The notes: a model not told the origin generated them from the letters alone. DNA of 64,000 bases from Methylacidiphilum infernorum V4 (GCF_000019665.1 NC_010794.1:1364001-1428000); one strand, 5' to 3'; shown: positions 1 to 64,000, numbered from the stretch's first letter. Numbers and translations: made by a program.

Positions 1-427
1 GAAGAGCTAAAAGAAAAAGGTATAACCCAAAAAAGAAGTTCCACCGAGAATAAAGGATAGCCATCCACGAGGAAGGAACAGAAAGAGCAAAGAGCATATT
101 CCCCAACCATAAAGGAGGAGAACGTATTAAATACTGGCTTAGATAAAGGATGGTAGTCAAGATAATACCAAGAACCAGGGAACGCGTCCAACGTTTTGAG
201 GCACTGTCTTCATCTTCTCCTTCAATCAATTTTGCCCCATAACCGGCTTCTTCAACAGCACCAATAAGCTGGGGAACCTGGCACCCTTCCTCGGCAGTCA
301 CAACAGCCTGCGATTTTTCCAAGTCAACATGAGCGGATAACACCCTGGGCACTCGGCTTAAAGCGTTCCTTACATGTCTAACACAATTATTACATGTCAT
401 CCCTTCAATACGTAATTTGATTTTCAT
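1..427 (-). CDS. HMA-domain membrane protein, probable N-terminus of a copper P1B-type ATPase (partial)
   Basis: The gene starts at an ATG (complement of 425-427) and runs off the left edge, giving about 142 codons. The N-terminus is a heavy-metal-associated domain with the binding motif GMTCNNC near residues 9-15. An acidic linker (EGEDEDSAS) and at least two hydrophobic segments follow, the layout of CopA-type copper exporters. The ATPase core lies outside the window, so another HMA-plus-membrane protein remains possible. Copper handling fits the copper cluster at 5.4-8.7 kb and the pmo operons. Seen: HMA motif and membrane segments. Inferred: copper export. Confidence 0.7.
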   Translation of the reverse strand, partial: MKIKLRIEGMTCNNCVRHVRNALSRVPRVLSAHVDLEKSQAVVTAEEGCQVPQLIGAVEEAGYGAKLIEGEDEDSASKRWTRSLVLGIILTTILYLSQYLIRSPPLWLGNMLFALSVPSSWMAILYSRWNFFFGLYLFLLAL

Positions 428-548
428 CTTGAAAATATATGCACAAGAACGGCCGTTACCCAAAAAAATTCGCTAACTCTAGATTAAGATTCAATCTTCG
501 ATTGAAGGAATCTATTGATACTTAAAACCCTTTTTTTTAGAAATTTTC

Positions 549-1547
549 TTAATGGATAAGGGCTTCAAGAATCTGAACAGCATTCCAAGCTGCCCCCTTG
601 AGAAGTTGGTCCCCGCTTAAAAAGAAAGCGACTGCTCTAGGATGAGACAGATCCTCTCTAATTCTGCCGACCAACACCTCTTTTCTACCGGAAGCTTTAA
701 TAGGAGTGGGGAAATCCCCATTCTGCGGATCATCTATAACTTCGATTCCTGGAGAAACAGATAAAATTCTTCTCGTCTCCTCCGCTGTAATTTTCCTTTC
801 CGTTTCAACGACGACCGATTCGCAATGAGCTCTAAAAACTGGAACCCTGATACAGGTGGCGCATACATTCAAGCGAGGTAGGTGAAATATTTTTCTGAGT
901 TCTTGCATGACCTTGTTTTCTTCCCCGTTGTAGCCATTATCGGCTATAGGGCTGTTATGGGAAAAGACATTAAAAGCAATTTGCTCGGGAAACACCTCAG
1001 CAGTTATAGGTTTACCTTGGACAAAATGCCTAACTTGAGTTTCCAATTCTAACATGGCTTTAGCACCCGCACCGCTCGCTGCTTGGTATGTGGATACGAT
1101 TACCCTTTGAACGGTCGCCGCTTTATGAATAGGCCACAGGGCAACGGAAAGTAGGGCCGTCGTGCAATTGGGATTAGCCACAATTCCTTGGTGAGCGTTG
1201 AGATCTTCACTGTTGATTTCGGGAACAACCAAGGGCACCTCTGGCTTCATTCTAAAAAACGAAGAATTATCGATAACAACGGCTCCACTTTCTTTAGCCT
1301 TGGGAGCATAAAAGGCGGAAATAGAACTTCCTGCACTAAAAAAAACAAAATCAAGATGCTTGAACGCATCGTCCTCAAGTTGCTGTACTCTAAGCTCCTC
1401 TCCCTGGAAACCGATCTTTTTCCCAACTGACCTAGGTGAAGCAAACAAGCGTAGTTCAGAAATGGCGATCTTGCTTTTTTCCAGCAATTTTATAGCTTCA
1501 ATACCGACAGCTCCCGTCGCTCCAACGATGCCAATTCTTAATCCCAT
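549..1547 (-). CDS. asd: Aspartate-semialdehyde dehydrogenase
   Basis: It reduces L-aspartyl-4-phosphate to aspartate semialdehyde with NADPH, the branch point to lysine/diaminopimelate, threonine and methionine. The N-terminal dinucleotide motif is GIVGATGAVG (residues 6-15) and the catalytic cysteine is C128 in NPNCTT. The C-terminal dimerisation domain is complete. The product is 332 residues, normal for the bacterial family. An in-frame ATG lies 30 codons upstream, but 1547 is preferred because a GAGGAAG ribosome-binding site precedes it and the protein then begins directly with the Rossmann fold. It stands alone on the minus strand. Confidence 0.95.
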   Translation of the reverse strand: MGLRIGIVGATGAVGIEAIKLLEKSKIAISELRLFASPRSVGKKIGFQGEELRVQQLEDDAFKHLDFVFFSAGSSISAFYAPKAKESGAVVIDNSSFFRMKPEVPLVVPEINSEDLNAHQGIVANPNCTTALLSVALWPIHKAATVQRVIVSTYQAASGAGAKAMLELETQVRHFVQGKPITAEVFPEQIAFNVFSHNSPIADNGYNGEENKVMQELRKIFHLPRLNVCATCIRVPVFRAHCESVVVETERKITAEETRRILSVSPGIEVIDDPQNGDFPTPIKASGRKEVLVGRIREDLSHPRAVAFFLSGDQLLKGAAWNAVQILEALIH

Positions 1548-1718
1548 ACCAACTTCCTCATGGACTATTTTTACTTTACCAAGCCTCCTCTCGGTTCTCC
1601 CTAACCTTTTTTTCTTCCCTTCCAAAGAGGAATGCAAAAATAAATTCTTTTTAAGTTAATTTAAAATAGCGGTCAGGGCCAAAGATAAGTTTTCGAGTTA
1701 ACCCCAGGGAATTCTTCA

Positions 1719-2273
1719 CTATCTGCCCGGTAACTGCTTATCCGGTGATGAGGCAGGCTTCGATTCCGTTGCCTTACTCGGAGAAGGAGATTTCTGGGCA
1801 GAAGATTGTCCTGAAGGTAAATCTTTTTTCTGAGAGGGTTCAGTTTTTACCGAAGGAAGAATTTTAAAAAAGGAGCTAAAATTTGGTTTTTCAATACGGT
1901 CTAAAAGGAGACTTTCAGACCTGCCGACGAATATTGCCCCGGGCTCGATCAAAAGGGAGGAGGTCTTAATATCCCCAAAAACCTTGGAAGTATTAAGGAG
2001 TTCTAACCTTTCCTTGGCAAAAAGGTTGCCTTCAACCTGCCCCTTAATAATAATCGTCTTTGCCTTGATCTCTGCTTTAACTACGGCATTAGGACCTATA
2101 AGCAATACACCGTCTTCGGAATGGATGTCCCCTTGAAGTTTACCGTTGAGCTGCAATTCTCCGCTAAAACCTACAGAACCCTGAAATTCACTAGACTGAT
2201 CAAGAATGGTCACTTTCGAAGATTCCTCAGCACTTCTTTTAGCTTCCTCTTTCTCCAAATGGGCTAAATTCAC
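1719..2273 (-). CDS. Bactofilin (polymer-forming cytoskeletal protein)
   Basis: The central part, about residues 22-125, has the repeated short beta-strand pattern of bactofilins, small proteins that polymerise into filaments near the membrane and position envelope enzymes. It is rich in G, I and V with periodic IxGxVxG-like turns such as IIIKGQVEGN. The N-terminus is short and charged. The C-terminal 50 residues are a low-complexity Ser/Pro/Lys tail. The start is a GTG preceded by GGAGG at a suitable distance. The divergent neighbour is the YdbH-like gene. The specific cell process is not evident. Confidence 0.85.
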   Translation of the reverse strand: MNLAHLEKEEAKRSAEESSKVTILDQSSEFQGSVGFSGELQLNGKLQGDIHSEDGVLLIGPNAVVKAEIKAKTIIIKGQVEGNLFAKERLELLNTSKVFGDIKTSSLLIEPGAIFVGRSESLLLDRIEKPNFSSFFKILPSVKTEPSQKKDLPSGQSSAQKSPSPSKATESKPASSPDKQLPGR

Positions 2274-2438
2274 CTTGATCCTCCTCTTTTCTCATTTTCT
2301 CTCCTTTTACATGAATCGGTTGCATTGTGCAAGCCTTAGAATGCAGGAAAAAATAAGGAGAAACATCTTCGCCTTTTCTTTTTCTTTTCTTATAAAAGAT
2401 AAAATGATAAGCCAAAGTAAAAAAAGAATTTTTCACCA

Positions 2439-4211
2439 ATGTTTGGGAAAAAACAATCGGCAACGGGAGACAAGAACCCTTCGGCCGCCAATCAACGTTT
2501 TTTTATCGATCTTCTCTTTAATATTCTCTTTTTTAGCTCTCTATTCATCTGCTTGATCCTAGCTGTATCCTACGTTATCTATCATCATCCCAAGCCCATT
2601 CTCCTGGGCATTGCCCACCATTATCATCTTCCCCTTCAAGTCGAAGAAGTCCAGTGGGTGTCTCCACACAGCCTGAAATTGAACAAAATAGAGCTGGGAG
2701 AAATGGCTAAAATCAGGGAAGCTGAAATCGAATGGGATTGGATGGAGCTAACCAGCCAACAGGTTTTAAAAAAAATCACGATCAATTCTCCAGAAATCTG
2801 GGCTAGCGCATTCATTAAGTTTTTGGAAGACAAAATTGGAACTCAAGACGAAATCGAGCCACCTCGTCCTCCTCTATTCCATTTTTTCTTCATTAAATTC
2901 CAGCTCAACCCCATCGTCCGAATGCTCGAAATAAGAAATGCGGTTTTAAATATCGATAGAATTCACCCTCATCTGCCCCCTATTCCCCTACTCCTAGGCT
3001 ATAAAGGAACTCCTCTTGTTCTTTCCAATGTTCCCCTTCTGGGTATAGCCACCCATAATGAAATATTAGAACAAGCCACAGCGGCAAATATTGCTTTACT
3101 CTCCCCCTATGATCCCCTGAGCAAGATCTTAGAAATAGAATCCCTAAGAGTAAAATTTTCTTGGCATGGCCTTGTACACCACACAGTCGAAGAAATCGTT
3201 GTTCTTCATCCCACCCTCTTTTTAGGCCCGGATCTCTTCTGGTATGTCGATCATTTCCGTGAAATCCAACGCCGGACAAAGAAGAGAGCCGAACCGGATA
3301 ACGCCTTGGAGGAATGGTATATAAGAAACCTCCAGTTGAGGTATGGAAAATTAAACATTAGCGCTTTTGGAGAACCGAGTGTCGAACTGCCTTTCATTTT
3401 TGAGACGACAGCCCATGATTTTCCTTTGAATAATTGGAAAGAAGTGAGTTTGAAAAACAAGCTCCGGGTTATTCCTGGAAGAGTCGATTATCCCCAGCTA
3501 GGACTGTCCATGGACATTGCAGGCGGGGAAATCGCTTTTAATTTACCTCCTGAAAGCAAAACGGCCAATAATTTGGTCAACTCGGTTAGACTCAATGAAA
3601 TAAGTTGGAAAGGCTTTACCGCTCAGAATGGATGGTTTTCTGTCACCTTTCAAAAAGAAGGCATTTATGGATTCTACGGCTTCTTTCTTTTCGATGGATA
3701 TACCCACGGAGGATTCCAAGTAACATTTGAAAGAGGATTCCCATGGGAGGGTTGGATGACCGTTTGTGGATCCAAGATGGATCCTTTGATAGAAAAGCTT
3801 TGTATGGGTAAAAAAGATATTGTATTCAGAGGAACTATTGATGGAAGATTGAGGATGAAAGCGGTTGGATCTAATCTTGAAAATGTGGAAGGCTTTTTCC
3901 TCGTATCGGCTCCAGGATACCTGGATATAAAAGATATGGATTTTCTTACAAAAAATATTCCTTCTTCCTGGGAGCCAAGTTCCAAACAGCTTTTTTCCCT
4001 TCTTGCCGACTCGCTCCGCAATTACACCTTTAAAAATGGCTTTGTTAAATTAACCTACAGTTACCCAAAAAGCGATCTCCTGTTGGGATTATATGGGCCC
4101 CAAGGCAAGAGAAATTTCTCCATCCATTGGACCCAAGATCCAAAATTAGGCCCCCCCCTGGGACAAAATTTTTTCAATACCAGTGAAAAAACCATTTTAT
4201 TGCATCCCTAA
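2439..4211 (+). CDS. ydbH: YdbH-like AsmA-family intermembrane lipid-transport protein
   Basis: This 590-residue protein has one transmembrane anchor at about residues 27-48 and a long beta-rich periplasmic body typical of AsmA/YdbH-type proteins, which form a hydrophobic groove between inner and outer membranes. The assignment rests mainly on context: the next gene carries recognisable YnbE and YdbL domains, matching the enterobacterial ydbH-ynbE-ydbL operon implicated in outer-membrane lipid homeostasis. It is shorter than E. coli YdbH. Its 3' end overlaps the next gene by about 29 bases. Residue-level similarity to YdbH was not tested, so the name is an inference from topology and gene order. 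Confidence 0.7.
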   Translation: MFGKKQSATGDKNPSAANQRFFIDLLFNILFFSSLFICLILAVSYVIYHHPKPILLGIAHHYHLPLQVEEVQWVSPHSLKLNKIELGEMAKIREAEIEWDWMELTSQQVLKKITINSPEIWASAFIKFLEDKIGTQDEIEPPRPPLFHFFFIKFQLNPIVRMLEIRNAVLNIDRIHPHLPPIPLLLGYKGTPLVLSNVPLLGIATHNEILEQATAANIALLSPYDPLSKILEIESLRVKFSWHGLVHHTVEEIVVLHPTLFLGPDLFWYVDHFREIQRRTKKRAEPDNALEEWYIRNLQLRYGKLNISAFGEPSVELPFIFETTAHDFPLNNWKEVSLKNKLRVIPGRVDYPQLGLSMDIAGGEIAFNLPPESKTANNLVNSVRLNEISWKGFTAQNGWFSVTFQKEGIYGFYGFFLFDGYTHGGFQVTFERGFPWEGWMTVCGSKMDPLIEKLCMGKKDIVFRGTIDGRLRMKAVGSNLENVEGFFLVSAPGYLDIKDMDFLTKNIPSSWEPSSKQLFSLLADSLRNYTFKNGFVKLTYSYPKSDLLLGLYGPQGKRNFSIHWTQDPKLGPPLGQNFFNTSEKTILLHP

Positions 4212-4695
4212 AATTTTGCTCTTTTGCAAACTCATAAAAAAAGAAAGAATACTGATTCTTTCTTTTTGTGTCTTTGGATGTAGCCCCACGGTAAAACTCA
4301 CCACTCCCGAGCCCGTAAAAATTAATGTTAATATGGGGGTAGTGGTGACCGAAAAAGAATCTCCAAATCGAATAACCCTTGATCCTCAAGTCGCTGACCG
4401 TCGTCGATTACGATCAGGAGAAGTGCAGAATCTAAAAAATGCACGCGTTATTGGTGAAAACCGAGAAGGATACCTTGAAATCATCAACCCACCCAAGGAA
4501 GAAAATTATAGGAATTGGGCCAAAAAGGTCGTCGCCGAAGAAAACGAAGATAGAACGAAACTCTACTTGACCCAAGCCAAAATTCAGGGCAAGCCTCTTG
4601 AAGAGATCGAAAGAGAATATGCTAAAAAATGGCAAGAAATGAGTTTTCCCGGAGAGTATATTCAAGAATATAATGGAAAATGGATCCAGAAATGA
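4183..4695 (+). CDS. YnbE-YdbL fusion lipoprotein
   Basis: Two domains that are separate proteins in enterobacteria appear joined. Residues 1-33 form a lipoprotein signal ending in VFGC (lipobox Cys33). The following segment (TVKLTTPEPVKINVNM) resembles YnbE, the small outer-membrane lipoprotein partner of YdbH. From about residue 70 the sequence resembles YdbL (DUF1318), with the terminal block PGEYIQEYNGKWIQK matching the YdbL C-terminus pattern. It overlaps the YdbH-like gene upstream and is coupled by ATGA to the gene downstream. Seen: lipobox and the two domain signatures. Inferred: outer-membrane partner or chaperone in the same lipid bridge. Confidence 0.75.
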   Translation: MKKPFYCIPKILLFCKLIKKERILILSFCVFGCSPTVKLTTPEPVKINVNMGVVVTEKESPNRITLDPQVADRRRLRSGEVQNLKNARVIGENREGYLEIINPPKEENYRNWAKKVVAEENEDRTKLYLTQAKIQGKPLEEIEREYAKKWQEMSFPGEYIQEYNGKWIQK

Positions 4696-5381
4696 GTCAA
4701 AAGAAAAACCTGTTTTTTTTCTTTTTTCTCTTTTCGGAAGTTTATTTTCTTTTTGGTATCCTTCAGCTGAATTCTTATTCCCAAAATGTCCCTTTTGATC
4801 CCCAATCCGACTACCCTCTGCCTTCGCAGTCCAATGCCCAAACTCAAACTCCTCTTAATCCCATCCAGTACCGTTCTCAATCTCCACAAGAAAACCCAAC
4901 CCAGAAAAACAACCCGAATACCCAAATATATGGACAGAAAACAGAGAAACAATCGCATGCAACCGGTTCCAATATGGAATTCAGCGAAGAACTCCCCGAT
5001 CCAACCAATGGCTTAAAATCCGTCCTCGACTCTTTGACCGAAGATCAAAGAAAAACGATTGAAAAAAAGTTTCATAGGGAGGCTATTCATGCTTTTGTCG
5101 GAAAAACCGATTCCCTCGATAGAAGTTACCTTCTTTTTGCTGAAAAGACGCAAAAAAACAATGAATCCTTGATTTTGGTTTTTGCCTGTAAAAAAAATAA
5201 AATTCATTATCTTTTTAGTAGTCTCCATCCCTTTTCTATACCTCCCCAAATACGGCTGACCCCTTATGACCGGCTTTCCTTGACTCTGACCGTGGTTCGA
5301 TTTGAAATGGCACAAACGACCCCGGAAATCTTTACTCAAGCTACAATCCAAAAGAAAAAGGAGAATCTGGGCAGGCGCTAA
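4692..5381 (+). CDS. Hypothetical secreted protein in the ydbH-like operon
   Basis: The product is about 229 residues with an N-terminal hydrophobic signal or anchor (about residues 5-28). A Gln/Pro/Asn-rich linker spans about residues 30-95, and a compact C-terminal part (about 100-229) mixes charged and hydrophobic residues. No family was recognised. The start at 4692 gives an ATGA overlap with the stop of the YnbE-YdbL gene, so translational coupling is likely; an alternative ATG lies four codons upstream. It ends convergently with the DUF3347 gene, overlapping it by four bases. Position suggests an envelope role linked to the lipid-transport set. Confidence 0.6.
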   Translation: MSQKKNLFFFFFLFSEVYFLFGILQLNSYSQNVPFDPQSDYPLPSQSNAQTQTPLNPIQYRSQSPQENPTQKNNPNTQIYGQKTEKQSHATGSNMEFSEELPDPTNGLKSVLDSLTEDQRKTIEKKFHREAIHAFVGKTDSLDRSYLLFAEKTQKNNESLILVFACKKNKIHYLFSSLHPFSIPPQIRLTPYDRLSLTLTVVRFEMAQTTPEIFTQATIQKKKENLGRR

Positions 5382-5842
5382 AATTCTGCCGTCACATCAC
5401 CGCAAAGAAGCATCGCCGACCCATAATAAGGATTTCTTACTTCCTTGTCCGGTTGAATCCAACTGGCTTGGGCCATGGGACAAGTCAAGACAAAATACTT
5501 GCCCGTTTTAATTTTTTTAGTTCTTAAGGTCTCTATCAAAATATCGCTGACATCCTTAAAAGCGAGCCTTGCCGAATCAAGATCCTTGGCTTCGACAAGC
5601 AATTTTACTTTTGCAAGCAGTGTCTCGGGAAAAAATGAAGGGGTATTTTTCTGAACAATATCCATTAGTGTTGTTGCTGCCTGGGGGACCCCTTTTAGGG
5701 TATCATCGGAAAGAAGCTTCCCAACTTTGAAATATTCCTGGAGGGCAGAATCCAACACCGGAGAAGAACCTTCAGCAAATAAAGGAGAAACAATCCCCAG
5801 TAAAACGATAAAAGCTATCAATAGAGGAAACTTTTTCATCAA
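5378..5842 (-). CDS. Secreted DUF3347-type protein, probable copper binding
   Basis: It has a signal peptide at residues 1-23 (cleavage after LFA), a helical middle and a conserved C-terminal block with TCPMAQASWIQ (C121, M123) and NPYYGSAMLLCG (M144, C147). This CPM...NPYYG..ML.CG pattern is typical of DUF3347 domains found alone or attached to metal-efflux adaptors, where Cys and Met are candidate copper ligands. It lies just downstream of the Met/His-rich protein and multicopper oxidase on the same strand, which supports periplasmic copper handling. Metal identity is inferred. Confidence 0.75.
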   Translation of the reverse strand: MMKKFPLLIAFIVLLGIVSPLFAEGSSPVLDSALQEYFKVGKLLSDDTLKGVPQAATTLMDIVQKNTPSFFPETLLAKVKLLVEAKDLDSARLAFKDVSDILIETLRTKKIKTGKYFVLTCPMAQASWIQPDKEVRNPYYGSAMLLCGDVTAEF

Positions 5843-5889
5843 CTATTCTGCGGCAGAAATACCCTACCTACCTATTGCCAATTTAAAAC

Positions 5890-6300
5890 TTAGGGAGTAG
5901 AAGATTCAAGCTCTTTTGCATATTTTTCGTAGACTTCGGCAAGGGCTTTCATCAGGTCCGCTTTCATCCTTAATTTTCTTGCCGTAGCCTTTGGATTTTT
6001 CGTCTCCGCCACTTCTTTTAGAACTTGATCAAAAGGACCGGATTCTCCGCAGCAAGATCCCCCTTTTGCTCCTCCCATCATGCCATGACCCATTCCACCC
6101 ATACCATGTCCCATCATACCATGGTCCATTCCCTCCATTTTGTGCCCTTCGTGCCCCTCTTTTTCTTCCACGGTTTGTTGCTCGGTCTCAGCCTTTTTAT
6201 GTTTTTCATGTTGGGCTTGCAATGGTAAAACAGCTAAAGCCAACCCTAAAAAGAAAAAGATCAAGAAGAAAGAGGTCTTTGAAATGTGAATATTTTTCAT
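5890..6300 (-). CDS. Periplasmic Met/His-rich copper-binding protein
   Basis: The 136-residue product has a hydrophobic N-terminal signal or anchor (about residues 8-30). Next comes a charged His/Glu segment, then repeated HGM-type motifs (MDHGMMGHGMGGMGHGMMGG) and a Cys pair (SCCGES). A helical C-terminal part follows. Such Met/His repeats bind Cu(I)/Cu(II) in periplasmic copper-resistance proteins. The start at 6300 is chosen because GGAGGG stands 9 bases upstream; an ATG ten codons earlier would place that site inside the gene. It is directly downstream of the multicopper oxidase and probably co-transcribed with it. Confidence 0.75.
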   Translation of the reverse strand: MKNIHISKTSFFLIFFFLGLALAVLPLQAQHEKHKKAETEQQTVEEKEGHEGHKMEGMDHGMMGHGMGGMGHGMMGGAKGGSCCGESGPFDQVLKEVAETKNPKATARKLRMKADLMKALAEVYEKYAKELESSTP

Positions 6301-6338
6301 GTAGAAATTCCCTCCAGGGTTAAGGTCCATATATTATT

Positions 6339-7994
6339 TTAATCCACCGTGTACATGAACATCATCCCACTGTGAAGATGTTCTAGAATATGACAATGGG
6401 ACATCCATTTGCCGGGATTAGACAACTCAAGAAGAACATCTACAACATCCCCTGCACCCACCATGAAGGTATCTTTCCAAACATGATTGGTCTCTTCAAC
6501 ATCGTTGACGGCAAGAACAAGGAACCTATTCCCGTGAAAATGCATGGGATGCTGCATAGGATGTAGAGAGTGAATATCGTTGATAATGCGTATCTTGATA
6601 TAGCTCCCTTGCTTATAATTCCAATCCATGATCGCCCCATTGGTTTTCATGGTTCCAAGATCGGTAACCTGCCAAGTGATCTCTTTAGAAGTCGACATCT
6701 TGTTCTGTAGATACATGTGATCTTCCCATTCCACTTTTGCCCCCGTTTTGGCCAGCATGGTGATGAGACCGGGGAAAGCGGTCGATTGGGTCGGAGTAGA
6801 ACTCCCCGGTTCTGAAAAACGGGAAGCCTCTTTTTTAGAAACAGCTACTGAAAGACGAATTGTCCTATCCGGCCTTGCAGCCTTATACTTGGCAACCAAA
6901 GGTTCAATTTCATCGATCAGTTCCTTGTTTTCTCTTAATTGTTGAAATTCCTTTTCATAGGAAACGCTGACGGCTTGATCGCCCACATGAAACGTAGCCA
7001 ACTCATAGGTTCGCGGCCCCACAAGAGGGTCAACCGCATGATGGGTTAATTTAAAGTCTCCACGCGAGGGGAAATACATCTCCACGATCTGCCTTTCAGA
7101 AGGAGCAATAACTACGACATCAACAAATTGTTCTTTTTCAATCCTACCGTTATCCCCACCAACAAGCTTCATCTTTACACCGGGAACAAATACCCGGAAA
7201 GGCCTTACACTGGAGGTATTCGTTAAATAAAACCTGATCACTTCTCCCTTCTGAACCTCTATTGTAGGTTGAACCCGACCATTGATCAGGAAAGTATTCC
7301 CATACCTGCCCATGAAAACAAAATTAGAGTAATCTTGATAGTACTCCGGAAGCTTCCCATCCTTGATAAGGATGTCCGTAAGTATAAGAGGAATCTCCCT
7401 ATTTACAGGAGCCCAATAGTGAGGGTCTTTGGGGATAACGATATAATTCCCATACAATCCAAGCTCCTGGGCATAGTCATCTCTATAATGGGGATGATAC
7501 CAATAAACGCCCGGATCATCAAATTTAATTTTGTAGGTAAAGCTCTTGCCATCGGGCACGATAGGTTGGGTCACTTCGGGCACCCCATCATACCGATTAT
7601 CCACCCTGACACCATGATGATGGATCGTGGAAGGGAGTCCTGTAAGGTTTTTAAATTCAAGGATAATTTCGTCTCCCTGGTGAACATATATAAAGGGGCC
7701 GGGAACAGTTCCATTATAACCGAGCATCTTTACCTGCGCATTGCCAATCTTGGCTTGGAGTCTTTGAGCTACGATCTCGTATTTATCCCCATTTTTTAGG
7801 TAAACAGACTGGGTTTCTTTAACCATGGGATATTGGTCGGGATCTACAGAAAAATCATACTTCGGCTTGACTGCCCCTTTGAACCAAAAAAGAAAAATCG
7901 CGACGGAAACAAGCAAAAGAAAGCCTAACAGGGACGAAAATCGGATCCTTCCTTTTGTTGTCTGTAAATTCATAAATTTTAAAAAACCATTCAT
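6339..7994 (-). CDS. Multicopper oxidase, membrane-anchored or secreted
   Basis: This 551-residue cupredoxin-repeat oxidase has a hydrophobic N-terminal segment at about residues 20-40. All four copper-ligand motifs are present: HHHG at 125-128, YHPH at 166-169, HPMHFHG near 485, and HCHILEH with a following Met at 533-544. A type 1 site and a trinuclear cluster should therefore form. Members couple oxidation of Cu(I) or organic substrates to reduction of oxygen to water. It is flanked by the Met/His-rich protein and a YtkA/PmoD-like protein on the same strand. Cuprous oxidation in a copper-demanding methanotroph is the likeliest role, but the substrate cannot be read from sequence. Confidence 0.9.
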   Translation of the reverse strand: MNGFLKFMNLQTTKGRIRFSSLLGFLLLVSVAIFLFWFKGAVKPKYDFSVDPDQYPMVKETQSVYLKNGDKYEIVAQRLQAKIGNAQVKMLGYNGTVPGPFIYVHQGDEIILEFKNLTGLPSTIHHHGVRVDNRYDGVPEVTQPIVPDGKSFTYKIKFDDPGVYWYHPHYRDDYAQELGLYGNYIVIPKDPHYWAPVNREIPLILTDILIKDGKLPEYYQDYSNFVFMGRYGNTFLINGRVQPTIEVQKGEVIRFYLTNTSSVRPFRVFVPGVKMKLVGGDNGRIEKEQFVDVVVIAPSERQIVEMYFPSRGDFKLTHHAVDPLVGPRTYELATFHVGDQAVSVSYEKEFQQLRENKELIDEIEPLVAKYKAARPDRTIRLSVAVSKKEASRFSEPGSSTPTQSTAFPGLITMLAKTGAKVEWEDHMYLQNKMSTSKEITWQVTDLGTMKTNGAIMDWNYKQGSYIKIRIINDIHSLHPMQHPMHFHGNRFLVLAVNDVEETNHVWKDTFMVGAGDVVDVLLELSNPGKWMSHCHILEHLHSGMMFMYTVD

Positions 7995-8052
7995 AGACTC
8001 CAGAATTTGATATTATAGGATATGACAAATATATTCCACGAATCGCGTTTCA

Positions 8053-8733
8053 TCAAGCTTTACTTGAAGCAATAGGAGACGGTACCGCTTTTTTCTTTCT
8101 AGAGAGCAAAACAAAAACAACCAAACCTACCACAACAGCCCCAAAAACCATGATGATTATTGCCGTTGGACTTGTCAAAAAGCTGGCAAGGCCAACATTT
8201 ATAGGGAACTGAAATACCATGGGATTGGTGCCATCGCCTTTGACCAACGTTATATCGGCTCTATATTTTCCCGTTTTTTCAAAGGTGACATCAATAGAAG
8301 CCACTCCCGTGGAATAAAGCTTGGGAGGAACTTCTAATATCGGTTTTCCCGTAGAAAGATCCAGTACCTTGACTTCCAAGGGAATACTCTTTAAGTCCGG
8401 GGTAATGAGATCAAATACCATGGTCATTTTACCCGTGTTGGGTATATTTTGACAGTAAGTCTTAAACTGACCCATCCTGCCGTAAACATAAACATCAAGA
8501 TGTATAGCATATCCTCCCTTGGAGAGAATTCCACACTCCATGCCCCCATTATCACTTCCACCATGACCAAAACAGAGAAGAGGAAAAGTTGCCGACACCA
8601 AAAAGATCACGACCAGTCTTTTAAAAACCCTAGAAAGAAAAGCCGATCCCCACCCCTTTTTCCTTTCTCCACATTGAAGGACTTCATTGTCTTGCTTTAA
8701 TTTTCTCGATAAAAAACACATAAATATCTCCAT
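8053..8733 (-). CDS. YtkA/PmoD-like periplasmic protein with C-terminal membrane anchor
   Basis: It has a long N-terminal signal region, then a predicted mature start at His57 (CFG/HGGS), a beta-sandwich-like domain of about 120 residues and one C-terminal transmembrane helix (about residues 185-208) with a basic tail. C67 and C94 are candidate metal ligands or a disulfide. It is clearly homologous along its length to the product of 34970-35668, which follows pmoC3. The topology matches PmoD/AmoD-type proteins and YtkA-like domains. The SD AAAGGAGAAAG precedes the start. It precedes the multicopper oxidase on the same strand. The copper role is inferred from context. Confidence 0.65.
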   Translation of the reverse strand: MEIFMCFLSRKLKQDNEVLQCGERKKGWGSAFLSRVFKRLVVIFLVSATFPLLCFGHGGSDNGGMECGILSKGGYAIHLDVYVYGRMGQFKTYCQNIPNTGKMTMVFDLITPDLKSIPLEVKVLDLSTGKPILEVPPKLYSTGVASIDVTFEKTGKYRADITLVKGDGTNPMVFQFPINVGLASFLTSPTAIIIMVFGAVVVGLVVFVLLSRKKKAVPSPIASSKA

Positions 8734-8935
8734 CTTTCTCCTTTCGATAGATACAGTAGGTTAAAAACGAAAAAATTTTAATACCTAGTCTAATAAACCG
8801 AAACTCCAAAGAAAAAACAATTGAAAAATTTTCTAAGCATAAAAAACAGCATAATTAAAAAATAGTTATTATTCCTCGGGGAAAAAAAGGAACTTCTTAC
8901 AAAAATACCCGATATCTCCTGTGGGGCTTTTTTCC

Positions 8936-9745
8936 CTACTTATCAAATTCCTCTTCCCTTCCCTCTTGTTTATAGGGTGCTTGCAAAGCATCAATGAGTA
9001 TTTTGGCTCCAGGAGGAGGATTAATTCTCCCAGATAGAATTTCTGAAGGACTGACCTCTCTCTTGTAATATTCTCTATTTGTATCGGGAGCCTCAACAAT
9101 GGCCGTACCCTCGATAGATATTCCTCCAAAAATGCCTTGACTCTGGCTATAAGTATAAATAGCGGCCATGGGCATAACTCCAGCTTCAGCCGTCCTGCCT
9201 ATAGGGCCAGCAGTTGCACTAATACTCCCTCCGATATTAAAATTTCCTCCCTTGGCAAAGGCTTCTACGGCTTCAGGGGTATTAAGAACAAGAATAAACT
9301 CTGTCGCATTAACCCCAATCTGAAACCCAAAGCCCACCCCTCCCACCGAGATCGCTGAAGGCCCCGACCATCCCTTGGAAGTCTTTGCGACAACTAAACC
9401 CGTTCCCCCTCTGCCACTAAAAATAAATCCCGCTTTAATTACAGTCAAAATGGCAAAACCCCGAGCATCTTGAAAAACAGATTGCGGTATAGATTTTTCA
9501 GGCATCTGCTTAAACCGGCGTATGATCGTCGCCGCCTGGTTGACCGTCCTTTGCAAATCCCAAGCAAAAGTCGGTTCCACAAGAAAAAGAAAAAGAATAA
9601 GAAGGAAAAACCGCCTTTTAGAAGCCAAGTTTCCTAAAAAAACCTGGGTATCAAACTCTTCTTTTACCGGACAAAAGAAAGCCCCTTTTACTCGGACCCA
9701 ATAGTCGAAAATCGGGAATATTTTCATTAAGGGAATAATGTCCAA
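8936..9745 (-). CDS. SYLF-domain (Ysc84/DUF500) secreted protein
   Basis: The body matches the SYLF lipid-binding fold: an N-terminal helix pair (TIIRRFKQMPEKSIP), then FQDARGFAILTVIKAGF, SGRGGTGLVVAK and a glycine-rich beta region ending near residue 225. A strong signal peptide (FFLLILFLFLVEPTFA) lies at about residues 46-62. That leaves an unusually long N-terminal extension if the ATG at 9745 is used. A TTG at 9628 with AGGAA just upstream gives a normal signal peptide and may be the true start. SYLF proteins bind membranes or lipids; the bacterial role is mostly unknown. Confidence 0.8.
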   Translation of the reverse strand: MDIIPLMKIFPIFDYWVRVKGAFFCPVKEEFDTQVFLGNLASKRRFFLLILFLFLVEPTFAWDLQRTVNQAATIIRRFKQMPEKSIPQSVFQDARGFAILTVIKAGFIFSGRGGTGLVVAKTSKGWSGPSAISVGGVGFGFQIGVNATEFILVLNTPEAVEAFAKGGNFNIGGSISATAGPIGRTAEAGVMPMAAIYTYSQSQGIFGGISIEGTAIVEAPDTNREYYKREVSPSEILSGRINPPPGAKILIDALQAPYKQEGREEEFDK

Positions 9746-9792
9746 AACAATTTTTTTTGGTCGGCCATGGGTAGTTCAAAAGCGGAGAAAAT

Positions 9793-11637
9793 TCAAGAAG
9801 GTATCCCTTCAAAAGAGTTGGTCACGATACCCTGATGTATGGCCATCGATCTAAAAAGCCCATCTTTGGTTATTAACTCTCCAAAGTTACCTCTCTGAAC
9901 AATCTGTCCTTTATCGATGACAAGAATTTCATCACAATCGGCAAGTGTCGAAAGTCGATGTGCAATAATGAGTACGGTTTTCCCTTTTTCCAGTTCATAA
10001 ATAGCCTGTTGCACAACCGATTCGCTATGAGAATCAAGGCTGGAGGTAGCTTCATCAAGAATCAGTATGGGACTGTTTCGAATAAAGGCTCTAGCTATGG
10101 ACAACCTTTGTCTTTGACCGCCGGAAAGTTTTACCCCTCTTTCACCAATGAGGGTGTCGTATCCTTGAGGTAGTTTTTCTATGAACTCATGAGCCCCAGC
10201 CATCTTGGCCGCTTGCTCAATTTCTTGGCGTGTGGCTCCCGCCCTACCCACAGCGATATTCTCGGCTATCGATCGATTAAAAATAACCACATCTTGACTC
10301 ACCAAAGAAAACAGGTTTCTTAAGTCTGCTATCTTAAGATCTCTTAGATCTTCTCCATCGATCAAAATGGCGCCTGAAATGGGGTCATAAAAACGGAGCA
10401 GAAGACTTGTCAGGGTTGTCTTCCCTGCCCCACTTCTACCGGCTATCCCCAATTTTTTCCCCTTTGGAATAACAAAGGAGAGATTTTTGAGAACCACTTC
10501 ATTCCCATAACTAAAAGAAACATTCGCAAATTCGATCTGCTTTTTAAACGCTTTAATGGAACTTGCTCCCGGTTTTTCAACAATCGTTGAACGGGTATCC
10601 AACAAATCGGTAAGCCTCCTCGCACTTAAAGCTCCTTCTTGAATTTTTACATTGGCATCAGCTAACCTCTTAATGGGAGCAAAAAAAAGAATGGCTCCGT
10701 TTGCTACCGCTGCCATATTAGCGATACTGATATTCTGCCATATAACACAAAGGATCAATAAAGAGAGGGCCAGGCTAGCCACAATGTCTATCATGGGGCT
10801 TACCATAGTTCCAGATATGGTCATCTTTGCCGCATGTTTGGCTAATTCGTTGGCCTGATGCCTAAAGATATCGATATTTTTCTTTTCAAGACAAAAGGCT
10901 TTGATGACATGAATTCCCGACAAAGACTCGAAGAGCAAGTTACTCTGAGCCACCGAATAAGATATAATTCCCATTGATGCTTCCCTGGCCTTTCTTGCCA
11001 GGGTTACCGCAGGAATGATACATCCGGGGACCAGAAGCATGGCCAGAATGGTCAGCCTCCAATCGATAAGGGCGCAAGAAAAAAGAATGATCGCTATGGT
11101 GATCGGATCCTTGGCTACATCAGTAAATAGGACGCTCACGGAATCATAAAAGGCCTTGGTGTCATTTAATATCCGTACGGCTAAGTCTCCCGTAGTCGAT
11201 TTATGGAAAAAATCGAGCGAGAGAGAATGCAACTTGGATAATATGGCCGTCTGCAGATCGGCGACAATTTTGGCTGCGGCCAGCGTCATAAAATAAGAAT
11301 TGAGGATCCTTAACAGGCCCCTAATCGTAGCGATCAAAGGTAAAATTAAAATGCCCCCGCAAATTCTTTTCCAATCGAGGGGCTCTTTGGCTTTGGGCAA
11401 CCACCTTCCCAGTTCATTTAAAGCTTTTTGATAAAAATGATTTTTCGAAGGAGCAACAACAGCCGTCGATGTTTTCGGGGCAGAAGAAAAATTGTCGATA
11501 GCCGCCTTGAGAATGAATAAATAGGCCCCATTAAAAGCTCCAAACAGGAATCCAGCAATTAACCCGGAAAATATCAGGGGCATTCGCCTTTTTAAAAAAG
11601 GCATAGAAAAAATTATAATTTTTTTAAGCTCTTGCAT
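9793..11637 (-). CDS. msbA: MsbA-type ABC exporter (permease-ATPase fusion)
   Basis: The 614 residues comprise an N-terminal six-helix membrane domain (to about residue 350) fused to an ABC ATPase domain. Walker A is GRSGAGKTTL, the signature is LSGGQRQRL, Walker B is ILILDEATSSLD, and the switch histidine is in IIAHRLST. The half-transporter works as a homodimer and is closest in layout to MsbA, which flips lipid A-core across the inner membrane; other lipid or drug exporters of this family cannot be excluded. A probable operon with the alpha/beta hydrolase upstream is suggested by strand. Confidence 0.85.
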   Translation of the reverse strand: MQELKKIIIFSMPFLKRRMPLIFSGLIAGFLFGAFNGAYLFILKAAIDNFSSAPKTSTAVVAPSKNHFYQKALNELGRWLPKAKEPLDWKRICGGILILPLIATIRGLLRILNSYFMTLAAAKIVADLQTAILSKLHSLSLDFFHKSTTGDLAVRILNDTKAFYDSVSVLFTDVAKDPITIAIILFSCALIDWRLTILAMLLVPGCIIPAVTLARKAREASMGIISYSVAQSNLLFESLSGIHVIKAFCLEKKNIDIFRHQANELAKHAAKMTISGTMVSPMIDIVASLALSLLILCVIWQNISIANMAAVANGAILFFAPIKRLADANVKIQEGALSARRLTDLLDTRSTIVEKPGASSIKAFKKQIEFANVSFSYGNEVVLKNLSFVIPKGKKLGIAGRSGAGKTTLTSLLLRFYDPISGAILIDGEDLRDLKIADLRNLFSLVSQDVVIFNRSIAENIAVGRAGATRQEIEQAAKMAGAHEFIEKLPQGYDTLIGERGVKLSGGQRQRLSIARAFIRNSPILILDEATSSLDSHSESVVQQAIYELEKGKTVLIIAHRLSTLADCDEILVIDKGQIVQRGNFGELITKDGLFRSMAIHQGIVTNSFEGIPS

Positions 11638-11774
11638 TGAAAATAAACGACTTACAATTCTTTGTTACAAAAAAAACTTCCCTCCAACTGGTTCTCCATA
11701 CCATCAATCCAAGGCTTAAATCAGCCCTTATTTTCATCCAACCGTAAAGAAAAGCCATAAAAAAGATGAAACTT

Positions 11775-12599
11775 TTAAATAGTCCGCAGCGACCTTGCCA
11801 GATAAGAGTATAAAGTATTTTCACTTTTTCCAAGAAAAAGCCGTAACAGCTCCATAAATTCTTCGAATCTTTCATAATGAATCCAATGTCCTGCTCCCCG
11901 TAAAATGACAGCGGAAGCTCCAGGAAAAGAAAACCTTATTCTAGGAATAAAAGAAGGATGAAAATAAGGGGATTTTTCACCAAAAACAAAGAGGCTTTTC
12001 CCAAAATATTGAGCAGGCATGTGAGGAAAAGAATTTAATATTTCAATCGAATTTTCAATTCCTTCCAAGTTTATTCTCCATCCATACTTGTTCGATTCGT
12101 AAACCAGATTTGTAAGAAGGAAACGCACAAGACTGCCCTCATCAATTTCTTTAGAAAGGAAAATTTCGGCTTCTTTTCTACTTTTTATATGTTCTAGTGG
12201 CAATCCTTTTAAAGCTTTAAGAACTCTTAGATGCATTTCCAAGACCTCTTGTCCATAATCAACGGGTGCAATATCCAACACGACAAGGCCTTTTACCTTA
12301 TCTTGAAAAGTTTGTGCCAAAGCCATGGCCAATTTTCCTCCAAGGGAATGACCTACAATATAAACGGGGAAAATATCAAGTTGGCCAACGGTTTGCAGGA
12401 CATCTCCAATCATCTGGGGGTAATCCATAAAAGTTGCTTTCGGCGACAGTCCATGGTTTCTTAAGTCGAAAGCAAAGACCCTATACAATTGGCCAAGATC
12501 TTGAGCAACGGCATTCCAGTTAAAACTACTTCCATACAAGCCATGGAATAAAAACACACTCTCTCCCTTTTGCCCTACCTGTCTAAAATAAAGTTTCAC
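11775..12599 (-). CDS. Alpha/beta-fold hydrolase
   Basis: The 274-residue single-domain hydrolase has an oxyanion-type HG motif (FLFHGLYGSSFNW, about residues 17-29) and a nucleophile elbow VGHSLGG with the serine near residue 98. The late histidine is in GAGHWIHYE. The catalytic triad is therefore intact. It resembles the YbfF/esterase branch of the superfamily; the substrate is unknown. The gene lies between the exporter and a conserved hypothetical gene, all on the minus strand with short gaps. Confidence 0.85.
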   Translation of the reverse strand: MKLYFRQVGQKGESVFLFHGLYGSSFNWNAVAQDLGQLYRVFAFDLRNHGLSPKATFMDYPQMIGDVLQTVGQLDIFPVYIVGHSLGGKLAMALAQTFQDKVKGLVVLDIAPVDYGQEVLEMHLRVLKALKGLPLEHIKSRKEAEIFLSKEIDEGSLVRFLLTNLVYESNKYGWRINLEGIENSIEILNSFPHMPAQYFGKSLFVFGEKSPYFHPSFIPRIRFSFPGASAVILRGAGHWIHYERFEEFMELLRLFLGKSENTLYSYLARSLRTI

Positions 12600-12615
12600 T
12601 TCAAGTAATCCTATC

Positions 12616-13380
12616 CTACTCTTTTCGATTACTCCGCTTCTGTCTTGTAGGGAAGTCTTTTTGAGAACGATTTTTGTCTTCCGATTCTTTTCTCTTGATT
12701 ACCGAATAGAGGATAGCCTCTTCAAGATATTTTATCCATGGCCCATGAGGAACTTCCTTTTCTGCAATGAATCTCCAACTTACTTTATCCATTCCTCCAA
12801 GCCCCAAGTATTCTTTAACCGCTGGAGAAACATCAATTCCAGATTTCGACTTCGGTTTACAGGATCCAAATACATAGCAATAATCATCCGCCACATAGGG
12901 TCCAACATCCATCCACTGGGCATATACCACTTTTTCCCATTTGTTCTTTATCTCTACCCAATGACCCTTACATTGGGATTTCCCAGGAGAAAGGCTCGAA
13001 TCGTACCAAGGAATCCACTTTTTGGCTATACGGGGATAGGCAACGTCGTTAAAGGGAAGAGCCACATAAAAGGGATTGAGAGTTGCCGCGTGCGTTCCCG
13101 GAAGCAGACCCGCCCTTGCTTTAGGGCTATCTTCTCCTCCATAATTTCTGATCCAATGTTCATCCCAAGCACTTCTAAAAATCCCCTTCGGACTCCATTG
13201 AGTAATATCCGTTCCTATCCAAAATACGGTGGCAGGGATATCCCTATGCCAATGCCCTTCGGGTAAGGGTTCATGACAGCAACTCTTGATCCCTTCTCCC
13301 CTTCCTTTTAACGGGGGATCCGAGACACAGAAAAAAAAGTAAATGAAACAAAGAGAAAAAAAAGGCAAAAAAAGAAACAT
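12616..13380 (-). CDS. Conserved secreted hypothetical protein, possible double-psi beta-barrel
   Basis: The product has 254 residues with a hydrophobic signal (residues 1-19). Blocks such as TLNPFYVALPFND, CKGHWVEI, YAQWMDVGPY and GIDVSPAVKEYLGL recall RlpA-like double-psi barrel proteins, in which a similar block holds catalytic or structural residues. The C-terminus is a basic low-complexity tail. Its ATG overlaps the stop of the coiled-coil gene (TAATG), so translation is probably coupled. Function is not known; a cell-wall role is a guess from fold resemblance only. Confidence 0.6.
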   Translation of the reverse strand: MFLFLPFFSLCFIYFFFCVSDPPLKGRGEGIKSCCHEPLPEGHWHRDIPATVFWIGTDITQWSPKGIFRSAWDEHWIRNYGGEDSPKARAGLLPGTHAATLNPFYVALPFNDVAYPRIAKKWIPWYDSSLSPGKSQCKGHWVEIKNKWEKVVYAQWMDVGPYVADDYCYVFGSCKPKSKSGIDVSPAVKEYLGLGGMDKVSWRFIAEKEVPHGPWIKYLEEAILYSVIKRKESEDKNRSQKDFPTRQKRSNRKE

Positions 13381-14945
13381 TACCTAAAAAGGGAAAAGAA
13401 TTCTCTTTTAACTTTCTTCCATGAATGAACGAGTTCTTCTTCAGCGGAACGATTATAACGCCTTCTTCTCTTCTTGGGATGAGCCTGTGAAGAAGAGACT
13501 TGAGGGCCGCCCTTTACTTGTCCATATTCTTCCTTTGTATTTTCTTTGGTTTCTTCCGGGGATGAAGGGGGAGTTACTTGCTGGAGCTGGCTGGCCGTAG
13601 TTTCCTTGTTGGGGAGAGCTGGAGAAGGAGGGAGCCGGTGGTTTAGCCCCTGAAGTTGATCCTGAGCCAACGACTTTTCTTTTTCTTTGGCTAACTGTTG
13701 TTGTAATTCCATAACCTTTTTTTGAAGGGCCACATTTTGGCTACTGACCGATCCCAATAGCTGCTCCTCTCGCTTTTTACTGCGAGCCAGTTCTTCTTCA
13801 AGTTTATTGACCCTGCTCTTGAGCGCTTCCACCTCTGTGGCATTTTCTGTCGTACGCGTCTGAAGACTCTGAATTTCGCTTTTCTTCGAAAGCCTAGCCA
13901 TCTGCTCTTCAATCCGTTGCATATGTTCTTTTAAAAGGCTCAGTTGCTGGTAATCCACCAAAGAAGGATTAAGCTGAGTCATTCTATTTTGTTCTTGCCT
14001 GGCTTGGGCCAATTCAGCCTCCAGTTTTTGGACCCTTTCTTCAAGAAGAACGACTTGGTTTGCTTTTGTACTTTGTTCCAGATTTTTTTGTATAATCTGC
14101 AACTGCTCTTCTTTCGTCCGTTTTAGGGCGAGCTCCAGAGACTGCACTTTCTGAGCAAGATCCTTCATTTTTGCTACTTCACTTTCAGCTTGCTTCGGGT
14201 TGGCTTTTGCAGCATTGGCTCTTCTCAATTCTTCCTCTAAATCGCCCAGTTTTTTTTGTAAGTTTAGTACTTCAGGACTGTTTCTGCTTTGGGCCTGGGC
14301 TTGTGCCAATTCTTTTTGCAAGGAAGAAACCTGAGTGGTTAGTTCATTAATCCTTTGTTCTTGAGCTTCAAGCTGCTTCTTTCTTGCTTGCTTGACTTGC
14401 ACAAGTTCTTTTTGAAGGGCTTGGAAAAGATCCTGGATTTCTGCCGTCTGCTTGGCCTGTTCTGGACTTTTAGAAAGCCCAGATTTTGCTTTCTCCAAGT
14501 CGGCCAACTTTTCTTCAATTTCATTAAGCCTGTTTTCCAAGGCCTTGCTTTCAGCCGATTCTTGGGCTTGAGAAGGTTGGGTGGGATTTACAGCTAAACC
14601 GGCTAGTTTGTTTTGTATTTCTAGTTGTTTTTCATGCACATAATTCAAGCGGTATTCAACAAGTCTTGGTTCCCATTTTGGATTGGTTTTCTTTAACTCA
14701 AGCAGTTTACTTTCAGCTTCTTTATACTTGGAAGAAGCTTCTTGATAATCCTTTTTTTCCAAGCTCCTATCTCCTTCTTGAATGGTCACATAAATATCCA
14801 AAAAAAGATCTTGGGGAATCACGGCCGGACTTCTTGATAAAGGAGCGGAAAAGGCTAGGAATGATGATAAATAAAAAATAAATAGGACTTGGAAAACAGG
14901 GATCAAAAAAGTTTCTTTTTTAACATCTCTCCCCATAACGATCAT
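13380..14945 (-). CDS. Secreted coiled-coil protein
   Basis: The 521-residue product has an N-terminal signal (about residues 12-33), a TPR-like helical pair (GDRSLEKKDYQEASSKYKEAES) and then about 300 residues of heptad-rich coiled coil (Leu/Glu/Lys/Gln). A Pro/Ser/Lys-rich tail with a basic KKRRRRYN patch follows. No enzymatic motif is visible. Such proteins are common in Verrucomicrobia/Planctomycetes envelopes, but no specific function is assigned. The following gene is translationally coupled. Confidence 0.7.
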   Translation of the reverse strand: MIVMGRDVKKETFLIPVFQVLFIFYLSSFLAFSAPLSRSPAVIPQDLFLDIYVTIQEGDRSLEKKDYQEASSKYKEAESKLLELKKTNPKWEPRLVEYRLNYVHEKQLEIQNKLAGLAVNPTQPSQAQESAESKALENRLNEIEEKLADLEKAKSGLSKSPEQAKQTAEIQDLFQALQKELVQVKQARKKQLEAQEQRINELTTQVSSLQKELAQAQAQSRNSPEVLNLQKKLGDLEEELRRANAAKANPKQAESEVAKMKDLAQKVQSLELALKRTKEEQLQIIQKNLEQSTKANQVVLLEERVQKLEAELAQARQEQNRMTQLNPSLVDYQQLSLLKEHMQRIEEQMARLSKKSEIQSLQTRTTENATEVEALKSRVNKLEEELARSKKREEQLLGSVSSQNVALQKKVMELQQQLAKEKEKSLAQDQLQGLNHRLPPSPALPNKETTASQLQQVTPPSSPEETKENTKEEYGQVKGGPQVSSSQAHPKKRRRRYNRSAEEELVHSWKKVKREFFSLFR

Positions 14946-14994
14946 TTTAAATAAAAATAAGACCTCCTTTCTTAAACAACAACGAAAAAAAAAG

Positions 14995-15065
14995 AGCGGG
15001 TGAAGGGAATCGAACCCTCGCTTCAGGCTTGGGAAGCCCGTGTTCTACCATTGAACTACACCCGC
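14995..15065 (-). tRNA. tRNA-Gly (anticodon CCC)
   Basis: A 71-nt cloverleaf folds on the minus strand: acceptor GCGGGTG/CACCCGC, D arm with AATGGTAGA, anticodon stem CGGGC/GCCTG around the loop TTCCCAA (anticodon CCC), T arm with TTCGATT. The discriminator is T and no CCA is encoded. Confidence 0.95.
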
Positions 15066-15066
15066 T

Positions 15067-15575
15067 AAAAGCAAAAAAAGAATTCAAAACGCCAATTGTA
15101 GAAATAGTTTGTCAGAATCTTTCACTTTTGTCAAAATGCTACGGTGTTTAATTTTTTTCTTTTAAAATTGGACCCTTTTTCTCGGGCAAGCTGCCGGCTC
15201 ATCAGTCTTAAGTCATTGGATCTCTCCTCTCTACGAAATCGGCTTATTGTTTCTTCACCTTCTTTAACCTCTGCACATGCCCAAGCCTAGAATTCAGGGG
15301 CTAAGCTAATAACTTCAACTTGTTGTCGAGTTTGTCACTCCCTCGGCTGCGCTATGGCATTCTACAACACTTTGCCCATCCAGGAAAAAAAAGCTGGCAA
15401 TTCTTTCTATCCCTATTTAACCCCCTTGTTCTCTACCGTTTTTCGATCCAACTCCATTTTTTTATAAAAATGGATTAAATGCTGGCATAAAATCAGCTTA
15501 TGTCTTTTATATAAAACAAATGTATTTTATAAAATACTTATCCTTCCATTTGTAAGATTTAACACCAAATTTCTC
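15067..15575. other. Gap without a recognised gene
   Basis: About 500 bases separate tRNA-Gly from the TonB-dependent receptor gene. Nothing is clearly coding. The part at 15280-15400 is somewhat GC-richer, and the minus strand gives a broken reading with Arg/Glu-rich peptides, but stops interrupt it and no family is recognised. The last 100 bases are AT-rich and presumably hold the receptor promoter. Confidence 0.4.
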
Positions 15576-18173
15576 ATGAAAACTTTGCTCATCCCAAGAA
15601 ACTTTGAAGCCAAAGAGTACCTTTTTTCCCCTTGCCTTGTTCAAAAGAAACTGTGCAGTCTTTTCATCAGCCTTTTTTTTTGTCTTTCGGCAATAGGTTA
15701 TACCGATAGCAATTCTTCTTTACCCCTCAACTCGGGGAATATAAATACTGAAGATCCTTCCGAGCCAAATGAGACGACTTCCGGAAGTAACCGGCAAAAA
15801 AACAACGACCCGAGCGCTACCCTACCCGAGGTAACCGTAACGGCGGTGGGACCAACGGAGAATATCTTACCTACGGCTCATTCGAACACCTCGGTATATG
15901 CTATCCCCCTTGATGTTATCGATATTCCTCGAAGCGTGACCCCGATTTCCCATGGATTAGCCCAGTCGGCAGGTATCGGACAGTTTGGATACCTAGATCC
16001 TCTTTCTACAGCATTTCTTGTTCCGGCCGCATTGACCCAAATTAATTATGGGATAGCCAGCGCACCGACCATTCGCGGCCGCAACGGCTTAACCCTTATT
16101 AATGGGATTGAAGAAACCTTAAATAATAATTCTGAACAAAATATCCCCTGGAACTACAACATGGTCGAATCGATGGATATTGTCGAGGGGCCTTCAAATG
16201 CCGTTTTTGGAGCCACCCAAGTATCCGGGGGCTACATCAACTATATCACCAAGCAGCCCTACTTCGACAATTTTCGGGGCTACATGTGGGATACCCTAGG
16301 AATGTATGAGGAATACATGTGGGGAGCGGACATAGGAGGACCCATCGACAAGGATAAAAAATTAGCTTACCGCTTTAGCTACATGGGACAAGAAAACGGG
16401 AGTTACTACCAATATCAAAGGAATGATCAGCAAAATTTTTATCTAGCCCTAGGCTATCACCCTACGGAGTCTTATTCTATCGATTTATACACGGATTTAG
16501 GCACTTATGATTTTACCCCGATGTGGGGGATGATCAATAGACCCACCCAAGAGCTCATCGATGAGGGCCTTTATCTCCCCGGGGCCCTCTCTCCTACACT
16601 TGCCAACACGGGGATAATCAACAATCCTCCTGCTTCTTCCTATCTAGGTTCTCCCGTAGGCATCAGTCGCAGAAATGTACTCCTCAACCCCACGGATGGA
16701 GGCTACGGGACAACAGGACTGACCCAAGTCATTCAAAAATTTTTCATCAATGAAGATTTCCAAGTAATCAACAACACTTTTTTCTGGTATCACGATGATC
16801 AATGGATTCTTCATCCTCTTTTTTACGACGAATCCTGCCGCGGAGATTATGAAATCGACAACCGAACCGAATGCCGGCTTTATTTTGATACAATCCCTCA
16901 AGGGAAGGAAAAAAAGGAGAAAGAACCGAGCTATCCTGTTCTAGGCCAGGTACTCTTTTCTCACTCCCTGGACGGAGGAGTGGAAATGCATTATCAAAAA
17001 AATCTCGATTATAACTCTGATTCATTTATCGTGCTGAACAGTTACAGCCTCATCAATCAAAATCCCCTCCTTTGGAACGCAGAACTTTCCAAGTACTTTC
17101 AAGCCAGGATTGGCAATCCCAAAGCATCTTTTGGAGGCGAGTGGCCGATACCCGGGGCACCTCAAGGTTACTATTTTGAACCGGCCAACTTGGCAGCAGG
17201 AAGCACCGATTGTCATTATGGAGCCATTTCCCCTTTTATCCTGGACAACATAAACATAACAGAGAGACTTTCGGTTATTATAGGAGCCCGGGCTACGGGT
17301 TACTTTGTTTCAGCCCAAACTCCCCCCGGAACTCCTCCCATCCTTTTTGAGCAACTCTCAACAACCCAACTCACTCCCCTAGTGGACGGTGGAACGGTTT
17401 ATAAAGTTTTTCCTTGGTTAAGCGCTTATTTCGATTTTAACTGGGGCTACGTGGTTAATGCTGCGGACATGGGGGGATTTTCTCCCTTCTTTGGACCCTC
17501 GCAGTTCCATTTGCTCAACGAGCTCTACGAGGGGGGATTTAAATTTGATCTCCTCAAGCATTCCCTATTTGCCGCTCTTGATGCCTTTTCCCAGTTTACT
17601 TACCTTAACAATAGGGCCGGTCCAGCAACACCATCCACGGTCAACGGCTTTGAGGCAAGTATAAATTATCAACCTGGCCGTCATTTCTGGGCCAAATTGG
17701 GTTATGCCTACATGCATGGCACAGAAGACTGGACATCCGTAGGACATGGACCTCCCATGTACCAAACCTATTCGACAGCTTTTGCCTTGCAACAGAACCT
17801 TCCTTTAAACAACAACCAAATGTATCCGGTGGGAATTTACAATTTTCTTGGCTTCCCAGAACAAATTTTCAGCGGCCTTGTTACTTACAGACTCGATAGC
17901 GGGATAGGGATAACCATGGGAGGGCTGGTCATGAGCGAGCAGTATCTAGGATATAATTATATAACCCATATCCCTACGCAGTTTATTCTCAATGCCACCC
18001 TTTTTTACACCGCTCCAAGATGGGAGGCGAGGCTCTATTTTTATAACTTTACCAACGAACCCTATTGGCTTGCTTTTGGAATGGGAGCAAACGGAACAAG
18101 GACATTTAATTTCGAGGATATTGTAGCTGGAATGCCGTTTTGGATCCAAGCCACCTTGGTTTACAAGTTTTAA
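15576..18173 (+). CDS. TonB-dependent outer-membrane receptor
   Basis: The 865 residues begin with a signal region (about residues 25-42). A low-complexity stretch precedes a likely TonB box (LPEVTVTAVG, about residues 85-94), and a plug domain follows with IRGRNGLTLINGIEE and VEGPSNAVFGATQVSGGYIN. The remainder is a beta-barrel ending in an aromatic terminal strand (WIQATLVYKF), as required for outer-membrane insertion. It resembles ferric-siderophore-type receptors; the ligand (iron or copper chelate) cannot be decided. No TonB, ExbB or regulator gene is adjacent. Confidence 0.9.
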   Translation: MKTLLIPRNFEAKEYLFSPCLVQKKLCSLFISLFFCLSAIGYTDSNSSLPLNSGNINTEDPSEPNETTSGSNRQKNNDPSATLPEVTVTAVGPTENILPTAHSNTSVYAIPLDVIDIPRSVTPISHGLAQSAGIGQFGYLDPLSTAFLVPAALTQINYGIASAPTIRGRNGLTLINGIEETLNNNSEQNIPWNYNMVESMDIVEGPSNAVFGATQVSGGYINYITKQPYFDNFRGYMWDTLGMYEEYMWGADIGGPIDKDKKLAYRFSYMGQENGSYYQYQRNDQQNFYLALGYHPTESYSIDLYTDLGTYDFTPMWGMINRPTQELIDEGLYLPGALSPTLANTGIINNPPASSYLGSPVGISRRNVLLNPTDGGYGTTGLTQVIQKFFINEDFQVINNTFFWYHDDQWILHPLFYDESCRGDYEIDNRTECRLYFDTIPQGKEKKEKEPSYPVLGQVLFSHSLDGGVEMHYQKNLDYNSDSFIVLNSYSLINQNPLLWNAELSKYFQARIGNPKASFGGEWPIPGAPQGYYFEPANLAAGSTDCHYGAISPFILDNINITERLSVIIGARATGYFVSAQTPPGTPPILFEQLSTTQLTPLVDGGTVYKVFPWLSAYFDFNWGYVVNAADMGGFSPFFGPSQFHLLNELYEGGFKFDLLKHSLFAALDAFSQFTYLNNRAGPATPSTVNGFEASINYQPGRHFWAKLGYAYMHGTEDWTSVGHGPPMYQTYSTAFALQQNLPLNNNQMYPVGIYNFLGFPEQIFSGLVTYRLDSGIGITMGGLVMSEQYLGYNYITHIPTQFILNATLFYTAPRWEARLYFYNFTNEPYWLAFGMGANGTRTFNFEDIVAGMPFWIQATLVYKF

Positions 18174-18246
18174 CAGGGAGCAGGGCCATTGATCTTTCTC
18201 TTACCTAAACTATAGATTTTAATTCTTTTTCCGGGTATATTATGGA

Positions 18247-18798
18247 GTGGATAAAAATCTATTTTTTTATATTTGGATTTTTTTTCTTCTGCTGATTCAT
18301 GGGGGAAGTTCTCTTTTTAGCCTTACCCATCAACATAAAGAGATTGAACAAAAAGTTTCGGCGATTCTTTATAAAGATTTGTATCCCGAAGCCGGCGAAA
18401 AAATCGTTACGTTAAATATCGATTATATCGATAAGAAAAAAACCCCTGCCATTGTGGCATCTTGGCTTGTCCATCTTGTTGATGATGGACTTCATTACAA
18501 GCCTCTTTTTCATCCGCCCTCGACATTGGACACCGAAGAAGTCTACGGGATGGGGCGTTTCCGATTAAAAGAAAACTTTTCAGTGGATTTAAACGATCCC
18601 CTGACAAAACAAGGTCTTGAAAGCTGGCGTGAAAAGCTGATCAAAGTAAGAGACCTAATGAGACAGGTTGTCGTTCTTCGTTGCATGTATTTTTGCCGCC
18701 ATAATTATGGAAAAAATACGGAAAGTGATTTAAACAGTGCCCTTGCCCAGCTCCACAATCTGGCGATCCAAGAAAAGCCCAAAACGGTCTTGAAATAA
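18247..18798 (+). CDS. Hypothetical secreted protein
   Basis: The product is about 183 residues from a GTG start, with a hydrophobic signal at about residues 5-25. The mature part is mixed alpha/beta with a pair of cysteines late in the chain (LRCMYFCRHNYG). No family is recognised. It follows the TonB-dependent receptor by about 70 bases on the same strand and may be co-transcribed. The start is uncertain because an ATG five bases upstream is in another frame. Confidence 0.5.
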   Translation: MDKNLFFYIWIFFLLLIHGGSSLFSLTHQHKEIEQKVSAILYKDLYPEAGEKIVTLNIDYIDKKKTPAIVASWLVHLVDDGLHYKPLFHPPSTLDTEEVYGMGRFRLKENFSVDLNDPLTKQGLESWREKLIKVRDLMRQVVVLRCMYFCRHNYGKNTESDLNSALAQLHNLAIQEKPKTVLK

Positions 18799-19029
18799 AT
18801 CATTGATGTCCCTTTTCAGAACAACCTAGCAAGGGATAGAGCTTTTCTTTTATTTTGAAAAATTCGATTCCTTAAGATATTATAAAGCCTATCCAGGCTC
18901 CTTGAAAGGGAATGAAAGCCAAAAGATCGGTTCATCAATAAGGGTAAAAAAGAAAGCAATACGGGCTTGATTTATTGATGAGAAAATAATAGTTTCCTAT
19001 TCTTTCTGTTAAAGGTGAAATAAAAAAGT

Positions 19030-20175
19030 ATGGCATCCCTTGGAGTACTTAAAGAAAAGGTTCCCGGTGAAAATCGGGTTGCCATAGTTCCGGACGTTCT
19101 TCCCTCTTTTTCAAAGTTAGGGTTGGACGTTCTTGTCGAATCCGGTGCCGGAGCTAATGCCGGCTATTTTGACCAAGACTATATCGATAAAGGTGCCCAA
19201 GTTTTAGCTCACGGCTACGACGTTCTGGGCAAAGCAAACATCGTTTGTCTCATTCATCCTCTCCAGTTGGAAGACATTCCCTTCTGTGCTGAAAATGCTA
19301 TTCTTATAGCCTTAATGTATCCGCTTTTAAATCTTGAATTAATAAAGGAAATCGCTACACATAATCTTACCGCTTTTTCTCTAGATCTTATTCCTAGAAT
19401 TAGTCGGGCCCAGTCAATGGATCCCTTAAGTTCTCAAAGCACCGTTTCAGGCTATAAATCCGTTATCTTGGCAGCCCATACGCTCCCCAAGTTTTTACCC
19501 ATGCTTACTACCCCGGCGGGTACGATTCCCCCTTGCAAGGTCTTTGTTATCGGTGCAGGAGTAGCCGGCTTACAAGCTATTGCCACGGCTAGAAGGTTAG
19601 GCGCCCTTGTTGAAGCTTATGATATTAGGCCCGTTGCGAAGGAGCAAGTGGAAAGCTTGGGAGCCAAATTTGTCGATCTTCCTATTGCTGCACGCGATGT
19701 TGAGGATCGATCAGGTTATGCCAAAGCCCAATCTGAAGACTTCTACGCAAAACAACGCCAGCTCATCATCGATCAGTGCAAGAAAGCCGATATCGTGATT
19801 ACTACCGCTCTTGTTCCCGGAATAAAAGCGCCGAAACTCGTTTCCAAGGAAGCTATTGAGAACATGAAACCGGGAACGGTCGTCGTTGATCTTGCTGCGG
19901 AACAGGGCGGGAACTGCGAATTAACCGTCCCGGGAAAAACCGTCGTCCACAACCATGTCGTCATTCACGGCCCCCTTAATCTACCCTCTTCTATGGCACC
20001 CCAAGCAAGCTTGTTTTATGCCAAGAATATCCAATCCTTTCTTTCACTTTTTTTTAAAGAAAATAAATTATCTATTCACTGGGAAGATGAAATCATAAAA
20101 AACACCTTGGTTGTTCGTGAAGGGAAAATTGTCCATGAAAAAGTTCTTGCTGCCTTAAACCAACAACTTCGTTAA
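19030..20175 (+). CDS. pntAA: NAD(P) transhydrogenase subunit alpha part 1 (NAD-binding)
   Basis: The 381-residue cytosolic dI component binds NAD(H) and transfers hydride to NADP in the proton-driven transhydrogenase. Visible features are the N-terminal VLKEKVPGENRVAIVPD block shared with alanine dehydrogenase, GAGVAGLQAIATARRLGA (nucleotide-binding loop) and VVDLAAEQGGNCE. The split-alpha arrangement (pntAA, pntAB, pntB) is the form seen in many bacteria. A mobile-element remnant begins immediately after its stop codon and separates it from pntAB. NADPH supply for biosynthesis is the expected role. Confidence 0.95.
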   Translation: MASLGVLKEKVPGENRVAIVPDVLPSFSKLGLDVLVESGAGANAGYFDQDYIDKGAQVLAHGYDVLGKANIVCLIHPLQLEDIPFCAENAILIALMYPLLNLELIKEIATHNLTAFSLDLIPRISRAQSMDPLSSQSTVSGYKSVILAAHTLPKFLPMLTTPAGTIPPCKVFVIGAGVAGLQAIATARRLGALVEAYDIRPVAKEQVESLGAKFVDLPIAARDVEDRSGYAKAQSEDFYAKQRQLIIDQCKKADIVITTALVPGIKAPKLVSKEAIENMKPGTVVVDLAAEQGGNCELTVPGKTVVHNHVVIHGPLNLPSSMAPQASLFYAKNIQSFLSLFFKENKLSIHWEDEIIKNTLVVREGKIVHEKVLAALNQQLR

Positions 20176-20426
20176 GGAGATAGACCCTAGTATTGCATAC
20201 GCATTCATGTATAATGGTGATTATGGAAAATGCACTGAACACAGAACGGTTGGCAACCGCAACTGCCCTATCTCTGGCGAGTTCGCCCAGCAATGGCCGC
20301 GCTGCCAAAGAGAGGTTCTCTGCCGTAGCCGGGAAAGCCAGGCCCGTGAGATACGAATGGGTTCGGCAAGACCCGTCGGGGCAGAAAGAAAACGGTACTT
20401 ATATTTGCGCACGTTTTTAATAGCAG
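20176..20426 (+). mobile_element. Non-autonomous IS607-type deletion derivative (MITE-like), family 1
   Basis: The left part matches the left end of the intact element at 60482-62511 (GGAG, then CTAGTATTGCA, then ATGGAAA.GCACTGA around the tnpA start). After a few tnpA codons it jumps to the 3' end of tnpB (RLATATAL reading) and continues to the shared terminus GCGCACGTTTTTAATAGCAG. About 1.8 kb of the parent is missing. The element at 46491-46749 has the same junction. A short reading frame (20223-20420) joins the tnpA start to the tnpB C-terminus and is probably not functional. It is inserted between pntAA and pntAB in the sense orientation. Confidence 0.85.
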
Positions 20427-20453
20427 CACTTCATCACAAAGGAGGATTAATCC

Positions 20454-20741
20454 ATGACATTGGGTGATTGGCTTACCGATGTATATGTTTTTGTTTTAGC
20501 CTCATTTTTGGGACTGGAATTAATACGCAATGTCTCGCGACTGCTCCATACTCCCCTGATGTCTTTAACCAATGCCATTTCTTCTATTTCTTTGGTGGGT
20601 TCGATAGCTCTCGCGGGGGAAGGAGATAAAACATGGGTCGTTGTTTTAGGAACCATTGCTATCATCTCTTCCTCGATCAATGCCGTGGGCGGCTTTCTCA
20701 TTACCGACAGGATCCTCAAGATGTTCAGAAAAAGCAAGTAG
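20454..20741 (+). CDS. pntAB: NAD(P) transhydrogenase subunit alpha part 2 (membrane)
   Basis: This 95-residue membrane protein has about three hydrophobic helices and the conserved block NAISSISLVGSIALAG, typical of the small alpha2 subunit contributing to the proton channel (dII). The SD AGGAGG stands upstream of the ATG, which lets it be translated independently of the inserted element. pntB starts six bases after its stop. Confidence 0.95.
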   Translation: MTLGDWLTDVYVFVLASFLGLELIRNVSRLLHTPLMSLTNAISSISLVGSIALAGEGDKTWVVVLGTIAIISSSINAVGGFLITDRILKMFRKSK

Positions 20742-20746
20742 GTTTG

Positions 20747-22138
20747 ATGGAGAATGGGGTTATGGAGGACATCATTCAATTTGTTTACATTGCTTCTGCT
20801 GCGCTCTTCATTCTTTCCCTTAAATGGATGAGCGAAGTTAAAACATCGAGGTGGGGAAACTGGGCGGGGAGTGCAGGAATGGCTTTAGCCATAGTCGCCA
20901 CTCTTCTCAAGCCCCAGATTCACGGCTATCTCTGGATAGCTATTGGAATAGTCTTAGGCTCCTCCATAGGCACCCCCATGGCCGTGCTCATGCCTATGAC
21001 TGCCGTTCCCCAAAGAACCGCCCTTTCCCATGCTTTTGGTGCCTTGGCGGCGGGCATCGTGGGATCAACCGAATACTTCCTTAAAGCTGATAGCTTTTCT
21101 TTCCCCCAACTCGTTGTCTTATCCATAGAGGTCCTGCTCGGTTTCTTGACTTTTACGGGTAGTCTTTTAGCCTTTGCTAAACTTCAAGAAATCATTCCAA
21201 CGCGGCCGATTCTTTATCCGGGAAGAAATTATGTAAGCTTGACCGTGTTTTCTTCCTGCCTGCTCTTGATAGCCTACATGGTTGCCAAAGGCGGCTTTCA
21301 TCCTTTTCTCTTTATATCTTTGATCGGCTTTTCTCTCCTTTTTGGAATCCTTTTGGTGTTGCCTATCGGGGGAGCGGATATGCCCACGGTCATTTCCATT
21401 CTCAATGCTTATGCGGGTCTTTCTTCCTCTTTCATGGGTTTTCTGCTTAACAATAAACTGCTTATCATCGCCGGGGCATTGGACGGCAGTTCTGGACTTA
21501 TCCTTTCAATTCAGATGTGCAAAGCGATGAATCGCTCCTTTACTAATGTTCTTTTTGGAGGAATGGGCCAAGTCCTTGAGGTTGTCGATCCTTCTCGAGA
21601 TGGTAAAGTCGTTAAAAGCCTTTCCCCTAGGGAAGCTTCAATCCTCTTTGAAGCCGCTAAAAAAGTTGTCGTTGTCCCCGGCTATGGCATGGCTGCAGCC
21701 CAAGCTCAACATGTGGTCAAGGAATTGACCGATGTTTTAGAAAGCAAAAATATCGAGGTGAAATTTGCAATCCATCCTGTTGCCGGGAGGATGCCCGGCC
21801 ATATGAATGTCCTTTTGGCCGAAGCCGATGTTCCTTATGATAAGCTTGTCGAGATGGAAGAAATTAACCCTCTTTTTCCCGAAACGGATGTCGTCCTTGT
21901 AGTTGGGGCCAATGACATTACCAATCCTGCGGCGAAAAAGAATCCCGGCTCTCCCCTCTACGGAATGCCCATACTCGATGTCGACAAAGCTAAACAGATC
22001 CTTTTTATTAAAAGAAGTATGTCCACGGGATTTGCGGGCATTGACAATGACCTGTTCTACTCACCCAAAACAATCATGCTTTTTGGAGATGCGAAGAAGG
22101 TTCTCAATGAACTGGTCGTCTCTATCAATTCCCAATGA
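20747..22138 (+). CDS. pntB: NAD(P) transhydrogenase subunit beta
   Basis: The product is about 463 residues. N-terminal membrane helices (dII, to about residue 260) carry GGADMPTVISILNAYAGLSS, and the NADP-binding dIII domain has VVPGYGMAAAQAQHVV, HPVAGRMPGHMNVLLAEA and VVLVVGANDITNPAAK. All diagnostic motifs are intact. The start at 20747 leaves a 5-base gap after pntAB; ATG 20762, with GGAG 9 bases before it, is an equally plausible start. Together with PntAA and PntAB it forms the complete inner-membrane complex. Confidence 0.95.
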   Translation: MENGVMEDIIQFVYIASAALFILSLKWMSEVKTSRWGNWAGSAGMALAIVATLLKPQIHGYLWIAIGIVLGSSIGTPMAVLMPMTAVPQRTALSHAFGALAAGIVGSTEYFLKADSFSFPQLVVLSIEVLLGFLTFTGSLLAFAKLQEIIPTRPILYPGRNYVSLTVFSSCLLLIAYMVAKGGFHPFLFISLIGFSLLFGILLVLPIGGADMPTVISILNAYAGLSSSFMGFLLNNKLLIIAGALDGSSGLILSIQMCKAMNRSFTNVLFGGMGQVLEVVDPSRDGKVVKSLSPREASILFEAAKKVVVVPGYGMAAAQAQHVVKELTDVLESKNIEVKFAIHPVAGRMPGHMNVLLAEADVPYDKLVEMEEINPLFPETDVVLVVGANDITNPAAKKNPGSPLYGMPILDVDKAKQILFIKRSMSTGFAGIDNDLFYSPKTIMLFGDAKKVLNELVVSINSQ

Positions 22139-22185
22139 ATGATTTCCGCCCTTAAGTTTTTCTAACCTATTCTTAATCTTTTTCC

Positions 22186-22818
22186 TTGATTTATCTCCTC
22201 TGTTTTCCTATTTTTCTTTCACCATTTTCCCTTCCCATGAAAACGAACATTAAAGAACTTACCCAGTCCATAATCAATATGATTCCCTCCTCTTTAAGGT
22301 TTAACTCCCAGGACGAATCCCTTTTTCAAAGAATTAAGCCTTTCCACGAGAGACTCTCAGAGAAGATTGTCAAGGGATTCTATGATACCCTGTTCGGGTA
22401 TCCTTCGACCCAGTCCATTTTCAACCCCGGAGAACGACCCTTAAGGGAACCCGACTTGCAACGCTGGTGGCAGAGAACCATAACGGGTCCTTTTGACCTT
22501 AACTACTGGGCTTGGCAATCGGCGGTCGGGGTAATCCACATTAAAAGGAAAGTCAAAAACCCGATGATGCTTTCCATTTGGGGTTGGATCTTGATGACCC
22601 TTCAAAAAGAATTTTCATCTCACTTTTCTCCCCAGGAAACCTTTGAATTCATGGAATCCTGGCAAAGACTTGCCATAACCGTTGAATCCCTTATCGCCGA
22701 AAGCTACCTCCATAATTATATCGTCGCATTAGCCCAATCCACGGGAACCGAGTTGGCCCTCTTGGACAGGCTCGTAGCCATTGAAGTGGCAGACATCGAT
22801 CCGAAAAAGCTAGAATAG
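22186..22818 (+). CDS. Protoglobin-like single-domain globin
   Basis: The 210 residues (about 193 from a better in-frame ATG at 22237, MKTNIKEL) form an all-helical globin of the protoglobin/globin-coupled-sensor type. The FYDTLFGYPSTQSIF segment fits the B/E helices. The block GPFDLNYWAWQSAVGVIHIK carries the candidate proximal haem histidine, matching the IGxxHxxx pattern of protoglobins. No signalling domain is attached. Related acidophilic methanotrophs are known for several unusual globins; binding of O2 or NO is a family expectation. It follows pntB by about 50 bases but is not clearly in the same operon. Confidence 0.75.
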   Translation: MIYLLCFPIFLSPFSLPMKTNIKELTQSIINMIPSSLRFNSQDESLFQRIKPFHERLSEKIVKGFYDTLFGYPSTQSIFNPGERPLREPDLQRWWQRTITGPFDLNYWAWQSAVGVIHIKRKVKNPMMLSIWGWILMTLQKEFSSHFSPQETFEFMESWQRLAITVESLIAESYLHNYIVALAQSTGTELALLDRLVAIEVADIDPKKLE

Positions 22819-22826
22819 CTTTCTTT

Positions 22827-23663
22827 TCAGCTCTCTACCTTTATGTCCTTGTAGGCAGCAATCCCAATGAGTCCAAAGGGAAGGGATTGAATAAAAAGAA
22901 AACCGACCACGAGGCCAAGACGGAATAGGAAAGAGAGCCGGGGGGTCTGTTGGTCCAGGGACCAGATGAGATAACGCGAAATTAATTCTACCGATCTGGT
23001 GTCGTAATAAGTATTCCCTCCTTGGTTAAAAAAGCTATCCATGTCTTTCTTCGCCAGCTCTTCGGCTCTCCTGATATCTAAATGGAGGACAGCCCCAAGA
23101 AACGGATGCAAGGCAAGGAAATTTTCCGCAGCCTGGGTTGTGAAAACAGTCGCCACGGCCAACCGGCTTTGAAATTGAGTAGCCGGAATAAAATGAGGAT
23201 CGGTCCACGCATTAGGATGTTCAATGCCTAGGTTCCAAACCTTGTTCCTTGCCAGGTTAAATGTTTCATCTCTCCATTTCACATCCAGGATTAATTGGGC
23301 TCCCCACCGACTTACTTGATCCCGGGCTGCGGTTTTGGCAAATCCAAGGCATACAAAAGTCGAAACAAAAACAAAGCTAAACAAAGAGGCCACGGCACAA
23401 AAGCAATGATGAAGAAGTTTGACTCTAAAGGTTCTATTCCACAGCAAGGTATAGTGGCTCGCCAACCACCAGCAACAACCGGCTACAAACAGGGAAAAAA
23501 CGAGAGTAAGCCAAAAAAAAAGAGGCCGCTGGCCCAAAAACAGTTGGAAGGACTCTTTTAACAAGTTTAGACCATCAGCCATCATAATTTGAAAAGAGTT
23601 TTTCTTTATCCTATCCAACGACTTTAAAACTTTATCCCCTACCCATGAACCATCCCGTCTCAA
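22827..23663 (-). CDS. Membrane protein of the tubulin-like locus, paralogue of 30286-31059
   Basis: The 278 residues have two hydrophobic segments in the N-terminal half (about 47-72 and 85-112), a soluble middle part and a C-terminal helix (about 245-270) ending in GLIGIAAYKDIKVES. The protein at the other end of the cluster ends SLIGWAAYRDIRIRT and shares SxYTLLWN.xFR...LHH.FC, so the two are paralogues with the same topology. No known family was recognised. It is the last gene of the five-gene minus-strand cluster. The true start may lie further in, at MMADGLNLL. Confidence 0.7.
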   Translation of the reverse strand: MRRDGSWVGDKVLKSLDRIKKNSFQIMMADGLNLLKESFQLFLGQRPLFFWLTLVFSLFVAGCCWWLASHYTLLWNRTFRVKLLHHCFCAVASLFSFVFVSTFVCLGFAKTAARDQVSRWGAQLILDVKWRDETFNLARNKVWNLGIEHPNAWTDPHFIPATQFQSRLAVATVFTTQAAENFLALHPFLGAVLHLDIRRAEELAKKDMDSFFNQGGNTYYDTRSVELISRYLIWSLDQQTPRLSFLFRLGLVVGFLFIQSLPFGLIGIAAYKDIKVES

Positions 23664-23786
23664 GGAATTGAAGAGGCAAGCCCAATATGGAATAGCCCAA
23701 TTTTTACCTTCTTTTTGTCAATTCCTCAACACATGCAACATGGCTTTTTTGAAAGATCTACCCGTACTTAGCAGTCTTAAAAAAAA

Positions 23787-25400
23787 TCAAGGGAAAGGAG
23801 GGGTTGAAGGCGGCGATTGAGGAGGGTAGGCAGGATAAGGGGAGGGTTGAGAAGGGAAAGAAGGGGGAGGAAAAGATTGAGATCCCTGGGCCGGAGGCCC
23901 ATAACCTCCAGGAGGAGCAACGGGAGTTTGAGGATAGCCGGGATAAGCGGGCTGTGGAGTGGATGCAAAAGGAGGGGGCTGAGGAATATTTACTGGAGAA
24001 GCCGGGATGGAAGCGGGAACAGGAGCTTGTTGGGGAGAAAGAGGGGAATAAGGAGAAGAGGGATTCAACCCGGATAAAGCAAGCCTACGGTTTTCGGCAT
24101 TTTGCCTGAGTTCTTGGGCATATTGCTCAAGAAGTTTTTCTTTTTCTTCCCTGGCCCTGGCTTCAGCCCTTCTTACCGCAGCATGATAGGCAGCCACTCT
24201 TGCACGCCAGATCTTTTTTTCTTTTTCATACGAATACAACCCTCCCCCAAGTCCACCAAGTATAACTCCTCCCAGTGCACCCCATCCTGCCCCGGTAGGT
24301 CCACCCGCAAGCCCTCCAATCAATGCACCTCCTCCTGCACCTATAGCCGCCCCTTCAGCCGCTGTCGTCGGTCCACCCGTTCCCGGCTGTAAAAACTTGG
24401 GTTTTCTTCCCGGCCCGGATATTCCAGACCGGGCCTCTTCCGCGGCTTGGGCTGCCTGTTTATCGATATCCCTAAGCCGGTTGGCATAATCGGTCCATTG
24501 GCTTTCTTCCTGCCTCATTGCCGAAGATAAATCAAAAGCATTACGCAAAACGATCTTTTCTACCCCGGGTGCCGTCACTTCTTGGAGTTGATTCCAGGGA
24601 AAAGTATTGTTTTGATTTAGAAACTTCCAACTTTTATCCGGCTGCTCAACCGCTTTCGTTTTCCAAGAAAAAGTCAGGTCTTGGTTGGCTTCAAAGGCCG
24701 TCCGCTTCTGGTCCTGGTAATAAGTCATTCCCGGTTCTTGATCCAGGGTAAAAAGGAGATCCTTGAGGTGGGATTTCGCCCAAGGCTTGAGATCTTTGGG
24801 AACGGCTTCCAACCGTTCTTTCCCGGGAAGAATAGGTCCAACTGGCACCCAGTACAAAGCGGTATTGGGTCGCACGGTGACATCGTATTCTATAATCCAA
24901 TTGCCATCTTGATCTTTAACCGCCGTTTTTTCCTTGATGTCTATAAAATCAAATCCCCTAGGCAGTTGAGCCTTAACCGCTTCTTCAGCTTGAAGGACTG
25001 TGGGCTTTTTTACAAAAGAATTGAATAAGCCACCGGATCCACTGAATAAAGACTTTCCAGCGGTAAATAAAAAAATAAAGACTAGGGCTAAAGCCACAAC
25101 CGCTCCTGCAGCCCAAAGCGGGATAAAAGATCGTTTTACGCTCCTTTGAGCTATGGCTTCAAGAGGACGCCGACAGGAAGGACAAACAAAATCTTCATCC
25201 TTTGGAATTTCTAAGAGTTTACCCGCTTCCTCGCATTCCCCAAAATTAATACATCTTCCTTTTCGAACAGAGGGAGCCTGTTTATTGGACTTAGGCTTTT
25301 GTCGGTCGAAAGAAAATTCCTCTTCAATATTATTCGTTTTCCCATTATCATTGTTTGTCAGGGAAGACCTTTTAATAGGATCATTAAAGCTGATTCTCAT
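23787..25400 (-). CDS. Zinc-ribbon membrane protein with glycine-zipper and Pro-rich tail
   Basis: The 537 residues begin with a Cys4 zinc ribbon (CINFGEC...FVCPSCRRPL, about residues 49-80) shared with the PBP-OmpA protein upstream. One transmembrane helix (about 93-115), a periplasmic domain with WIIEYDVTV and WSFKTK-like strands (about 130-300) and a glycine zipper (GAAIGAGGGALIGGLAGG, about 345-385) follow. A charged helix then leads into a Pro/Gln/Tyr-rich tail of about 90 residues. Glycine zippers insert in membranes or oligomerise. No family name can be given for the whole protein. It is part of the tubulin-like operon. Confidence 0.75.
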   Translation of the reverse strand: MRISFNDPIKRSSLTNNDNGKTNNIEEEFSFDRQKPKSNKQAPSVRKGRCINFGECEEAGKLLEIPKDEDFVCPSCRRPLEAIAQRSVKRSFIPLWAAGAVVALALVFIFLFTAGKSLFSGSGGLFNSFVKKPTVLQAEEAVKAQLPRGFDFIDIKEKTAVKDQDGNWIIEYDVTVRPNTALYWVPVGPILPGKERLEAVPKDLKPWAKSHLKDLLFTLDQEPGMTYYQDQKRTAFEANQDLTFSWKTKAVEQPDKSWKFLNQNNTFPWNQLQEVTAPGVEKIVLRNAFDLSSAMRQEESQWTDYANRLRDIDKQAAQAAEEARSGISGPGRKPKFLQPGTGGPTTAAEGAAIGAGGGALIGGLAGGPTGAGWGALGGVILGGLGGGLYSYEKEKKIWRARVAAYHAAVRRAEARAREEKEKLLEQYAQELRQNAENRRLALSGLNPSSPYSPLSPQQAPVPASIPASPVNIPQPPPFASTPQPAYPGYPQTPVAPPGGYGPPAQGSQSFPPPSFPSQPSPYPAYPPQSPPSTPPFP

Positions 25401-25487
25401 GTCATTCTAAAATCCCATTTTAGAATAAAATAATTTATTAAAAATGTCACAAAAAAATTAAAAAAATTAAGCCTCAAGTCTTTCTCC

Positions 25488-27074
25488 TTATTTCTTTTTT
25501 GGACAGAGCCAGACTTCTACGCGCCTATTTTTTTCTCTTCCTTCTTCGGACTCATTTGAGGCTACGGGCATTTCTTCACCCGCCCCAGCCACGTTAACAA
25601 CCGTAATGCCTCGACTTTCCAGGGCTTTAGCAACACTTTGGGCTCTTTCCAAAGAAAGACCTAGATTATAGGTATGACTTCCCACATTATCCGTAAAACC
25701 GATCAAGAGAACCCCTTTATCGCTATTCTCAGCTTCGGAAAGAAATCGGGCCAACCTTTGAATATCGACTCTTCCCTTGTTATCCAATTCCGCCGTTCCA
25801 AAGCGAAACCGGATATCGAAAGGGACCCTTGTCGAATCTTTCACCAAGGTTCGATACCTTGTCGAGGCATCGGCAGGAATGGGTTCATTCGAGAGCGGGC
25901 TGAGATTAACTAAAGATCTTTCTTCCTTGAGTCCGCTGCCTACAAAACCCCGAGAAGAAACGACCTTTTGACCTGCATCCGACAAAATGTATTGGATAAA
26001 TGCTTGAATCCATGTCGAGGAACCGTTCGGAGAAACATAGAAATAGATCCGGTAAGATAAAGGATATGCTTCGGTCCCAATGGTCAACGGAGTAGGCTTG
26101 AATGCCACTGCCCCTTTCATGTAGAGGGAAAGAATTTTCACAGAACTGACGGTAGCCGACAACCTCGAAAAATCCTCTATCCCTAAAATTCCGGGATCTT
26201 TCGATATCCTTTTCTTGAACTCATCTCCAGGGATAGCTTTTTGCTCTTTTCCATTCTGTTGCAGGCCACCTCCAAAAAGGTTGGCGAAATTTTGCCAACC
26301 ACAAAAGCTTTTTTCAGCCGGAACGACCGGCATGATTTTTCCTTTAAATCCTTGGGTTAATTCTTTCCAATCGGTAAGCTGTCCGGAAAAGATTTTTTGC
26401 AATTGTTCTAGGGACAAGGAATCTATAGGATTTTGACCGTTGACGAAAACCACCACTCCGCTTTGCCCGATAACATATTCATGGTCGGAAGAAGTCATAT
26501 CGAAGGGGAATCTTTTCAATTCTTCAGGGGTAACCTTCCGGCAGCAAAAGAGCCCCACCGGTTCCTTCATCGAAGCCATCCGCATAAACCCGGAATTTGG
26601 AGACTCGGTAAAAATTTTAATCAAGCCCTTGGCTTTCCCGCCCGGCAGTTCACACGCCACTTCGCTTTCCTTTGGATCGTGTTCAATCCACTCCGGGTTC
26701 TTCCCTTTTACCACGTCGTTTAAAAAACCTAAAACCAAGGGACGAACCAGGCTTTCCACAAGTCTATTCTCACCGCTAAGAACAAAAAGAATTTGCAACT
26801 GGGAAGTAGCCAAGCCCATCCCCTTTTTTTGTTCCTTGGAACTAAAGAAATGGCTACCCAAGACAATGATGATTCCCGGCAAAACCAAGGCTATAAAAAG
26901 CAAAGGAAAAAAAAACTTCTTTCCTTTCTTTTTGTTCCACTCCTCAAGAGGGATCAGCGGACTGCCACAATCCGGGCAGACAAATTCCTTGTCCCCGGGA
27001 ACTTCAATAACGCTGCGGCGGTCGGCCTTGTTCGGACAATTCCCAAAGTTATTGCAGATCCCTTTTCTTATCAT
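25488..27074 (-). CDS. Zinc-ribbon / PstS-like binding protein / OmpA fusion
   Basis: Domains in order: a Cys4 zinc ribbon (CNNFGNC...FVCPDCGSPL, residues 6-42), a transmembrane helix (about 53-73), a periplasmic substrate-binding-protein-like domain of the phosphate-binding class (about 90-380, with VVFVNGQNPIDSLSLEQLQKIFSG) and a C-terminal OmpA/peptidoglycan-binding domain (about 405-525, LLIGFTDNVGSHTYNLGLSLERAQ, ending REKNRRVEVWL). The OmpA part should anchor the protein to peptidoglycan. The gene ends 413 codons of shared architecture before the next and lies 17 bases after the tubulin-like gene. Ligand unknown. Confidence 0.85.
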   Translation of the reverse strand: MIRKGICNNFGNCPNKADRRSVIEVPGDKEFVCPDCGSPLIPLEEWNKKKGKKFFFPLLFIALVLPGIIIVLGSHFFSSKEQKKGMGLATSQLQILFVLSGENRLVESLVRPLVLGFLNDVVKGKNPEWIEHDPKESEVACELPGGKAKGLIKIFTESPNSGFMRMASMKEPVGLFCCRKVTPEELKRFPFDMTSSDHEYVIGQSGVVVFVNGQNPIDSLSLEQLQKIFSGQLTDWKELTQGFKGKIMPVVPAEKSFCGWQNFANLFGGGLQQNGKEQKAIPGDEFKKRISKDPGILGIEDFSRLSATVSSVKILSLYMKGAVAFKPTPLTIGTEAYPLSYRIYFYVSPNGSSTWIQAFIQYILSDAGQKVVSSRGFVGSGLKEERSLVNLSPLSNEPIPADASTRYRTLVKDSTRVPFDIRFRFGTAELDNKGRVDIQRLARFLSEAENSDKGVLLIGFTDNVGSHTYNLGLSLERAQSVAKALESRGITVVNVAGAGEEMPVASNESEEGREKNRRVEVWLCPKKK

Positions 27075-27091
27075 CGGGTTTTTTGACCAAA

Positions 27092-30000
27092 TCAGATTTC
27101 TCCCCGGATCCTTTTTATAGCCAGTTTACCCCAATCTGGAAGTTTTTTAGCCCTAGGGTCGGTTGGAGGAATCGATTGCCTTAGGCCGTTAACCAACTTC
27201 ACAATCGCACTTTCCGCCGCTTTCCTTTGAGATTCAATTTTATACTCAGGATTGCTAAGAAGAAGAGCTACTTTCTCTTCCAGCAACAGCCCTTCTGCTT
27301 CTCGAATATTGGCGAGGGTTTCAGAAAAAGTTTCTCCTCCAAGATATACAGGCTGGTCAAACCCATATTCATCTTTCCGCATAAAGCCCAATTGAAATCC
27401 TCCCGTATCGGTTTGACATTTTTGAACCAGTTCTCTTTCATTACCGCCGTCATCTTTTTCTTTAAGAACCATCCCTAGAAGGAGGGCCGGGGCTATCCTC
27501 TCTTCCATTTCCGAGCGAGACGGGACGAAAAGAGAAGGGAGGAGTTGCCCATCCCCTTCGATATGGAGTTCCATCCTCGCCCTTTTCGAATCCGGGCCAC
27601 TGACCCTTTCCAAGTATTTTGATTTAAGAAAAAAAACAGGCTGAACAATGCGCAAGGGGAACAGGTTGGTTATACTCACAAGAATAATTTCGTTCGGCCT
27701 GTTGTCATTTTCTATAAACTCCTTGCTCGGATTACGAATACATTCAAAAAAGACTTCTCTTAAAAGTTTCAAATAATCTTCCATTTCGGCTGCCTTGGGC
27801 AGTATGACGGTAAAATTGGACACTCCAATTTGAGCAGCAGGATTGATTCCCGGTCCCGATCTTCTCTTTTCATCCGCGTTAAAGAGCAGATAATTACCCG
27901 CCGCTTTGACAACCCCATCCAAGTAAAGTCTTAAGGATTGCCTATCCGAATATCTATCCTTGAGTTTTTCAATAATACTTACCCCGATCAACCGTTCGGC
28001 TGCGGTTTGGACCAAGTTGTTGTGGGCGATCTTCGCATTTTCCATGCATTGTTTTTCCAGGGTATCCAAAAAGACGGTCTTTGAAACCCTCTCGTTAAGG
28101 GTCTTAAAATCGAGTCTTTCTCCCAGTTTTTCGGCCAGCGCCGTACGCACTCTCTGGGTCTGCGTCGTAGCTTCCTTCTGATCCTTGATTAATCTTTTTG
28201 TTACGCTTTTAACAAGCTCCGGATCGTAAAACCGGATAACCTGCTTTCTTAAGTCGATTATTCCTCCCTGGTCTGCACATCGAGCTGCAATCTGGTCTTC
28301 GAACGTTTTTAAGGCTTCGGCGATCATCGAGGCGGCCTTATCCACATCGGCTTTTAACAAAACGATTTCTTCGATAATGACAGGCAGGAATTTCTTGGCA
28401 AACTGCCAACCTTCGATCGCCGTTCGGCTAGAATAGAGATCTTGCAAAACAACCGAGGCCGCATCAAAAAGCCTCTTTCTTTTCCCGAACATATCCGAAA
28501 TTAATCCAATCTTAGCCCATTCTTTTTCCTGATCCTTTAATTTCTTAGCCAATTCTTCTTCCCTAGGCTTCAGTTTGGTTATTTCTTCTTCAATCCGGTC
28601 ATACCTCCCCTTAAGATGGGTGATCAAGGCTCCAAGAAGGAGGCTGATCTCATGGGCAGATTTCGTTCCATTGATCCACTCCGAAAAAAGTTCCCGCTCC
28701 AACCTTTGACGTATCTCCCTGGCCCTTTCTCTCGTCGATTGCCCCACCGTCTCGTAAAAAGCTTTGACCCCCTGTCCCCTATATTGCTCCAGGAACCTGG
28801 CGTCTAAAAAACCCTTCATCCGGTCCAGCCACTTATCCGCCGGATCCTTTTCCTGGGTATACTGTTTAAAATTCGTCGTTGCATTCATCCAATAACGACT
28901 TATCGGCTGCCATTTCGTTCCTGACCCATCCGATTCGAGAATCGGGGCTGAAAGAATAAAATGCTCGTCGGTCAGCATCCATCTTTCAAGCTGTTCAGGA
29001 CTACTCACATAGCTGACCATGTCTAAATTGCGGGGATCGGCCAAGAATCCATCCGTTTCCGACCAATTATTATAACGCAGTTGCAGGGCTGCTTGCCTGG
29101 CAAACTGGAAGGTCAAGTATTCAGCAATCTCGGGTTCCGGAACCGCTATTCTTTTGACCCCGAAGGTCAAAAATCTTTTCGAGCGGACCGGTTCATTGAG
29201 GCCTGGTAAAGTTTCAGGGGAATTATCGCCGTTCTCGGCATTTTCTGATCTCCCCAGCGACTCCCAGTTAATATTTCTTACGGTGACTATTTTTTGGTAA
29301 AGGAAATCGGCCAAGATATTGGGAATATCCTCTGCAACATCCACGGCAAGGCCATTTTCATTAAAGTTGGTAAAAAGGTAACAACCGTTGAAAGGATCTT
29401 TAAGCCCCTCCAGTTTCTTCCCATCTCCTGCTATATCACAGGGACTAAACTTGCCGATGCTAAGCGCGTTGAGTTCAACCAAGGCGGCGTAGCCGTTGGC
29501 ATGGTAGTTACCGGTATTCCAATTGGGTTTAGGATGTTCTTCGGGGAGCAGGGTATAAAGAATAATCCTATATCCAAGGGGATCAGGATAATTTTTCCGG
29601 ATTTGGCATATACAATCGATGAGTGTGCCACTGCCCGTTCCCCCAGCCAACCCACAACAAACATGGAAAGTGACATTTTGTTGACCTCCTTTTTGCATTT
29701 CGTTAACCAGGTGGGTAAGCTTGCTGCAAAATTCATCGGCATGACTGGCGAAGAGAAATCTTCCCAGCCTTCTTTTCTGTCCTCCCTTGGCGTCTCCAAC
29801 GATGCTATTGAGAATATCTTTCCATACATTTTTATCGCCGATCCACGGTTGAATTCCCGGGTAGCTGGGCAGATCGTCAAGAATGGCGGCAAGATTCGAA
29901 GATTTAATGAGAAGTTGACTGGTAGGAGGAATCTGAACGCTTTGACCGAGAACTTTCCAACTCGGATCATCAAGCCGCATCAGCTCGTCACTGGAATCGA

Positions 30001-30130
30001 CATACAAATAGGACAGCCTAATGTCGGGAGGATCAACCTTTCGGAATTCCTGGAAAATGGTTTTGCGGAAAGCCCGGATGACTTTCCCTCCCGTGCCTCC
30101 TAACCCGATGATGAAATGATTGGCATTCAT
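27092..30130 (-). CDS. Large tubulin/FtsZ-like GTPase (tubulin_2 type)
   Basis: The 1012-residue protein carries two hallmark nucleotide-binding loops of the tubulin/FtsZ superfamily: GLGGTGGK at residues 9-16 and AGGTGSGT at 162-169. A helix with YAALVELNAL lies near residue 220, where the T6-like region is expected. The rest is a long helical extension, including a coiled coil at about 530-580, that FtsZ lacks. It therefore belongs to the large FtsZ-like families predicted from comparative genomics to act in membrane remodelling. It is encoded with zinc-ribbon/OmpA and glycine-zipper membrane proteins. GTP binding is well supported by motifs; polymerisation and function are inference. Confidence 0.85.
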   Translation of the reverse strand: MNANHFIIGLGGTGGKVIRAFRKTIFQEFRKVDPPDIRLSYLYVDSSDELMRLDDPSWKVLGQSVQIPPTSQLLIKSSNLAAILDDLPSYPGIQPWIGDKNVWKDILNSIVGDAKGGQKRRLGRFLFASHADEFCSKLTHLVNEMQKGGQQNVTFHVCCGLAGGTGSGTLIDCICQIRKNYPDPLGYRIILYTLLPEEHPKPNWNTGNYHANGYAALVELNALSIGKFSPCDIAGDGKKLEGLKDPFNGCYLFTNFNENGLAVDVAEDIPNILADFLYQKIVTVRNINWESLGRSENAENGDNSPETLPGLNEPVRSKRFLTFGVKRIAVPEPEIAEYLTFQFARQAALQLRYNNWSETDGFLADPRNLDMVSYVSSPEQLERWMLTDEHFILSAPILESDGSGTKWQPISRYWMNATTNFKQYTQEKDPADKWLDRMKGFLDARFLEQYRGQGVKAFYETVGQSTRERAREIRQRLERELFSEWINGTKSAHEISLLLGALITHLKGRYDRIEEEITKLKPREEELAKKLKDQEKEWAKIGLISDMFGKRKRLFDAASVVLQDLYSSRTAIEGWQFAKKFLPVIIEEIVLLKADVDKAASMIAEALKTFEDQIAARCADQGGIIDLRKQVIRFYDPELVKSVTKRLIKDQKEATTQTQRVRTALAEKLGERLDFKTLNERVSKTVFLDTLEKQCMENAKIAHNNLVQTAAERLIGVSIIEKLKDRYSDRQSLRLYLDGVVKAAGNYLLFNADEKRRSGPGINPAAQIGVSNFTVILPKAAEMEDYLKLLREVFFECIRNPSKEFIENDNRPNEIILVSITNLFPLRIVQPVFFLKSKYLERVSGPDSKRARMELHIEGDGQLLPSLFVPSRSEMEERIAPALLLGMVLKEKDDGGNERELVQKCQTDTGGFQLGFMRKDEYGFDQPVYLGGETFSETLANIREAEGLLLEEKVALLLSNPEYKIESQRKAAESAIVKLVNGLRQSIPPTDPRAKKLPDWGKLAIKRIRGEI

Positions 30131-30285
30131 TTTGGCTCAAGTTTCATCTCTTTTCTTTGCATTTTTAATCCAGTCACAAAGCATGGTATCAACCCCCCCC
30201 TTGTTATTTTTTCATGAGTCAATCCAAAAACAAGAAATTTTTTTTTCCAAGGGAGAAAGGAAAAGAGGGGCTTAAAGTCAGGGTC

Positions 30286-31059
30286 TTAGGTCCTTATGCG
30301 TATATCCCTGTATGCCGCCCATCCGATCAAGCTAAAAGGAACAAGTTGAAAGAGAAAAAAAAGAATGACTAAAAGGCTTCGAGACAAAACGACCAGCTTG
30401 CCCATTTGGGCATCCAGTATAGAGATAAGATAATAGGTGACCACGTTTAATGCCCTATCCACCGGGTAAACTTGGGGGCTGTTCAAAAAAAAGTTATTCA
30501 TGTCTTGAAGCAAGACCCGGCTCGGAATGGCAATATCCGGACGGATGATTAAAGAAAGAGCCGGGTGGTTTTTTGTAAAATCATTGGCAGCATTCCTTGC
30601 ATAGATATCGGCAACGATAGCCCTGGAGTAAGGATCGACCAAGGGCACAAACTGCGCTTGAGGAGGAGGGAGAAACCTTTCTCTGCCGGCAGCCCTTACC
30701 GTCTCGTAAGCCTGGGCCAACGTCCGATCTTCCCACCGGGAATCCCTCAAGAGGTTAGCGGCCCAGCTCAAAACAACCGTCTTCCCTACCTCCTTCGAAA
30801 ATTTCAAGGAAAAAAACAGGACGACAAATAGGGTTGTCGCCACCGCAGCCAGGCCACAAAAAAAATGATGGAGTGGGGTAGCTCTAAACTTGACATTCCA
30901 CAAAAGGGTGTAGGTACTGGCAACAATCCAACAAAGGGCACCTAGGGCTATTCCAATAGCTAGAGAATACCAAAAAACGCCCAGCTCTTTAGAAAGCATG
31001 TAATGAAAAGAAGAATTCAGAAGCCAGTTGAATATCTTCAGGTAGATCATTTCACACAA
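30286..31059 (-). CDS. Membrane protein of the tubulin-like locus, paralogue of 22827-23663
   Basis: The 257 residues have two N-terminal hydrophobic segments (about 28-52 and 70-95), a soluble middle part and a C-terminal helix (about 225-248). Shared blocks with the other bracket gene include STYTLLWNVKFR, LHHFFC and SLIGWAAYRDIRIR. This is the first gene of the cluster; 155 bases separate it from the tubulin-like gene. No known family was recognised. The topology suggests an inner-membrane partner of the GTPase complex. Confidence 0.7.
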   Translation of the reverse strand: MCEMIYLKIFNWLLNSSFHYMLSKELGVFWYSLAIGIALGALCWIVASTYTLLWNVKFRATPLHHFFCGLAAVATTLFVVLFFSLKFSKEVGKTVVLSWAANLLRDSRWEDRTLAQAYETVRAAGRERFLPPPQAQFVPLVDPYSRAIVADIYARNAANDFTKNHPALSLIIRPDIAIPSRVLLQDMNNFFLNSPQVYPVDRALNVVTYYLISILDAQMGKLVVLSRSLLVILFFLFQLVPFSLIGWAAYRDIRIRT

Positions 31060-31115
31060 AGGATGTTACCTATCCGCTGCATTTTTTCTATTCCATAACG
31101 ACCTTGAAAGCACCG

Positions 31116-31187
31116 AGGCGGGGGTGGGAATCGAACCCACGCATAGGGCTTTTGCAGAGCCCGGCCTTACCACTTGGCTACCCCGCC
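31116..31187 (-). tRNA. tRNA-Cys (anticodon GCA)
   Basis: A 72-nt cloverleaf lies on the minus strand: acceptor GGCGGGG/CCCCGCC, D arm with AAGTGGTAAGG, anticodon stem GGGCT/AGCCC around CTGCAAA (anticodon GCA), and T arm TTCGATT. The discriminator is T; no CCA is encoded. Confidence 0.95.
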
Positions 31188-31232
31188 TTTTATAAGGCCT
31201 TGGCCTGTAATTTTACTAAAGCAGCCCACAAT

Positions 31233-31973
31233 TTAATCTAAAGTCTCTTTTTTGGCAAACAAGGATTCATAATCGTGAAGGTATTGGCTAAAAGCATCGT
31301 TACCATAAATGATTCGAGCCGTATCCAACAGGCTTTTTTCTTCATTATACTTTTTAAGCACCCGGCAAAGAGCTGCCTTGGCAAAATAATAGCCGGGAGA
31401 GGATTCATCAAATGCGCTTAAGCCCGCAATCAAGCTTTCTGCCGAATCCACCCTCCCCAAGCCTATCATGCAATAGATCCTCTTAAGAAGGATTTCTTTA
31501 TTTGAAGAATCATGCAAAGCCGCCTGCTCAAATCGGTACAGGGCTTCCTTGTAATCTTTCTTGGCATAAAAAACTTCTCCCAAATACTGGTAGGCGGGAC
31601 TATAATCGGGCTGGATCTTAAAAACCTTGTAAAGTTCCTTTTCCGCCTTGTTGTACTCCTTTTTTTGTAAAAATATTCGTGCTGCCAAGACTATCGCTCG
31701 TGGATCTTTAGGCTTTAATTCTTGAGCTTTTAGAATAGCCTTTTGCGCTTCGTCCACATTCAGCCTCTTGAAAGCAACTAATGCGTCTTGATAAGCTTGT
31801 GCAAAAAGGCCGTCATCCCCTTTCCCCAAATCGGCCCCTCCTACCCATTCTTTAAAAAAAAAAATCCCCAATACCAACTGCAGGAACACGGACGTTCTTT
31901 TTCCTGGAAAGCTTTTTCTTGCCATAGCTTGGTCGATCTCTTCTCTTTTTTTATTCACGGTAACATAAATCAA
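31233..31973 (-). CDS. Secreted TPR-repeat protein
   Basis: The 246 residues include a hydrophobic segment near residues 28-45 followed by about four tetratricopeptide repeats (for example AQKAILKAQELKPKDPRAIV, AEKELYKVFKIQPDYSPAYQ and ALYRFEQAALHDSSNKEILL). TPRs mediate protein contacts; no enzyme domain is present. Its start overlaps the stop of pgl by four bases (ATGA), so it is translationally coupled to that gene. The functional link to carbon metabolism is unclear. Confidence 0.8.
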   Translation of the reverse strand: MIYVTVNKKREEIDQAMARKSFPGKRTSVFLQLVLGIFFFKEWVGGADLGKGDDGLFAQAYQDALVAFKRLNVDEAQKAILKAQELKPKDPRAIVLAARIFLQKKEYNKAEKELYKVFKIQPDYSPAYQYLGEVFYAKKDYKEALYRFEQAALHDSSNKEILLKRIYCMIGLGRVDSAESLIAGLSAFDESSPGYYFAKAALCRVLKKYNEEKSLLDTARIIYGNDAFSQYLHDYESLFAKKETLD

Positions 31974-32662
31974 AAGGAAGGTTCTTTATTGAGCCAGATT
32001 AGCCATTGGTTCTTAACCGAGAGTCTTCCCGCGGGCAAATCAGTATTAGATAAAAGGATATTTTCGATCACTTTTTGTTTTTTCCTACCTGCAACCAAAA
32101 ACCATGCTTGACGAGCCCGGTTGAGCAAAGGAAAGGTAAAAGTTAACCGGATCTGGCCATTCGATGGATTTGAAGTCACCGCTACATACCTGTTCTTTTC
32201 TTCCAAGGCTTCAGAGCCGGGGAAAAGGGAAGCCGTATGGCCATCCTCTCCAATACCCAATAAGACCAAGTCAAAAATAGGAGGATTACCGATTTTTTCT
32301 ATCAGCAATTTTTCATAGAGAAAAGCGGCTTGTTGGGGATCCTCGGAAAGATGCCAGCCATAGAACTGGAATTTCTTAGAGATGTCGCCAAAAGCCCTTA
32401 AAATCATTCCTTCGTTGCTTTGGGGATCATTAACGGCAACCCAACGTTCATCTCCAAGCCAAAAACAGATTTTTTCCCACGGTAAATCTTCTTTGGTTAG
32501 CCGCTCATAAAAGGAAAAAGGAGTTTTTCCCCCCGATAAAGCGACATGACAGAGAAGGGCGTTTGACAAGGAACTCTCTACGATTTTTTTAAAAGAAGCG
32601 CAGAGATAATTCAACCACTCTTGCTCACCTTCGAAAATTACCGTCTCTATCCGTTTCATCAT
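31970..32662 (-). CDS. pgl: 6-phosphogluconolactonase
   Basis: The 230-residue DevB-type enzyme hydrolyses 6-phosphogluconolactone in the oxidative pentose phosphate pathway. Conserved blocks are VALSGGKTPFSFYERL, FWLGDERWV and LLGIGEDGHTASLFPG. Length is normal. zwf, encoding the preceding enzyme, lies upstream on the same strand but is now separated by about 600 bases of mobile-element remnants, one of which ends only a few bases before the pgl start. Confidence 0.93.
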   Translation of the reverse strand: MMKRIETVIFEGEQEWLNYLCASFKKIVESSLSNALLCHVALSGGKTPFSFYERLTKEDLPWEKICFWLGDERWVAVNDPQSNEGMILRAFGDISKKFQFYGWHLSEDPQQAAFLYEKLLIEKIGNPPIFDLVLLGIGEDGHTASLFPGSEALEEKNRYVAVTSNPSNGQIRLTFTFPLLNRARQAWFLVAGRKKQKVIENILLSNTDLPAGRLSVKNQWLIWLNKEPSF

Positions 32663-32671
32663 CGTCTTTCC

Positions 32672-33025
32672 GCGCTTGATGCCCCAGCATTCAGGCGGGG
32701 GAGGAAAGTGCGGCCTCCGTCGGTTAGGGCTCCCCCGGCAGCCTTGAGGGAGCCATTTTTCCCGCCCTTACGGGCCTTGTTAGGCGCTCCTTGCGGGGCG
32801 TCTCCCCTCGGGAATGTTGCATGCCTGCCGTATGCCGGAGTCCGCCAGCTCCCTTGCTCTTGTGGTCGGCTGCAACTCTGGCTTCGAGAGGTTGGGACTT
32901 TAGGAAGCATCCCAACGTCGGTCTTTTGCTCTCCATGCAACGTAGCGGACTAGGTAGCGCTTTCCCTGGTCAACCTGAGCCTGCGCTTACCCGCAAGCCC
33001 CGCCCTAAAGGGCGGGATGGTTGAC
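32672..33025 (-). mobile_element. IS200/IS605-type remnant with both hairpin ends and a tnpB 3' relic
   Basis: This GC-rich block of about 350 bases is bounded by two hairpins: CCCGCCCTTTAGGGCGGG at its left end (minus-strand sense) and TCCCCCGCCTGAATGCTGGGG at its right end. These resemble the subterminal hairpins of IS200/IS605 elements. The minus-strand reading before the right hairpin (about 60 Gly/Lys/Arg-rich residues) looks like a tnpB C-terminal relic. No transposase remains. It lies immediately upstream of pgl. A standalone structured RNA is an alternative explanation. Confidence 0.55.
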
Positions 33026-33040
33026 GAGTTGATGGAGTAC

Positions 33041-33265
33041 CGTTGCGTCAGACTTACTCATTCCAGCTCAAACAGGAACAAAGCTGACAGACTTACTCAT
33101 TGAGGCCGGATGCAGCGCCATCTTCCAACAGTAGCCAGAGCCTTCCTCTCCACAGGCCTGCCTTCCGGCGGAACTCGCCGTAGCGCCGGTTATTTCGGTT
33201 AACACAATGTAAAACGTACAGGAAAAATCAAGAAAGATCAACTCATGAATCAACTGTTCAAACCC
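33041..33265 (-). mobile_element. Non-autonomous IS607-type derivative (MITE-like), family 2
   Basis: It matches the element at 47686-47911 end to end: terminus AATGAGTAAGTCTGACG, the tnpB 3' segment reading ATASSAGRQACGEEGSG, then a left end reading GFEQLI...FSCTFY and GGTTTGAACAG. The tnpB 3' segment also matches the decayed element at 36877-38314. The two short copies share the junction between left end and tnpB tail. Its left end abuts the zwf stop codon. A second GAGTAAGTCTG motif near 33090 suggests a small internal duplication or rearrangement at the right end. Confidence 0.8.
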
Positions 33266-34830
33266 TAACTTTCTCCATCCCCTATGTCTTCTTCTTCTTT
33301 TGGAGGGGGGCCCCAATACCTCCCCTCTCTACGCAACAGCTCATCTGCTTCGACAGGTCCCATTGAGCCTGGAGCATACAGGGGGATAGCATCACACTCT
33401 TCCTCATTCCAAGCATTTCTTAGGGCATCGATAATTTTCCAGGCATATTCTACTTCATCGGAACGGGTAAAGAGGGTGGATTCTCCGGCCAGGGCATCAA
33501 GGAGTAATCTTTCATAGGCCTCGGGAAAATAATGCCCTCCATATCTTCGGTAGTAGAAATCCATTTTGGCTTCTTCGAGAGCGGGTTGATTAGGGACTTT
33601 AGTATTAAAAAGAAGGTGTATGCCTTCGTTGGGTTGAATCCTGATCTTTAACCAATTCCTGGCCACTTTCTTGGTGCTGTTTGCAAATAAAACGCAAGGG
33701 GGACGATTGAAAACAATGCATATTTCACTAAATTGTTTAGCCAGGGCTTTTCCTGTTCTTAAATAGAAAGGGACTCCACTCCACCTCCAATTATCCACTT
33801 CTAGTTTTACGCAAACATAGGTTTCCGTTAAAGATTTTCTTGATACTTTATCTTCTTCCCTGTAGGCTTTAACGGTTTTTCCTCCTAGTATCCCGGGTCC
33901 GTACTGGGCTCGAACACTATTGCGTAACCATTCCTCTGAAGACGGAATAGGAACGGATTTTAAAACTTTTACTTTCTCATCCCTAATCGATTCTGCTTCT
34001 AAAGAAGCCGGGGGTTCCATGGCAATGAGACTAAAAAGTTGCATGAGGTGATTCTGCAACATGTCTCGGGATGCACCCGCAGAATCATAATATTCACCAC
34101 GGCTCCCTATAGTCTGGGTTTCTGCAACCGTTATCTGGATATGATCGATATATTTACGATCCCATAAAGGTTCAAAAATCGAATTGCCAAACCTAAAGTA
34201 AAGAAGATTTTGTACCGTTTCTTTCCCCAAGTAATGATCGATACGATAAATGCTCTTTTCGGGAAAATATTTTTGGAGAATGGCATTCAGTTCTCTGGCG
34301 GAATTTAAATCTGTCCCAAAAGGTTTTTCTACGATTAGCCTTCTATGTTCTAGCTCTCCGGCTCTTGGATTCAACCCCGCCTTGGCTAAATTTTCAGCCA
34401 CGATTGCAAAATATTTTGGGGCTGTAGCCAGATAATAAAGAAAGTTTCCTTTATAAAACTTGGCGTCGGGCAATGTTTCCAAAAAGTGGGCTAACTTGAC
34501 ATAGTCTTCAGGATTGGCAAGGTCTCCCTGTAGATAAAACAAGTTTTGTTCTAACCATTGCCAAACACCCAGATCAATAGGGTGTGTATGTGAGTAATCC
34601 TCAAGGGCTTGTTTCAAAAGAATTCTAAATTCTTTTTCACTATAAGGTCTTCGGGCAAACCCAATTATGGCAAAATGCTCGGGGAGTCGATTATGCAACC
34701 GGAGATGATAAAAAGCAGGAATAATTTTTCTTTGCGTTAAATCCCCCGTCGCTCCAAAAATAACGACAGCCGTAGGATTGATTTTGGGAACAGCCGCCAT
34801 GGCCATACGGCTGGTTTTTGAGCTGACCAT
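33265..34830 (-). CDS. zwf: Glucose-6-phosphate 1-dehydrogenase
   Basis: The 521-residue enzyme oxidises glucose-6-phosphate to 6-phosphogluconolactone with NAD(P). Visible features are the N-terminal VIFGATGDLTQRKI nucleotide loop, RIDHYLGKETVQN with the catalytic histidine, and the C-terminal FTRSDEVEYAW block. Length is normal. The last residues (KEEEDIGDGES) are acidic and end exactly where the mobile remnant begins, so the original C-terminus may have been slightly altered. It and pgl probably once formed one operon. Confidence 0.95.
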   Translation of the reverse strand: MVSSKTSRMAMAAVPKINPTAVVIFGATGDLTQRKIIPAFYHLRLHNRLPEHFAIIGFARRPYSEKEFRILLKQALEDYSHTHPIDLGVWQWLEQNLFYLQGDLANPEDYVKLAHFLETLPDAKFYKGNFLYYLATAPKYFAIVAENLAKAGLNPRAGELEHRRLIVEKPFGTDLNSARELNAILQKYFPEKSIYRIDHYLGKETVQNLLYFRFGNSIFEPLWDRKYIDHIQITVAETQTIGSRGEYYDSAGASRDMLQNHLMQLFSLIAMEPPASLEAESIRDEKVKVLKSVPIPSSEEWLRNSVRAQYGPGILGGKTVKAYREEDKVSRKSLTETYVCVKLEVDNWRWSGVPFYLRTGKALAKQFSEICIVFNRPPCVLFANSTKKVARNWLKIRIQPNEGIHLLFNTKVPNQPALEEAKMDFYYRRYGGHYFPEAYERLLLDALAGESTLFTRSDEVEYAWKIIDALRNAWNEEECDAIPLYAPGSMGPVEADELLRREGRYWGPPPKEEEDIGDGES

Positions 34831-34969
34831 AAAAGCTTCTTATTTTGTTGATTTAGATAAGATCCTTTCTTTACTTAAAAAGGAAAAACCTGAAAAGGGA
34901 ACAAAAAGAATTGCCCACCCGTTTTTCTTTTTTTTATCGAAAGGAAAGCAAGGATAAAACGCTTAGCCT

Positions 34970-35668
34970 TTATTCGGCTTCTTCATCATCCTCTGCCATC
35001 TTTTTCATTCTCCATTTAACCAGGAAGGAACGCTCATCATAAAGAAGGAAACTCACAATAAAGGTTAAGAGAAGCAATCCCATGCCCCATGAAGCCACCC
35101 ATCCAAGGGTATATTTCTGCATGCCCACGGCTAAAGGGAACACGAAATCGATATCTTGGGCGAGCTGATCCTGGGTAATGGACTCGACTTTATTCAAAAG
35201 TTCTTCGGAAGCCGATCGGGGAACATGAAGGATAATTTTATAACGGCCGGGATGACTAAATTTTACGGGAATGGTAGCGATTCCATTGGCATAAACGGTT
35301 GGAGGAATAGCAGTCGTTACACGATGCAACGGCTCTTCATAGATTTCAATGCGGACCGGGGTATGGTTAAGAACATTTTGAACGCTATACAAATCGAAGA
35401 CAAGGGTCATATCCCCAACAAAGGGGACTTCATGGCAATAAACCGTGCCGCATTTTTCAAGATCGGTAAGCTTGGAATGGGGAAAAACATCCATGTGAAT
35501 GGCAAAATCACCTTTCTTCTGAATCGGACACAAAGGTTTTGAAGGAATAAACCTGCCATGGGCCCATCCAGAGGAGAAGCATAGGAAAAAAGAAAAGAAA
35601 AACGCGACTAAGAGAGTAGCCCAATTAAACCGATTTTTATTCTTGCTTTTTTTTAGAAAATTTTTCAT
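34970..35668 (-). CDS. YtkA/PmoD-like periplasmic protein downstream of pmoC3
   Basis: The 232 residues comprise a signal peptide ending GWA and a predicted mature start at His37 (HGRFIPS). A beta-rich domain with C47, C73 and C78, then a C-terminal transmembrane helix (about 193-213) and a charged cytoplasmic tail complete the protein. It is a homologue of the 8053-8733 protein, sharing KGxxAIHxDV, GxMTxVFDL and a matching topology. Its position 84 bases after pmoC3 on the same strand, with a hairpin between, supports a role in assembling or copper-loading methane monooxygenase. That role is inferred. Confidence 0.7.
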   Translation of the reverse strand: MKNFLKKSKNKNRFNWATLLVAFFFSFFLCFSSGWAHGRFIPSKPLCPIQKKGDFAIHMDVFPHSKLTDLEKCGTVYCHEVPFVGDMTLVFDLYSVQNVLNHTPVRIEIYEEPLHRVTTAIPPTVYANGIATIPVKFSHPGRYKIILHVPRSASEELLNKVESITQDQLAQDIDFVFPLAVGMQKYTLGWVASWGMGLLLLTFIVSFLLYDERSFLVKWRMKKMAEDDEEAE

Positions 35669-35702
35669 CTTTTTTACCTCTAATTATCCTAGAGAAGGTG
35701 GA

Positions 35703-35737
35703 GCGGGAAGCCCCGGTGATAATAATAAGCTTCCCGC
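35703..35737. promoter_or_regulatory. Intercistronic hairpin between pmoC3 and the YtkA/PmoD-like gene
   Basis: Inverted repeat GCGGGAAGC / GCTTCCCGC with a 17-base loop. In the direction of pmoC3 transcription no U-run follows the stem, so it looks like an mRNA-processing or stabilising hairpin rather than a terminator. A T-run follows on the plus strand, where no gene would use it. Similar hairpins lie within both pmoCAB operons. Confidence 0.6.
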
Positions 35738-35751
35738 CCTTTTTTTTCAAC

Positions 35752-36582
35752 TTATATTTCGCACAATTCCATTTTTGTTACTTTCTCTGGCTCATTTAAC
35801 ACAACCGCTGGAGCAGTAGCCGGCTTGCCATAGTAGACCTGCTTGATCAGTTCTAACACTCTTGGGCAAGCTTGTAGCCACGTTCCCAGGATAGCCAGAG
35901 CTCCCCAGCCAAACATGACGAATCCCCAGTGCAAGGGTGCCACAAACAGCTCTTCCATGAACCAACGGGTATGACCGAATTCGTTCAATCCCACGTTGGG
36001 GAATATCATCAAGGGAGAGCCTACCAGCACCGCATAGGGCACGGAAAAGGCCCTAGCATAGGCAGGAAGTCTCGTCATCGCATACACCATCGATCCTACC
36101 CCAGCTATAATATAAATAGGATAGCTCTGGTAGAACTCGATGATGTGGCTAGGTGTGAAGTCCGTATCCCTTATCACCGTCTGATGCCATGTGCCGTCCT
36201 GCTCTGTGTAGTAGCTCGCTCCCCAGTACAAGAGCACGGTATAAACCACCACAAATAACCCCAGGTTCCAATACCGCCTCAACTCCTCTGCAGGAGCAAG
36301 ATTTTCCATCGCACGATCCCTGGTCACCCATAACCAGGAGCAGAGCGCGATGAGCGTGGTCGGCTCGAGAATCAGCTCGGTATAAAGAATACTCATCCAA
36401 TAGGTTTGATACTGCGGAGTAAAGTAGTCCAATCCCTTGGCTATGGCAAAGGTCCGCTCATAGACGTTAACGGCGATTTCAAACACCGTTATGACCGCCA
36501 GAGCGATCCATAGGTTTTTCCAAGAGAAGGCTGACTTCTCCGGTATGGATATCGATACCGTTTGCGTTGTCGCTTGTGCCAT
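35752..36582 (-). CDS. pmoC3: Particulate methane monooxygenase subunit C, third copy
   Basis: The 276-residue integral membrane subunit carries the conserved WHQTVIRDTDFTPSH segment that holds metal-ligand candidates. It is almost identical to PmoC of pmoCAB-2 (41689-42519), differing in a few N-terminal residues, two short internal sites and the C-terminal tail. Nucleotide identity is visibly high, pointing to recent duplication or gene conversion. No pmoA or pmoB follows; the next gene is the YtkA/PmoD-like gene. The SD is AGGAGG before TTGATAAATG. It could swap with the PmoC subunits of the complete operons. Confidence 0.95.
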   Translation of the reverse strand: MAQATTQTVSISIPEKSAFSWKNLWIALAVITVFEIAVNVYERTFAIAKGLDYFTPQYQTYWMSILYTELILEPTTLIALCSWLWVTRDRAMENLAPAEELRRYWNLGLFVVVYTVLLYWGASYYTEQDGTWHQTVIRDTDFTPSHIIEFYQSYPIYIIAGVGSMVYAMTRLPAYARAFSVPYAVLVGSPLMIFPNVGLNEFGHTRWFMEELFVAPLHWGFVMFGWGALAILGTWLQACPRVLELIKQVYYGKPATAPAVVLNEPEKVTKMELCEI

Positions 36583-36876
36583 TTATCAACCTCCTTTTTT
36601 TTGTCTCCATTCTTCTAGGGAGACTAGTGAAAATGAAATCAATTAAATTTAGGATTCAAACAATCTTTTCCTGTATTTATAATTAGGCAGTTTTCCGTAT
36701 TCCTAGTAGAATACATAAATTTTTTATCGTTGTTTAAATTAAAATGCTTTTTATTATCTGGAAATGTTCTTAATATGTTTGTTATTATTAATATTAATAT
36801 TATATGTATATTAGATATACTTATTATTTTATGAAATATTTTTTTGCTTCTGGCTAATTTATAACAGGTTATGACT
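36583..36876. other. AT-rich leader region upstream of pmoC3
   Basis: About 290 bases are without a gene. The segment 36640-36860 is very AT-rich with alternating TA/AAT runs (for example AATATTAATATTATAT). It presumably contains the pmoC3 promoter. The 10-base motif shared by the pmoCAB-1 and pmoCAB-2 leaders was not found here. Confidence 0.4.
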
Positions 36877-36890
36877 CCGTTCCGTCAGAC

Positions 36891-38110
36891 TTACTCATTC
36901 CTGCTCAGCCATCGACAAAGCTGACTTCCTGCTTCGTCGAGGCGGTTTCGCTTGGCGCAAAACGCCAAGCCAGAGCCTTCCTCTCCACAGGCGTAACTTC
37001 CGGCGGAACTCGCCGTAGCGAGCGCTAGGCGCTCAAGATTTTTTGCCGCGTTCAGGTCGCGGTCGTGGATCGCACCGCAGGCCGGACAAGTCCACTCCCG
37101 CGCCGACAGCGGCAAGGTTTCCAACTCGTACCCGCACGCCGAACATGTCTTGCTGCTGGCGTAGAACCGATCCGCAACCACCACCACGCTTCCCCGCATC
37201 GCGGCCTTGTACTCCAGCTGCCGCCGGAACTCGAAGAAACTAATGTCTGCGATGGAACGGGCAAGATGCCGGCTGCCCATCATGCCACGCACGTTCAGGT
37301 CCTCAGGCGCCGATGAGTGAAAACCGACGCGTGAGGCCGGCCGACAGCTTGTGCAGGGCGTCCATGCGGCTGTTGGCGATTCGAGCGTGTAGCCTAGCCA
37401 GCTTTACCTTGGCCTTTCGCCGGTTGGCCGATCCCTTAGCCTTGCGCGAGAGGCTCCGCGAGAGCCTGCGCAAGCGGCCCAGCCGCGCCTTGTGCGGCTT
37501 GGGGCCAGGCACCTTTTCCCCAGTCGAGAGCGTTGCCAGCGCGGTCAGGCCCAAGTCCACACCCACCGCGCCTTGGTTCTCGGCTTTGGGTAGCTGCAGC
37601 TCGGGCGCGTAGACTGTGATGCTGGCGAACCATCGGTCGGCCACCCGGGAGACCGTGGCCGACATGATCTTGCCGGTGAAGCGCAACGGCTCGCGCATGC
37701 GCACCCAGCCAAGATTCGGGATGCGAATGCGGCAGCCGTCAACCTCAAACTGGTCGTTGGTGAGCGTGAACCGGTCGTGGATACCTTTCCTGCGAAAGGT
37801 TGGGTATCTGGCACGTCCGGCGAAAAAGTTCTGGAATGCCTTTCCCAGCTGAATAATCGCCATCTGCGGCGCGCACTTGGTGACTTCGAGCAGACACGGG
37901 GAACTGCTCGCGCTTGACGCTGTTGAGCTGGCGGCGCAAGGAATACTGAGTCGGTTTTGGCAATGTGTTGTCGGCCTTCCATGCCTCGTACTGCTTTTGC
38001 CACTGCTCCAGCGCCCAGTTGTAAGCGAAGCGTGCCGTGCCCGCAGCTTTTGCGAAATAGGTCGCCTGCGCGTTGTTCGGATCAAGGGCGATTTTGTGGG
38101 AAATCAGCAT
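36891..38110 (-). pseudogene. tnpB: TnpB (RNA-guided nuclease family) pseudogene, two frameshifts
   Basis: The reading starts at MLISHKIALDPNNAQ (38110). It changes frame near 37899, where one extra G in CCCGTGTCTG breaks QFP/CLLEVTK, and again near 37304, where an extra T breaks LIGA/EDLNVRGM, the RuvC-II region. The remaining parts carry RuvC-I (VGVDLGLTALATLS), the zinc finger CSACG...CPACG and RuvC-III (DRDLNAA). All catalytic blocks are recognisable, so the inactivation is recent. The 3' end overlaps the structured right end. Confidence 0.9.
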
Positions 38111-38163
38111 TGCGATACCTTAAGATTATCCCTGTTTTTATAGGATCCAACGCTTTCGTGTCT

Positions 38164-38253
38164 CCTGTTGCCTTTCCGTTCCCAACGCTTCAACACTTGG
38201 GCACAGACACCAAGAAACTTGGCGGCTTCGTGGATACCTGCCAGTTAGCGTTT
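38164..38253 (-). pseudogene. tnpA remnant (MerR-type HTH of the IS607 serine recombinase)
   Basis: The minus strand reads EAAKFLGVCAQVLKRWERKG, closely paralleling RAAKLLGVSVKTMQRWEREG of the intact TnpA at 60534-61166. The recombinase domain that should follow is absent, and tnpB begins about 55 bases later. This marks the parent as IS607-type rather than IS605-type. Confidence 0.8.
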
Positions 38254-38314
38254 TATGTGTGAAATATTCACAAAAGGCAGGAATAAGCAAGTATTACATT
38301 AATTGTTCAAGCCC

Positions 38315-39455
38315 TTGTCCATTGACGATATGCACGGTTCATTTCCGAATAAAGATAAAAGAAATTCACCTGTCTCTTTTCTTCCAGTTCCTTAAAGGAT
38401 AGGGAAATGAACCGAGAGCTGGATTTTAGGGGTTTTCTTATCAGCATTCTCAAGCCTGTTTCCATTTTTGCATATAATCCGATCTCTTCCCAAGCCCGAT
38501 TCTCAGCTTGCCTTCCTTTTGCAGCCAGCCTTTCGATTTAAAAGTAAGGGATGGAGATAGGCGACCGAGGATTGGGGAAAAAACCCAAAATTCTGTAAAC
38601 CCGCAGGAAAGGCCGGTTAAATTGATCAAATCCCGATAGGCCTCTTAAAAATTAACTTATCCAAGATCTCCAATTACCCTGCAGGGCTTCTTCCTTTCTA
38701 CTTCATCCTATGGTCATTACTCTTGCTGATTGGCCGACTCATAGCCATTCCCACTTCCAGGGTCGTTTTCCCGCATAGGTTTTATCCAAGAAAAAAATCT
38801 TACCCAATAAATCAACCATTCCTCGATAATGAAAAAAGAAAGGCAAAAGATCGCCCTATCCTCATCATAACCAAGCTAAATCCCATTTTTATCTCGCGTA
38901 CCCCGGTCATGGCGGAGGTCAAAGAAATTCAAGGGTATTTTAGCTGGATAGGCTTTCAATGAATCGATTTTCTTTTTGTGGAGATGTACAACCGCAAGCC
39001 TCTAAGCTAAGAAAAAAGAACAACCCTTCTTTCCTATGTCCCTTGAGGACAGTTGTCTGCTAGGGTTTCGATCCTTTTCTCCGTTAGTCCCCGGTAGAGG
39101 ATGATGTTAAAGGATATAATCAAAGAAACCAAGAGCAGCTCAAAAGCTAATACGCAATAAGAAGATGCTCAACAAAAAAATCCTTGCTAAGGATTATTAT
39201 CGAAAAATAGGAAAACGGTATTTGAACTTGACACCTTCAAGGCTATATCGAAATGGCGGCTCTAGGTTCTATCCCCTTAAGCGCCTCTATTGCAAAAACA
39301 AAGCCCTGCTGCTTACCGGGTCCGCCCATTCAGCCGATTTTTCATAGAATGGAGGGAAAAAAATTCACAAGGGCCTATTTATTTTAGATTAAATTGACAT
39401 ACCAAAGCCCTAATTGGGTAGATATGGGTCCAAGCCGTTTAAGTCAAAAAAAAAA
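38315..39455. other. Long gap without a recognised gene
   Basis: About 1.1 kb lies between the decayed IS607 element and the pmoCAB-2 terminator. Base composition is intermediate and stops are frequent on all frames. Short open frames (for example 38723-38962 +) have no recognisable motif, domain or convincing ribosome-binding site. It may be decayed sequence left by insertion and deletion. No RNA gene was seen. Confidence 0.4.
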
Positions 39456-39482
39456 AGCCCACCTTCGTTATGAAGGTGGGCT
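39456..39482 (-). terminator. Terminator of the pmoCAB-2 operon
   Basis: The stem AGCCCACCTTC / GAAGGTGGGCT has a short loop and is followed on the minus strand by a run of about twelve T. It lies about 40 bases after the pmoB stop, a classic Rho-independent terminator. Confidence 0.92.
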
Positions 39483-39519
39483 TTCAACCACTAAGCGAAT
39501 CTTATGGTTTTTCTATACT

Positions 39520-40809
39520 TTACATGCCTCCGCCAATTCCTGCACCAAACTTGGGAATGACGATCTGGTCGGCAATAGCATAGACTTGCCTTGTGCCGGA
39601 AGTATCCGAGAAGAACAGAAGTCCCCCAAATCGGTTCGTGGATTCATGATACAGGGTCAACCTCTGGTTTTCCCACTCGGCGCTCTGCATCGATACTTCC
39701 AATGTCTTGGTCTCCCCGGGGTTAATCGGTTCCGAAGGCTTGACGATCACAGCTCCCCCATTGACTTCAGGGTAGTTTTCATTCCAAGTGTTACCGGGAA
39801 CATCGGGATTTAAAAACCTGACGTTAGCCGTTAAAAACTCCTTCAAAACGACAGGCTTGTCCCCAACATTCTTCACTTGGATATGGAAAGACAACGTTCT
39901 TCCCGGAACATCATAGGTAGCATCGGTGACTTCAGCTTGTATTATGGAGGGTTCAGGCGGCAGCGGCTTAATATAGTACTTGGTTTCCTGGATAGGAATG
40001 GTAATAGGATACTGTGCCTTGGTAATCATAGCCGCCGCAGCGACAAGGACTATTGTCCCAATGGTGAAAAGGAAACAGACCTGTCTGTCCATCGGACTGA
40101 ACAGATCCTCTTTTCTACCCGCAGCTACAAGCCCCAGCCTCCTTGTAAAGGGCTTAGAGCACCAATACACAAGCCATGCCACGGCAACAGCCGACGTCAA
40201 TAATGTCCACATGATCATGCGGGCTTCCCCGTAATTTTCCAGGTCGATCGTGTTGCCAAGAAGGGTCTTTACAGGATTCGTAAAACCCGAGTAAGATCCC
40301 TCGATCGTTAGGTATTCCTCGGGCCCAATGAATGGTCCCGCCTCCTCCATGCTCAACATCGGCCCTACCGGCCAAATGCCAGGGTAACGAGCTTGGTTGA
40401 CCATTTTATACTCGTATACCCCGCCTTTTTCCAAGACCACCGAGTTAAACTGGAAATACTTTTCGTTAACGAAAATGGCTTTCCTCAGTACTTGGGGTCC
40501 AGGAACAAAGAAGTTAAAAAAGGATATTCCCGAAAAAGGAATTTCCTGCGGCCATGTCGGCATGAGCATCACTTTTCCGGTGCAAGTGAATTCATCCCCT
40601 ACTTTAACCCGGTTACCAGGAGTAAAGGAAAACCGGGTATCGAAAAAGGTGACGGTACGCATCCTCAAGAATGCTTCTTGAGATTTAGCCCCCATTCCCT
40701 GCACGGCGAAAAGAGATGACAGAGGAGTTAACATCAGCCCGGAGAGTAAAAGGACTCCACCCATTCTGACTATTTTTTTCATCCCTGTTTCTTTGTTGAA
40801 TTTTTTCAC
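39520..40809 (-). CDS. pmoB2: Particulate methane monooxygenase subunit B, operon 2
   Basis: The 429-residue product starts at a GTG with AAGGAG 8 bases upstream. A signal peptide ends near LFA, a periplasmic cupredoxin domain follows, then two transmembrane helices (about residues 185-205 and 235-258) and a second cupredoxin domain, the standard PmoB layout. In proteobacteria the copper site uses an N-terminal His and an HxH pair; here the matching places read GMGAKSQ and VMLMP, so methionines replace the histidines. The protein is very similar to PmoB of operon 1. Last gene of pmoCAB-2. Confidence 0.97.
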   Translation of the reverse strand: MKKFNKETGMKKIVRMGGVLLLSGLMLTPLSSLFAVQGMGAKSQEAFLRMRTVTFFDTRFSFTPGNRVKVGDEFTCTGKVMLMPTWPQEIPFSGISFFNFFVPGPQVLRKAIFVNEKYFQFNSVVLEKGGVYEYKMVNQARYPGIWPVGPMLSMEEAGPFIGPEEYLTIEGSYSGFTNPVKTLLGNTIDLENYGEARMIMWTLLTSAVAVAWLVYWCSKPFTRRLGLVAAGRKEDLFSPMDRQVCFLFTIGTIVLVAAAAMITKAQYPITIPIQETKYYIKPLPPEPSIIQAEVTDATYDVPGRTLSFHIQVKNVGDKPVVLKEFLTANVRFLNPDVPGNTWNENYPEVNGGAVIVKPSEPINPGETKTLEVSMQSAEWENQRLTLYHESTNRFGGLLFFSDTSGTRQVYAIADQIVIPKFGAGIGGGM

Positions 40810-40828
40810 TTCAATTTCTCCTTATAAA

Positions 40829-40864
40829 GAGGGGAAGAGGAGTCTAAAGCCGGCTCTTCCCCTC
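40829..40864. promoter_or_regulatory. Intercistronic hairpin between pmoA2 and pmoB2
   Basis: An 11-bp perfect stem, GAGGGGAAGAG / CTCTTCCCCTC, has a 14-base loop. No U-run follows in the minus-strand direction. Its location between co-directional pmo genes suggests mRNA processing or 3' protection of the upstream pmoA message. Confidence 0.7.
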
Positions 40865-40880
40865 GCCACTTTTAAACGCT

Positions 40881-41618
40881 TTACACCTTCGAATGCTTGA
40901 TAAACTTCGTCCACCCGAAGAAGTATCCGAAGTACCACCAGATAAAGTACATGATTACCGAACAGAAACCCGAGAAGAATGCCGATACCCCAAGAACACC
41001 ACCGGCAAAGCTTCTCATCGTTCCCGTCTCAACCATGCGGATGTACTCAGGAGTGGATGTTCGGATATACTCGTACTGGATGAGGTCTGCCACGCTCATG
41101 AGTTGTCCATAGTATTCCACAGGGACGTGGTATGGAGCAATCATTGGCCAATTGGAAGGATAGAAAAGCCATCCCCAAAGCTCTCCCCCGATAAGAGCGG
41201 TCACAACGAAGTTATTGGTTATCATCAATACGCCGTCCAGGACGATCGCCTGCGGAAGGAGAGTTTCAGGAAATACGAAATTCAGAGGATAGTGTGTCCA
41301 ACCCCAGAAATTCCAATACCTATTCATCCACTGGCCAAAAAACAATCCCGCACAGCTGAATGTCGCTCCTATAGGCGCTTTAAATTTCGTCCACAAGATC
41401 GCCTGGCATGCTGCCGGGAATGTTATATCCATAATGGGCGCTACTACCGGCCACCACATCCTGTCTTTCCAATCTATCCAAAACGACCAGTCGCCAGCCG
41501 TCAACATCTGGTGAATGTGAAAGCCGGAAAGTATCGCCAGAAACATCGAAACAAGAACAACTATGTCGAATTTTCTTTCTAGTGCCCTTGCTTCAGCTTC
41601 TGCAGCTACTTGTTGCAT
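40881..41618 (-). CDS. pmoA2: Particulate methane monooxygenase subunit A, operon 2
   Basis: The 245-residue integral membrane subunit has the conserved PmoA/AmoA landmarks WIDWKDRMWWPVVAPI, FGQWMNRYWNFWGW and VPVEYYGQ. About seven hydrophobic segments are visible. SD AGGAGG lies before the ATG. It is close in sequence to PmoA of operon 1, differing mainly near the N-terminus and C-terminus. Methane oxidation to methanol in the membrane complex is established for the family. Confidence 0.97.
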   Translation of the reverse strand: MQQVAAEAEARALERKFDIVVLVSMFLAILSGFHIHQMLTAGDWSFWIDWKDRMWWPVVAPIMDITFPAACQAILWTKFKAPIGATFSCAGLFFGQWMNRYWNFWGWTHYPLNFVFPETLLPQAIVLDGVLMITNNFVVTALIGGELWGWLFYPSNWPMIAPYHVPVEYYGQLMSVADLIQYEYIRTSTPEYIRMVETGTMRSFAGGVLGVSAFFSGFCSVIMYFIWWYFGYFFGWTKFIKHSKV

Positions 41619-41639
41619 TTTTTCCTCCTTTCCTCTGAA

Positions 41640-41662
41640 GTGGCGGGTAAATCACCCGCCAC
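41640..41662. promoter_or_regulatory. Intercistronic hairpin between pmoC2 and pmoA2
   Basis: A perfect 9-bp stem, GTGGCGGGT / ACCCGCCAC, has a 5-base loop, located in the short pmoC-pmoA spacer. No U-run follows on the minus strand. The equivalent place in operon 1 (45116-45140) has a hairpin with a near-identical stem. Confidence 0.75.
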
Positions 41663-41688
41663 TCCATTCGAATCCTTTTGTTAAGTAA

Positions 41689-42519
41689 TCAGATTTCGCA
41701 AAGAGCCGGATCCGCAGCTTTTTCAGGGTCGTTTAACACAACCGCTGGAGCAGTAGCCGGCTTGCCATAGTAGACCTGTTTGATCAGTTCTACTACTCTT
41801 GGACAAATCTGAAGCCATGTTCCCAGGATAGCCAGAGCTCCCCAGCCAAACATGACGAATCCCCAGTGCAAGGGTGCCACAAACAGCTCTTCCATGAACC
41901 AACGGGTATGACCGAATTCGTTCAATCCCACGTTGGGGAATATCATCAAGGGAGAGCCTACCAGCACCGCATAGGGCACGGAAAAGGCTTTCGCATATTG
42001 AGGAAGCCTCGTCATCGCATACACCATCGATCCTACTCCAGCTACAATATAGATTGGATAGCTCTGGTAGAACTCGATGATGTGGCTAGGTGTGAAGTCC
42101 GTATCCCTTATCACCGTCTGATGCCATGTGCCGTCCTGCTCTGTGTAGTAGCTCGCTCCCCAGTACAAGAGCACGGTATAAACCACCACAAATAACCCCA
42201 GGTTCCAATACCGCTTCAACTCCTCTGCAGGAGCAAGATTTTCCATCGCACGATCCCTGGTCACCCATAACCAGGAGCAGAGCGCGATGAGCGTGGTCGG
42301 CTCAAGAATCAGCTCGGTATAAAGGATGCTCATCCAATAGGTCTGATACTGCGGAGTAAAGTAGTCCAATCCCTTGGCTATAGCAAAGGTCCGCTCATAG
42401 ACGTTAACGGCGAGTTCAAAGGCCGTGATTATCGCCAGAGCGATCCATAAGTTTTTCCAAGAGAAGGCTGACCTCTCCGGTATGGATATCGATACCGTTT
42501 GCGTTGTCGCTTGTGCCAT
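41689..42519 (-). CDS. pmoC2: Particulate methane monooxygenase subunit C, operon 2
   Basis: The 276-residue first gene of pmoCAB-2 has conserved GTWHQTVIRDTDFTPSH and NEFGHTRWFMEELFVAPLHWGFV blocks and about six membrane segments. SD AGGAGG lies before TTGATAAATG. Nearly identical to PmoC3; more distant from PmoC of operon 1. The C-terminus ends ADPALCEI. Confidence 0.97.
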   Translation of the reverse strand: MAQATTQTVSISIPERSAFSWKNLWIALAIITAFELAVNVYERTFAIAKGLDYFTPQYQTYWMSILYTELILEPTTLIALCSWLWVTRDRAMENLAPAEELKRYWNLGLFVVVYTVLLYWGASYYTEQDGTWHQTVIRDTDFTPSHIIEFYQSYPIYIVAGVGSMVYAMTRLPQYAKAFSVPYAVLVGSPLMIFPNVGLNEFGHTRWFMEELFVAPLHWGFVMFGWGALAILGTWLQICPRVVELIKQVYYGKPATAPAVVLNDPEKAADPALCEI

Positions 42520-42985
42520 TTATCAACCTCCTTTTTACCGATTGTTGTTTTTTAACCAGGATGGGGCATTTTTTGGCTATTTTGACTAAGGAATAGCCAC
42601 TTCCCTACTGCCTAACCCTTTCCTCCCCATCCTTTGACATTCCAAGTTAAGATTTGCTAACTCGAATGTTCATGGCAACCGTAACTCATCATTCTCTTCC
42701 CTGACAATTAGACCATAATCGGTAATGTGTCTAATGTATATGCTGTAGAGCAATTAATATATTTTCCTATCATCATTCAGATTTATTTATAAAGAACTAT
42801 AAATAATATTAATATATTCCCTTTTTAGACGATTTTCTTATTCTTTTTAAACCATTAGATATTTTAATATATTTTTCAGCCTCTATTTTTCTTATTCTTT
42901 TCATTAAAAAATTCCTTTTTTTAAGGGAATTCCCATGGTCATTTCACCGCCTATCAAGGAGACGGCTGGAGTCGAGAAGATAAAA
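42520..42985. promoter_or_regulatory. Leader region of pmoCAB-2
   Basis: No gene is visible between the pmoCAB-1 terminator and pmoC2. The part 42720-42910 is very AT-rich with AATATTAATATA-type runs. The sequence TTACGGTTGC (coding strand, complement of 42675-42684) lies about 155 bases before the pmoC2 start and recurs about 116 bases before pmoC1. A promoter is expected here, but its boxes cannot be placed with confidence. Confidence 0.45.
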
Positions 42986-43020
42986 AAACCCTTCCTCAAA
43001 AAAAATTCGAGGAAGGGTTT
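42986..43020 (-). terminator. Terminator of the pmoCAB-1 operon
   Basis: The stem AAACCCTTCCTC / GAGGAAGGGTTT is separated by an 11-base loop, followed on the minus strand by a T-run. It lies just after the pmoB1 stop. The A-rich 5' side makes the hairpin able to extend in both directions. Confidence 0.9.
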
Positions 43021-43047
43021 TACCGAACGATTTTGACTCTTGAAGGA

Positions 43048-44325
43048 TTACATTCCTCCACCAAATCTTGGAATGACGATCTGATCGGCAATAGCATAGA
43101 TCTGTCTTGTTCCACTAGGATCGGTAAAGAAGAGAAGTCCTCCAAACCGGTTGGTCGTTTCATGATACATGGTCAGCCTTTGGTTTTCCCATTCGGCACT
43201 CTGCATCGATACTTCCAATGTTTTGGATTCTCCCGGGTTAATCGGTTCTGATGGACTGACTTTCATTGGTCCGCCGTTGACTTCAGGAAAGGTAGGATTC
43301 CAATTATTTCCAGGAATATCCGGATTTAAAAACCGCACGTTGGCCGTGAGGAATTCCTTCAACACCACCGGCTTATCCCCGATATTTTTAACCTGGATAT
43401 GAAAGGATAGCGTTCTGGCCGGAACGTCATAGGTAGCATCGGTGACTTCCGCTTGGATCAACGTGGGTTCAGGAGGAAGGGGCTTAATATAATACTTGGT
43501 CTCCTGGATGGGAATGGTCACCGGGTACTGGGCCTTGGTAATCATTGCCGCCGCGGCAACAAGGACAATGGTTCCTACAGTAAACAGAAAACAAACCTGC
43601 CTATCCATGGGATTAAACAGTTCTTCCTTTCTGCCGGCAGCAACAAGACCTAACCTCCGGGTGAAGGGCTTGGATAGCCAATAGACTAACCAGGCCACGC
43701 CAACAAAAGTCGTTAACAACGTCCAACTGATCATTCGTGCTGTTCCATAGTTTTCCAGGTCCACGGTGTTGCCCAGCAGTGTCTTGATCGGGTTGGTAAA
43801 CCGGCTATTCGTACCCTCTATGGTCAGGAATTCTTCGGGGCCGATAAAAGGACCCGCTTCTTCCATGCTCAGCATCGGCCCCATGGGATAGGTCCCAGGG
43901 TTTCTTGCTTGCAATACCATCTTGTAGGCATAGGTTCCCCCTTTTTCCAAGACCACCGAGTTGAACTGGAAATACTTTTCGTTCACCCAAATGGCTTTTC
44001 TCAATACTTGAGGCCCGGGAACAAAGAAATTGAAAAAGGAGATCCCCGAAAAAGGAATTTCCTGCGGCCACGTCGGCATGAGCATGACTTTACCGGTGCA
44101 AGTAAACTCATCCCCCACTTTAACCCGATTTGTGGGTGCAAAAGAAAACTGGGTGTCATAAAATACAACGGTCCGCATTCTTAAAAAAGCCTCCTGGGAT
44201 TTTGCCCCCATGCCTTGAACCGCAAAGCTGCTCGAGGAAAAACAACCGGCTAATGCACCCCCAACGGTCAAAGCCAAAAGTATTTTTTTTATCTTTCTCT
44301 TTCCACTTCCTATCGCAGAATTCAT
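43048..44325 (-). CDS. pmoB1: Particulate methane monooxygenase subunit B, operon 1
   Basis: The 425-residue product has a signal peptide (to about residue 33), two periplasmic cupredoxin-like domains and two transmembrane helices between them. As in the operon 2 copy, the positions of the proteobacterial copper-binding histidines are GMGAKSQ and VMLMP. The SD GGAGGTTG stands before the ATG. The spacer to pmoA1 is only about 29 bases and, unlike operon 2, has no strong hairpin. Last gene of pmoCAB-1. Confidence 0.97.
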   Translation of the reverse strand: MNSAIGSGKRKIKKILLALTVGGALAGCFSSSSFAVQGMGAKSQEAFLRMRTVVFYDTQFSFAPTNRVKVGDEFTCTGKVMLMPTWPQEIPFSGISFFNFFVPGPQVLRKAIWVNEKYFQFNSVVLEKGGTYAYKMVLQARNPGTYPMGPMLSMEEAGPFIGPEEFLTIEGTNSRFTNPIKTLLGNTVDLENYGTARMISWTLLTTFVGVAWLVYWLSKPFTRRLGLVAAGRKEELFNPMDRQVCFLFTVGTIVLVAAAAMITKAQYPVTIPIQETKYYIKPLPPEPTLIQAEVTDATYDVPARTLSFHIQVKNIGDKPVVLKEFLTANVRFLNPDIPGNNWNPTFPEVNGGPMKVSPSEPINPGESKTLEVSMQSAEWENQRLTMYHETTNRFGGLLFFTDPSGTRQIYAIADQIVIPRFGGGM

Positions 44326-44354
44326 TTTTCAACCTCCATTTGATTGGTTCTCTG

Positions 44355-45092
44355 CTAAACCGCAGCGTGTTTGACAAACTTCGTAGATCCGAAGAACTTT
44401 CCGAAAAACCACCACAAAAAGTACATGCAGGTGGAAACAAACCCGGAAAAGAAGGCCGACACTCCCAATACGCCTCCCGCAAAGCTCCTCATCGTTCCCG
44501 TTTCTACCATGCGAATGTATTCAGGAGTGGAGGTCCGAATATACTCGTATTGGATCAGATCGGCCATGCTCATCAGTTGCCCGTAATATTCAACGGGCAC
44601 ATGGTAGGGAGCGATCATGGGCCAGTTTGCCGGATAAAAAAGCCAACCCCAAAGTTCTCCTCCGACAAGGGCGGTAACGACAAAATTATTGGAAATCATT
44701 AATACGCCGTCCAGGACGACAGCCTGGGGAATTAATGTTTCGGGGAACACGAAGTTGAGAGGATAGGTCCCCCAACCCCAAAAATTCCAATACCTATTCA
44801 TCCACTGGCCAAAGAAAAGCCCAACGGTTGAAAAGGTCGCACCTATGGGCATCTTGAATCTCGTCCACAGGATTGACTGGATCGCTGCAGGAAAAGCGAT
44901 ATCGGCGATAGGGGCTACGACAGGCCACCACATTCTATCTTTCCAATCTATCCAAAAAGACCAGTCCCCGGCCAAAAGCATCTGGTGAATATGGTATCCT
45001 CCTATAAAGGCAAAAAACATCGAAACGATGACAACAATGTCGAACTTTCTTTCAAGAGCTCTTAATTCCACGTCCGCTTGCGCAAGTTGCAT
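44355..45092 (-). CDS. pmoA1: Particulate methane monooxygenase subunit A, operon 1
   Basis: The 245-residue product starts at 45092 because GGAGG stands just before that ATG and the protein then begins MQLAQADVELRALERKFD, matching the operon 2 copy in length. An ATG four codons upstream overlaps the ribosome-binding site. WIDWKDRMWWPVVAPI and FGQWMNRYWNFWGW are intact. Integral membrane subunit of the methane monooxygenase trimer. Confidence 0.97.
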   Translation of the reverse strand: MQLAQADVELRALERKFDIVVIVSMFFAFIGGYHIHQMLLAGDWSFWIDWKDRMWWPVVAPIADIAFPAAIQSILWTRFKMPIGATFSTVGLFFGQWMNRYWNFWGWGTYPLNFVFPETLIPQAVVLDGVLMISNNFVVTALVGGELWGWLFYPANWPMIAPYHVPVEYYGQLMSMADLIQYEYIRTSTPEYIRMVETGTMRSFAGGVLGVSAFFSGFVSTCMYFLWWFFGKFFGSTKFVKHAAV

Positions 45093-45115
45093 TTTTCCTC
45101 CCATCGAGTTTGCTT

Positions 45116-45140
45116 GAGGCGGGTTTCATTTACCCGCCTC
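45116..45140. promoter_or_regulatory. Intercistronic hairpin between pmoC1 and pmoA1
   Basis: A perfect 9-bp stem, GAGGCGGGT / ACCCGCCTC, has a 7-base loop in the pmoC-pmoA spacer, not followed by a U-run. Eight of nine stem positions match the operon 2 hairpin although the loops differ, which indicates selection for the stem. Confidence 0.75.
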
Positions 45141-45176
45141 CATTTTAATAGATTTGATTTTTTCTTCTGTGATCCC

Positions 45177-46004
45177 CTAGACTTCACAATAAGCCGGATC
45201 AGCCGCTTTTTGGGGCTCATCCATAACCCTTGCCGCCGGGGTTGCGGCCTTGCCCAGGTATACTTGCTTCATCAGCTCATACACTCTAGGACAAGCTTGA
45301 AGCCAAACCCCCATGATGGCCAAGGCCCCCCATCCAAAGGCCACGAATCCCCAATGCAACGGCGCCACGAAAAGTTCTTCCATGAACCACCGGGTATGGC
45401 CGAATTCATTCAGTCCCACATTGGGAAAGATCATCAAGGGTGATCCCACGAGCACCGCGTAGGGAATCGAAAAGGCCCTTGCGAACATGGGGAGCCTGGT
45501 AATGGCATACATAAAAGAGCCTACCCCCAAAATGATGTAGATGGGATAGCTCTGGTAAAATTCGATAATATGACTTGGGGTAAAATCGGTATCCCGAATA
45601 ACGGTTTGATGCCAAGTCCCATCTTGCTCGGTAAAGTAACTGGCTCCCCAATAGATCGCCACCGTGTATACAACGATAAACAATCCCAGGTTCCAATACC
45701 TCCTGAGTTCTTCGACTGGGGAGATATTATCTAAATTTTTATCCCTGGTTATCCAGAGCCATGTGCAAACGGCGATGAAAGCCAAAGCTTCCAAAGCCAA
45801 CTCTGCTAATAGAAGGTTCATCCAATAGGCTTGGTACTCAGGGGAGGTATAATCCAATCCTTTTGTAAAGGCAAAGGCTCGTTCATATAAGTTAACGAGG
45901 ATATACCAACCGCTAAGCAACCCAACGCCCAGCCACATCCGATTCCACGAAAAAAGAGATCTTTCGGGAATCGCAATAGTTGTAGCCGCTGTAGTCTGCG
46001 CCAT
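45177..46004 (-). CDS. pmoC1: Particulate methane monooxygenase subunit C, operon 1
   Basis: The 275-residue first gene of pmoCAB-1 has WHQTVIRDTDFTPSH and NEFGHTRWFMEELFVAPLHWGFV conserved. The N-terminal half has diverged clearly from PmoC2 and PmoC3, while the C-terminal half remains close. SD TAGGAGG stands before the ATG. Different membrane segments in the N-terminal half may tune the enzyme or its assembly. Confidence 0.97.
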   Translation of the reverse strand: MAQTTAATTIAIPERSLFSWNRMWLGVGLLSGWYILVNLYERAFAFTKGLDYTSPEYQAYWMNLLLAELALEALAFIAVCTWLWITRDKNLDNISPVEELRRYWNLGLFIVVYTVAIYWGASYFTEQDGTWHQTVIRDTDFTPSHIIEFYQSYPIYIILGVGSFMYAITRLPMFARAFSIPYAVLVGSPLMIFPNVGLNEFGHTRWFMEELFVAPLHWGFVAFGWGALAIMGVWLQACPRVYELMKQVYLGKAATPAARVMDEPQKAADPAYCEV

Positions 46005-46490
46005 ATCATTCCTCCTAGTTTATAGTTACGATTTAGTGTTTATATACCTTAATTAAAGTCTCCCTTTTCTATCGAGGGGGACTTATATAGCGAAGTCGGT
46101 ATGCCAACCGTTCTTCTGTTGCAACCGTAATATTCTTACCGATTTGAAGCAATTGGTAATATGGAGGAAAAAAGAGGACAACAACCAAGGGAGGAATCCC
46201 CTTTAAAGGAGAGTTTAAAAACCCACGGAATTAGGACAAGATTAAAGGAACTATCCCGATAATCTTTTCTATCAATTAGTAAGAAATATTTATATACTAT
46301 ACTCCTACTCTTTTTAACTCTATTTATCCCATATATTTTTAAACAGTATTACCTTATAATATATGTTATATATATTGCATATATTTTAAGAATAACCTTG
46401 ATTTTATTACTTAAAGACATCCTATAAAAATAAAAGGGATATGCCTCATCCATTTTTAGGCATATCCCTCAATATATTCTTCGCGATCCT
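46005..46490. promoter_or_regulatory. Leader region of pmoCAB-1
   Basis: No gene is visible. TTACGGTTGC (complement of 46121-46130) lies about 116 bases before pmoC1, and an ATTACC motif (complement of GGTAATATG near 46151) lies further upstream, as in the pmoCAB-2 leader. The segment 46260-46430 is strongly AT-rich (ATAATATATGTTATATATATTG). Promoter boxes were not assigned. Confidence 0.45.
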
Positions 46491-46749
46491 CTGCTATCAA
46501 GAACCTGCGCAAATACAGGGTTTTCTTCCTGCCCCGACGGGTCTTGCTGGCCCCATTCGTATGGGGCAGGCCTGCCTTTCCCGGCTACATTCGGAGCGAT
46601 TCCGGATGTAGCGCTACATTTGCTTGCTGCGGACTCGCCACGGGTAGGCAAACTGTTGTCGCCAGCCGTCCTGTGCTCATCGCACTTTCCATAATCACTC
46701 TATCACTCTTATACATTAATGCGGATGATGTGAAATACTTGAGTTTGGC
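46491..46749 (-). mobile_element. Non-autonomous IS607-type derivative (MITE-like), family 1
   Basis: On the minus strand it reads the IS607 left end (AAACTCAAGTATTTCAC, GTGATTATGGAAAGTGCGATGAGCAC), a few tnpA codons (MESAMSTG) and then the tnpB tail (RLATTV...). The shared right terminus GCGCAGGTTCTTGATAGCAG closes it. The same junction occurs in the copy at 20176-20426. It lies between the pmoCAB-1 leader and the response-regulator gene. Confidence 0.82.
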
Positions 46750-46965
46750 TCCGTCCTCACGGATGGAGCTCCCGGTAGGGATTACTCCCACCCCGACGAA
46801 CCCCAAGGGATTTCCTGCTTCTGCGAGGGATGGCTGATACCCTCTTGCCGAGGGTGCCCCGCACAAGGACCCTCTCCACAAGGCGCAAGGTGGGCCCGCT
46901 CCGACCCTACCATCCCTAAGGTGATGTGCTCTCCCTTGCGAAAGGGGACCGAGAGGGTAAATCGA
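46750..46965 (-). mobile_element. GC-rich structured remnant, probably an IS200/IS605-type end pair
   Basis: This dense hairpin-forming block lies in AT-rich surroundings. On the minus strand it opens with CTCTCGGTCCCCTTTCGCAAGGGAGAG and closes with CTCCATCCGTGAGGACGGAG. The reading before the last hairpin (EAGNPLGFVGVGV) is compatible with a tnpB C-terminal relic. It abuts the left end of the family 1 short element. A free structured RNA is the alternative. No match to RNase P RNA, tmRNA or SRP RNA hallmarks was seen. Confidence 0.4.
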
Positions 46966-46975
46966 GTTAAAAAAG

Positions 46976-47674
46976 CTAACTTTTTACAGGGGATGATTCT
47001 GAATCAATACCGCTGGTTTGAGACTGTTGCCAGGAGATGGCATAATGAACCAGTTGCGGTCCACTTTTAAGATATAATTTTTGCTTGATGCTTGCTCGGT
47101 ATGCTTCCACGGTTTTAACGCTTAAGCTTAATTGTTCGGCGATCTGCCTGCTTCCATAGCCTTTACCTATCAATTGGAAAACTTCAAATTCCCTGTCGCT
47201 TAAAGCTTCGATCGGGCTAATCGACAAGGCTTTTCTCTTTCCTGAAACCCCTTGAAGAATACGGTTGGCTACTCGTTCACTAACGGATATTCCCCCAGCA
47301 AGAACTTTCTGGATAGCCGCTATAAGTTTTTGACCTCCCTCATTTTTCATAAGGTATCCACGAGCCCCTGCACGCAAAACCCTTTCCGCATATAAAGACT
47401 CCTCATGCATTGAAAGGACCAATAGGGCGATATCCGGATAAGCGGCATGGATATCCTTGATCAGTTCAAGTCCGCTTTTCCCCGGAAGGGATATATCGAC
47501 GAGTACGACATCGGGCATTGTTTTTTCAATGAGTTCGAAACCCTCATGGGCGTTTTTAGCCGCGCCACATACACTTAACCCAGGAGTGGAATTTATAAGC
47601 TGAATTAACCCCTCCCTGAGAATGGCGTGATCATCGACAATTAAGACTTTATGCACTTTTTCTCCTGCATTCAT
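46976..47674 (-). CDS. NarL/FixJ-family response regulator
   Basis: The receiver domain occupies residues 1-125, with acidic pair DD14-15, phospho-acceptor D60 in VVLVD, and Lys near residue 112. A LuxR-type HTH (about 165-220, LSDREFEVFQLIGKGYGSRQIAEQLSLSVKTVEAY) follows. The start 47674 (MNAGEKV) is preferred. An in-frame ATG at 47707 lies inside the adjacent mobile remnant and would add 11 residues. The ACGGAG 9 bases before 47674 lies partly in that remnant, so the ribosome-binding site may be insertion-derived. No sensor kinase is adjacent. Its targets are unknown; the pmoCAB-1 operon lies about 1 kb away. Confidence 0.9.
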   Translation of the reverse strand: MNAGEKVHKVLIVDDHAILREGLIQLINSTPGLSVCGAAKNAHEGFELIEKTMPDVVLVDISLPGKSGLELIKDIHAAYPDIALLVLSMHEESLYAERVLRAGARGYLMKNEGGQKLIAAIQKVLAGGISVSERVANRILQGVSGKRKALSISPIEALSDREFEVFQLIGKGYGSRQIAEQLSLSVKTVEAYRASIKQKLYLKSGPQLVHYAISWQQSQTSGIDSESSPVKS

Positions 47675-47685
47675 ATATGAATTCT

Positions 47686-47911
47686 CCGTTCCGTCAGACT
47701 TACTCATTCCTGCTCAGCCATCGACATAGCTGACTTCCTGCTTCCTCGAGGCGGTTTTGCCTTGCGTGTGAACGTCAGGCCAGAGCCTTCCTCTCCACAG
47801 GCCTGCCTTCCGGCGGAACTCGCCGTAGGGCCGTTCAAGACGGCCAATATGAGATAAAATGTACAAGAAAGATTGAAAAAGATCAAATAATTAATCAACT
47901 GTTCAATCCCC
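47686..47911 (-). mobile_element. Non-autonomous IS607-type derivative (MITE-like), family 2
   Basis: Its right terminus (AATGAGTAAGTCTGACGGAACGG on the minus strand) and about 110 bases before it match the right end of the decayed element at 36877. A tnpB-tail reading (ATASSAGRQACGEEGSG) and the left end (GGGGATTGAACAGTTGATT) match the copy at 33041-33265. It ends about 11 bases before the response-regulator start codon. Confidence 0.85.
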
Positions 47912-48000
47912 ATATTCGCCTTTATTATACGCTATATAATTAGAACATCAAATATTTCATCGGATTAATTTTATCGGGGTATTTTTTTAAATCCCTATTA

Positions 48001-49122
48001 TTAATAGATTCTTTTTTTAAACAAGTACCAACTAAAACTCATGCTGAACAATCCGATGAAAAATAGGGGTATAAATTGATTCCACAAGCTGTCCAGGCCT
48101 CTACCTTCTAAAAAAACCCCTCTGATGATGATTAAAAAATAACGCATCGGATTCATAAAAGTCAGATACTGGATCAGTTCAGGCATGTTGCGGATGGGGG
48201 TAGAAAAACCAGATAAAACGATCGATGGGATCAAAAAGAAAAACACTCCAAGCAAAGCCTGCTGTTGGGTTGAGGCAAGAGAAGATATAGCAAGTTCAAT
48301 GCCCATGATGGCGAAGAGGAAAAAAAGAAGCCCGAGGTAAAGGATAGCCATGTTGCCCATAAAAGGAATTTTGAACCATAAAAGGGCAGCCAGTAAGATA
48401 AGAGTGGCTTCCGCCATGGCGAAAAGAAGGCCGGGAATTGTTTTGCCCACGAGAATTTCTATTGGCCGTAGAGGGGTTACCAGAAGCTGATCGAAAGTTC
48501 CCATCTCCTTTTCCCTTGCGATAGACAGTCCAATGGTCATTGCCGAGACTACAAAGGTTAAAATGGCGATGAGACCCGGGACGATAAACCAACGGGAAAG
48601 AAGGTTGGGGTTATAAAGGGATCGAAAAGATATCTGGGAAGGTAAAGGGCCCAACCCCGCCTTTTTTATCCACTCGGCATTAAATTCAGAGATAATCTGG
48701 TTGGCATATCCAGAAAGAATCGCTGCCGTATTCGAATTTCTCCCGTCTATGATCAACTGGACTTTTGCACTCCTACCGGACAAGAGATCTTCATTGAACC
48801 GGCGGTCTACGTGGAGAACGAAAAGAGTTTTCCTTCCTTCGATTTCTTCTTTAAGGAGCGAATCCTTGAAAATTTCCCTTTTTAAAATGAAGATAGGAGA
48901 CCCTTTAAATTTTGAAACAAACTCCCTTGAATTCAGGGTCCTGCTTTCATCGTAAAGACAAAAAGAAACTTTAACGAGATCAAAAGTAGCTGCATAACCA
49001 AAAACAAACATCTGGATCACCGGAGGAACGATTAAAACAAACCGACTTCTTGGATCTCTGACAAAGACGAGAATTTCTTTAATAACCAAGCCTATTATCC
49101 GATTCCACGATTCTATTGCCAT
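48001..49122 (-). CDS. ABC-2 type transporter permease
   Basis: The 373 residues comprise an N-terminal helix, a large periplasmic loop (to about residue 170) and five C-terminal helices with the EKEMGTFDQLLVTPLRP and FLIPSIVLSGFSTPI blocks of YhhJ/YbhR-type permeases. It is a paralogue of the next permease (49147-50277). The last gene of the five-gene efflux operon; the two permeases probably form the membrane channel served by the dual ATPase. Confidence 0.9.
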   Translation of the reverse strand: MAIESWNRIIGLVIKEILVFVRDPRSRFVLIVPPVIQMFVFGYAATFDLVKVSFCLYDESRTLNSREFVSKFKGSPIFILKREIFKDSLLKEEIEGRKTLFVLHVDRRFNEDLLSGRSAKVQLIIDGRNSNTAAILSGYANQIISEFNAEWIKKAGLGPLPSQISFRSLYNPNLLSRWFIVPGLIAILTFVVSAMTIGLSIAREKEMGTFDQLLVTPLRPIEILVGKTIPGLLFAMAEATLILLAALLWFKIPFMGNMAILYLGLLFFLFAIMGIELAISSLASTQQQALLGVFFFLIPSIVLSGFSTPIRNMPELIQYLTFMNPMRYFLIIIRGVFLEGRGLDSLWNQFIPLFFIGLFSMSFSWYLFKKRIY

Positions 49123-49146
49123 TTCTCTGAAAGCCCTCTTTAACTG

Positions 49147-50277
49147 TTAGTCGATCCTTGTTTTCCACAATGAATAGGTAATGCCATTGATCATCAGCCC
49201 AAAAAAAGCCAAAACGGCTAGGTTCCAGCCGATAACGTTCCAGGCATTTCCAGCAAGGAAAAGGGTTTGAAGAATCGCCACAAAATACCTTGCCGGGAAA
49301 AGAAGTGTCAAAAACTGGATGGGTTCGGGCATCGAATGGATATCGAAAATGAAACCAGAAAGCATGAAAGCGGGCAAGAAGCTTGTAACGATCGACACCA
49401 TGCTGGCAACAAAAGAGTTCCTGGAAAGGGTCGATATCAAAACTCCTATGCCCATTACGGCCAAGAGAAAAAAAACAGAGGCAACAAGGAGGACGAAAAA
49501 CGATCCCCTAAAAGGAACCTTAAAGAGGAAAACGGCGAGCAGAAAAGAAAAGAACATTCCCCCCATACCCAGGGTAAAGTAAGGCAAAAGTTTTCCCATG
49601 AAATGTTCCCTTTTGGTTAAAGGGGTGGCCAGTAGGGCTTCCATGGTTCCCCTCTCCCATTCTCTGGCAACGACGAGTGCAGTCAGCAAAGCTCCCACCA
49701 CCGTCATGTTCACAACGATGATACCGGGTACCAGGTAGTACTTGGTCAACAAGGCGGGATTAAACCAAACCCTGATTTCCTGGGAAACAGGAATAGCTCC
49801 TTGCCTATTTTGATCTATTTTTTCTCTTTTAAGCCACGTCGACCAAACTCCCAACAGGTAGCCTTCGATGAGTCTTGCGGTATTGGCATCGGTGCCGTTG
49901 ACGATCGTCTCTATATTTCCCAGGCCAAAGGCCAGCGCTTCTCTATTCCAATTTCCCCTCAGCCATACAATAGCCAAAAGCCGACCCCTTTGAAAATCAA
50001 CTTCTGCCTCTTGAATCGTCGCATAGGACCGGGGAGAAAAATAAAGGGAATTTTTAAGACTGGATTCAAAACTTGAAGTCAGTCCCGTAGGGTTTTCCAC
50101 AACAACAGCTATAGGCAGATGCACGGCATCGAGAGAGATGCCGTATCCGAATAAAAAGAGTAATATCGAAGGAAGGATAAAAGCGATTCCAAAACTTGAC
50201 GGATCCCTGAGAATTTCGATCCATTCTTTGTGAATGAACCCAAAAAGTCGGCCGGTTAAGAAAGGTTCCTTTTTCAA
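49147..50277 (-). CDS. ABC-2 type transporter permease
   Basis: The 376 residues share the fold of the downstream permease: N-terminal helix, large extracytoplasmic loop, then EWERGTMEALLATPLTK and FLPAFMLSGFIFDI membrane blocks. It overlaps the ATPase gene by four bases, so translation is coupled. Expected role: half of the permease of a drug or envelope-component exporter. Confidence 0.9.
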   Translation of the reverse strand: MKKEPFLTGRLFGFIHKEWIEILRDPSSFGIAFILPSILLFLFGYGISLDAVHLPIAVVVENPTGLTSSFESSLKNSLYFSPRSYATIQEAEVDFQRGRLLAIVWLRGNWNREALAFGLGNIETIVNGTDANTARLIEGYLLGVWSTWLKREKIDQNRQGAIPVSQEIRVWFNPALLTKYYLVPGIIVVNMTVVGALLTALVVAREWERGTMEALLATPLTKREHFMGKLLPYFTLGMGGMFFSFLLAVFLFKVPFRGSFFVLLVASVFFLLAVMGIGVLISTLSRNSFVASMVSIVTSFLPAFMLSGFIFDIHSMPEPIQFLTLLFPARYFVAILQTLFLAGNAWNVIGWNLAVLAFFGLMINGITYSLWKTRID

Positions 50278-52016
50278 TCTTCCCCCCCTTGTTCAATCAA
50301 ACCGATGAAAGCATCCTCTATGGTGGGATTGGGATTTTCGATTGAGCGAAACCGTCCCTTAATTTCTTCAGGACTTCCTTCTATCAATATTTTTCCCCTT
50401 GATATGATGACCAGCCTATCACAGTATTCCGCCTCTTCGAGATAATGGGTGGTAATCAGCAAGGTAGTATTTCTCTGGGCAAAGCGTATCATCCTCAACC
50501 AAAATTCCCTTCTACTATGGGGATCCATACCGGAAGTCGGCTCATCAAGAAAAAGAATCTCCGGTTCGTGGAGTGTAGCACAAGCTATGGCTAAACGCTT
50601 TTGGAATCCCAAGGGAAGCTTACCCGCATCCCAGTCCAGATACTCATCAAGTTCATATTCGTTGACCGCTGCAGAGATTCTTTTCTCCCTTAGTTGGGAT
50701 TCCAGGCCATAGACGCGGGAAAAGAAAAGGAGATTTTGCATAACACTTAAGTTTGAATAAAGAGAAAACTTTTGGCTGACATAGCCAATTCTCGATCTGG
50801 CCTGGGCCGGAGCGGTTCTTAAGTCCACTCCACCAACCGACAGCTCCCCTTCGGAAGGAGGCAAAAGGCCGCAAAGCATCCGGAATGTCGTTGATTTTCC
50901 CGCCCCATTGGGACCGAGTATTCCAAAAATTTCTCCGGTATTAACCGAAAAACTGATTTTTTTTACAGCTTGAAATTTCCCAAAGAACCGGGAGAGCTTT
51001 TCAACAATGATGACCTTCTGCTTGAGTAATTGTTCATGATTTGCTTTTTCTTTTTTTTTGCCTGTAAAGAAAACAGCCGGTTTCCCTAAAGGGTAATAGG
51101 ATAGAATACAATCGGAGAGTTTTCTTTCACCGGGTCGTGAGGAAACCTGGAGATCCTTGTTTTCCATGAGGAATTCTTCTTTTTTTTCTTTCCAGAGAAC
51201 AACCCTGATGTATTTTCCTTCAAAAGAATAGTCGATTGTGAACGGACTGGAGGCGATTTTTAACAACAGATCTCTTGGGCTCAATTTATCGGAAGCGACC
51301 AACAGGACGATAGCCTTGGCATTTTGTTCCAAGAGCGAGGGAGTTCCTTGAACGAGTTTTCTTCCTTTATCGAGAATAAGGATGTCCTGGCAATACCTAG
51401 CCTCTCCCAGGTAAGAGGTGCTTACCACGACGGATAAGCCTTGAGTTTCAACAAGAAAATGTAATATTTTCCACAGCTCTTTTCTAGACAACGGATCGAC
51501 GCCGACCGTGGGTTCGTCAAGCAGGAGCAACCTTGGAGAAGAAAGAAGCACAGAACTCAAGGCTAATTTTTGCTTCATTCCTCCTGAAAGATTTCCGGCA
51601 AGCCTTTTCATAAATTGGCCAAGTCCAAACAAGGCCAAAAGTTCAGCATATTTCTTCTCCCTTTCTTTTTTAGGAATGCGGTAAAGATCGGCATACAATC
51701 GCAAATTTTCTTCGACGCTCAGCTCTTCATACAGTCCAAAATTTTGAGGCATATAGCCTACTTGTGCAGCAAGAGCCTCTTTGTTGTCCGCGGGGTTCAA
51801 ACCCAAGACTTCGATCTTGCCACAGTCGGGAACAAGCATGCCGGCAAGAAGCCGCAACAGCGTAGTCTTCCCTGCCCCATCCGGACCAACAATCCCTGTT
51901 ATTTTTCCTGGCTCCATAGTGGAAGAAAATTCCCTAAGGGCAAAAACCCTTTTTTTTGCAGTGAGAAAAGACTTGCTCACTTCTTCTAGCCGAACACAAG
52001 GGGCTGTTCCTTCCAT
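50274..52016 (-). CDS. Dual ATP-binding ABC transporter subunit (YbhF/RbbA-like)
   Basis: The 580 residues hold two ABC domains. The first (about 8-230) has GPDGAGKTTL, LSGGMKQKL and LLLLDEPTVGVD; the second (about 330-570) has GPNGAGKSTT, a degenerate signature LPLGFQKRL and ILFLDEPTSGMD. Degeneracy of the second signature is usual in this branch. A linker of about 80 residues joins them. It powers the two permeases that follow. Confidence 0.92.
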   Translation of the reverse strand: MEGTAPCVRLEEVSKSFLTAKKRVFALREFSSTMEPGKITGIVGPDGAGKTTLLRLLAGMLVPDCGKIEVLGLNPADNKEALAAQVGYMPQNFGLYEELSVEENLRLYADLYRIPKKEREKKYAELLALFGLGQFMKRLAGNLSGGMKQKLALSSVLLSSPRLLLLDEPTVGVDPLSRKELWKILHFLVETQGLSVVVSTSYLGEARYCQDILILDKGRKLVQGTPSLLEQNAKAIVLLVASDKLSPRDLLLKIASSPFTIDYSFEGKYIRVVLWKEKKEEFLMENKDLQVSSRPGERKLSDCILSYYPLGKPAVFFTGKKKEKANHEQLLKQKVIIVEKLSRFFGKFQAVKKISFSVNTGEIFGILGPNGAGKSTTFRMLCGLLPPSEGELSVGGVDLRTAPAQARSRIGYVSQKFSLYSNLSVMQNLLFFSRVYGLESQLREKRISAAVNEYELDEYLDWDAGKLPLGFQKRLAIACATLHEPEILFLDEPTSGMDPHSRREFWLRMIRFAQRNTTLLITTHYLEEAEYCDRLVIISRGKILIEGSPEEIKGRFRSIENPNPTIEDAFIGLIEQGGED

Positions 52017-52022
52017 AAATTT

Positions 52023-52898
52023 TTATTCCATTGTCAATGGAGGAGGTTGCGGGGGATAGGGCTGGTTTAAGGGGATTCGAACCGTCGCCGGCATTCCCAG
52101 TCTCAGCCTATAATCTGAATTTTCACTATAAACCCTCACTTGATAGACAAGTCGTGTCCTCAAATCGGGCGTTTCAACGTTTTTGGGAGTAAATTCAGAA
52201 ACCGGCGAAATGAAACCAATCCAACCCGGGAATACCTGTCCGGGATAACTGTCGGTAAGGATTTCCGCTTTCATCCCGAGAAAAATTTTTCCCAGGTAAG
52301 ACTCGGGAACATAAGCTCTTACCCATACCGGTCGATCAAGAGCCATGGTAAAAACAGGTGTCTGGGGGGTTACCATATCTCCCGGCTCAAGGATCCGATC
52401 TTCGATAACCCCGTCTTGGGGCGCATAGAGCTTGGAATCTTGGAGTTCTCTCCTTGCAAGGGAAAGAAGAGCTTCATCGGCTTTCAGTTTGTTCCGTGCT
52501 TCCTTCAAAGCCGCCAAGGCATTATCCCTTTCCTGCAAAGACACGTACAGTTCCTTAACCAAGGCCTCATCCCTTCTATAGGTTATTTCGGCGTTTTCCA
52601 AGGCAGCTTTATCGAGCTCAACCGTATGTTCGGCTTGCCTTACGGCATCCTCGAAGCGAACCGGATCGAGTTCAGCGAGCAGTTGTCCTTTCTTGACCCT
52701 CTGTCCTTCCTGGACATACATCTTTAAGATTCTGCCCGTATCGTAAAAAGCGAGCTGAACTTCCCGAATATCCACATTCCCATATATGGTCAATACTCCC
52801 GGAGAATAGAAATGGAGACGAACAAAAAGAAAAATACCAACAGCTAACAGGGCAAGCAAGGCAATGCCAAAAACCAGTTTCAGTTTTTTCTTTTTCAC
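52023..52898 (-). CDS. HlyD-family periplasmic adaptor
   Basis: The 291 residues comprise an N-terminal transmembrane anchor (about 7-27), a lipoyl half-motif (QRVKKGQLLAELDP), an alpha-helical hairpin (about 80-150) and the second lipoyl half (LYAPQDGVIEDRILEPGDMV). A beta-barrel domain follows. It bridges the inner-membrane ABC unit to the TolC-like channel encoded next. It sits six bases upstream of the ATPase gene. Confidence 0.92.
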   Translation of the reverse strand: MKKKKLKLVFGIALLALLAVGIFLFVRLHFYSPGVLTIYGNVDIREVQLAFYDTGRILKMYVQEGQRVKKGQLLAELDPVRFEDAVRQAEHTVELDKAALENAEITYRRDEALVKELYVSLQERDNALAALKEARNKLKADEALLSLARRELQDSKLYAPQDGVIEDRILEPGDMVTPQTPVFTMALDRPVWVRAYVPESYLGKIFLGMKAEILTDSYPGQVFPGWIGFISPVSEFTPKNVETPDLRTRLVYQVRVYSENSDYRLRLGMPATVRIPLNQPYPPQPPPLTME

Positions 52899-52914
52899 GG
52901 TTAATCCCCTTTCC

Positions 52915-54249
52915 CTATTTTTTAAGAATACTGTTAAAAGCCATGATATCTTCTTGTGCCAGTATGCCGGCTGCGGCTTTCAACTGGGCACGAGAAACAA
53001 TATGATTATAGAGGGCATTGTAATAGTTTCTTTTTGCATTAGATAAGTCGGCGATAACCGTCAACAAGTCGACGATGGATCGAGTTCCTATTTCGTAGCC
53101 TTTTTTTGTCGCTTCGTAAGAGGTTTGAGCGGAATCCAAAGCCGTTTTTGCACTTTTCAATTGAAGCACGCTACTCTGCAAGTTGAGAAAAGCTTCCTCA
53201 GTGTCAAGCTTTGCTTGATCGGAAGTATTGCGCAAGGCTTCCGAGGTAGCCCTAGCCTGGGCTTGGGATTGCTTGATCCGTTGATCAATCTGTCCATCAT
53301 AAAGAGGCATGGAAAGGGTCAAAAAACCGGCGGCGACTTGCAAATTGACAGGGATGGCATTGACGGCCAACTGGCTTGACGAACCCATAAGGGACAAAAC
53401 GGGCCAATGTGCTCTTTTATTTTGCTCAAGCTGGGCATAAGAAGCATCCAAAAGAGCCTTGGCCTGCTTGATTAAAGGTTGGTTGGCAATAGCCATTTTT
53501 ACCCAGGGATCCATGGAATTTGGAGTCGGATTCATCGGGGAAATTTCTACCACGTCAGCCAGTTCAGCCACGGGCTTGTGGATTATTCTTTCCAATATCG
53601 CCTTTGCAATATTCAGGGCGTTTTTTGCCGTAATGAGATTGGATTGGGATAAATCGAACCGAGCCTTGGCTTCTTTTACGGCTACCACGTCTCCCTTCCC
53701 CGTTTTCAAAAAAGCTTCCGTTTGCTTTAAAATTTCCTCATAAAGGGCAAGCTCGCTTTCCGCTACCCGCTTGTTGGCTTGCGCTTGTAAAACTCCGAAA
53801 TAGGCTTGAACAACCCGTAAGATCAGTTGTTGTTTCTGGTACTGTACGGCGGAACTCTGTGCCTGGCGCTGGAATTTTGCAGCTTTCAGAGCCGAAAGCT
53901 TTTGCCCATCAAAAAGGGGTTGAGTCAAAAGCACGGTATAAAATTCAAACGATGTGCCCGTTGCCAGGGAAAAAGAATTGATATTGACGTTAATAAGACT
54001 GCCTTCTCCTGCCGCTGCATTAACCGAAAGAGTAGGACCTAAAGCCGCTCTTGCCAGCGATACCCCAGCTTGAGAGCCATTAAAAAGATAGCTTTCCCTG
54101 GAAAGAATGGGATCGGATTCCAAGGCCTCTTGAAAAATTTGGGCAAGATCTTCTTGAGTCTTCGCAAAAGAGGAAAGAACGAGATTCGAGCAAAAACAGA
54201 GGAAAAAGAGAAAAAGAAAGTGGGAACAATTCTGGAATTGTCGAATCAT
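52915..54249 (-). CDS. TolC-family outer-membrane efflux protein
   Basis: The 444 residues comprise a signal peptide (about 1-28) and two repeats of the outer-membrane efflux domain with long alpha-helices, for example RVVQAYFGVLQAQANKRVAE and TEEAFLNLQSSVLQLKSAK. It forms the outer-membrane exit duct of the system. First gene of the operon. Confidence 0.92.
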   Translation of the reverse strand: MIRQFQNCSHFLFLFFLCFCSNLVLSSFAKTQEDLAQIFQEALESDPILSRESYLFNGSQAGVSLARAALGPTLSVNAAAGEGSLINVNINSFSLATGTSFEFYTVLLTQPLFDGQKLSALKAAKFQRQAQSSAVQYQKQQLILRVVQAYFGVLQAQANKRVAESELALYEEILKQTEAFLKTGKGDVVAVKEAKARFDLSQSNLITAKNALNIAKAILERIIHKPVAELADVVEISPMNPTPNSMDPWVKMAIANQPLIKQAKALLDASYAQLEQNKRAHWPVLSLMGSSSQLAVNAIPVNLQVAAGFLTLSMPLYDGQIDQRIKQSQAQARATSEALRNTSDQAKLDTEEAFLNLQSSVLQLKSAKTALDSAQTSYEATKKGYEIGTRSIVDLLTVIADLSNAKRNYYNALYNHIVSRAQLKAAAGILAQEDIMAFNSILKK

Positions 54250-54708
54250 GTCCTATTTTTACATATTAGTGTAATATCAACAAGGGATAAAACAAAATCG
54301 AACGAGGCGGTACAAGCTCCGGAATAGGATCTGTAAATTCAAGAGTATTACCCCTCGCCGCCGCTCAAGTAAGCTCCGCTAGGAAAATAGGGATGAGGGC
54401 AAAATACAATCCACAAAGGAGATTTATCCCCTTTACCCTTAAAAAGGGACACAGGCCGTAGGCTAATACTCCTTTTTTTTAATACACACCAGTTTCCAGG
54501 AGATTCCAAAAAGGCCGCGATCCAAGCTTATCGATACCCGGCTACAAGAACAACGGGGTTGCAGGTAAAACATCTATTTAAATGAGAAAGCAGCCTTAAA
54601 TGGATCGGTTCTTGCAATCCAACCTATGGGGATAGAACCGAAAGTCTTCGTTGTTAGACGGCCAAGGACTACAGTTTTCGATTTTTGCTTCTTTTCCGCC
54701 AAAATAAG
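54250..54708. other. Gap without a recognised gene
   Basis: About 450 bases separate tolC-like and tRNA-Ser. Several short reading frames are without motifs. The sequence near 54440-54480 (CCCTTTACCCTTAAAAAGGG) has weak dyad symmetry followed by T-runs but is not placed behind a gene. Nothing else is supported. Confidence 0.35.
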
Positions 54709-54796
54709 CGGACAGAGTGGGATTCGAACCCACGAGGGAGGGTCACTCCCTAGCGGTTTTCAAGACCGCCCCGATCAACCACTCCGGCATCTGTCC
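54709..54796 (-). tRNA. tRNA-Ser (anticodon TGA)
   Basis: An 88-nt class II tRNA lies on the minus strand: acceptor GGACAGA/TCTGTCC, anticodon stem GCGGT/ACCGC around CTTGAAA (anticodon TGA), long variable arm GGGAGTGACCCTCCC, and T arm TTCGAAT. Discriminator G; no CCA encoded. Confidence 0.95.
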
Positions 54797-54878
54797 ATAA
54801 AAAAGAAAATATCCAACAAAAAATTTTACTCTACCGGGAGAGCCCAAACAATATTTTATAAGAAAGCCGGGAAAAGTC

Positions 54879-55718
54879 TTATTGAATAGGTCCCCCCATG
54901 AAGGGATGCAACAGGATCAGCGCATCGAGCCATTTATTAGGACTGTCAAGAATAACAACAATTAACTTTTTACCCTGTCTTTGGAACATACCTACAAAAG
55001 TATTTCTCGATTCAGGAGTCCATCCTGTTTTGCCCGCCGTCATGCCCTGATACAGATCGAGTAATTTGTTCGTGTTCATCAGGTATTGCACCGGCTTTCC
55101 ATCCAAAGTGGCCAATTCGTAACTGGGACTGCTTATGATTTTTACCAAATCGGGAACAGCTAAAAAGGCTTCAAAAATCTTCCTTAAATCATTGGCCGAT
55201 GTCATGTGCCCGGGATAGGAAATACCATGGGGATTTTGAAAATGAGTGTGGTTACAGCCAAGACTTTTCGCTTTTTTGTTCATTTCATCGACAAAAGACA
55301 TCACCGTGCCACAAGATTGCCTTGCAAGAGCCATTGCCGCTTCGTTGCTCGATGGAAGAAGCAAAGCATAGACAAGACTTTTTACCGAATACTTTTCACC
55401 TGGGAAAAAACGAACCACGGGATATTCGGTTAAACCCAAATCGGAAGGCTGAATACTTACCGTTCCTTCCAGCTTGGTCTTTTCGTAGGCAATAAGCGCG
55501 GTCATCACTTTTGTTGTGCTTGCCGGATAATAGGGAGAGTCCGCATCGCGGCTAAAAAGATCTTTCTTCTGGTCACTATCCCATACCAGGGCTGCCCTAG
55601 CTTGCAAGTTTTTATTAATAAAAGAGATATCTTCTCCTCGCACCGGCATGAGAACGGGCATAGTTAAAAGTTGAAAAAAAAGGAAAAACTTTAATTTGAA
55701 ATTAGATTTGTTTTTCAT
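54879..55718 (-). CDS. D-alanyl-D-alanine carboxypeptidase (S11 family)
   Basis: The 279-residue product has a signal peptide (about 1-28) and the three penicillin-binding motifs STTK (67-70), SSN (123-125) and KTG (near 236). It removes the terminal D-alanine of peptidoglycan stem peptides. It lacks the second C-terminal domain of PBP5, so it is a short DacF-like form. It slightly overlaps the DUF123 gene upstream. Confidence 0.92.
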   Translation of the reverse strand: MKNKSNFKLKFFLFFQLLTMPVLMPVRGEDISFINKNLQARAALVWDSDQKKDLFSRDADSPYYPASTTKVMTALIAYEKTKLEGTVSIQPSDLGLTEYPVVRFFPGEKYSVKSLVYALLLPSSNEAAMALARQSCGTVMSFVDEMNKKAKSLGCNHTHFQNPHGISYPGHMTSANDLRKIFEAFLAVPDLVKIISSPSYELATLDGKPVQYLMNTNKLLDLYQGMTAGKTGWTPESRNTFVGMFQRQGKKLIVVILDSPNKWLDALILLHPFMGGPIQ

Positions 55719-56229
55719 ACTTGTCGATTACCCCAAGGAGCATTTTAGTTATTTCCTTTCCATCCCATCTCCTTGGACTGTACAACAAATGGCTTATACA
55801 TTTCTCCTTGCAATCCGTCGAGCCAAATCCCGGCAAAGGAATACTTACGTTAGGCAATTGACACAGGGCTTGGGCAAAAAGGCATTCCCAAGATCCAAGG
55901 CTGTCTTCATACAAGAATAAAGCTAAAAAAAGGGCATTGGGCGTCAAATGGTCAATATGCCAAAAAATTTTTTTCATTGGGATAAGATGCCTGAGAAGGC
56001 GACTTCGTAGTCCTCCTTTGCCCAAGGCGGAACCGCAATAACAATAGTAGCCTCTGGGAACGATTCTTTGGGTGTTCCGAATGACCAGGGTTAATTGGTT
56101 TAAAAAGAAAAAAAGAACGTATGAGCCTCGGCTTGGAGGAATAACTTCGGGCAAAAAAGGAAAAAACAAGGGAATGAAGGCAAGTCTTTTGTATCCATTA
56201 GAAGAAAGAAATGGGTGTAAAATAGGCAT
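55702..56229 (-). CDS. DUF123-domain protein
   Basis: The 175 residues hold the DUF123 pattern: PRGYYCYCGSALG, LRSRLLRHL, HWHIDHL-like FWHIDHLT, and GFGSTDCKEKCISHLL. In other organisms this GIY-YIG-like domain occurs alone or fused to endonuclease III. A nuclease role is suggested only by that association. The N-terminal 25 residues do not match, so a later start is possible. Confidence 0.75.
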   Translation of the reverse strand: MPILHPFLSSNGYKRLAFIPLFFPFLPEVIPPSRGSYVLFFFLNQLTLVIRNTQRIVPRGYYCYCGSALGKGGLRSRLLRHLIPMKKIFWHIDHLTPNALFLALFLYEDSLGSWECLFAQALCQLPNVSIPLPGFGSTDCKEKCISHLLYSPRRWDGKEITKMLLGVIDKYEKQI

Positions 56230-56354
56230 TATTTTTTCTTTTTTTTTTTATTGGAAAAGATAAAAAAAATACATCAAAAAACCCGATTGGAATGCCATTT
56301 TTAATATTTTAGGCTATGTTATTCTTTTCAGTAGCATAGCTTACTTATCGCTTC

Positions 56355-56948
56355 ATGGACAATGTACTCCTTTTAAATTTTAAGGTTATGTCTGTCCCTT
56401 TCCGACCTCATCCCTCTTTTGTCCCTCTTTTTTTTCTTTTCTTCTTCCTGGCATTCTTTATGAACCTTGCCGACGCCCGTGGCAAAAGCCTCAAAGACAG
56501 GATGAAAGAATACATAGAAGCCGTTAGAAACCAAAAAGAAAAAGAAATCATCCGTTGTTTTCCCAAGAAAAAAACCGCTTCTTTGTTTATTTATACCCAG
56601 GGTGATCTTTCAAAACCACGTTTCCAGTGGATAGTCGACCAGAAGCAAATTGAAAAAGATTTTCAAATGCAAGGTCCTCTCTTTCACCTTTTTTTCGATA
56701 AAACAAAAACGACTCCCCGTACTTTTTACTCTTCGAGGATGGAGGGACCCACCTATAAAGAGTTGTTCGACCCCAACCATGCCGCCGGCTTGACCTATCG
56801 CGATCTTCTTAAGAAAGAATCCAAAGACAAATGGAAAAAGAAAGGCAAAAGCTTTTTTTTAAAAAGTCCACAAGTATGCGACTATGTTCGTTGGAAGAAA
56901 AAAGAAGGGAAATGGATTATTGAAGAACTAGCCGTCACCTCCCCTTAA
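56355..56948 (+). CDS. Hypothetical secreted basic protein
   Basis: The product is about 197 residues, with a strongly hydrophobic signal (about 20-40) ending ADA, then a Lys-rich soluble part (KSLKDRMKEYIEAVRNQKEK, WKKKGKSF). No family is recognised. An in-frame ATG at 56388 would shorten the N-terminus. Weak support from composition and length only. Confidence 0.5.
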   Translation: MDNVLLLNFKVMSVPFRPHPSFVPLFFLFFFLAFFMNLADARGKSLKDRMKEYIEAVRNQKEKEIIRCFPKKKTASLFIYTQGDLSKPRFQWIVDQKQIEKDFQMQGPLFHLFFDKTKTTPRTFYSSRMEGPTYKELFDPNHAAGLTYRDLLKKESKDKWKKKGKSFFLKSPQVCDYVRWKKKEGKWIIEELAVTSP

Positions 56949-57380
56949 CAGCTTTCTCCTCTTATCCTTCTAGGCTTTTCCTCTTATTTTAAATCCGGCA
57001 AAAACACGGTTCAAAACATAACCCTTTTCCTTTTAAAAGGTCCAAGACCATGAGTCTGAAGGGAAGGGCCTTCTCTAAAGCATCATCAAAAAGAGTCTTG
57101 AAATAATAAAATCTTGGCTTGTTTTTTTCTTTGATTTCATCAAAAAGAAGCAGATAAATGGTTTGTCTTGATATTCATCTTATTTGCCCGAATATATTCG
57201 AGCGCAAAGTTAAGGATGCACGTTAAAAAAATTCCGCCTATGAACATGATTTTAAAGAGGACGGTAAGCCCTTTTTATCCTTTATATAAACTGGCTCTAT
57301 GTATATCCTCCCTCTCTTCAGTTGCATGGCTGCTCATTCCAATTCGTAAAAACACAACACCCAACTGAGGACAATTAACC
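56949..57380. other. Gap without a recognised gene
   Basis: About 430 bases lie before the glycosyltransferase gene. A short open frame at 57168-57368 has no recognisable motif. No hairpin terminator or RNA gene is evident. Confidence 0.35.
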
Positions 57381-58823
57381 ATGATATCCTTTTGGTTTTT
57401 AATTCTTGCGCTAGTTCTTTTCATTTACGGCATCTACCGGATGAGCCTCATATTGAGGTTATGGATGGGATCGCATCGGGATAAGAAGGCACCAACAGAT
57501 GCCCTTTTTTATACTTACCCGGAGGTGACGATCCAGTTGCCCATATATAACGAAAAATCTGTCGTAGAACGACTTCTCCATGCTGTTTGTAAAATCGATT
57601 ATCCCAAAAACAAAATGGAAATTCAGATTATCGATGATTCTACCGACGAAACCACGGCGATTATATCCAAATGGGTTTGCGAGTACCAAAAAAAAGGCTT
57701 CGACATATACCAACTGCGCAGGGGAACAAGGGAAGGATTTAAAGCTGGAGGACTGCAATACGGCTTGGAAAGGTCGAAGGGAGAATTTATCGCTATTTTT
57801 GATGCCGATTTTCTTCCTCCCCCTTCTTTTCTTAAAGAAACTTTACCCTATTTTCGTTCTCGGGATGTCGGCATGGTTCAAGCCCGATGGGGGTATTTGA
57901 ATCGCCAAGCAAGTCTCCTTACCCGTTGCCAAGCCTTATTCCTGGATGGGCATTTTCTTCTCGAGCAACCGGTCAGGTATAAATACAACTTGTTTTTTAA
58001 CTTTAATGGAACAGCAGGTATATGGAGGAAAAAATGTATTATCGATGCGGGAGGATGGGAGGGAGACACGCTTACCGAAGATTTAGATCTTAGTTATCGT
58101 GCTCAATTTAAAGGGTGGAAATTTGTTTATACACCCCAGATGGTTGTACCGAGTGAACTCCCCTCTCCAATCGTCGCTTTTAGAACCCAACAGCACCGGT
58201 GGGCAAAAGGCGCAATCCAAACGGCAAAAAAACATCTCTTTTCCCTGTTTAAGGGCTCATATTCTCTTGGGTCTAAAATTGAAGGACTTTTTCACCTTCT
58301 GGCTCACTCCATTCATCCCATTGTTGCAGTCTTGGTAATACTCAATGCGATTAGTTTTTTCTGCTCGCCTCTTCCTCAATCTTTTACCTTGGAAGTTTCG
58401 GGGATGCTTTTTTCTGTGATTTCCTTGTTTTATCTTTCTTATTTTGCCGTCGTCATTTTCTTAAGCAAGAACCTTGAAGCCGGCGCCCTCCTCATCCTTC
58501 CTTTTTCCATGGCCGTGGCTCTTGGCATGACTTTTGCTAATACCAAGTCAGTCATAGATGGGTTGTTTGGCAAAAACAATGTTTTTGTAAGAACACCCAA
58601 AAATGGTTTTTTCAATTCCGATAAACCCATCTACAAGGTCGAACATGAAATAACCCTTCCCCTTTTAGAAACCCTCTTCGCGGCGGTCTTTGGTATAGCT
58701 TTATATCAAGCCATACAGAAACATTTTTGGTTTTCCTTGCCCACCCTTTTCTTGCATACCCTTGGCTTCGGCTATGTCGGCCTTGCCACTCTCTATTCCA
58801 TTATTAAGATGAAAAGGGGATAA
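57381..58823 (+). CDS. Membrane glycosyltransferase family 2 (processive type)
   Basis: The 480 residues comprise an N-terminal helix (about 3-22), a GT2 catalytic domain with VTIQLPIYNEKSVVERLL, IIDDSTDE, FDADF (DxD), TEDLDLSYR and QQHRW, and three or more C-terminal helices. The D, DxD, TED, QxxRW set is that of cellulose-synthase-like and glucomannan or ceramide glucosyltransferases. It makes a polysaccharide or glycolipid at the inner membrane; the sugar donor cannot be read. Confidence 0.9.
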   Translation: MISFWFLILALVLFIYGIYRMSLILRLWMGSHRDKKAPTDALFYTYPEVTIQLPIYNEKSVVERLLHAVCKIDYPKNKMEIQIIDDSTDETTAIISKWVCEYQKKGFDIYQLRRGTREGFKAGGLQYGLERSKGEFIAIFDADFLPPPSFLKETLPYFRSRDVGMVQARWGYLNRQASLLTRCQALFLDGHFLLEQPVRYKYNLFFNFNGTAGIWRKKCIIDAGGWEGDTLTEDLDLSYRAQFKGWKFVYTPQMVVPSELPSPIVAFRTQQHRWAKGAIQTAKKHLFSLFKGSYSLGSKIEGLFHLLAHSIHPIVAVLVILNAISFFCSPLPQSFTLEVSGMLFSVISLFYLSYFAVVIFLSKNLEAGALLILPFSMAVALGMTFANTKSVIDGLFGKNNVFVRTPKNGFFNSDKPIYKVEHEITLPLLETLFAAVFGIALYQAIQKHFWFSLPTLFLHTLGFGYVGLATLYSIIKMKRG

Positions 58824-58833
58824 TTTCCACCCC

Positions 58834-59487
58834 TTAAGCTGATTTTTCTTTTAACTTTAATTCAGGAAGAAAAAAATCCCCAATTTTTTCAACCGAGGGC
58901 ACATGGATAATCCGGCCTTCTTTATTTAAAATGCCATAGCCTAACCCATATGCCGGACCATTGATAACACAGTAATCTGTGCCGCTGCGTTCTATTTGCT
59001 TCATTCCCCTTGAAAGAATCGTCTTGTGATCACCCTCTACTTCATACTTCCATCCCGCAATCAAGGCCTCCGGAAAGATCGCGCGTAATTTTTCTATCAA
59101 TTTTGGAGCAGGCACAACCCTAATCCAATATTCCCTATCGCTTGCAATCTTTGTTTTAAGAACTCCTTTCCCATACTGATCTACGATTTCTCGGACCTGG
59201 AAGTCACAAAGGGCAGCCGCATGAAAGACGGCGTCAAAATGATGATCCGGGGCCAGCCTTTTTATTTCTTTCCATAATCCTTCATTCGTATCAAAGAGAT
59301 ACAGATCAAAGGGTGGAGCGGCCGGCCGTAAAGATGAAAGACTTCCCAGTAAGCAGACGACCTCTATTCCCCGATTGCTGAAATAAGATGATAATTCAAG
59401 ACCAAGCTTGCCCGTAGAAAAATTCGTCATCCTCCTTACCTCATCTATAGGCTCATAACTCGGCCCACAGGTTATCAGTACTTTCAT
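58834..59487 (-). CDS. CoaB-like phosphopantothenate-cysteine ligase domain protein
   Basis: The product is about 217 residues from MKVLITCGPSYEPIDEVRRM, with NFSTGKLGLELSSYFSNRG and FDAVFHAAALCDFQV, the nucleotide-binding and substrate regions of CoaB. The CoaC (decarboxylase) half is absent, so this is a stand-alone synthetase domain. An ATG ten codons upstream is in frame. The late KTKIAS/KLIEKLR segment is present. Function in CoA synthesis is probable, not certain. Confidence 0.8.
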   Translation of the reverse strand: MKVLITCGPSYEPIDEVRRMTNFSTGKLGLELSSYFSNRGIEVVCLLGSLSSLRPAAPPFDLYLFDTNEGLWKEIKRLAPDHHFDAVFHAAALCDFQVREIVDQYGKGVLKTKIASDREYWIRVVPAPKLIEKLRAIFPEALIAGWKYEVEGDHKTILSRGMKQIERSGTDYCVINGPAYGLGYGILNKEGRIIHVPSVEKIGDFFLPELKLKEKSA

Positions 59488-59584
59488 TCCGTTATTATTT
59501 CTACGATCGGCATGCAAACAACTATTATTTTTTTTTGATAAATCTGTTGATTAATTAATAAAGTTCCCCATTAATTGACTATCT

Positions 59585-60460
59585 ATGGAACAGCCACAGC
59601 CCAATGGAAAACCTCCCTGGCTTAGGGCAAAAATCCCAGGAGGGGCTGCATATAATGAAATACGGGGTATCGTTCGTTCTTACAACCTTCATACCGTCTG
59701 TGAAAGTGCCCTTTGTCCCAATATTGGAGAATGTTGGAGTAGGAGAACTGCTACATTGATGATTCTTGGGGATCGATGTACCCGAAGTTGCCGGTTTTGT
59801 GCCGTGACTACAGCAAGACCCCTTCCTGTTAATTATGAAGAACCCAAGAATGTCGCTCTTGCAATCAAGGCTATGGGATTAAAATATGCGGTCATTACTT
59901 CTGTAGCCAGAGATGACTTGAAAGACGGTGGAGCAGAAATGTGGGCCCAAACAATCAAGGAAGTAAGAGCCCTCAATCCTGAAACAAAAATCGAAGTGCT
60001 CATTCCCGATTTTCGGGGAAACATGAAAAGTCTCCTGACAGTTCTTGAAGCAAGACCCGATGTCTTAAACCACAACGTGGAAACCGTGCCCAGGCTTCAA
60101 AAACGAGTAAGACCCCAAGCCCGTTACGAAAGATCGCTGGAGATTCTCAAGAGATCCGCCCAAGAAGGTTTTCCCACAAAAACCGGCCTCATGCTCGGCA
60201 TAGGTGAAACAACAGGGGAGATTGAAAGTACTCTTGTAGATCTCTACGGCATCGGGGTAAGAATCCTTACCCTAGGTCAATATTTGCGCCCTTCAAAAGA
60301 CCATCTTCCCATTGATAGATGGGTCAGCCCGGAAGAATTCAACGCTTGGAAAGAATTTGCTCTAAAAATGGGATTTCATCACGTGGAATCCGGCCCTTTA
60401 GTCCGCAGTTCTTACCATGCCGATGAATATGTAGGGGCTGCCAAAGAGGCCTTGTTATAG
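59585..60460 (+). CDS. lipA: Lipoyl synthase
   Basis: The 291-residue radical-SAM enzyme inserts two sulfurs into octanoyl groups of lipoyl-dependent enzymes. The auxiliary cluster cysteines are C39, C44 and C50 (CESALCPNIGEC) and the radical-SAM cysteines C65, C69 and C72 (CTRSCRFC). The C-terminal RSSYHADE block with the conserved serine is present. Length is normal. The intact IS607 element begins about 20 bases after its stop. Confidence 0.97.
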   Translation: MEQPQPNGKPPWLRAKIPGGAAYNEIRGIVRSYNLHTVCESALCPNIGECWSRRTATLMILGDRCTRSCRFCAVTTARPLPVNYEEPKNVALAIKAMGLKYAVITSVARDDLKDGGAEMWAQTIKEVRALNPETKIEVLIPDFRGNMKSLLTVLEARPDVLNHNVETVPRLQKRVRPQARYERSLEILKRSAQEGFPTKTGLMLGIGETTGEIESTLVDLYGIGVRILTLGQYLRPSKDHLPIDRWVSPEEFNAWKEFALKMGFHHVESGPLVRSSYHADEYVGAAKEALL

Positions 60461-60533
60461 TACAAGAAATGGGATAATCTTGGAGCTAAACTCTAGTATT
60501 GCAAATAGTGCGTAATGGTGTATTATGTAGGGC

Positions 60534-61166
60534 ATGGAAAGCACTATGAGCACGGGCCGGGCGGCCAAGCTGCTGGGGGTCTCGGTCAAGACCATGCAGC
60601 GATGGGAGCGTGAAGGCCGACTAATTCCTGCGGCGCGGACCGACAGCAACCGAAGGCTTTACACCGAATCACAGCTTCGTGATTTTCTCGGCCTGCGCCA
60701 TGCGGTGTCCGAGCCGACGCGGCTCATCGCGTACTGCCGCGTCTCCAGCGCCGCACAGAAGCCCGATCTTGTTAATCAGCGCAAGGTGCTGGAAGAGTTC
60801 GTGGTGGCAAAGGGACTGGCGAACGTCGAGTTCATCGAAGAGGTCGGTGGCGGACTGAACTTCAAGCGCAAGCGCTTTTTGGAACTCATGGACGCCATTG
60901 GACGGCGAGAGGTCAAAACCCTGATCCTTGCCCACCGCGACCGGCTCACCCGGTTTGGCTTCGAGTGGTTCGAGCATTTCGCCAATAGGAATGGGTGCGA
61001 ACTTCTCGTGCTCAACCAGGAGCGGCTGTCGCCCGAACAGGAAATGGTGCAGGACCTGATGACCATCGTGAATTGCTTCTCGTCCCGGCTCTACGGTTTG
61101 CACAACTACCGAAAAAAGCTCAACGAAGCGCTGAAGCTGGACGCGACCAACGCGACACAGGTGTGA
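60534..61166 (+). CDS. tnpA: IS607-type TnpA serine recombinase
   Basis: The 210 residues comprise a MerR-type helix-turn-helix (about 7-50, GRAAKLLGVSVKTMQRWEREG), then a small serine recombinase domain with YCRVSSAAQK, where the catalytic serine is at 71-72, and LAHRDRLTRFGFEWFE. All expected blocks are intact. It catalyses transposition without target duplication. tnpB starts five bases after its stop. Confidence 0.95.
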   Translation: MESTMSTGRAAKLLGVSVKTMQRWEREGRLIPAARTDSNRRLYTESQLRDFLGLRHAVSEPTRLIAYCRVSSAAQKPDLVNQRKVLEEFVVAKGLANVEFIEEVGGGLNFKRKRFLELMDAIGRREVKTLILAHRDRLTRFGFEWFEHFANRNGCELLVLNQERLSPEQEMVQDLMTIVNCFSSRLYGLHNYRKKLNEALKLDATNATQV

Positions 61167-61170
61167 AGCC

Positions 61171-62505
61171 GTGCAACTGACCCACAAAATCGCCCTTCGT
61201 CCGACGCCCGAGCAGGCAGACTACTTTGCCCGCGCCTGCGGCACCGCGCGGCGCGTCTGGAACTGGGCGCTGGACGAGTGGAAGCGCCGGTATGCCGCCG
61301 GGTGTAAACCCAACGCGATGGCGCTCAAAAAGCAGTTCAACGCCATCAAGTACCGCGACCCGCAGTGGCTTGACGAGGACGGGCAGCCGTGGCTCAAGAC
61401 CATCCATCGGGACGCCCACGCGCAGCCCTTTGCGTACCTGGAAAAAGCCTGGAAGCGCTACTTTGCCGACCGCAAAGCGGGCAAACCGGCGTCTGAACCG
61501 CAATTCAAGAAGAAAGGCCGCTGCCGCGACAGCTTCTATGTGGCCAACGACAAGTTTCGGGTCAGCGGTAAGACGATTCGCCTGCCCAAAGTGGGCGAAG
61601 TCGCCATGGCCGAGGCACTGCGCTTTGAGGGCAAGATTCTCGGCGCCACCGTCTCTCGCACGGCGGATCGCTGGTTTGTGGCGATTCAGGTCGAAGTGCC
61701 AGACCGCATATTCCATCGCCGCCGCACGGGCGATGGTGTTGTGGGCCTTGACTTTGGCGTCAAAGCAGCAGCCACCCTCTCAAGTGGCGAAGCGATTGAT
61801 GCTCCCAGACCGTTGAAAGCCGCTCTGCGCCGATTGAGAATCCGTAGCCGACGCTTAAGCCGCAAGATCGAAGCCGCCAAGGTTGCCGCCGGATTTGCTC
61901 CTCAAGCTCGTCTGCCCAAAGGCACCAAACTTCCCGTCTCCAACAACCGCAGGAAGTCTGCTGCGACATTGGCAAGGCTGCACGCCCGCGTTGCCAATGT
62001 CAGAGCGGATTTCACCCACAAGCTCACGACCCGGCTCTGCCGTAAAAACCAAGCGGTGGTGATCGAGGATTTGCGCGTCAAAGGCATGTTGGCAAACGAC
62101 CGACTGGCCCGTGCCATCAGCGACGTGGGCTTGGGGATGTTTCGCGCGCAGATCGAGTACAAGGCGAGGCGCTACGGCACGCGGCTCATCATCGCCGATC
62201 GCTGGTATCCGAGCAGTCGCCTGTGTTCGGTTTGCGGGTGGAAGAACGAGGCGCTGACGCTCAAGGATCGGAGCTGGACGTGTCCCGAGTGCGGCGCGCA
62301 CCACGACCGCGACTTCAACGCGGCGCTCAACCTCAAACGGCTGGCAACCGCAACTGCCCTACCCGTGGCGAGTCCGTCTGGTAACAGCGGCGTTGCGGCA
62401 GAGATGGTCTCTGCCGTAGTCGGGAAAGTTACGCCTGTCAGAGACGATTCCGTTGAGGAATCGGGGCAGGAAGAGAACAGTGCGCACCTTTGCGCACGTT
62501 TTTGA
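61171..62505 (+). CDS. tnpB: TnpB RNA-guided nuclease family protein
   Basis: The 444 residues carry RuvC-I D194 in VGLDFGVKAAATLS, RuvC-II E299 in VVIEDLRVKGM, a zinc finger C352/C355 and C371/C374, and RuvC-III DRDFNAA (D379-D381). The full catalytic set is intact, so activity is expected. TnpB proteins are programmed by an omega RNA made from the element's right end and promote retention of the element. Start 61171 is a GTG or nearby codon following tnpA. The last 60 codons overlap the right-end structure. Confidence 0.95.
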   Translation: MQLTHKIALRPTPEQADYFARACGTARRVWNWALDEWKRRYAAGCKPNAMALKKQFNAIKYRDPQWLDEDGQPWLKTIHRDAHAQPFAYLEKAWKRYFADRKAGKPASEPQFKKKGRCRDSFYVANDKFRVSGKTIRLPKVGEVAMAEALRFEGKILGATVSRTADRWFVAIQVEVPDRIFHRRRTGDGVVGLDFGVKAAATLSSGEAIDAPRPLKAALRRLRIRSRRLSRKIEAAKVAAGFAPQARLPKGTKLPVSNNRRKSAATLARLHARVANVRADFTHKLTTRLCRKNQAVVIEDLRVKGMLANDRLARAISDVGLGMFRAQIEYKARRYGTRLIIADRWYPSSRLCSVCGWKNEALTLKDRSWTCPECGAHHDRDFNAALNLKRLATATALPVASPSGNSGVAAEMVSAVVGKVTPVRDDSVEESGQEENSAHLCARF

Positions 62506-62511
62506 TAGCAG
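62340..62511 (+). ncRNA. Predicted omega-RNA region at the tnpB 3' end
   Basis: By analogy with characterised TnpB systems, the guide RNA scaffold comes from the 3' part of tnpB and the right end, with the guide being the downstream flank. This segment is the portion conserved in both family 1 short elements, which is what selection or mobilisation on an RNA/DNA end would leave. The guide would be read from the bases after 62511. No RNA evidence is available. Confidence 0.5.
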
Positions 62512-62713
62512 AATTTAAAAATACTCTCTTATTCGATCGGTAATCTTAAAAGAAAAAAATTAAAGGAAAAACAAACGTCCTTGGTTTTATAAACGATTTT
62601 CCATTCCCTTGTAAAGGCTTAAAGAAGTATTTTCAAAATCCCAAGTTCAATCTTTAGAAGAATCTTTTGCGGCAATGCTTAAGGCTTGATTAGGTTCTTT
62701 TTTAAAACTATAC

Positions 62714-63487
62714 TTGCAAATTAAACAGCAAAAAAGCTTTGGAGTTGTGATTTATTTTCTCTATCTGGTTGTTTTCTTTTTTCTTTTTCCTTCTTCCTTT
62801 GTTTTGGCCATTGACCACTTTTCTCAAGTTTTGATCGATCCCGGACATGGGGGGATAGATACGGGAGGAACAAGCGGGAAAAGAACAAGCTATTACCTGG
62901 TAGAAAAAGAATTGACCCTCGATGTTGCCCGTAGGCTTGCCCATGAACTACGAAAATCAGGGCTAAAAGTGATATTAACAAGAACAGGGGATCGATTCGT
63001 TGACCTGGATGAGAGGGTTAATCTCGCTAACCGCTTAGGCAAAGGAACAATCCTTGTAAGCATCCATTTCGATGCCCTTTCTAATCGCCATGCAAGGGGA
63101 ATTAAAACCTATTTCTGGCATGCCAATAGTTTTGGATTGGCCACAAGAATACAAAGAAGCCTTGTTAAAATCACGGGAGAAAAAGATCTCGGTGTCATCC
63201 GTCGCCGGTTACGTCTCACACGTAATCCCACCATACCGGCCGTTTTGTGTGAATGCGGGTTCATGACCAACCCCTACGAAAATAAACTGTTGGCTTCCGC
63301 TTCGTATAGGAACACTTTAGCCGTTGCCATTGGTCGAGGAATACTTGAAGAAAAACGTCTCGGAGATTTTGGGATCACTCCCGTGGCCGAAATTTGGGCT
63401 CCCCTTTCCAAGGCTTCCGATTCACCCCGACATGCCCATCATAAAAAAACAAAAAGGAAAAAGCCCGTCAAAAAACTCGAGGCTTGA
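62714..63487 (+). CDS. N-acetylmuramoyl-L-alanine amidase (Amidase_3)
   Basis: The 257 residues comprise a signal region (about 9-33), VLIDPGHGGIDTGG with zinc ligand His, a Glu in VEKELTLDVARRLA, VSIHFDALSNRHARG with the second His, and the catalytic Glu in AVLCECGFMTN. It cleaves the amide bond between muramic acid and the stem peptide. The C-terminus is a Lys-rich tail. The start appears to be TTG at 62714; a GTG at 62744 with GGAG just before it is an alternative. Confidence 0.9.
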   Translation: MQIKQQKSFGVVIYFLYLVVFFFLFPSSFVLAIDHFSQVLIDPGHGGIDTGGTSGKRTSYYLVEKELTLDVARRLAHELRKSGLKVILTRTGDRFVDLDERVNLANRLGKGTILVSIHFDALSNRHARGIKTYFWHANSFGLATRIQRSLVKITGEKDLGVIRRRLRLTRNPTIPAVLCECGFMTNPYENKLLASASYRNTLAVAIGRGILEEKRLGDFGITPVAEIWAPLSKASDSPRHAHHKKTKRKKPVKKLEA

Positions 63488-63574
63488 CCAAAAAAAAAAC
63501 GAGATTGCCTGGAGCCAAAAAAGGGATTTTTTAAACAAAGCTCTGCAAATAAAACAAAAAAATGACAATTTTGT

Positions 63575-64000
63575 ATGAAAGTTTGCCCAAGGGTTTTTTG
63601 GTTTCTTTTTTTGATCTTGTTATTCTTTTCTATAAGCCCTTCAGTTTTTCCCCGATCCCCCTCCTTTTTCCCGGCTCTACAAATCCAGAAAGCCGCCGCT
63701 TATTCCAGGGTCCACAACCACCTGTCCCTCCTTATTATCAAGGATGGACAGGTTCTTCATGAAGAATATTCAGCCGGCAATGGCCCCCTTCTCCGCCACC
63801 GGATATTCAGCGGCACAAAAGGTTTTTGGGGAGTAATCGCCATGAAGGCTCAAGAAGAAAAGATCCTTTCCCTGCATGAACCCGTATGTTTAACAATCCA
63901 AGAATGGAAAGAAGCAGCCGACTTCAGGAAAAAAATTACCGTTTATGATCTTCTTCATTTTACAGATGGGATAGAACCCGCCTTTTACTTGCATAATGAT
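63575..64000 (+). CDS. Beta-lactamase-family serine hydrolase (partial)
   Basis: It begins at ATG 63575 and runs off the right edge after 142 codons. It has a signal peptide (about 5-27) and LSLLIIKDGQVLHEEYSAG. FSGTKGFWGVIA follows, where SGTK is the SxxK active-site motif of class C beta-lactamase-like esterases and D,D-peptidases. The partner motifs lie beyond the window. The role is probably in cell-wall or ester metabolism. Confidence 0.8.
   Translation, partial: MKVCPRVFWFLFLILLFFSISPSVFPRSPSFFPALQIQKAAAYSRVHNHLSLLIIKDGQVLHEEYSAGNGPLLRHRIFSGTKGFWGVIAMKAQEEKILSLHEPVCLTIQEWKEAADFRKKITVYDLLHFTDGIEPAFYLHND

Follow-up and report, generated by a model that had tools for sequence, protein, structure and literature searches.

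A locus of five genes in Methylacidiphilum infernorum V4, a methane-eating bacterium of hot springs, encodes a large GTPase of the FtsZl1 (Tubulin_2) family together with membrane proteins that could tie it to the cell wall. We tentatively favour reading this locus as an accessory, membrane-spanning, peptidoglycan-anchored FtsZl1 assembly, for which, by analogy with known systems, sensing of or response to envelope stress is the most likely role. The evidence comes from the window (the whole 64,000-nucleotide stretch of DNA that was analysed, NC_010794.1:1364001-1428000) and from comparison with sampled Methylacidiphilaceae and Akkermansiaceae genomes.

The FtsZl1 GTPase and its gene neighbours

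The five open reading frames of the 22827-31059 region, proposed as one locus in the preliminary description, were confirmed, all on the minus strand and with nearly unchanged coordinates; the starts of memB and memA were corrected from their orthologues. The pmo genes lie beside the locus. Its features are:

22827..23663, minus strand, memB, LWN...DI-family protein with three TM segments (start probably near 23585)
23787..25400, minus strand, second zinc-ribbon membrane protein, 537 aa (ribbon, NCBIfam glycine-zipper match)
25173..25253, minus strand, zinc ribbon of the second protein, CINFGECEEAGKLLEIPKDEDFVCPSC
25488..27074, minus strand, adaptor, 528 aa, with zinc ribbon, one TM helix, PstS-like PBP domain and OmpA domain (Pfam)
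25524..25811, minus strand, OmpA domain of the adaptor with GFTDNVGSHTYNLGLSLER and NRRVE motifs (Pfam)
26859..26915, minus strand, TM helix of the adaptor, residues 54-72 (hydropathy scan)
26967..27056, minus strand, N-terminal zinc ribbon of the adaptor, CNNFGNCPNKADRRSVIEVPGDKEFVCPDC, CX5C..CX2C
27092..30130, minus strand, FtsZl1/Tubulin_2 GTPase, 1012 aa (Pfam PF13809, E = 2e-61)
28277..28657, minus strand, long helical stretch of FtsZl1, residues 492-618, probable coiled coil (low-confidence AF2 model and family description)
29090..30112, minus strand, Tubulin_2 GTPase domain, residues 7-347 (Pfam match)
29624-29647, minus strand, T4 loop AGGTGSGT, residues 162-169
30083-30106, minus strand, T1-type loop GLGGTGGK, residues 9-16
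30286..31059, minus strand, memA, LWN...DI-family protein with three TM segments (start probably near 31050)

The proposed tubulin/FtsZ-superfamily domain with both loop signatures was borne out by a profile search of 27092-30130, which matched Tubulin_2 at E = 2e-61 (208.7 bits against a Pfam cut-off of 27). The glycines of the T1 and T4 loops are invariant or nearly so across 14 homologues, and a PDB search with a profile of these 14 matched beta-tubulin at its T4 region (E = 1e-3). FtsZl1 is the sole Tubulin_2 copy of the genome, carries no signal for export in its sequence and is laid out as an N-terminal GTPase domain, a long helical (probably coiled-coil) middle and a C-terminal domain. 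The protein had been described as about three times the length of FtsZ; it does have 1012 residues, but only about the first 350 are FtsZ-like, and its length is normal within the FtsZl1 family, whose members have about 1000 residues, an extended coiled coil and a mostly helical C-terminal domain (PMC2875224). An AF2 model from a seven-sequence alignment (64-84% identity) had a pLDDT of 38.7 and a pTM of 0.27, and the best-scored region of this low-confidence model was the helical stretch at residues 492-618 (pLDDT 70-82). Scans of viral contigs for a deeper alignment yielded six distant members only, and a comparison of FtsZl1 with phage records gave no match. FtsZl1 may form filaments, as the preliminary description suggested.

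Across all five genes, pN/pS was 0.06-0.38 (the GTPase at 0.06-0.12, its partners reaching 0.38), which indicates purifying selection on all five, with the GTPase evolving slowest. Because of these values and the conservation of the gene set described below, we regard the set as more than a chance grouping.

Membrane partners and their predicted topology

The gene next to FtsZl1 encodes the fusion of zinc ribbon, PstS-like domain and OmpA domain first proposed, with one TM helix after the ribbon and Pfam matches to PBP_like_2 (5.7e-18) and OmpA (5.5e-19). Ribbon spacing is identical in nine of ten orthologues and slightly different in four Akkermansiaceae adaptors; the OmpA motifs GFTDNVG...N..LS..R and NRRVE are intact, with the motifs present in 11 of 11 Methylacidiphilaceae sequences, and adaptors of both families share these OmpA motifs and have comparable ribbons. 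When genome G000 was searched with the adaptor, the ribbon part matched only the two neighbouring genes, the remaining matches being to the OmpA domain. The TM helix is preceded by five K/R in 15 residues, for which an N-in orientation is predicted. Since both single-pass proteins of the locus have the ribbon before the TM helix and 4-5 K/R on its N-terminal side, the ribbon is predicted to lie inside and the rest outside. This topology of cytoplasmic ribbon, TM helix and periplasmic OmpA domain is consistent with the cytoplasm-to-peptidoglycan coupling suggested in the preliminary description, as it could link both compartments. When the family was described, a reviewer objected that a cytoplasmic FtsZl1 could not form a complex with periplasmic OmpA proteins (PMC2875224); an adaptor that spans the membrane answers this objection.

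The second single-pass protein, previously described as a zinc-ribbon/glycine-zipper/Pro-rich membrane protein, indeed has the ribbon (in 13 of 13 sequences), the TM helix and the tail, the predicted order being zinc ribbon, one TM helix, periplasmic domain, glycine zipper and Pro-rich tail; the match to the zipper segment is weak (NCBIfam 2.2e-6 over residues 346-401, Pfam E = 0.74). An AF2 model of this protein was modest (pLDDT 62), and its top Foldseek matches were NTF2-like, including plastid PARC6, and not significant (E about 0.3). The periplasmic domain is thus possibly NTF2-like, and we claim no fold for it because of the level of these matches.

The two outer genes, memA and memB, encode paralogous membrane proteins, as had been supposed (36% identity, E = 6e-43), each with three hydrophobic TM segments. 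A first profile comparison of this family with the membrane protein adjoining FtsZl1 in Akkermansiaceae was marginal (80.9% over 28 columns); once the bridging L095 sequence (E = 4e-22 against memA) and more Akkermansiaceae sequences had been added, hhalign placed the two as homologous (96.8%, E = 2.6e-10, 223 columns), with MotA-like, MotB-like and reversed controls at 0.1-0.5%.

Distribution and loss in Methylacidiphilaceae and Akkermansiaceae

Tubulin_2 exceeded the family cut-off in 11 of 13 sampled Methylacidiphilaceae genomes (the window's own counted; absent from G002 and G005) and in 15 of 195 sampled Akkermansiaceae genomes. Neighbours are conserved with the GTPase beyond V4, the opposite of the outcome that would have refuted the preliminary description: FtsZl1, the ribbon/PBP/OmpA adaptor and the ribbon/glycine-zipper gene are consecutive in all 11 Methylacidiphilaceae genomes with FtsZl1, and FtsZl1 has a three-TM gene beside it wherever the contig of these genomes is long enough (that of L018 is too short), as well as in 11 of 11 sampled Akkermansiaceae loci of the same clade. 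Two three-TM copies flank the set in Methylacidiphilum, and one divergent copy accompanies it in Methylacidimicrobium, where a second, more distant copy is unlinked (two genomes checked); for the compared genomes both genus names follow from our reading of kinship and of matches to named contigs. Across these two genera the set is kept at 64-84% FtsZl1 identity, with flanking genes that differ by genus.

The system is missing from individual strains. Between tRNA-Cys and the orthologue of the window's 22186-22818, the close relative G002 lacks FtsZl1, memA, memB and the OmpA adaptor, and the same stretch carries pmoA (98.5% identity); neither G002 nor G005 has the three-TM protein. The loss with methane-oxidation genes kept means that the FtsZl1 system is dispensable in such a strain, and an essential role in division or methanotrophy was rejected on this ground. 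Absence from G002 and G005, together with a separate divergent FtsZ in nine of nine Methylacidiphilaceae searched, marks the device as accessory, most likely not machinery of division or methanotrophy. G002 retains an intact 510-aa glycine-zipper gene without the GTPase, so this protein has a separate function, or had one.

The 11 sampled same-clade loci of the wider comparison (L046-L048, L095 and L097-L103, some in fragmented genomes) belong to what we take, by our own reading of kinship, to be Akkermansiaceae. The membrane gene adjoining FtsZl1 in them is small and LWN-type. In L097-L102 the partner has a Cys-rich N terminus, a TM helix and, except in L101 (contig end), a C-terminal OmpA domain; no ribbon was detected in the partners of L046, L047 and L103, which are OmpA-like or weakly so; L095 has a ribbon without OmpA, followed by genes that we read from the sequence as ABC-transporter-like; and the L048 locus is cut short by the end of its contig. 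In L046, L047, L097-L100, L102 and L103, MotA-like and/or MotB-like genes come next; the MotB-like proteins keep the Asp of W-P-x-x-x-D-x-F where the TM segment begins, and PADLOC ZorB models matched L047 at 4e-25 and other loci only modestly. An integrase-like gene lies near L046.

In the FtsZl1 tree, the Methylacidiphilaceae, L095 and a Paraburkholderia megaplasmid protein form one group (support 0.976), to which the Akkermansiaceae (0.998) are sister (joint support 0.981). L043, L044, L045 and L052, with vWA-type genes beside FtsZl1 (our own reading of the sequence at L044 and L045), fall outside this clade. That one clade carries the set, with the vWA-associated members outside, counts for a peptidoglycan-anchored assembly, as do the conserved set in two genera with differing flanks, the homologous three-TM family beside FtsZl1 in Akkermansiaceae, the ribbon and OmpA motifs of both families' adaptors, the purifying selection and the joint absence of FtsZl1 and the three-TM protein from G002 and G005. 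Counted against it were the uninformative AF2 model of the GTPase, the lack of a MotA/MotB-like gene among the five, the glycine-zipper gene kept alone in G002, the L095 ribbon without OmpA, and the L046, L047 and L103 partners without a detected ribbon. At the Paraburkholderia locus a ribbon/TM/TPR gene adjoins FtsZl1, and on a Meiothermus plasmid Tubulin_2 sits between Swt1/DUF1156 and BrxL genes.

Known systems and possible roles

The FtsZl1 family was defined by Makarova and Koonin in 2010; their alignment and tree include M. infernorum V4, and the neighbours they report comprise OmpA, vWA, kinase and GTPase genes (PMC2875224). The GTPase family, the V4 protein and OmpA neighbours are therefore not new. 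Of the component set (FtsZl1, ribbon adaptors, three-TM protein and MotAB-like genes) we found no description in the open-licence literature. The literature searched yielded no established role for FtsZl1 since 2010, and a 2023 survey treated the Tubulin_2 proteins as a separate group, divergent and scattered. The locus shares with the family the GTPase, its length and an OmpA neighbour, whereas the vWA, protein-kinase and P-loop GTPase genes that are frequent but non-obligatory there are absent among the five; the main text of the 2010 paper, in turn, does not contain the ribbon adaptor, the three-TM family or MotA/MotB-like genes (PMC2875224).

Canonical FtsZ shares the N-terminal GTPase fold signatures, but FtsZ_C (PF12327) had no match anywhere in the M. 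infernorum V4 genome (13 of 14 controls match), and identity with FtsZ was rejected for lack of this domain; a TubZ role in plasmid partition was rejected for a locus that is chromosomal. Zorya resembles the proposed assembly in its inner-membrane complex, peptidoglycan-binding OmpA-type domain and cytoplasmic extension. Zorya works only if ZorB binds peptidoglycan and ions flow (PMC11890865), and most Akkermansiaceae loci carry ZorAB-like genes after FtsZl1. In contrast, the window's locus lacks MotA/ZorA as well as the Zorya effectors, ZorB models match only the OmpA part of 25488-27074, and an FtsZ-superfamily GTPase makes up the cytoplasmic part; identity with Zorya was rejected because a MotA gene is lacking. 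The GTPase-centric tubulin/HSP70 conflict systems of Kaur et al. 2020 likewise have a tubulin domain fused to a coiled coil and membrane partners, but they include further GTPase, HSP70, vWA and FNIII parts, none of which was found here (PMC7159879).

Bending or tubulation of the inner membrane by polymerised FtsZl1, for instance to form internal membranes, was hypothesized in 2010 and again in the preliminary description. The genome-context argument (PMC2875224), the tubular membranes of some M. infernorum V4 cells (PMC8498564) and the several membrane partners in the locus are consistent with this idea, which we nevertheless consider unlikely: G002 keeps pmo genes but no longer has FtsZl1, the OmpA adaptor or either three-TM protein, the locus is common in a group of verrucomicrobial methanotrophs in which internal membranes are mostly absent (PMC8498564), and a peptidoglycan anchor points to attachment at the wall more than to invagination. 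The G002 pattern and the general lack of internal membranes thus disfavour the shaping of methanotroph membranes. Less probable still is the proposal that the PstS-like domain is the input of a periplasmic ligand-sensing or transport system with FtsZl1 as cytoplasmic read-out. A PBP domain is present in the adaptor, PBP-like neighbours led a reviewer in 2010 to propose transport or signalling (PMC2875224), and L095 has the ABC-transporter-like genes noted above; yet the ligand-site motifs GSNT and SGT are degenerate in the Methylacidiphilum adaptor, no PBP domain reached the cut-off in the Akkermansiaceae adaptors scanned, and transporter genes are absent among the five.

A role in conflict with phages, in which a wall-anchored complex would detect infection and trigger GTPase-driven assembly of an effector, is suggested by analogy with Zorya and the GTPase/tubulin conflict systems, and we hold it to be doubtful. 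The patchy distribution in Akkermansiaceae, the MotA/MotB (ZorA/ZorB)-like genes in most loci there, the integrase-like gene, the Meiothermus gene order and the tubulin members predicted in conflict systems (PMC7159879) all argue for it. However, the genes are near-core in Methylacidiphilaceae (11 of the 13 genomes searched), the window's locus has no nuclease or other obvious effector gene, PADLOC models match neither the GTPase nor the three-TM proteins, and similarity to ZorA/ZorB is modest in several loci.

In the envelope-stress assembly that we prefer, the zinc ribbons would face the cytoplasm and dock either on the GTPase or on its helical or C-terminal regions, the OmpA domain of the adaptor would hold peptidoglycan and the three-TM protein would seat FtsZl1 at the membrane; GTP binding and hydrolysis would drive assembly and disassembly, such that wall position or damage may be coupled to the state of the cytoplasmic GTPase. 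The MotA/MotB (ZorA/ZorB)-like pair of Akkermansiaceae suggests that the same module can link to ion flow. A bolder and, in our judgement, rather unlikely extension is an undescribed membrane-spanning machine in which ribbon/TM/OmpA adaptors and a dedicated three-TM protein connect an FtsZ-superfamily GTPase to peptidoglycan and which, in Akkermansiaceae, is joined by a MotAB/Zor-type ion-driven motor, for response to envelope damage or for phage defence.

Together, the ribbon/TM/OmpA adaptor and the three-TM protein provide FtsZl1 with a concrete candidate connection through the membrane and with named partners. Should the Akkermansiaceae motor genes cooperate with it, one complex would combine an ion-driven motor with a tubulin-type GTPase.

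The glycine-zipper/zinc-ribbon gene in relatives

In the Methylacidiphilaceae genome G002, the large Tubulin_2 GTPase FtsZl1, the paralogous three-TM proteins memA and memB, and the OmpA adaptor are all absent, and the glycine-zipper/zinc-ribbon gene is still intact at the equivalent site (L066 8105-10700), where pmo genes adjoin it. A tandem duplication of this gene occurs in one Methylacidimicrobium genome (L016 14175-17627).

Separate FtsZ of the Methylacidiphilaceae

The FtsZ that is distinct from FtsZl1 lies outside the window:

G000:C1:1310468-1310944, separate FtsZ

In the Methylacidiphilaceae this protein is very divergent (this gene and L113, L117-L119), its T4 loop reading GLGGGMGS, SLGGTTGS or GLAGATGA in the four relatives; no FtsZ_C was detectable in the window's genome, and accelerated ftsZ evolution was described in the 2008 genome paper.

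Tubulin_2 genes in other settings

Short, distant Tubulin_2-like matches are encoded on six IMG/VR contigs (L120-L125). Among plasmids, a Paraburkholderia megaplasmid (L049 6824-14909) encodes an FtsZl1 with 34% identity, followed by one zinc-ribbon/TM/TPR gene and one TM2 gene, with DUF4384 and glycine-zipper genes upstream; a Tubulin_2 gene on Azospirillum plasmid p2 (L053) has three OmpA genes in its vicinity, together with DUF4384 and two genes of the caspase family. On a Meiothermus plasmid (L052 1-16807), a Tubulin_2 gene accompanies a vWA gene, and the two have DUF1156/Swt1-HEPN on one side and BrxL on the other, an arrangement resembling a defence island. In the Akkermansiaceae, FtsZl1 and adaptor genes are followed by MotA/MotB (ZorA/ZorB)-like genes (L046, L047, L097-L100, L102, L103).
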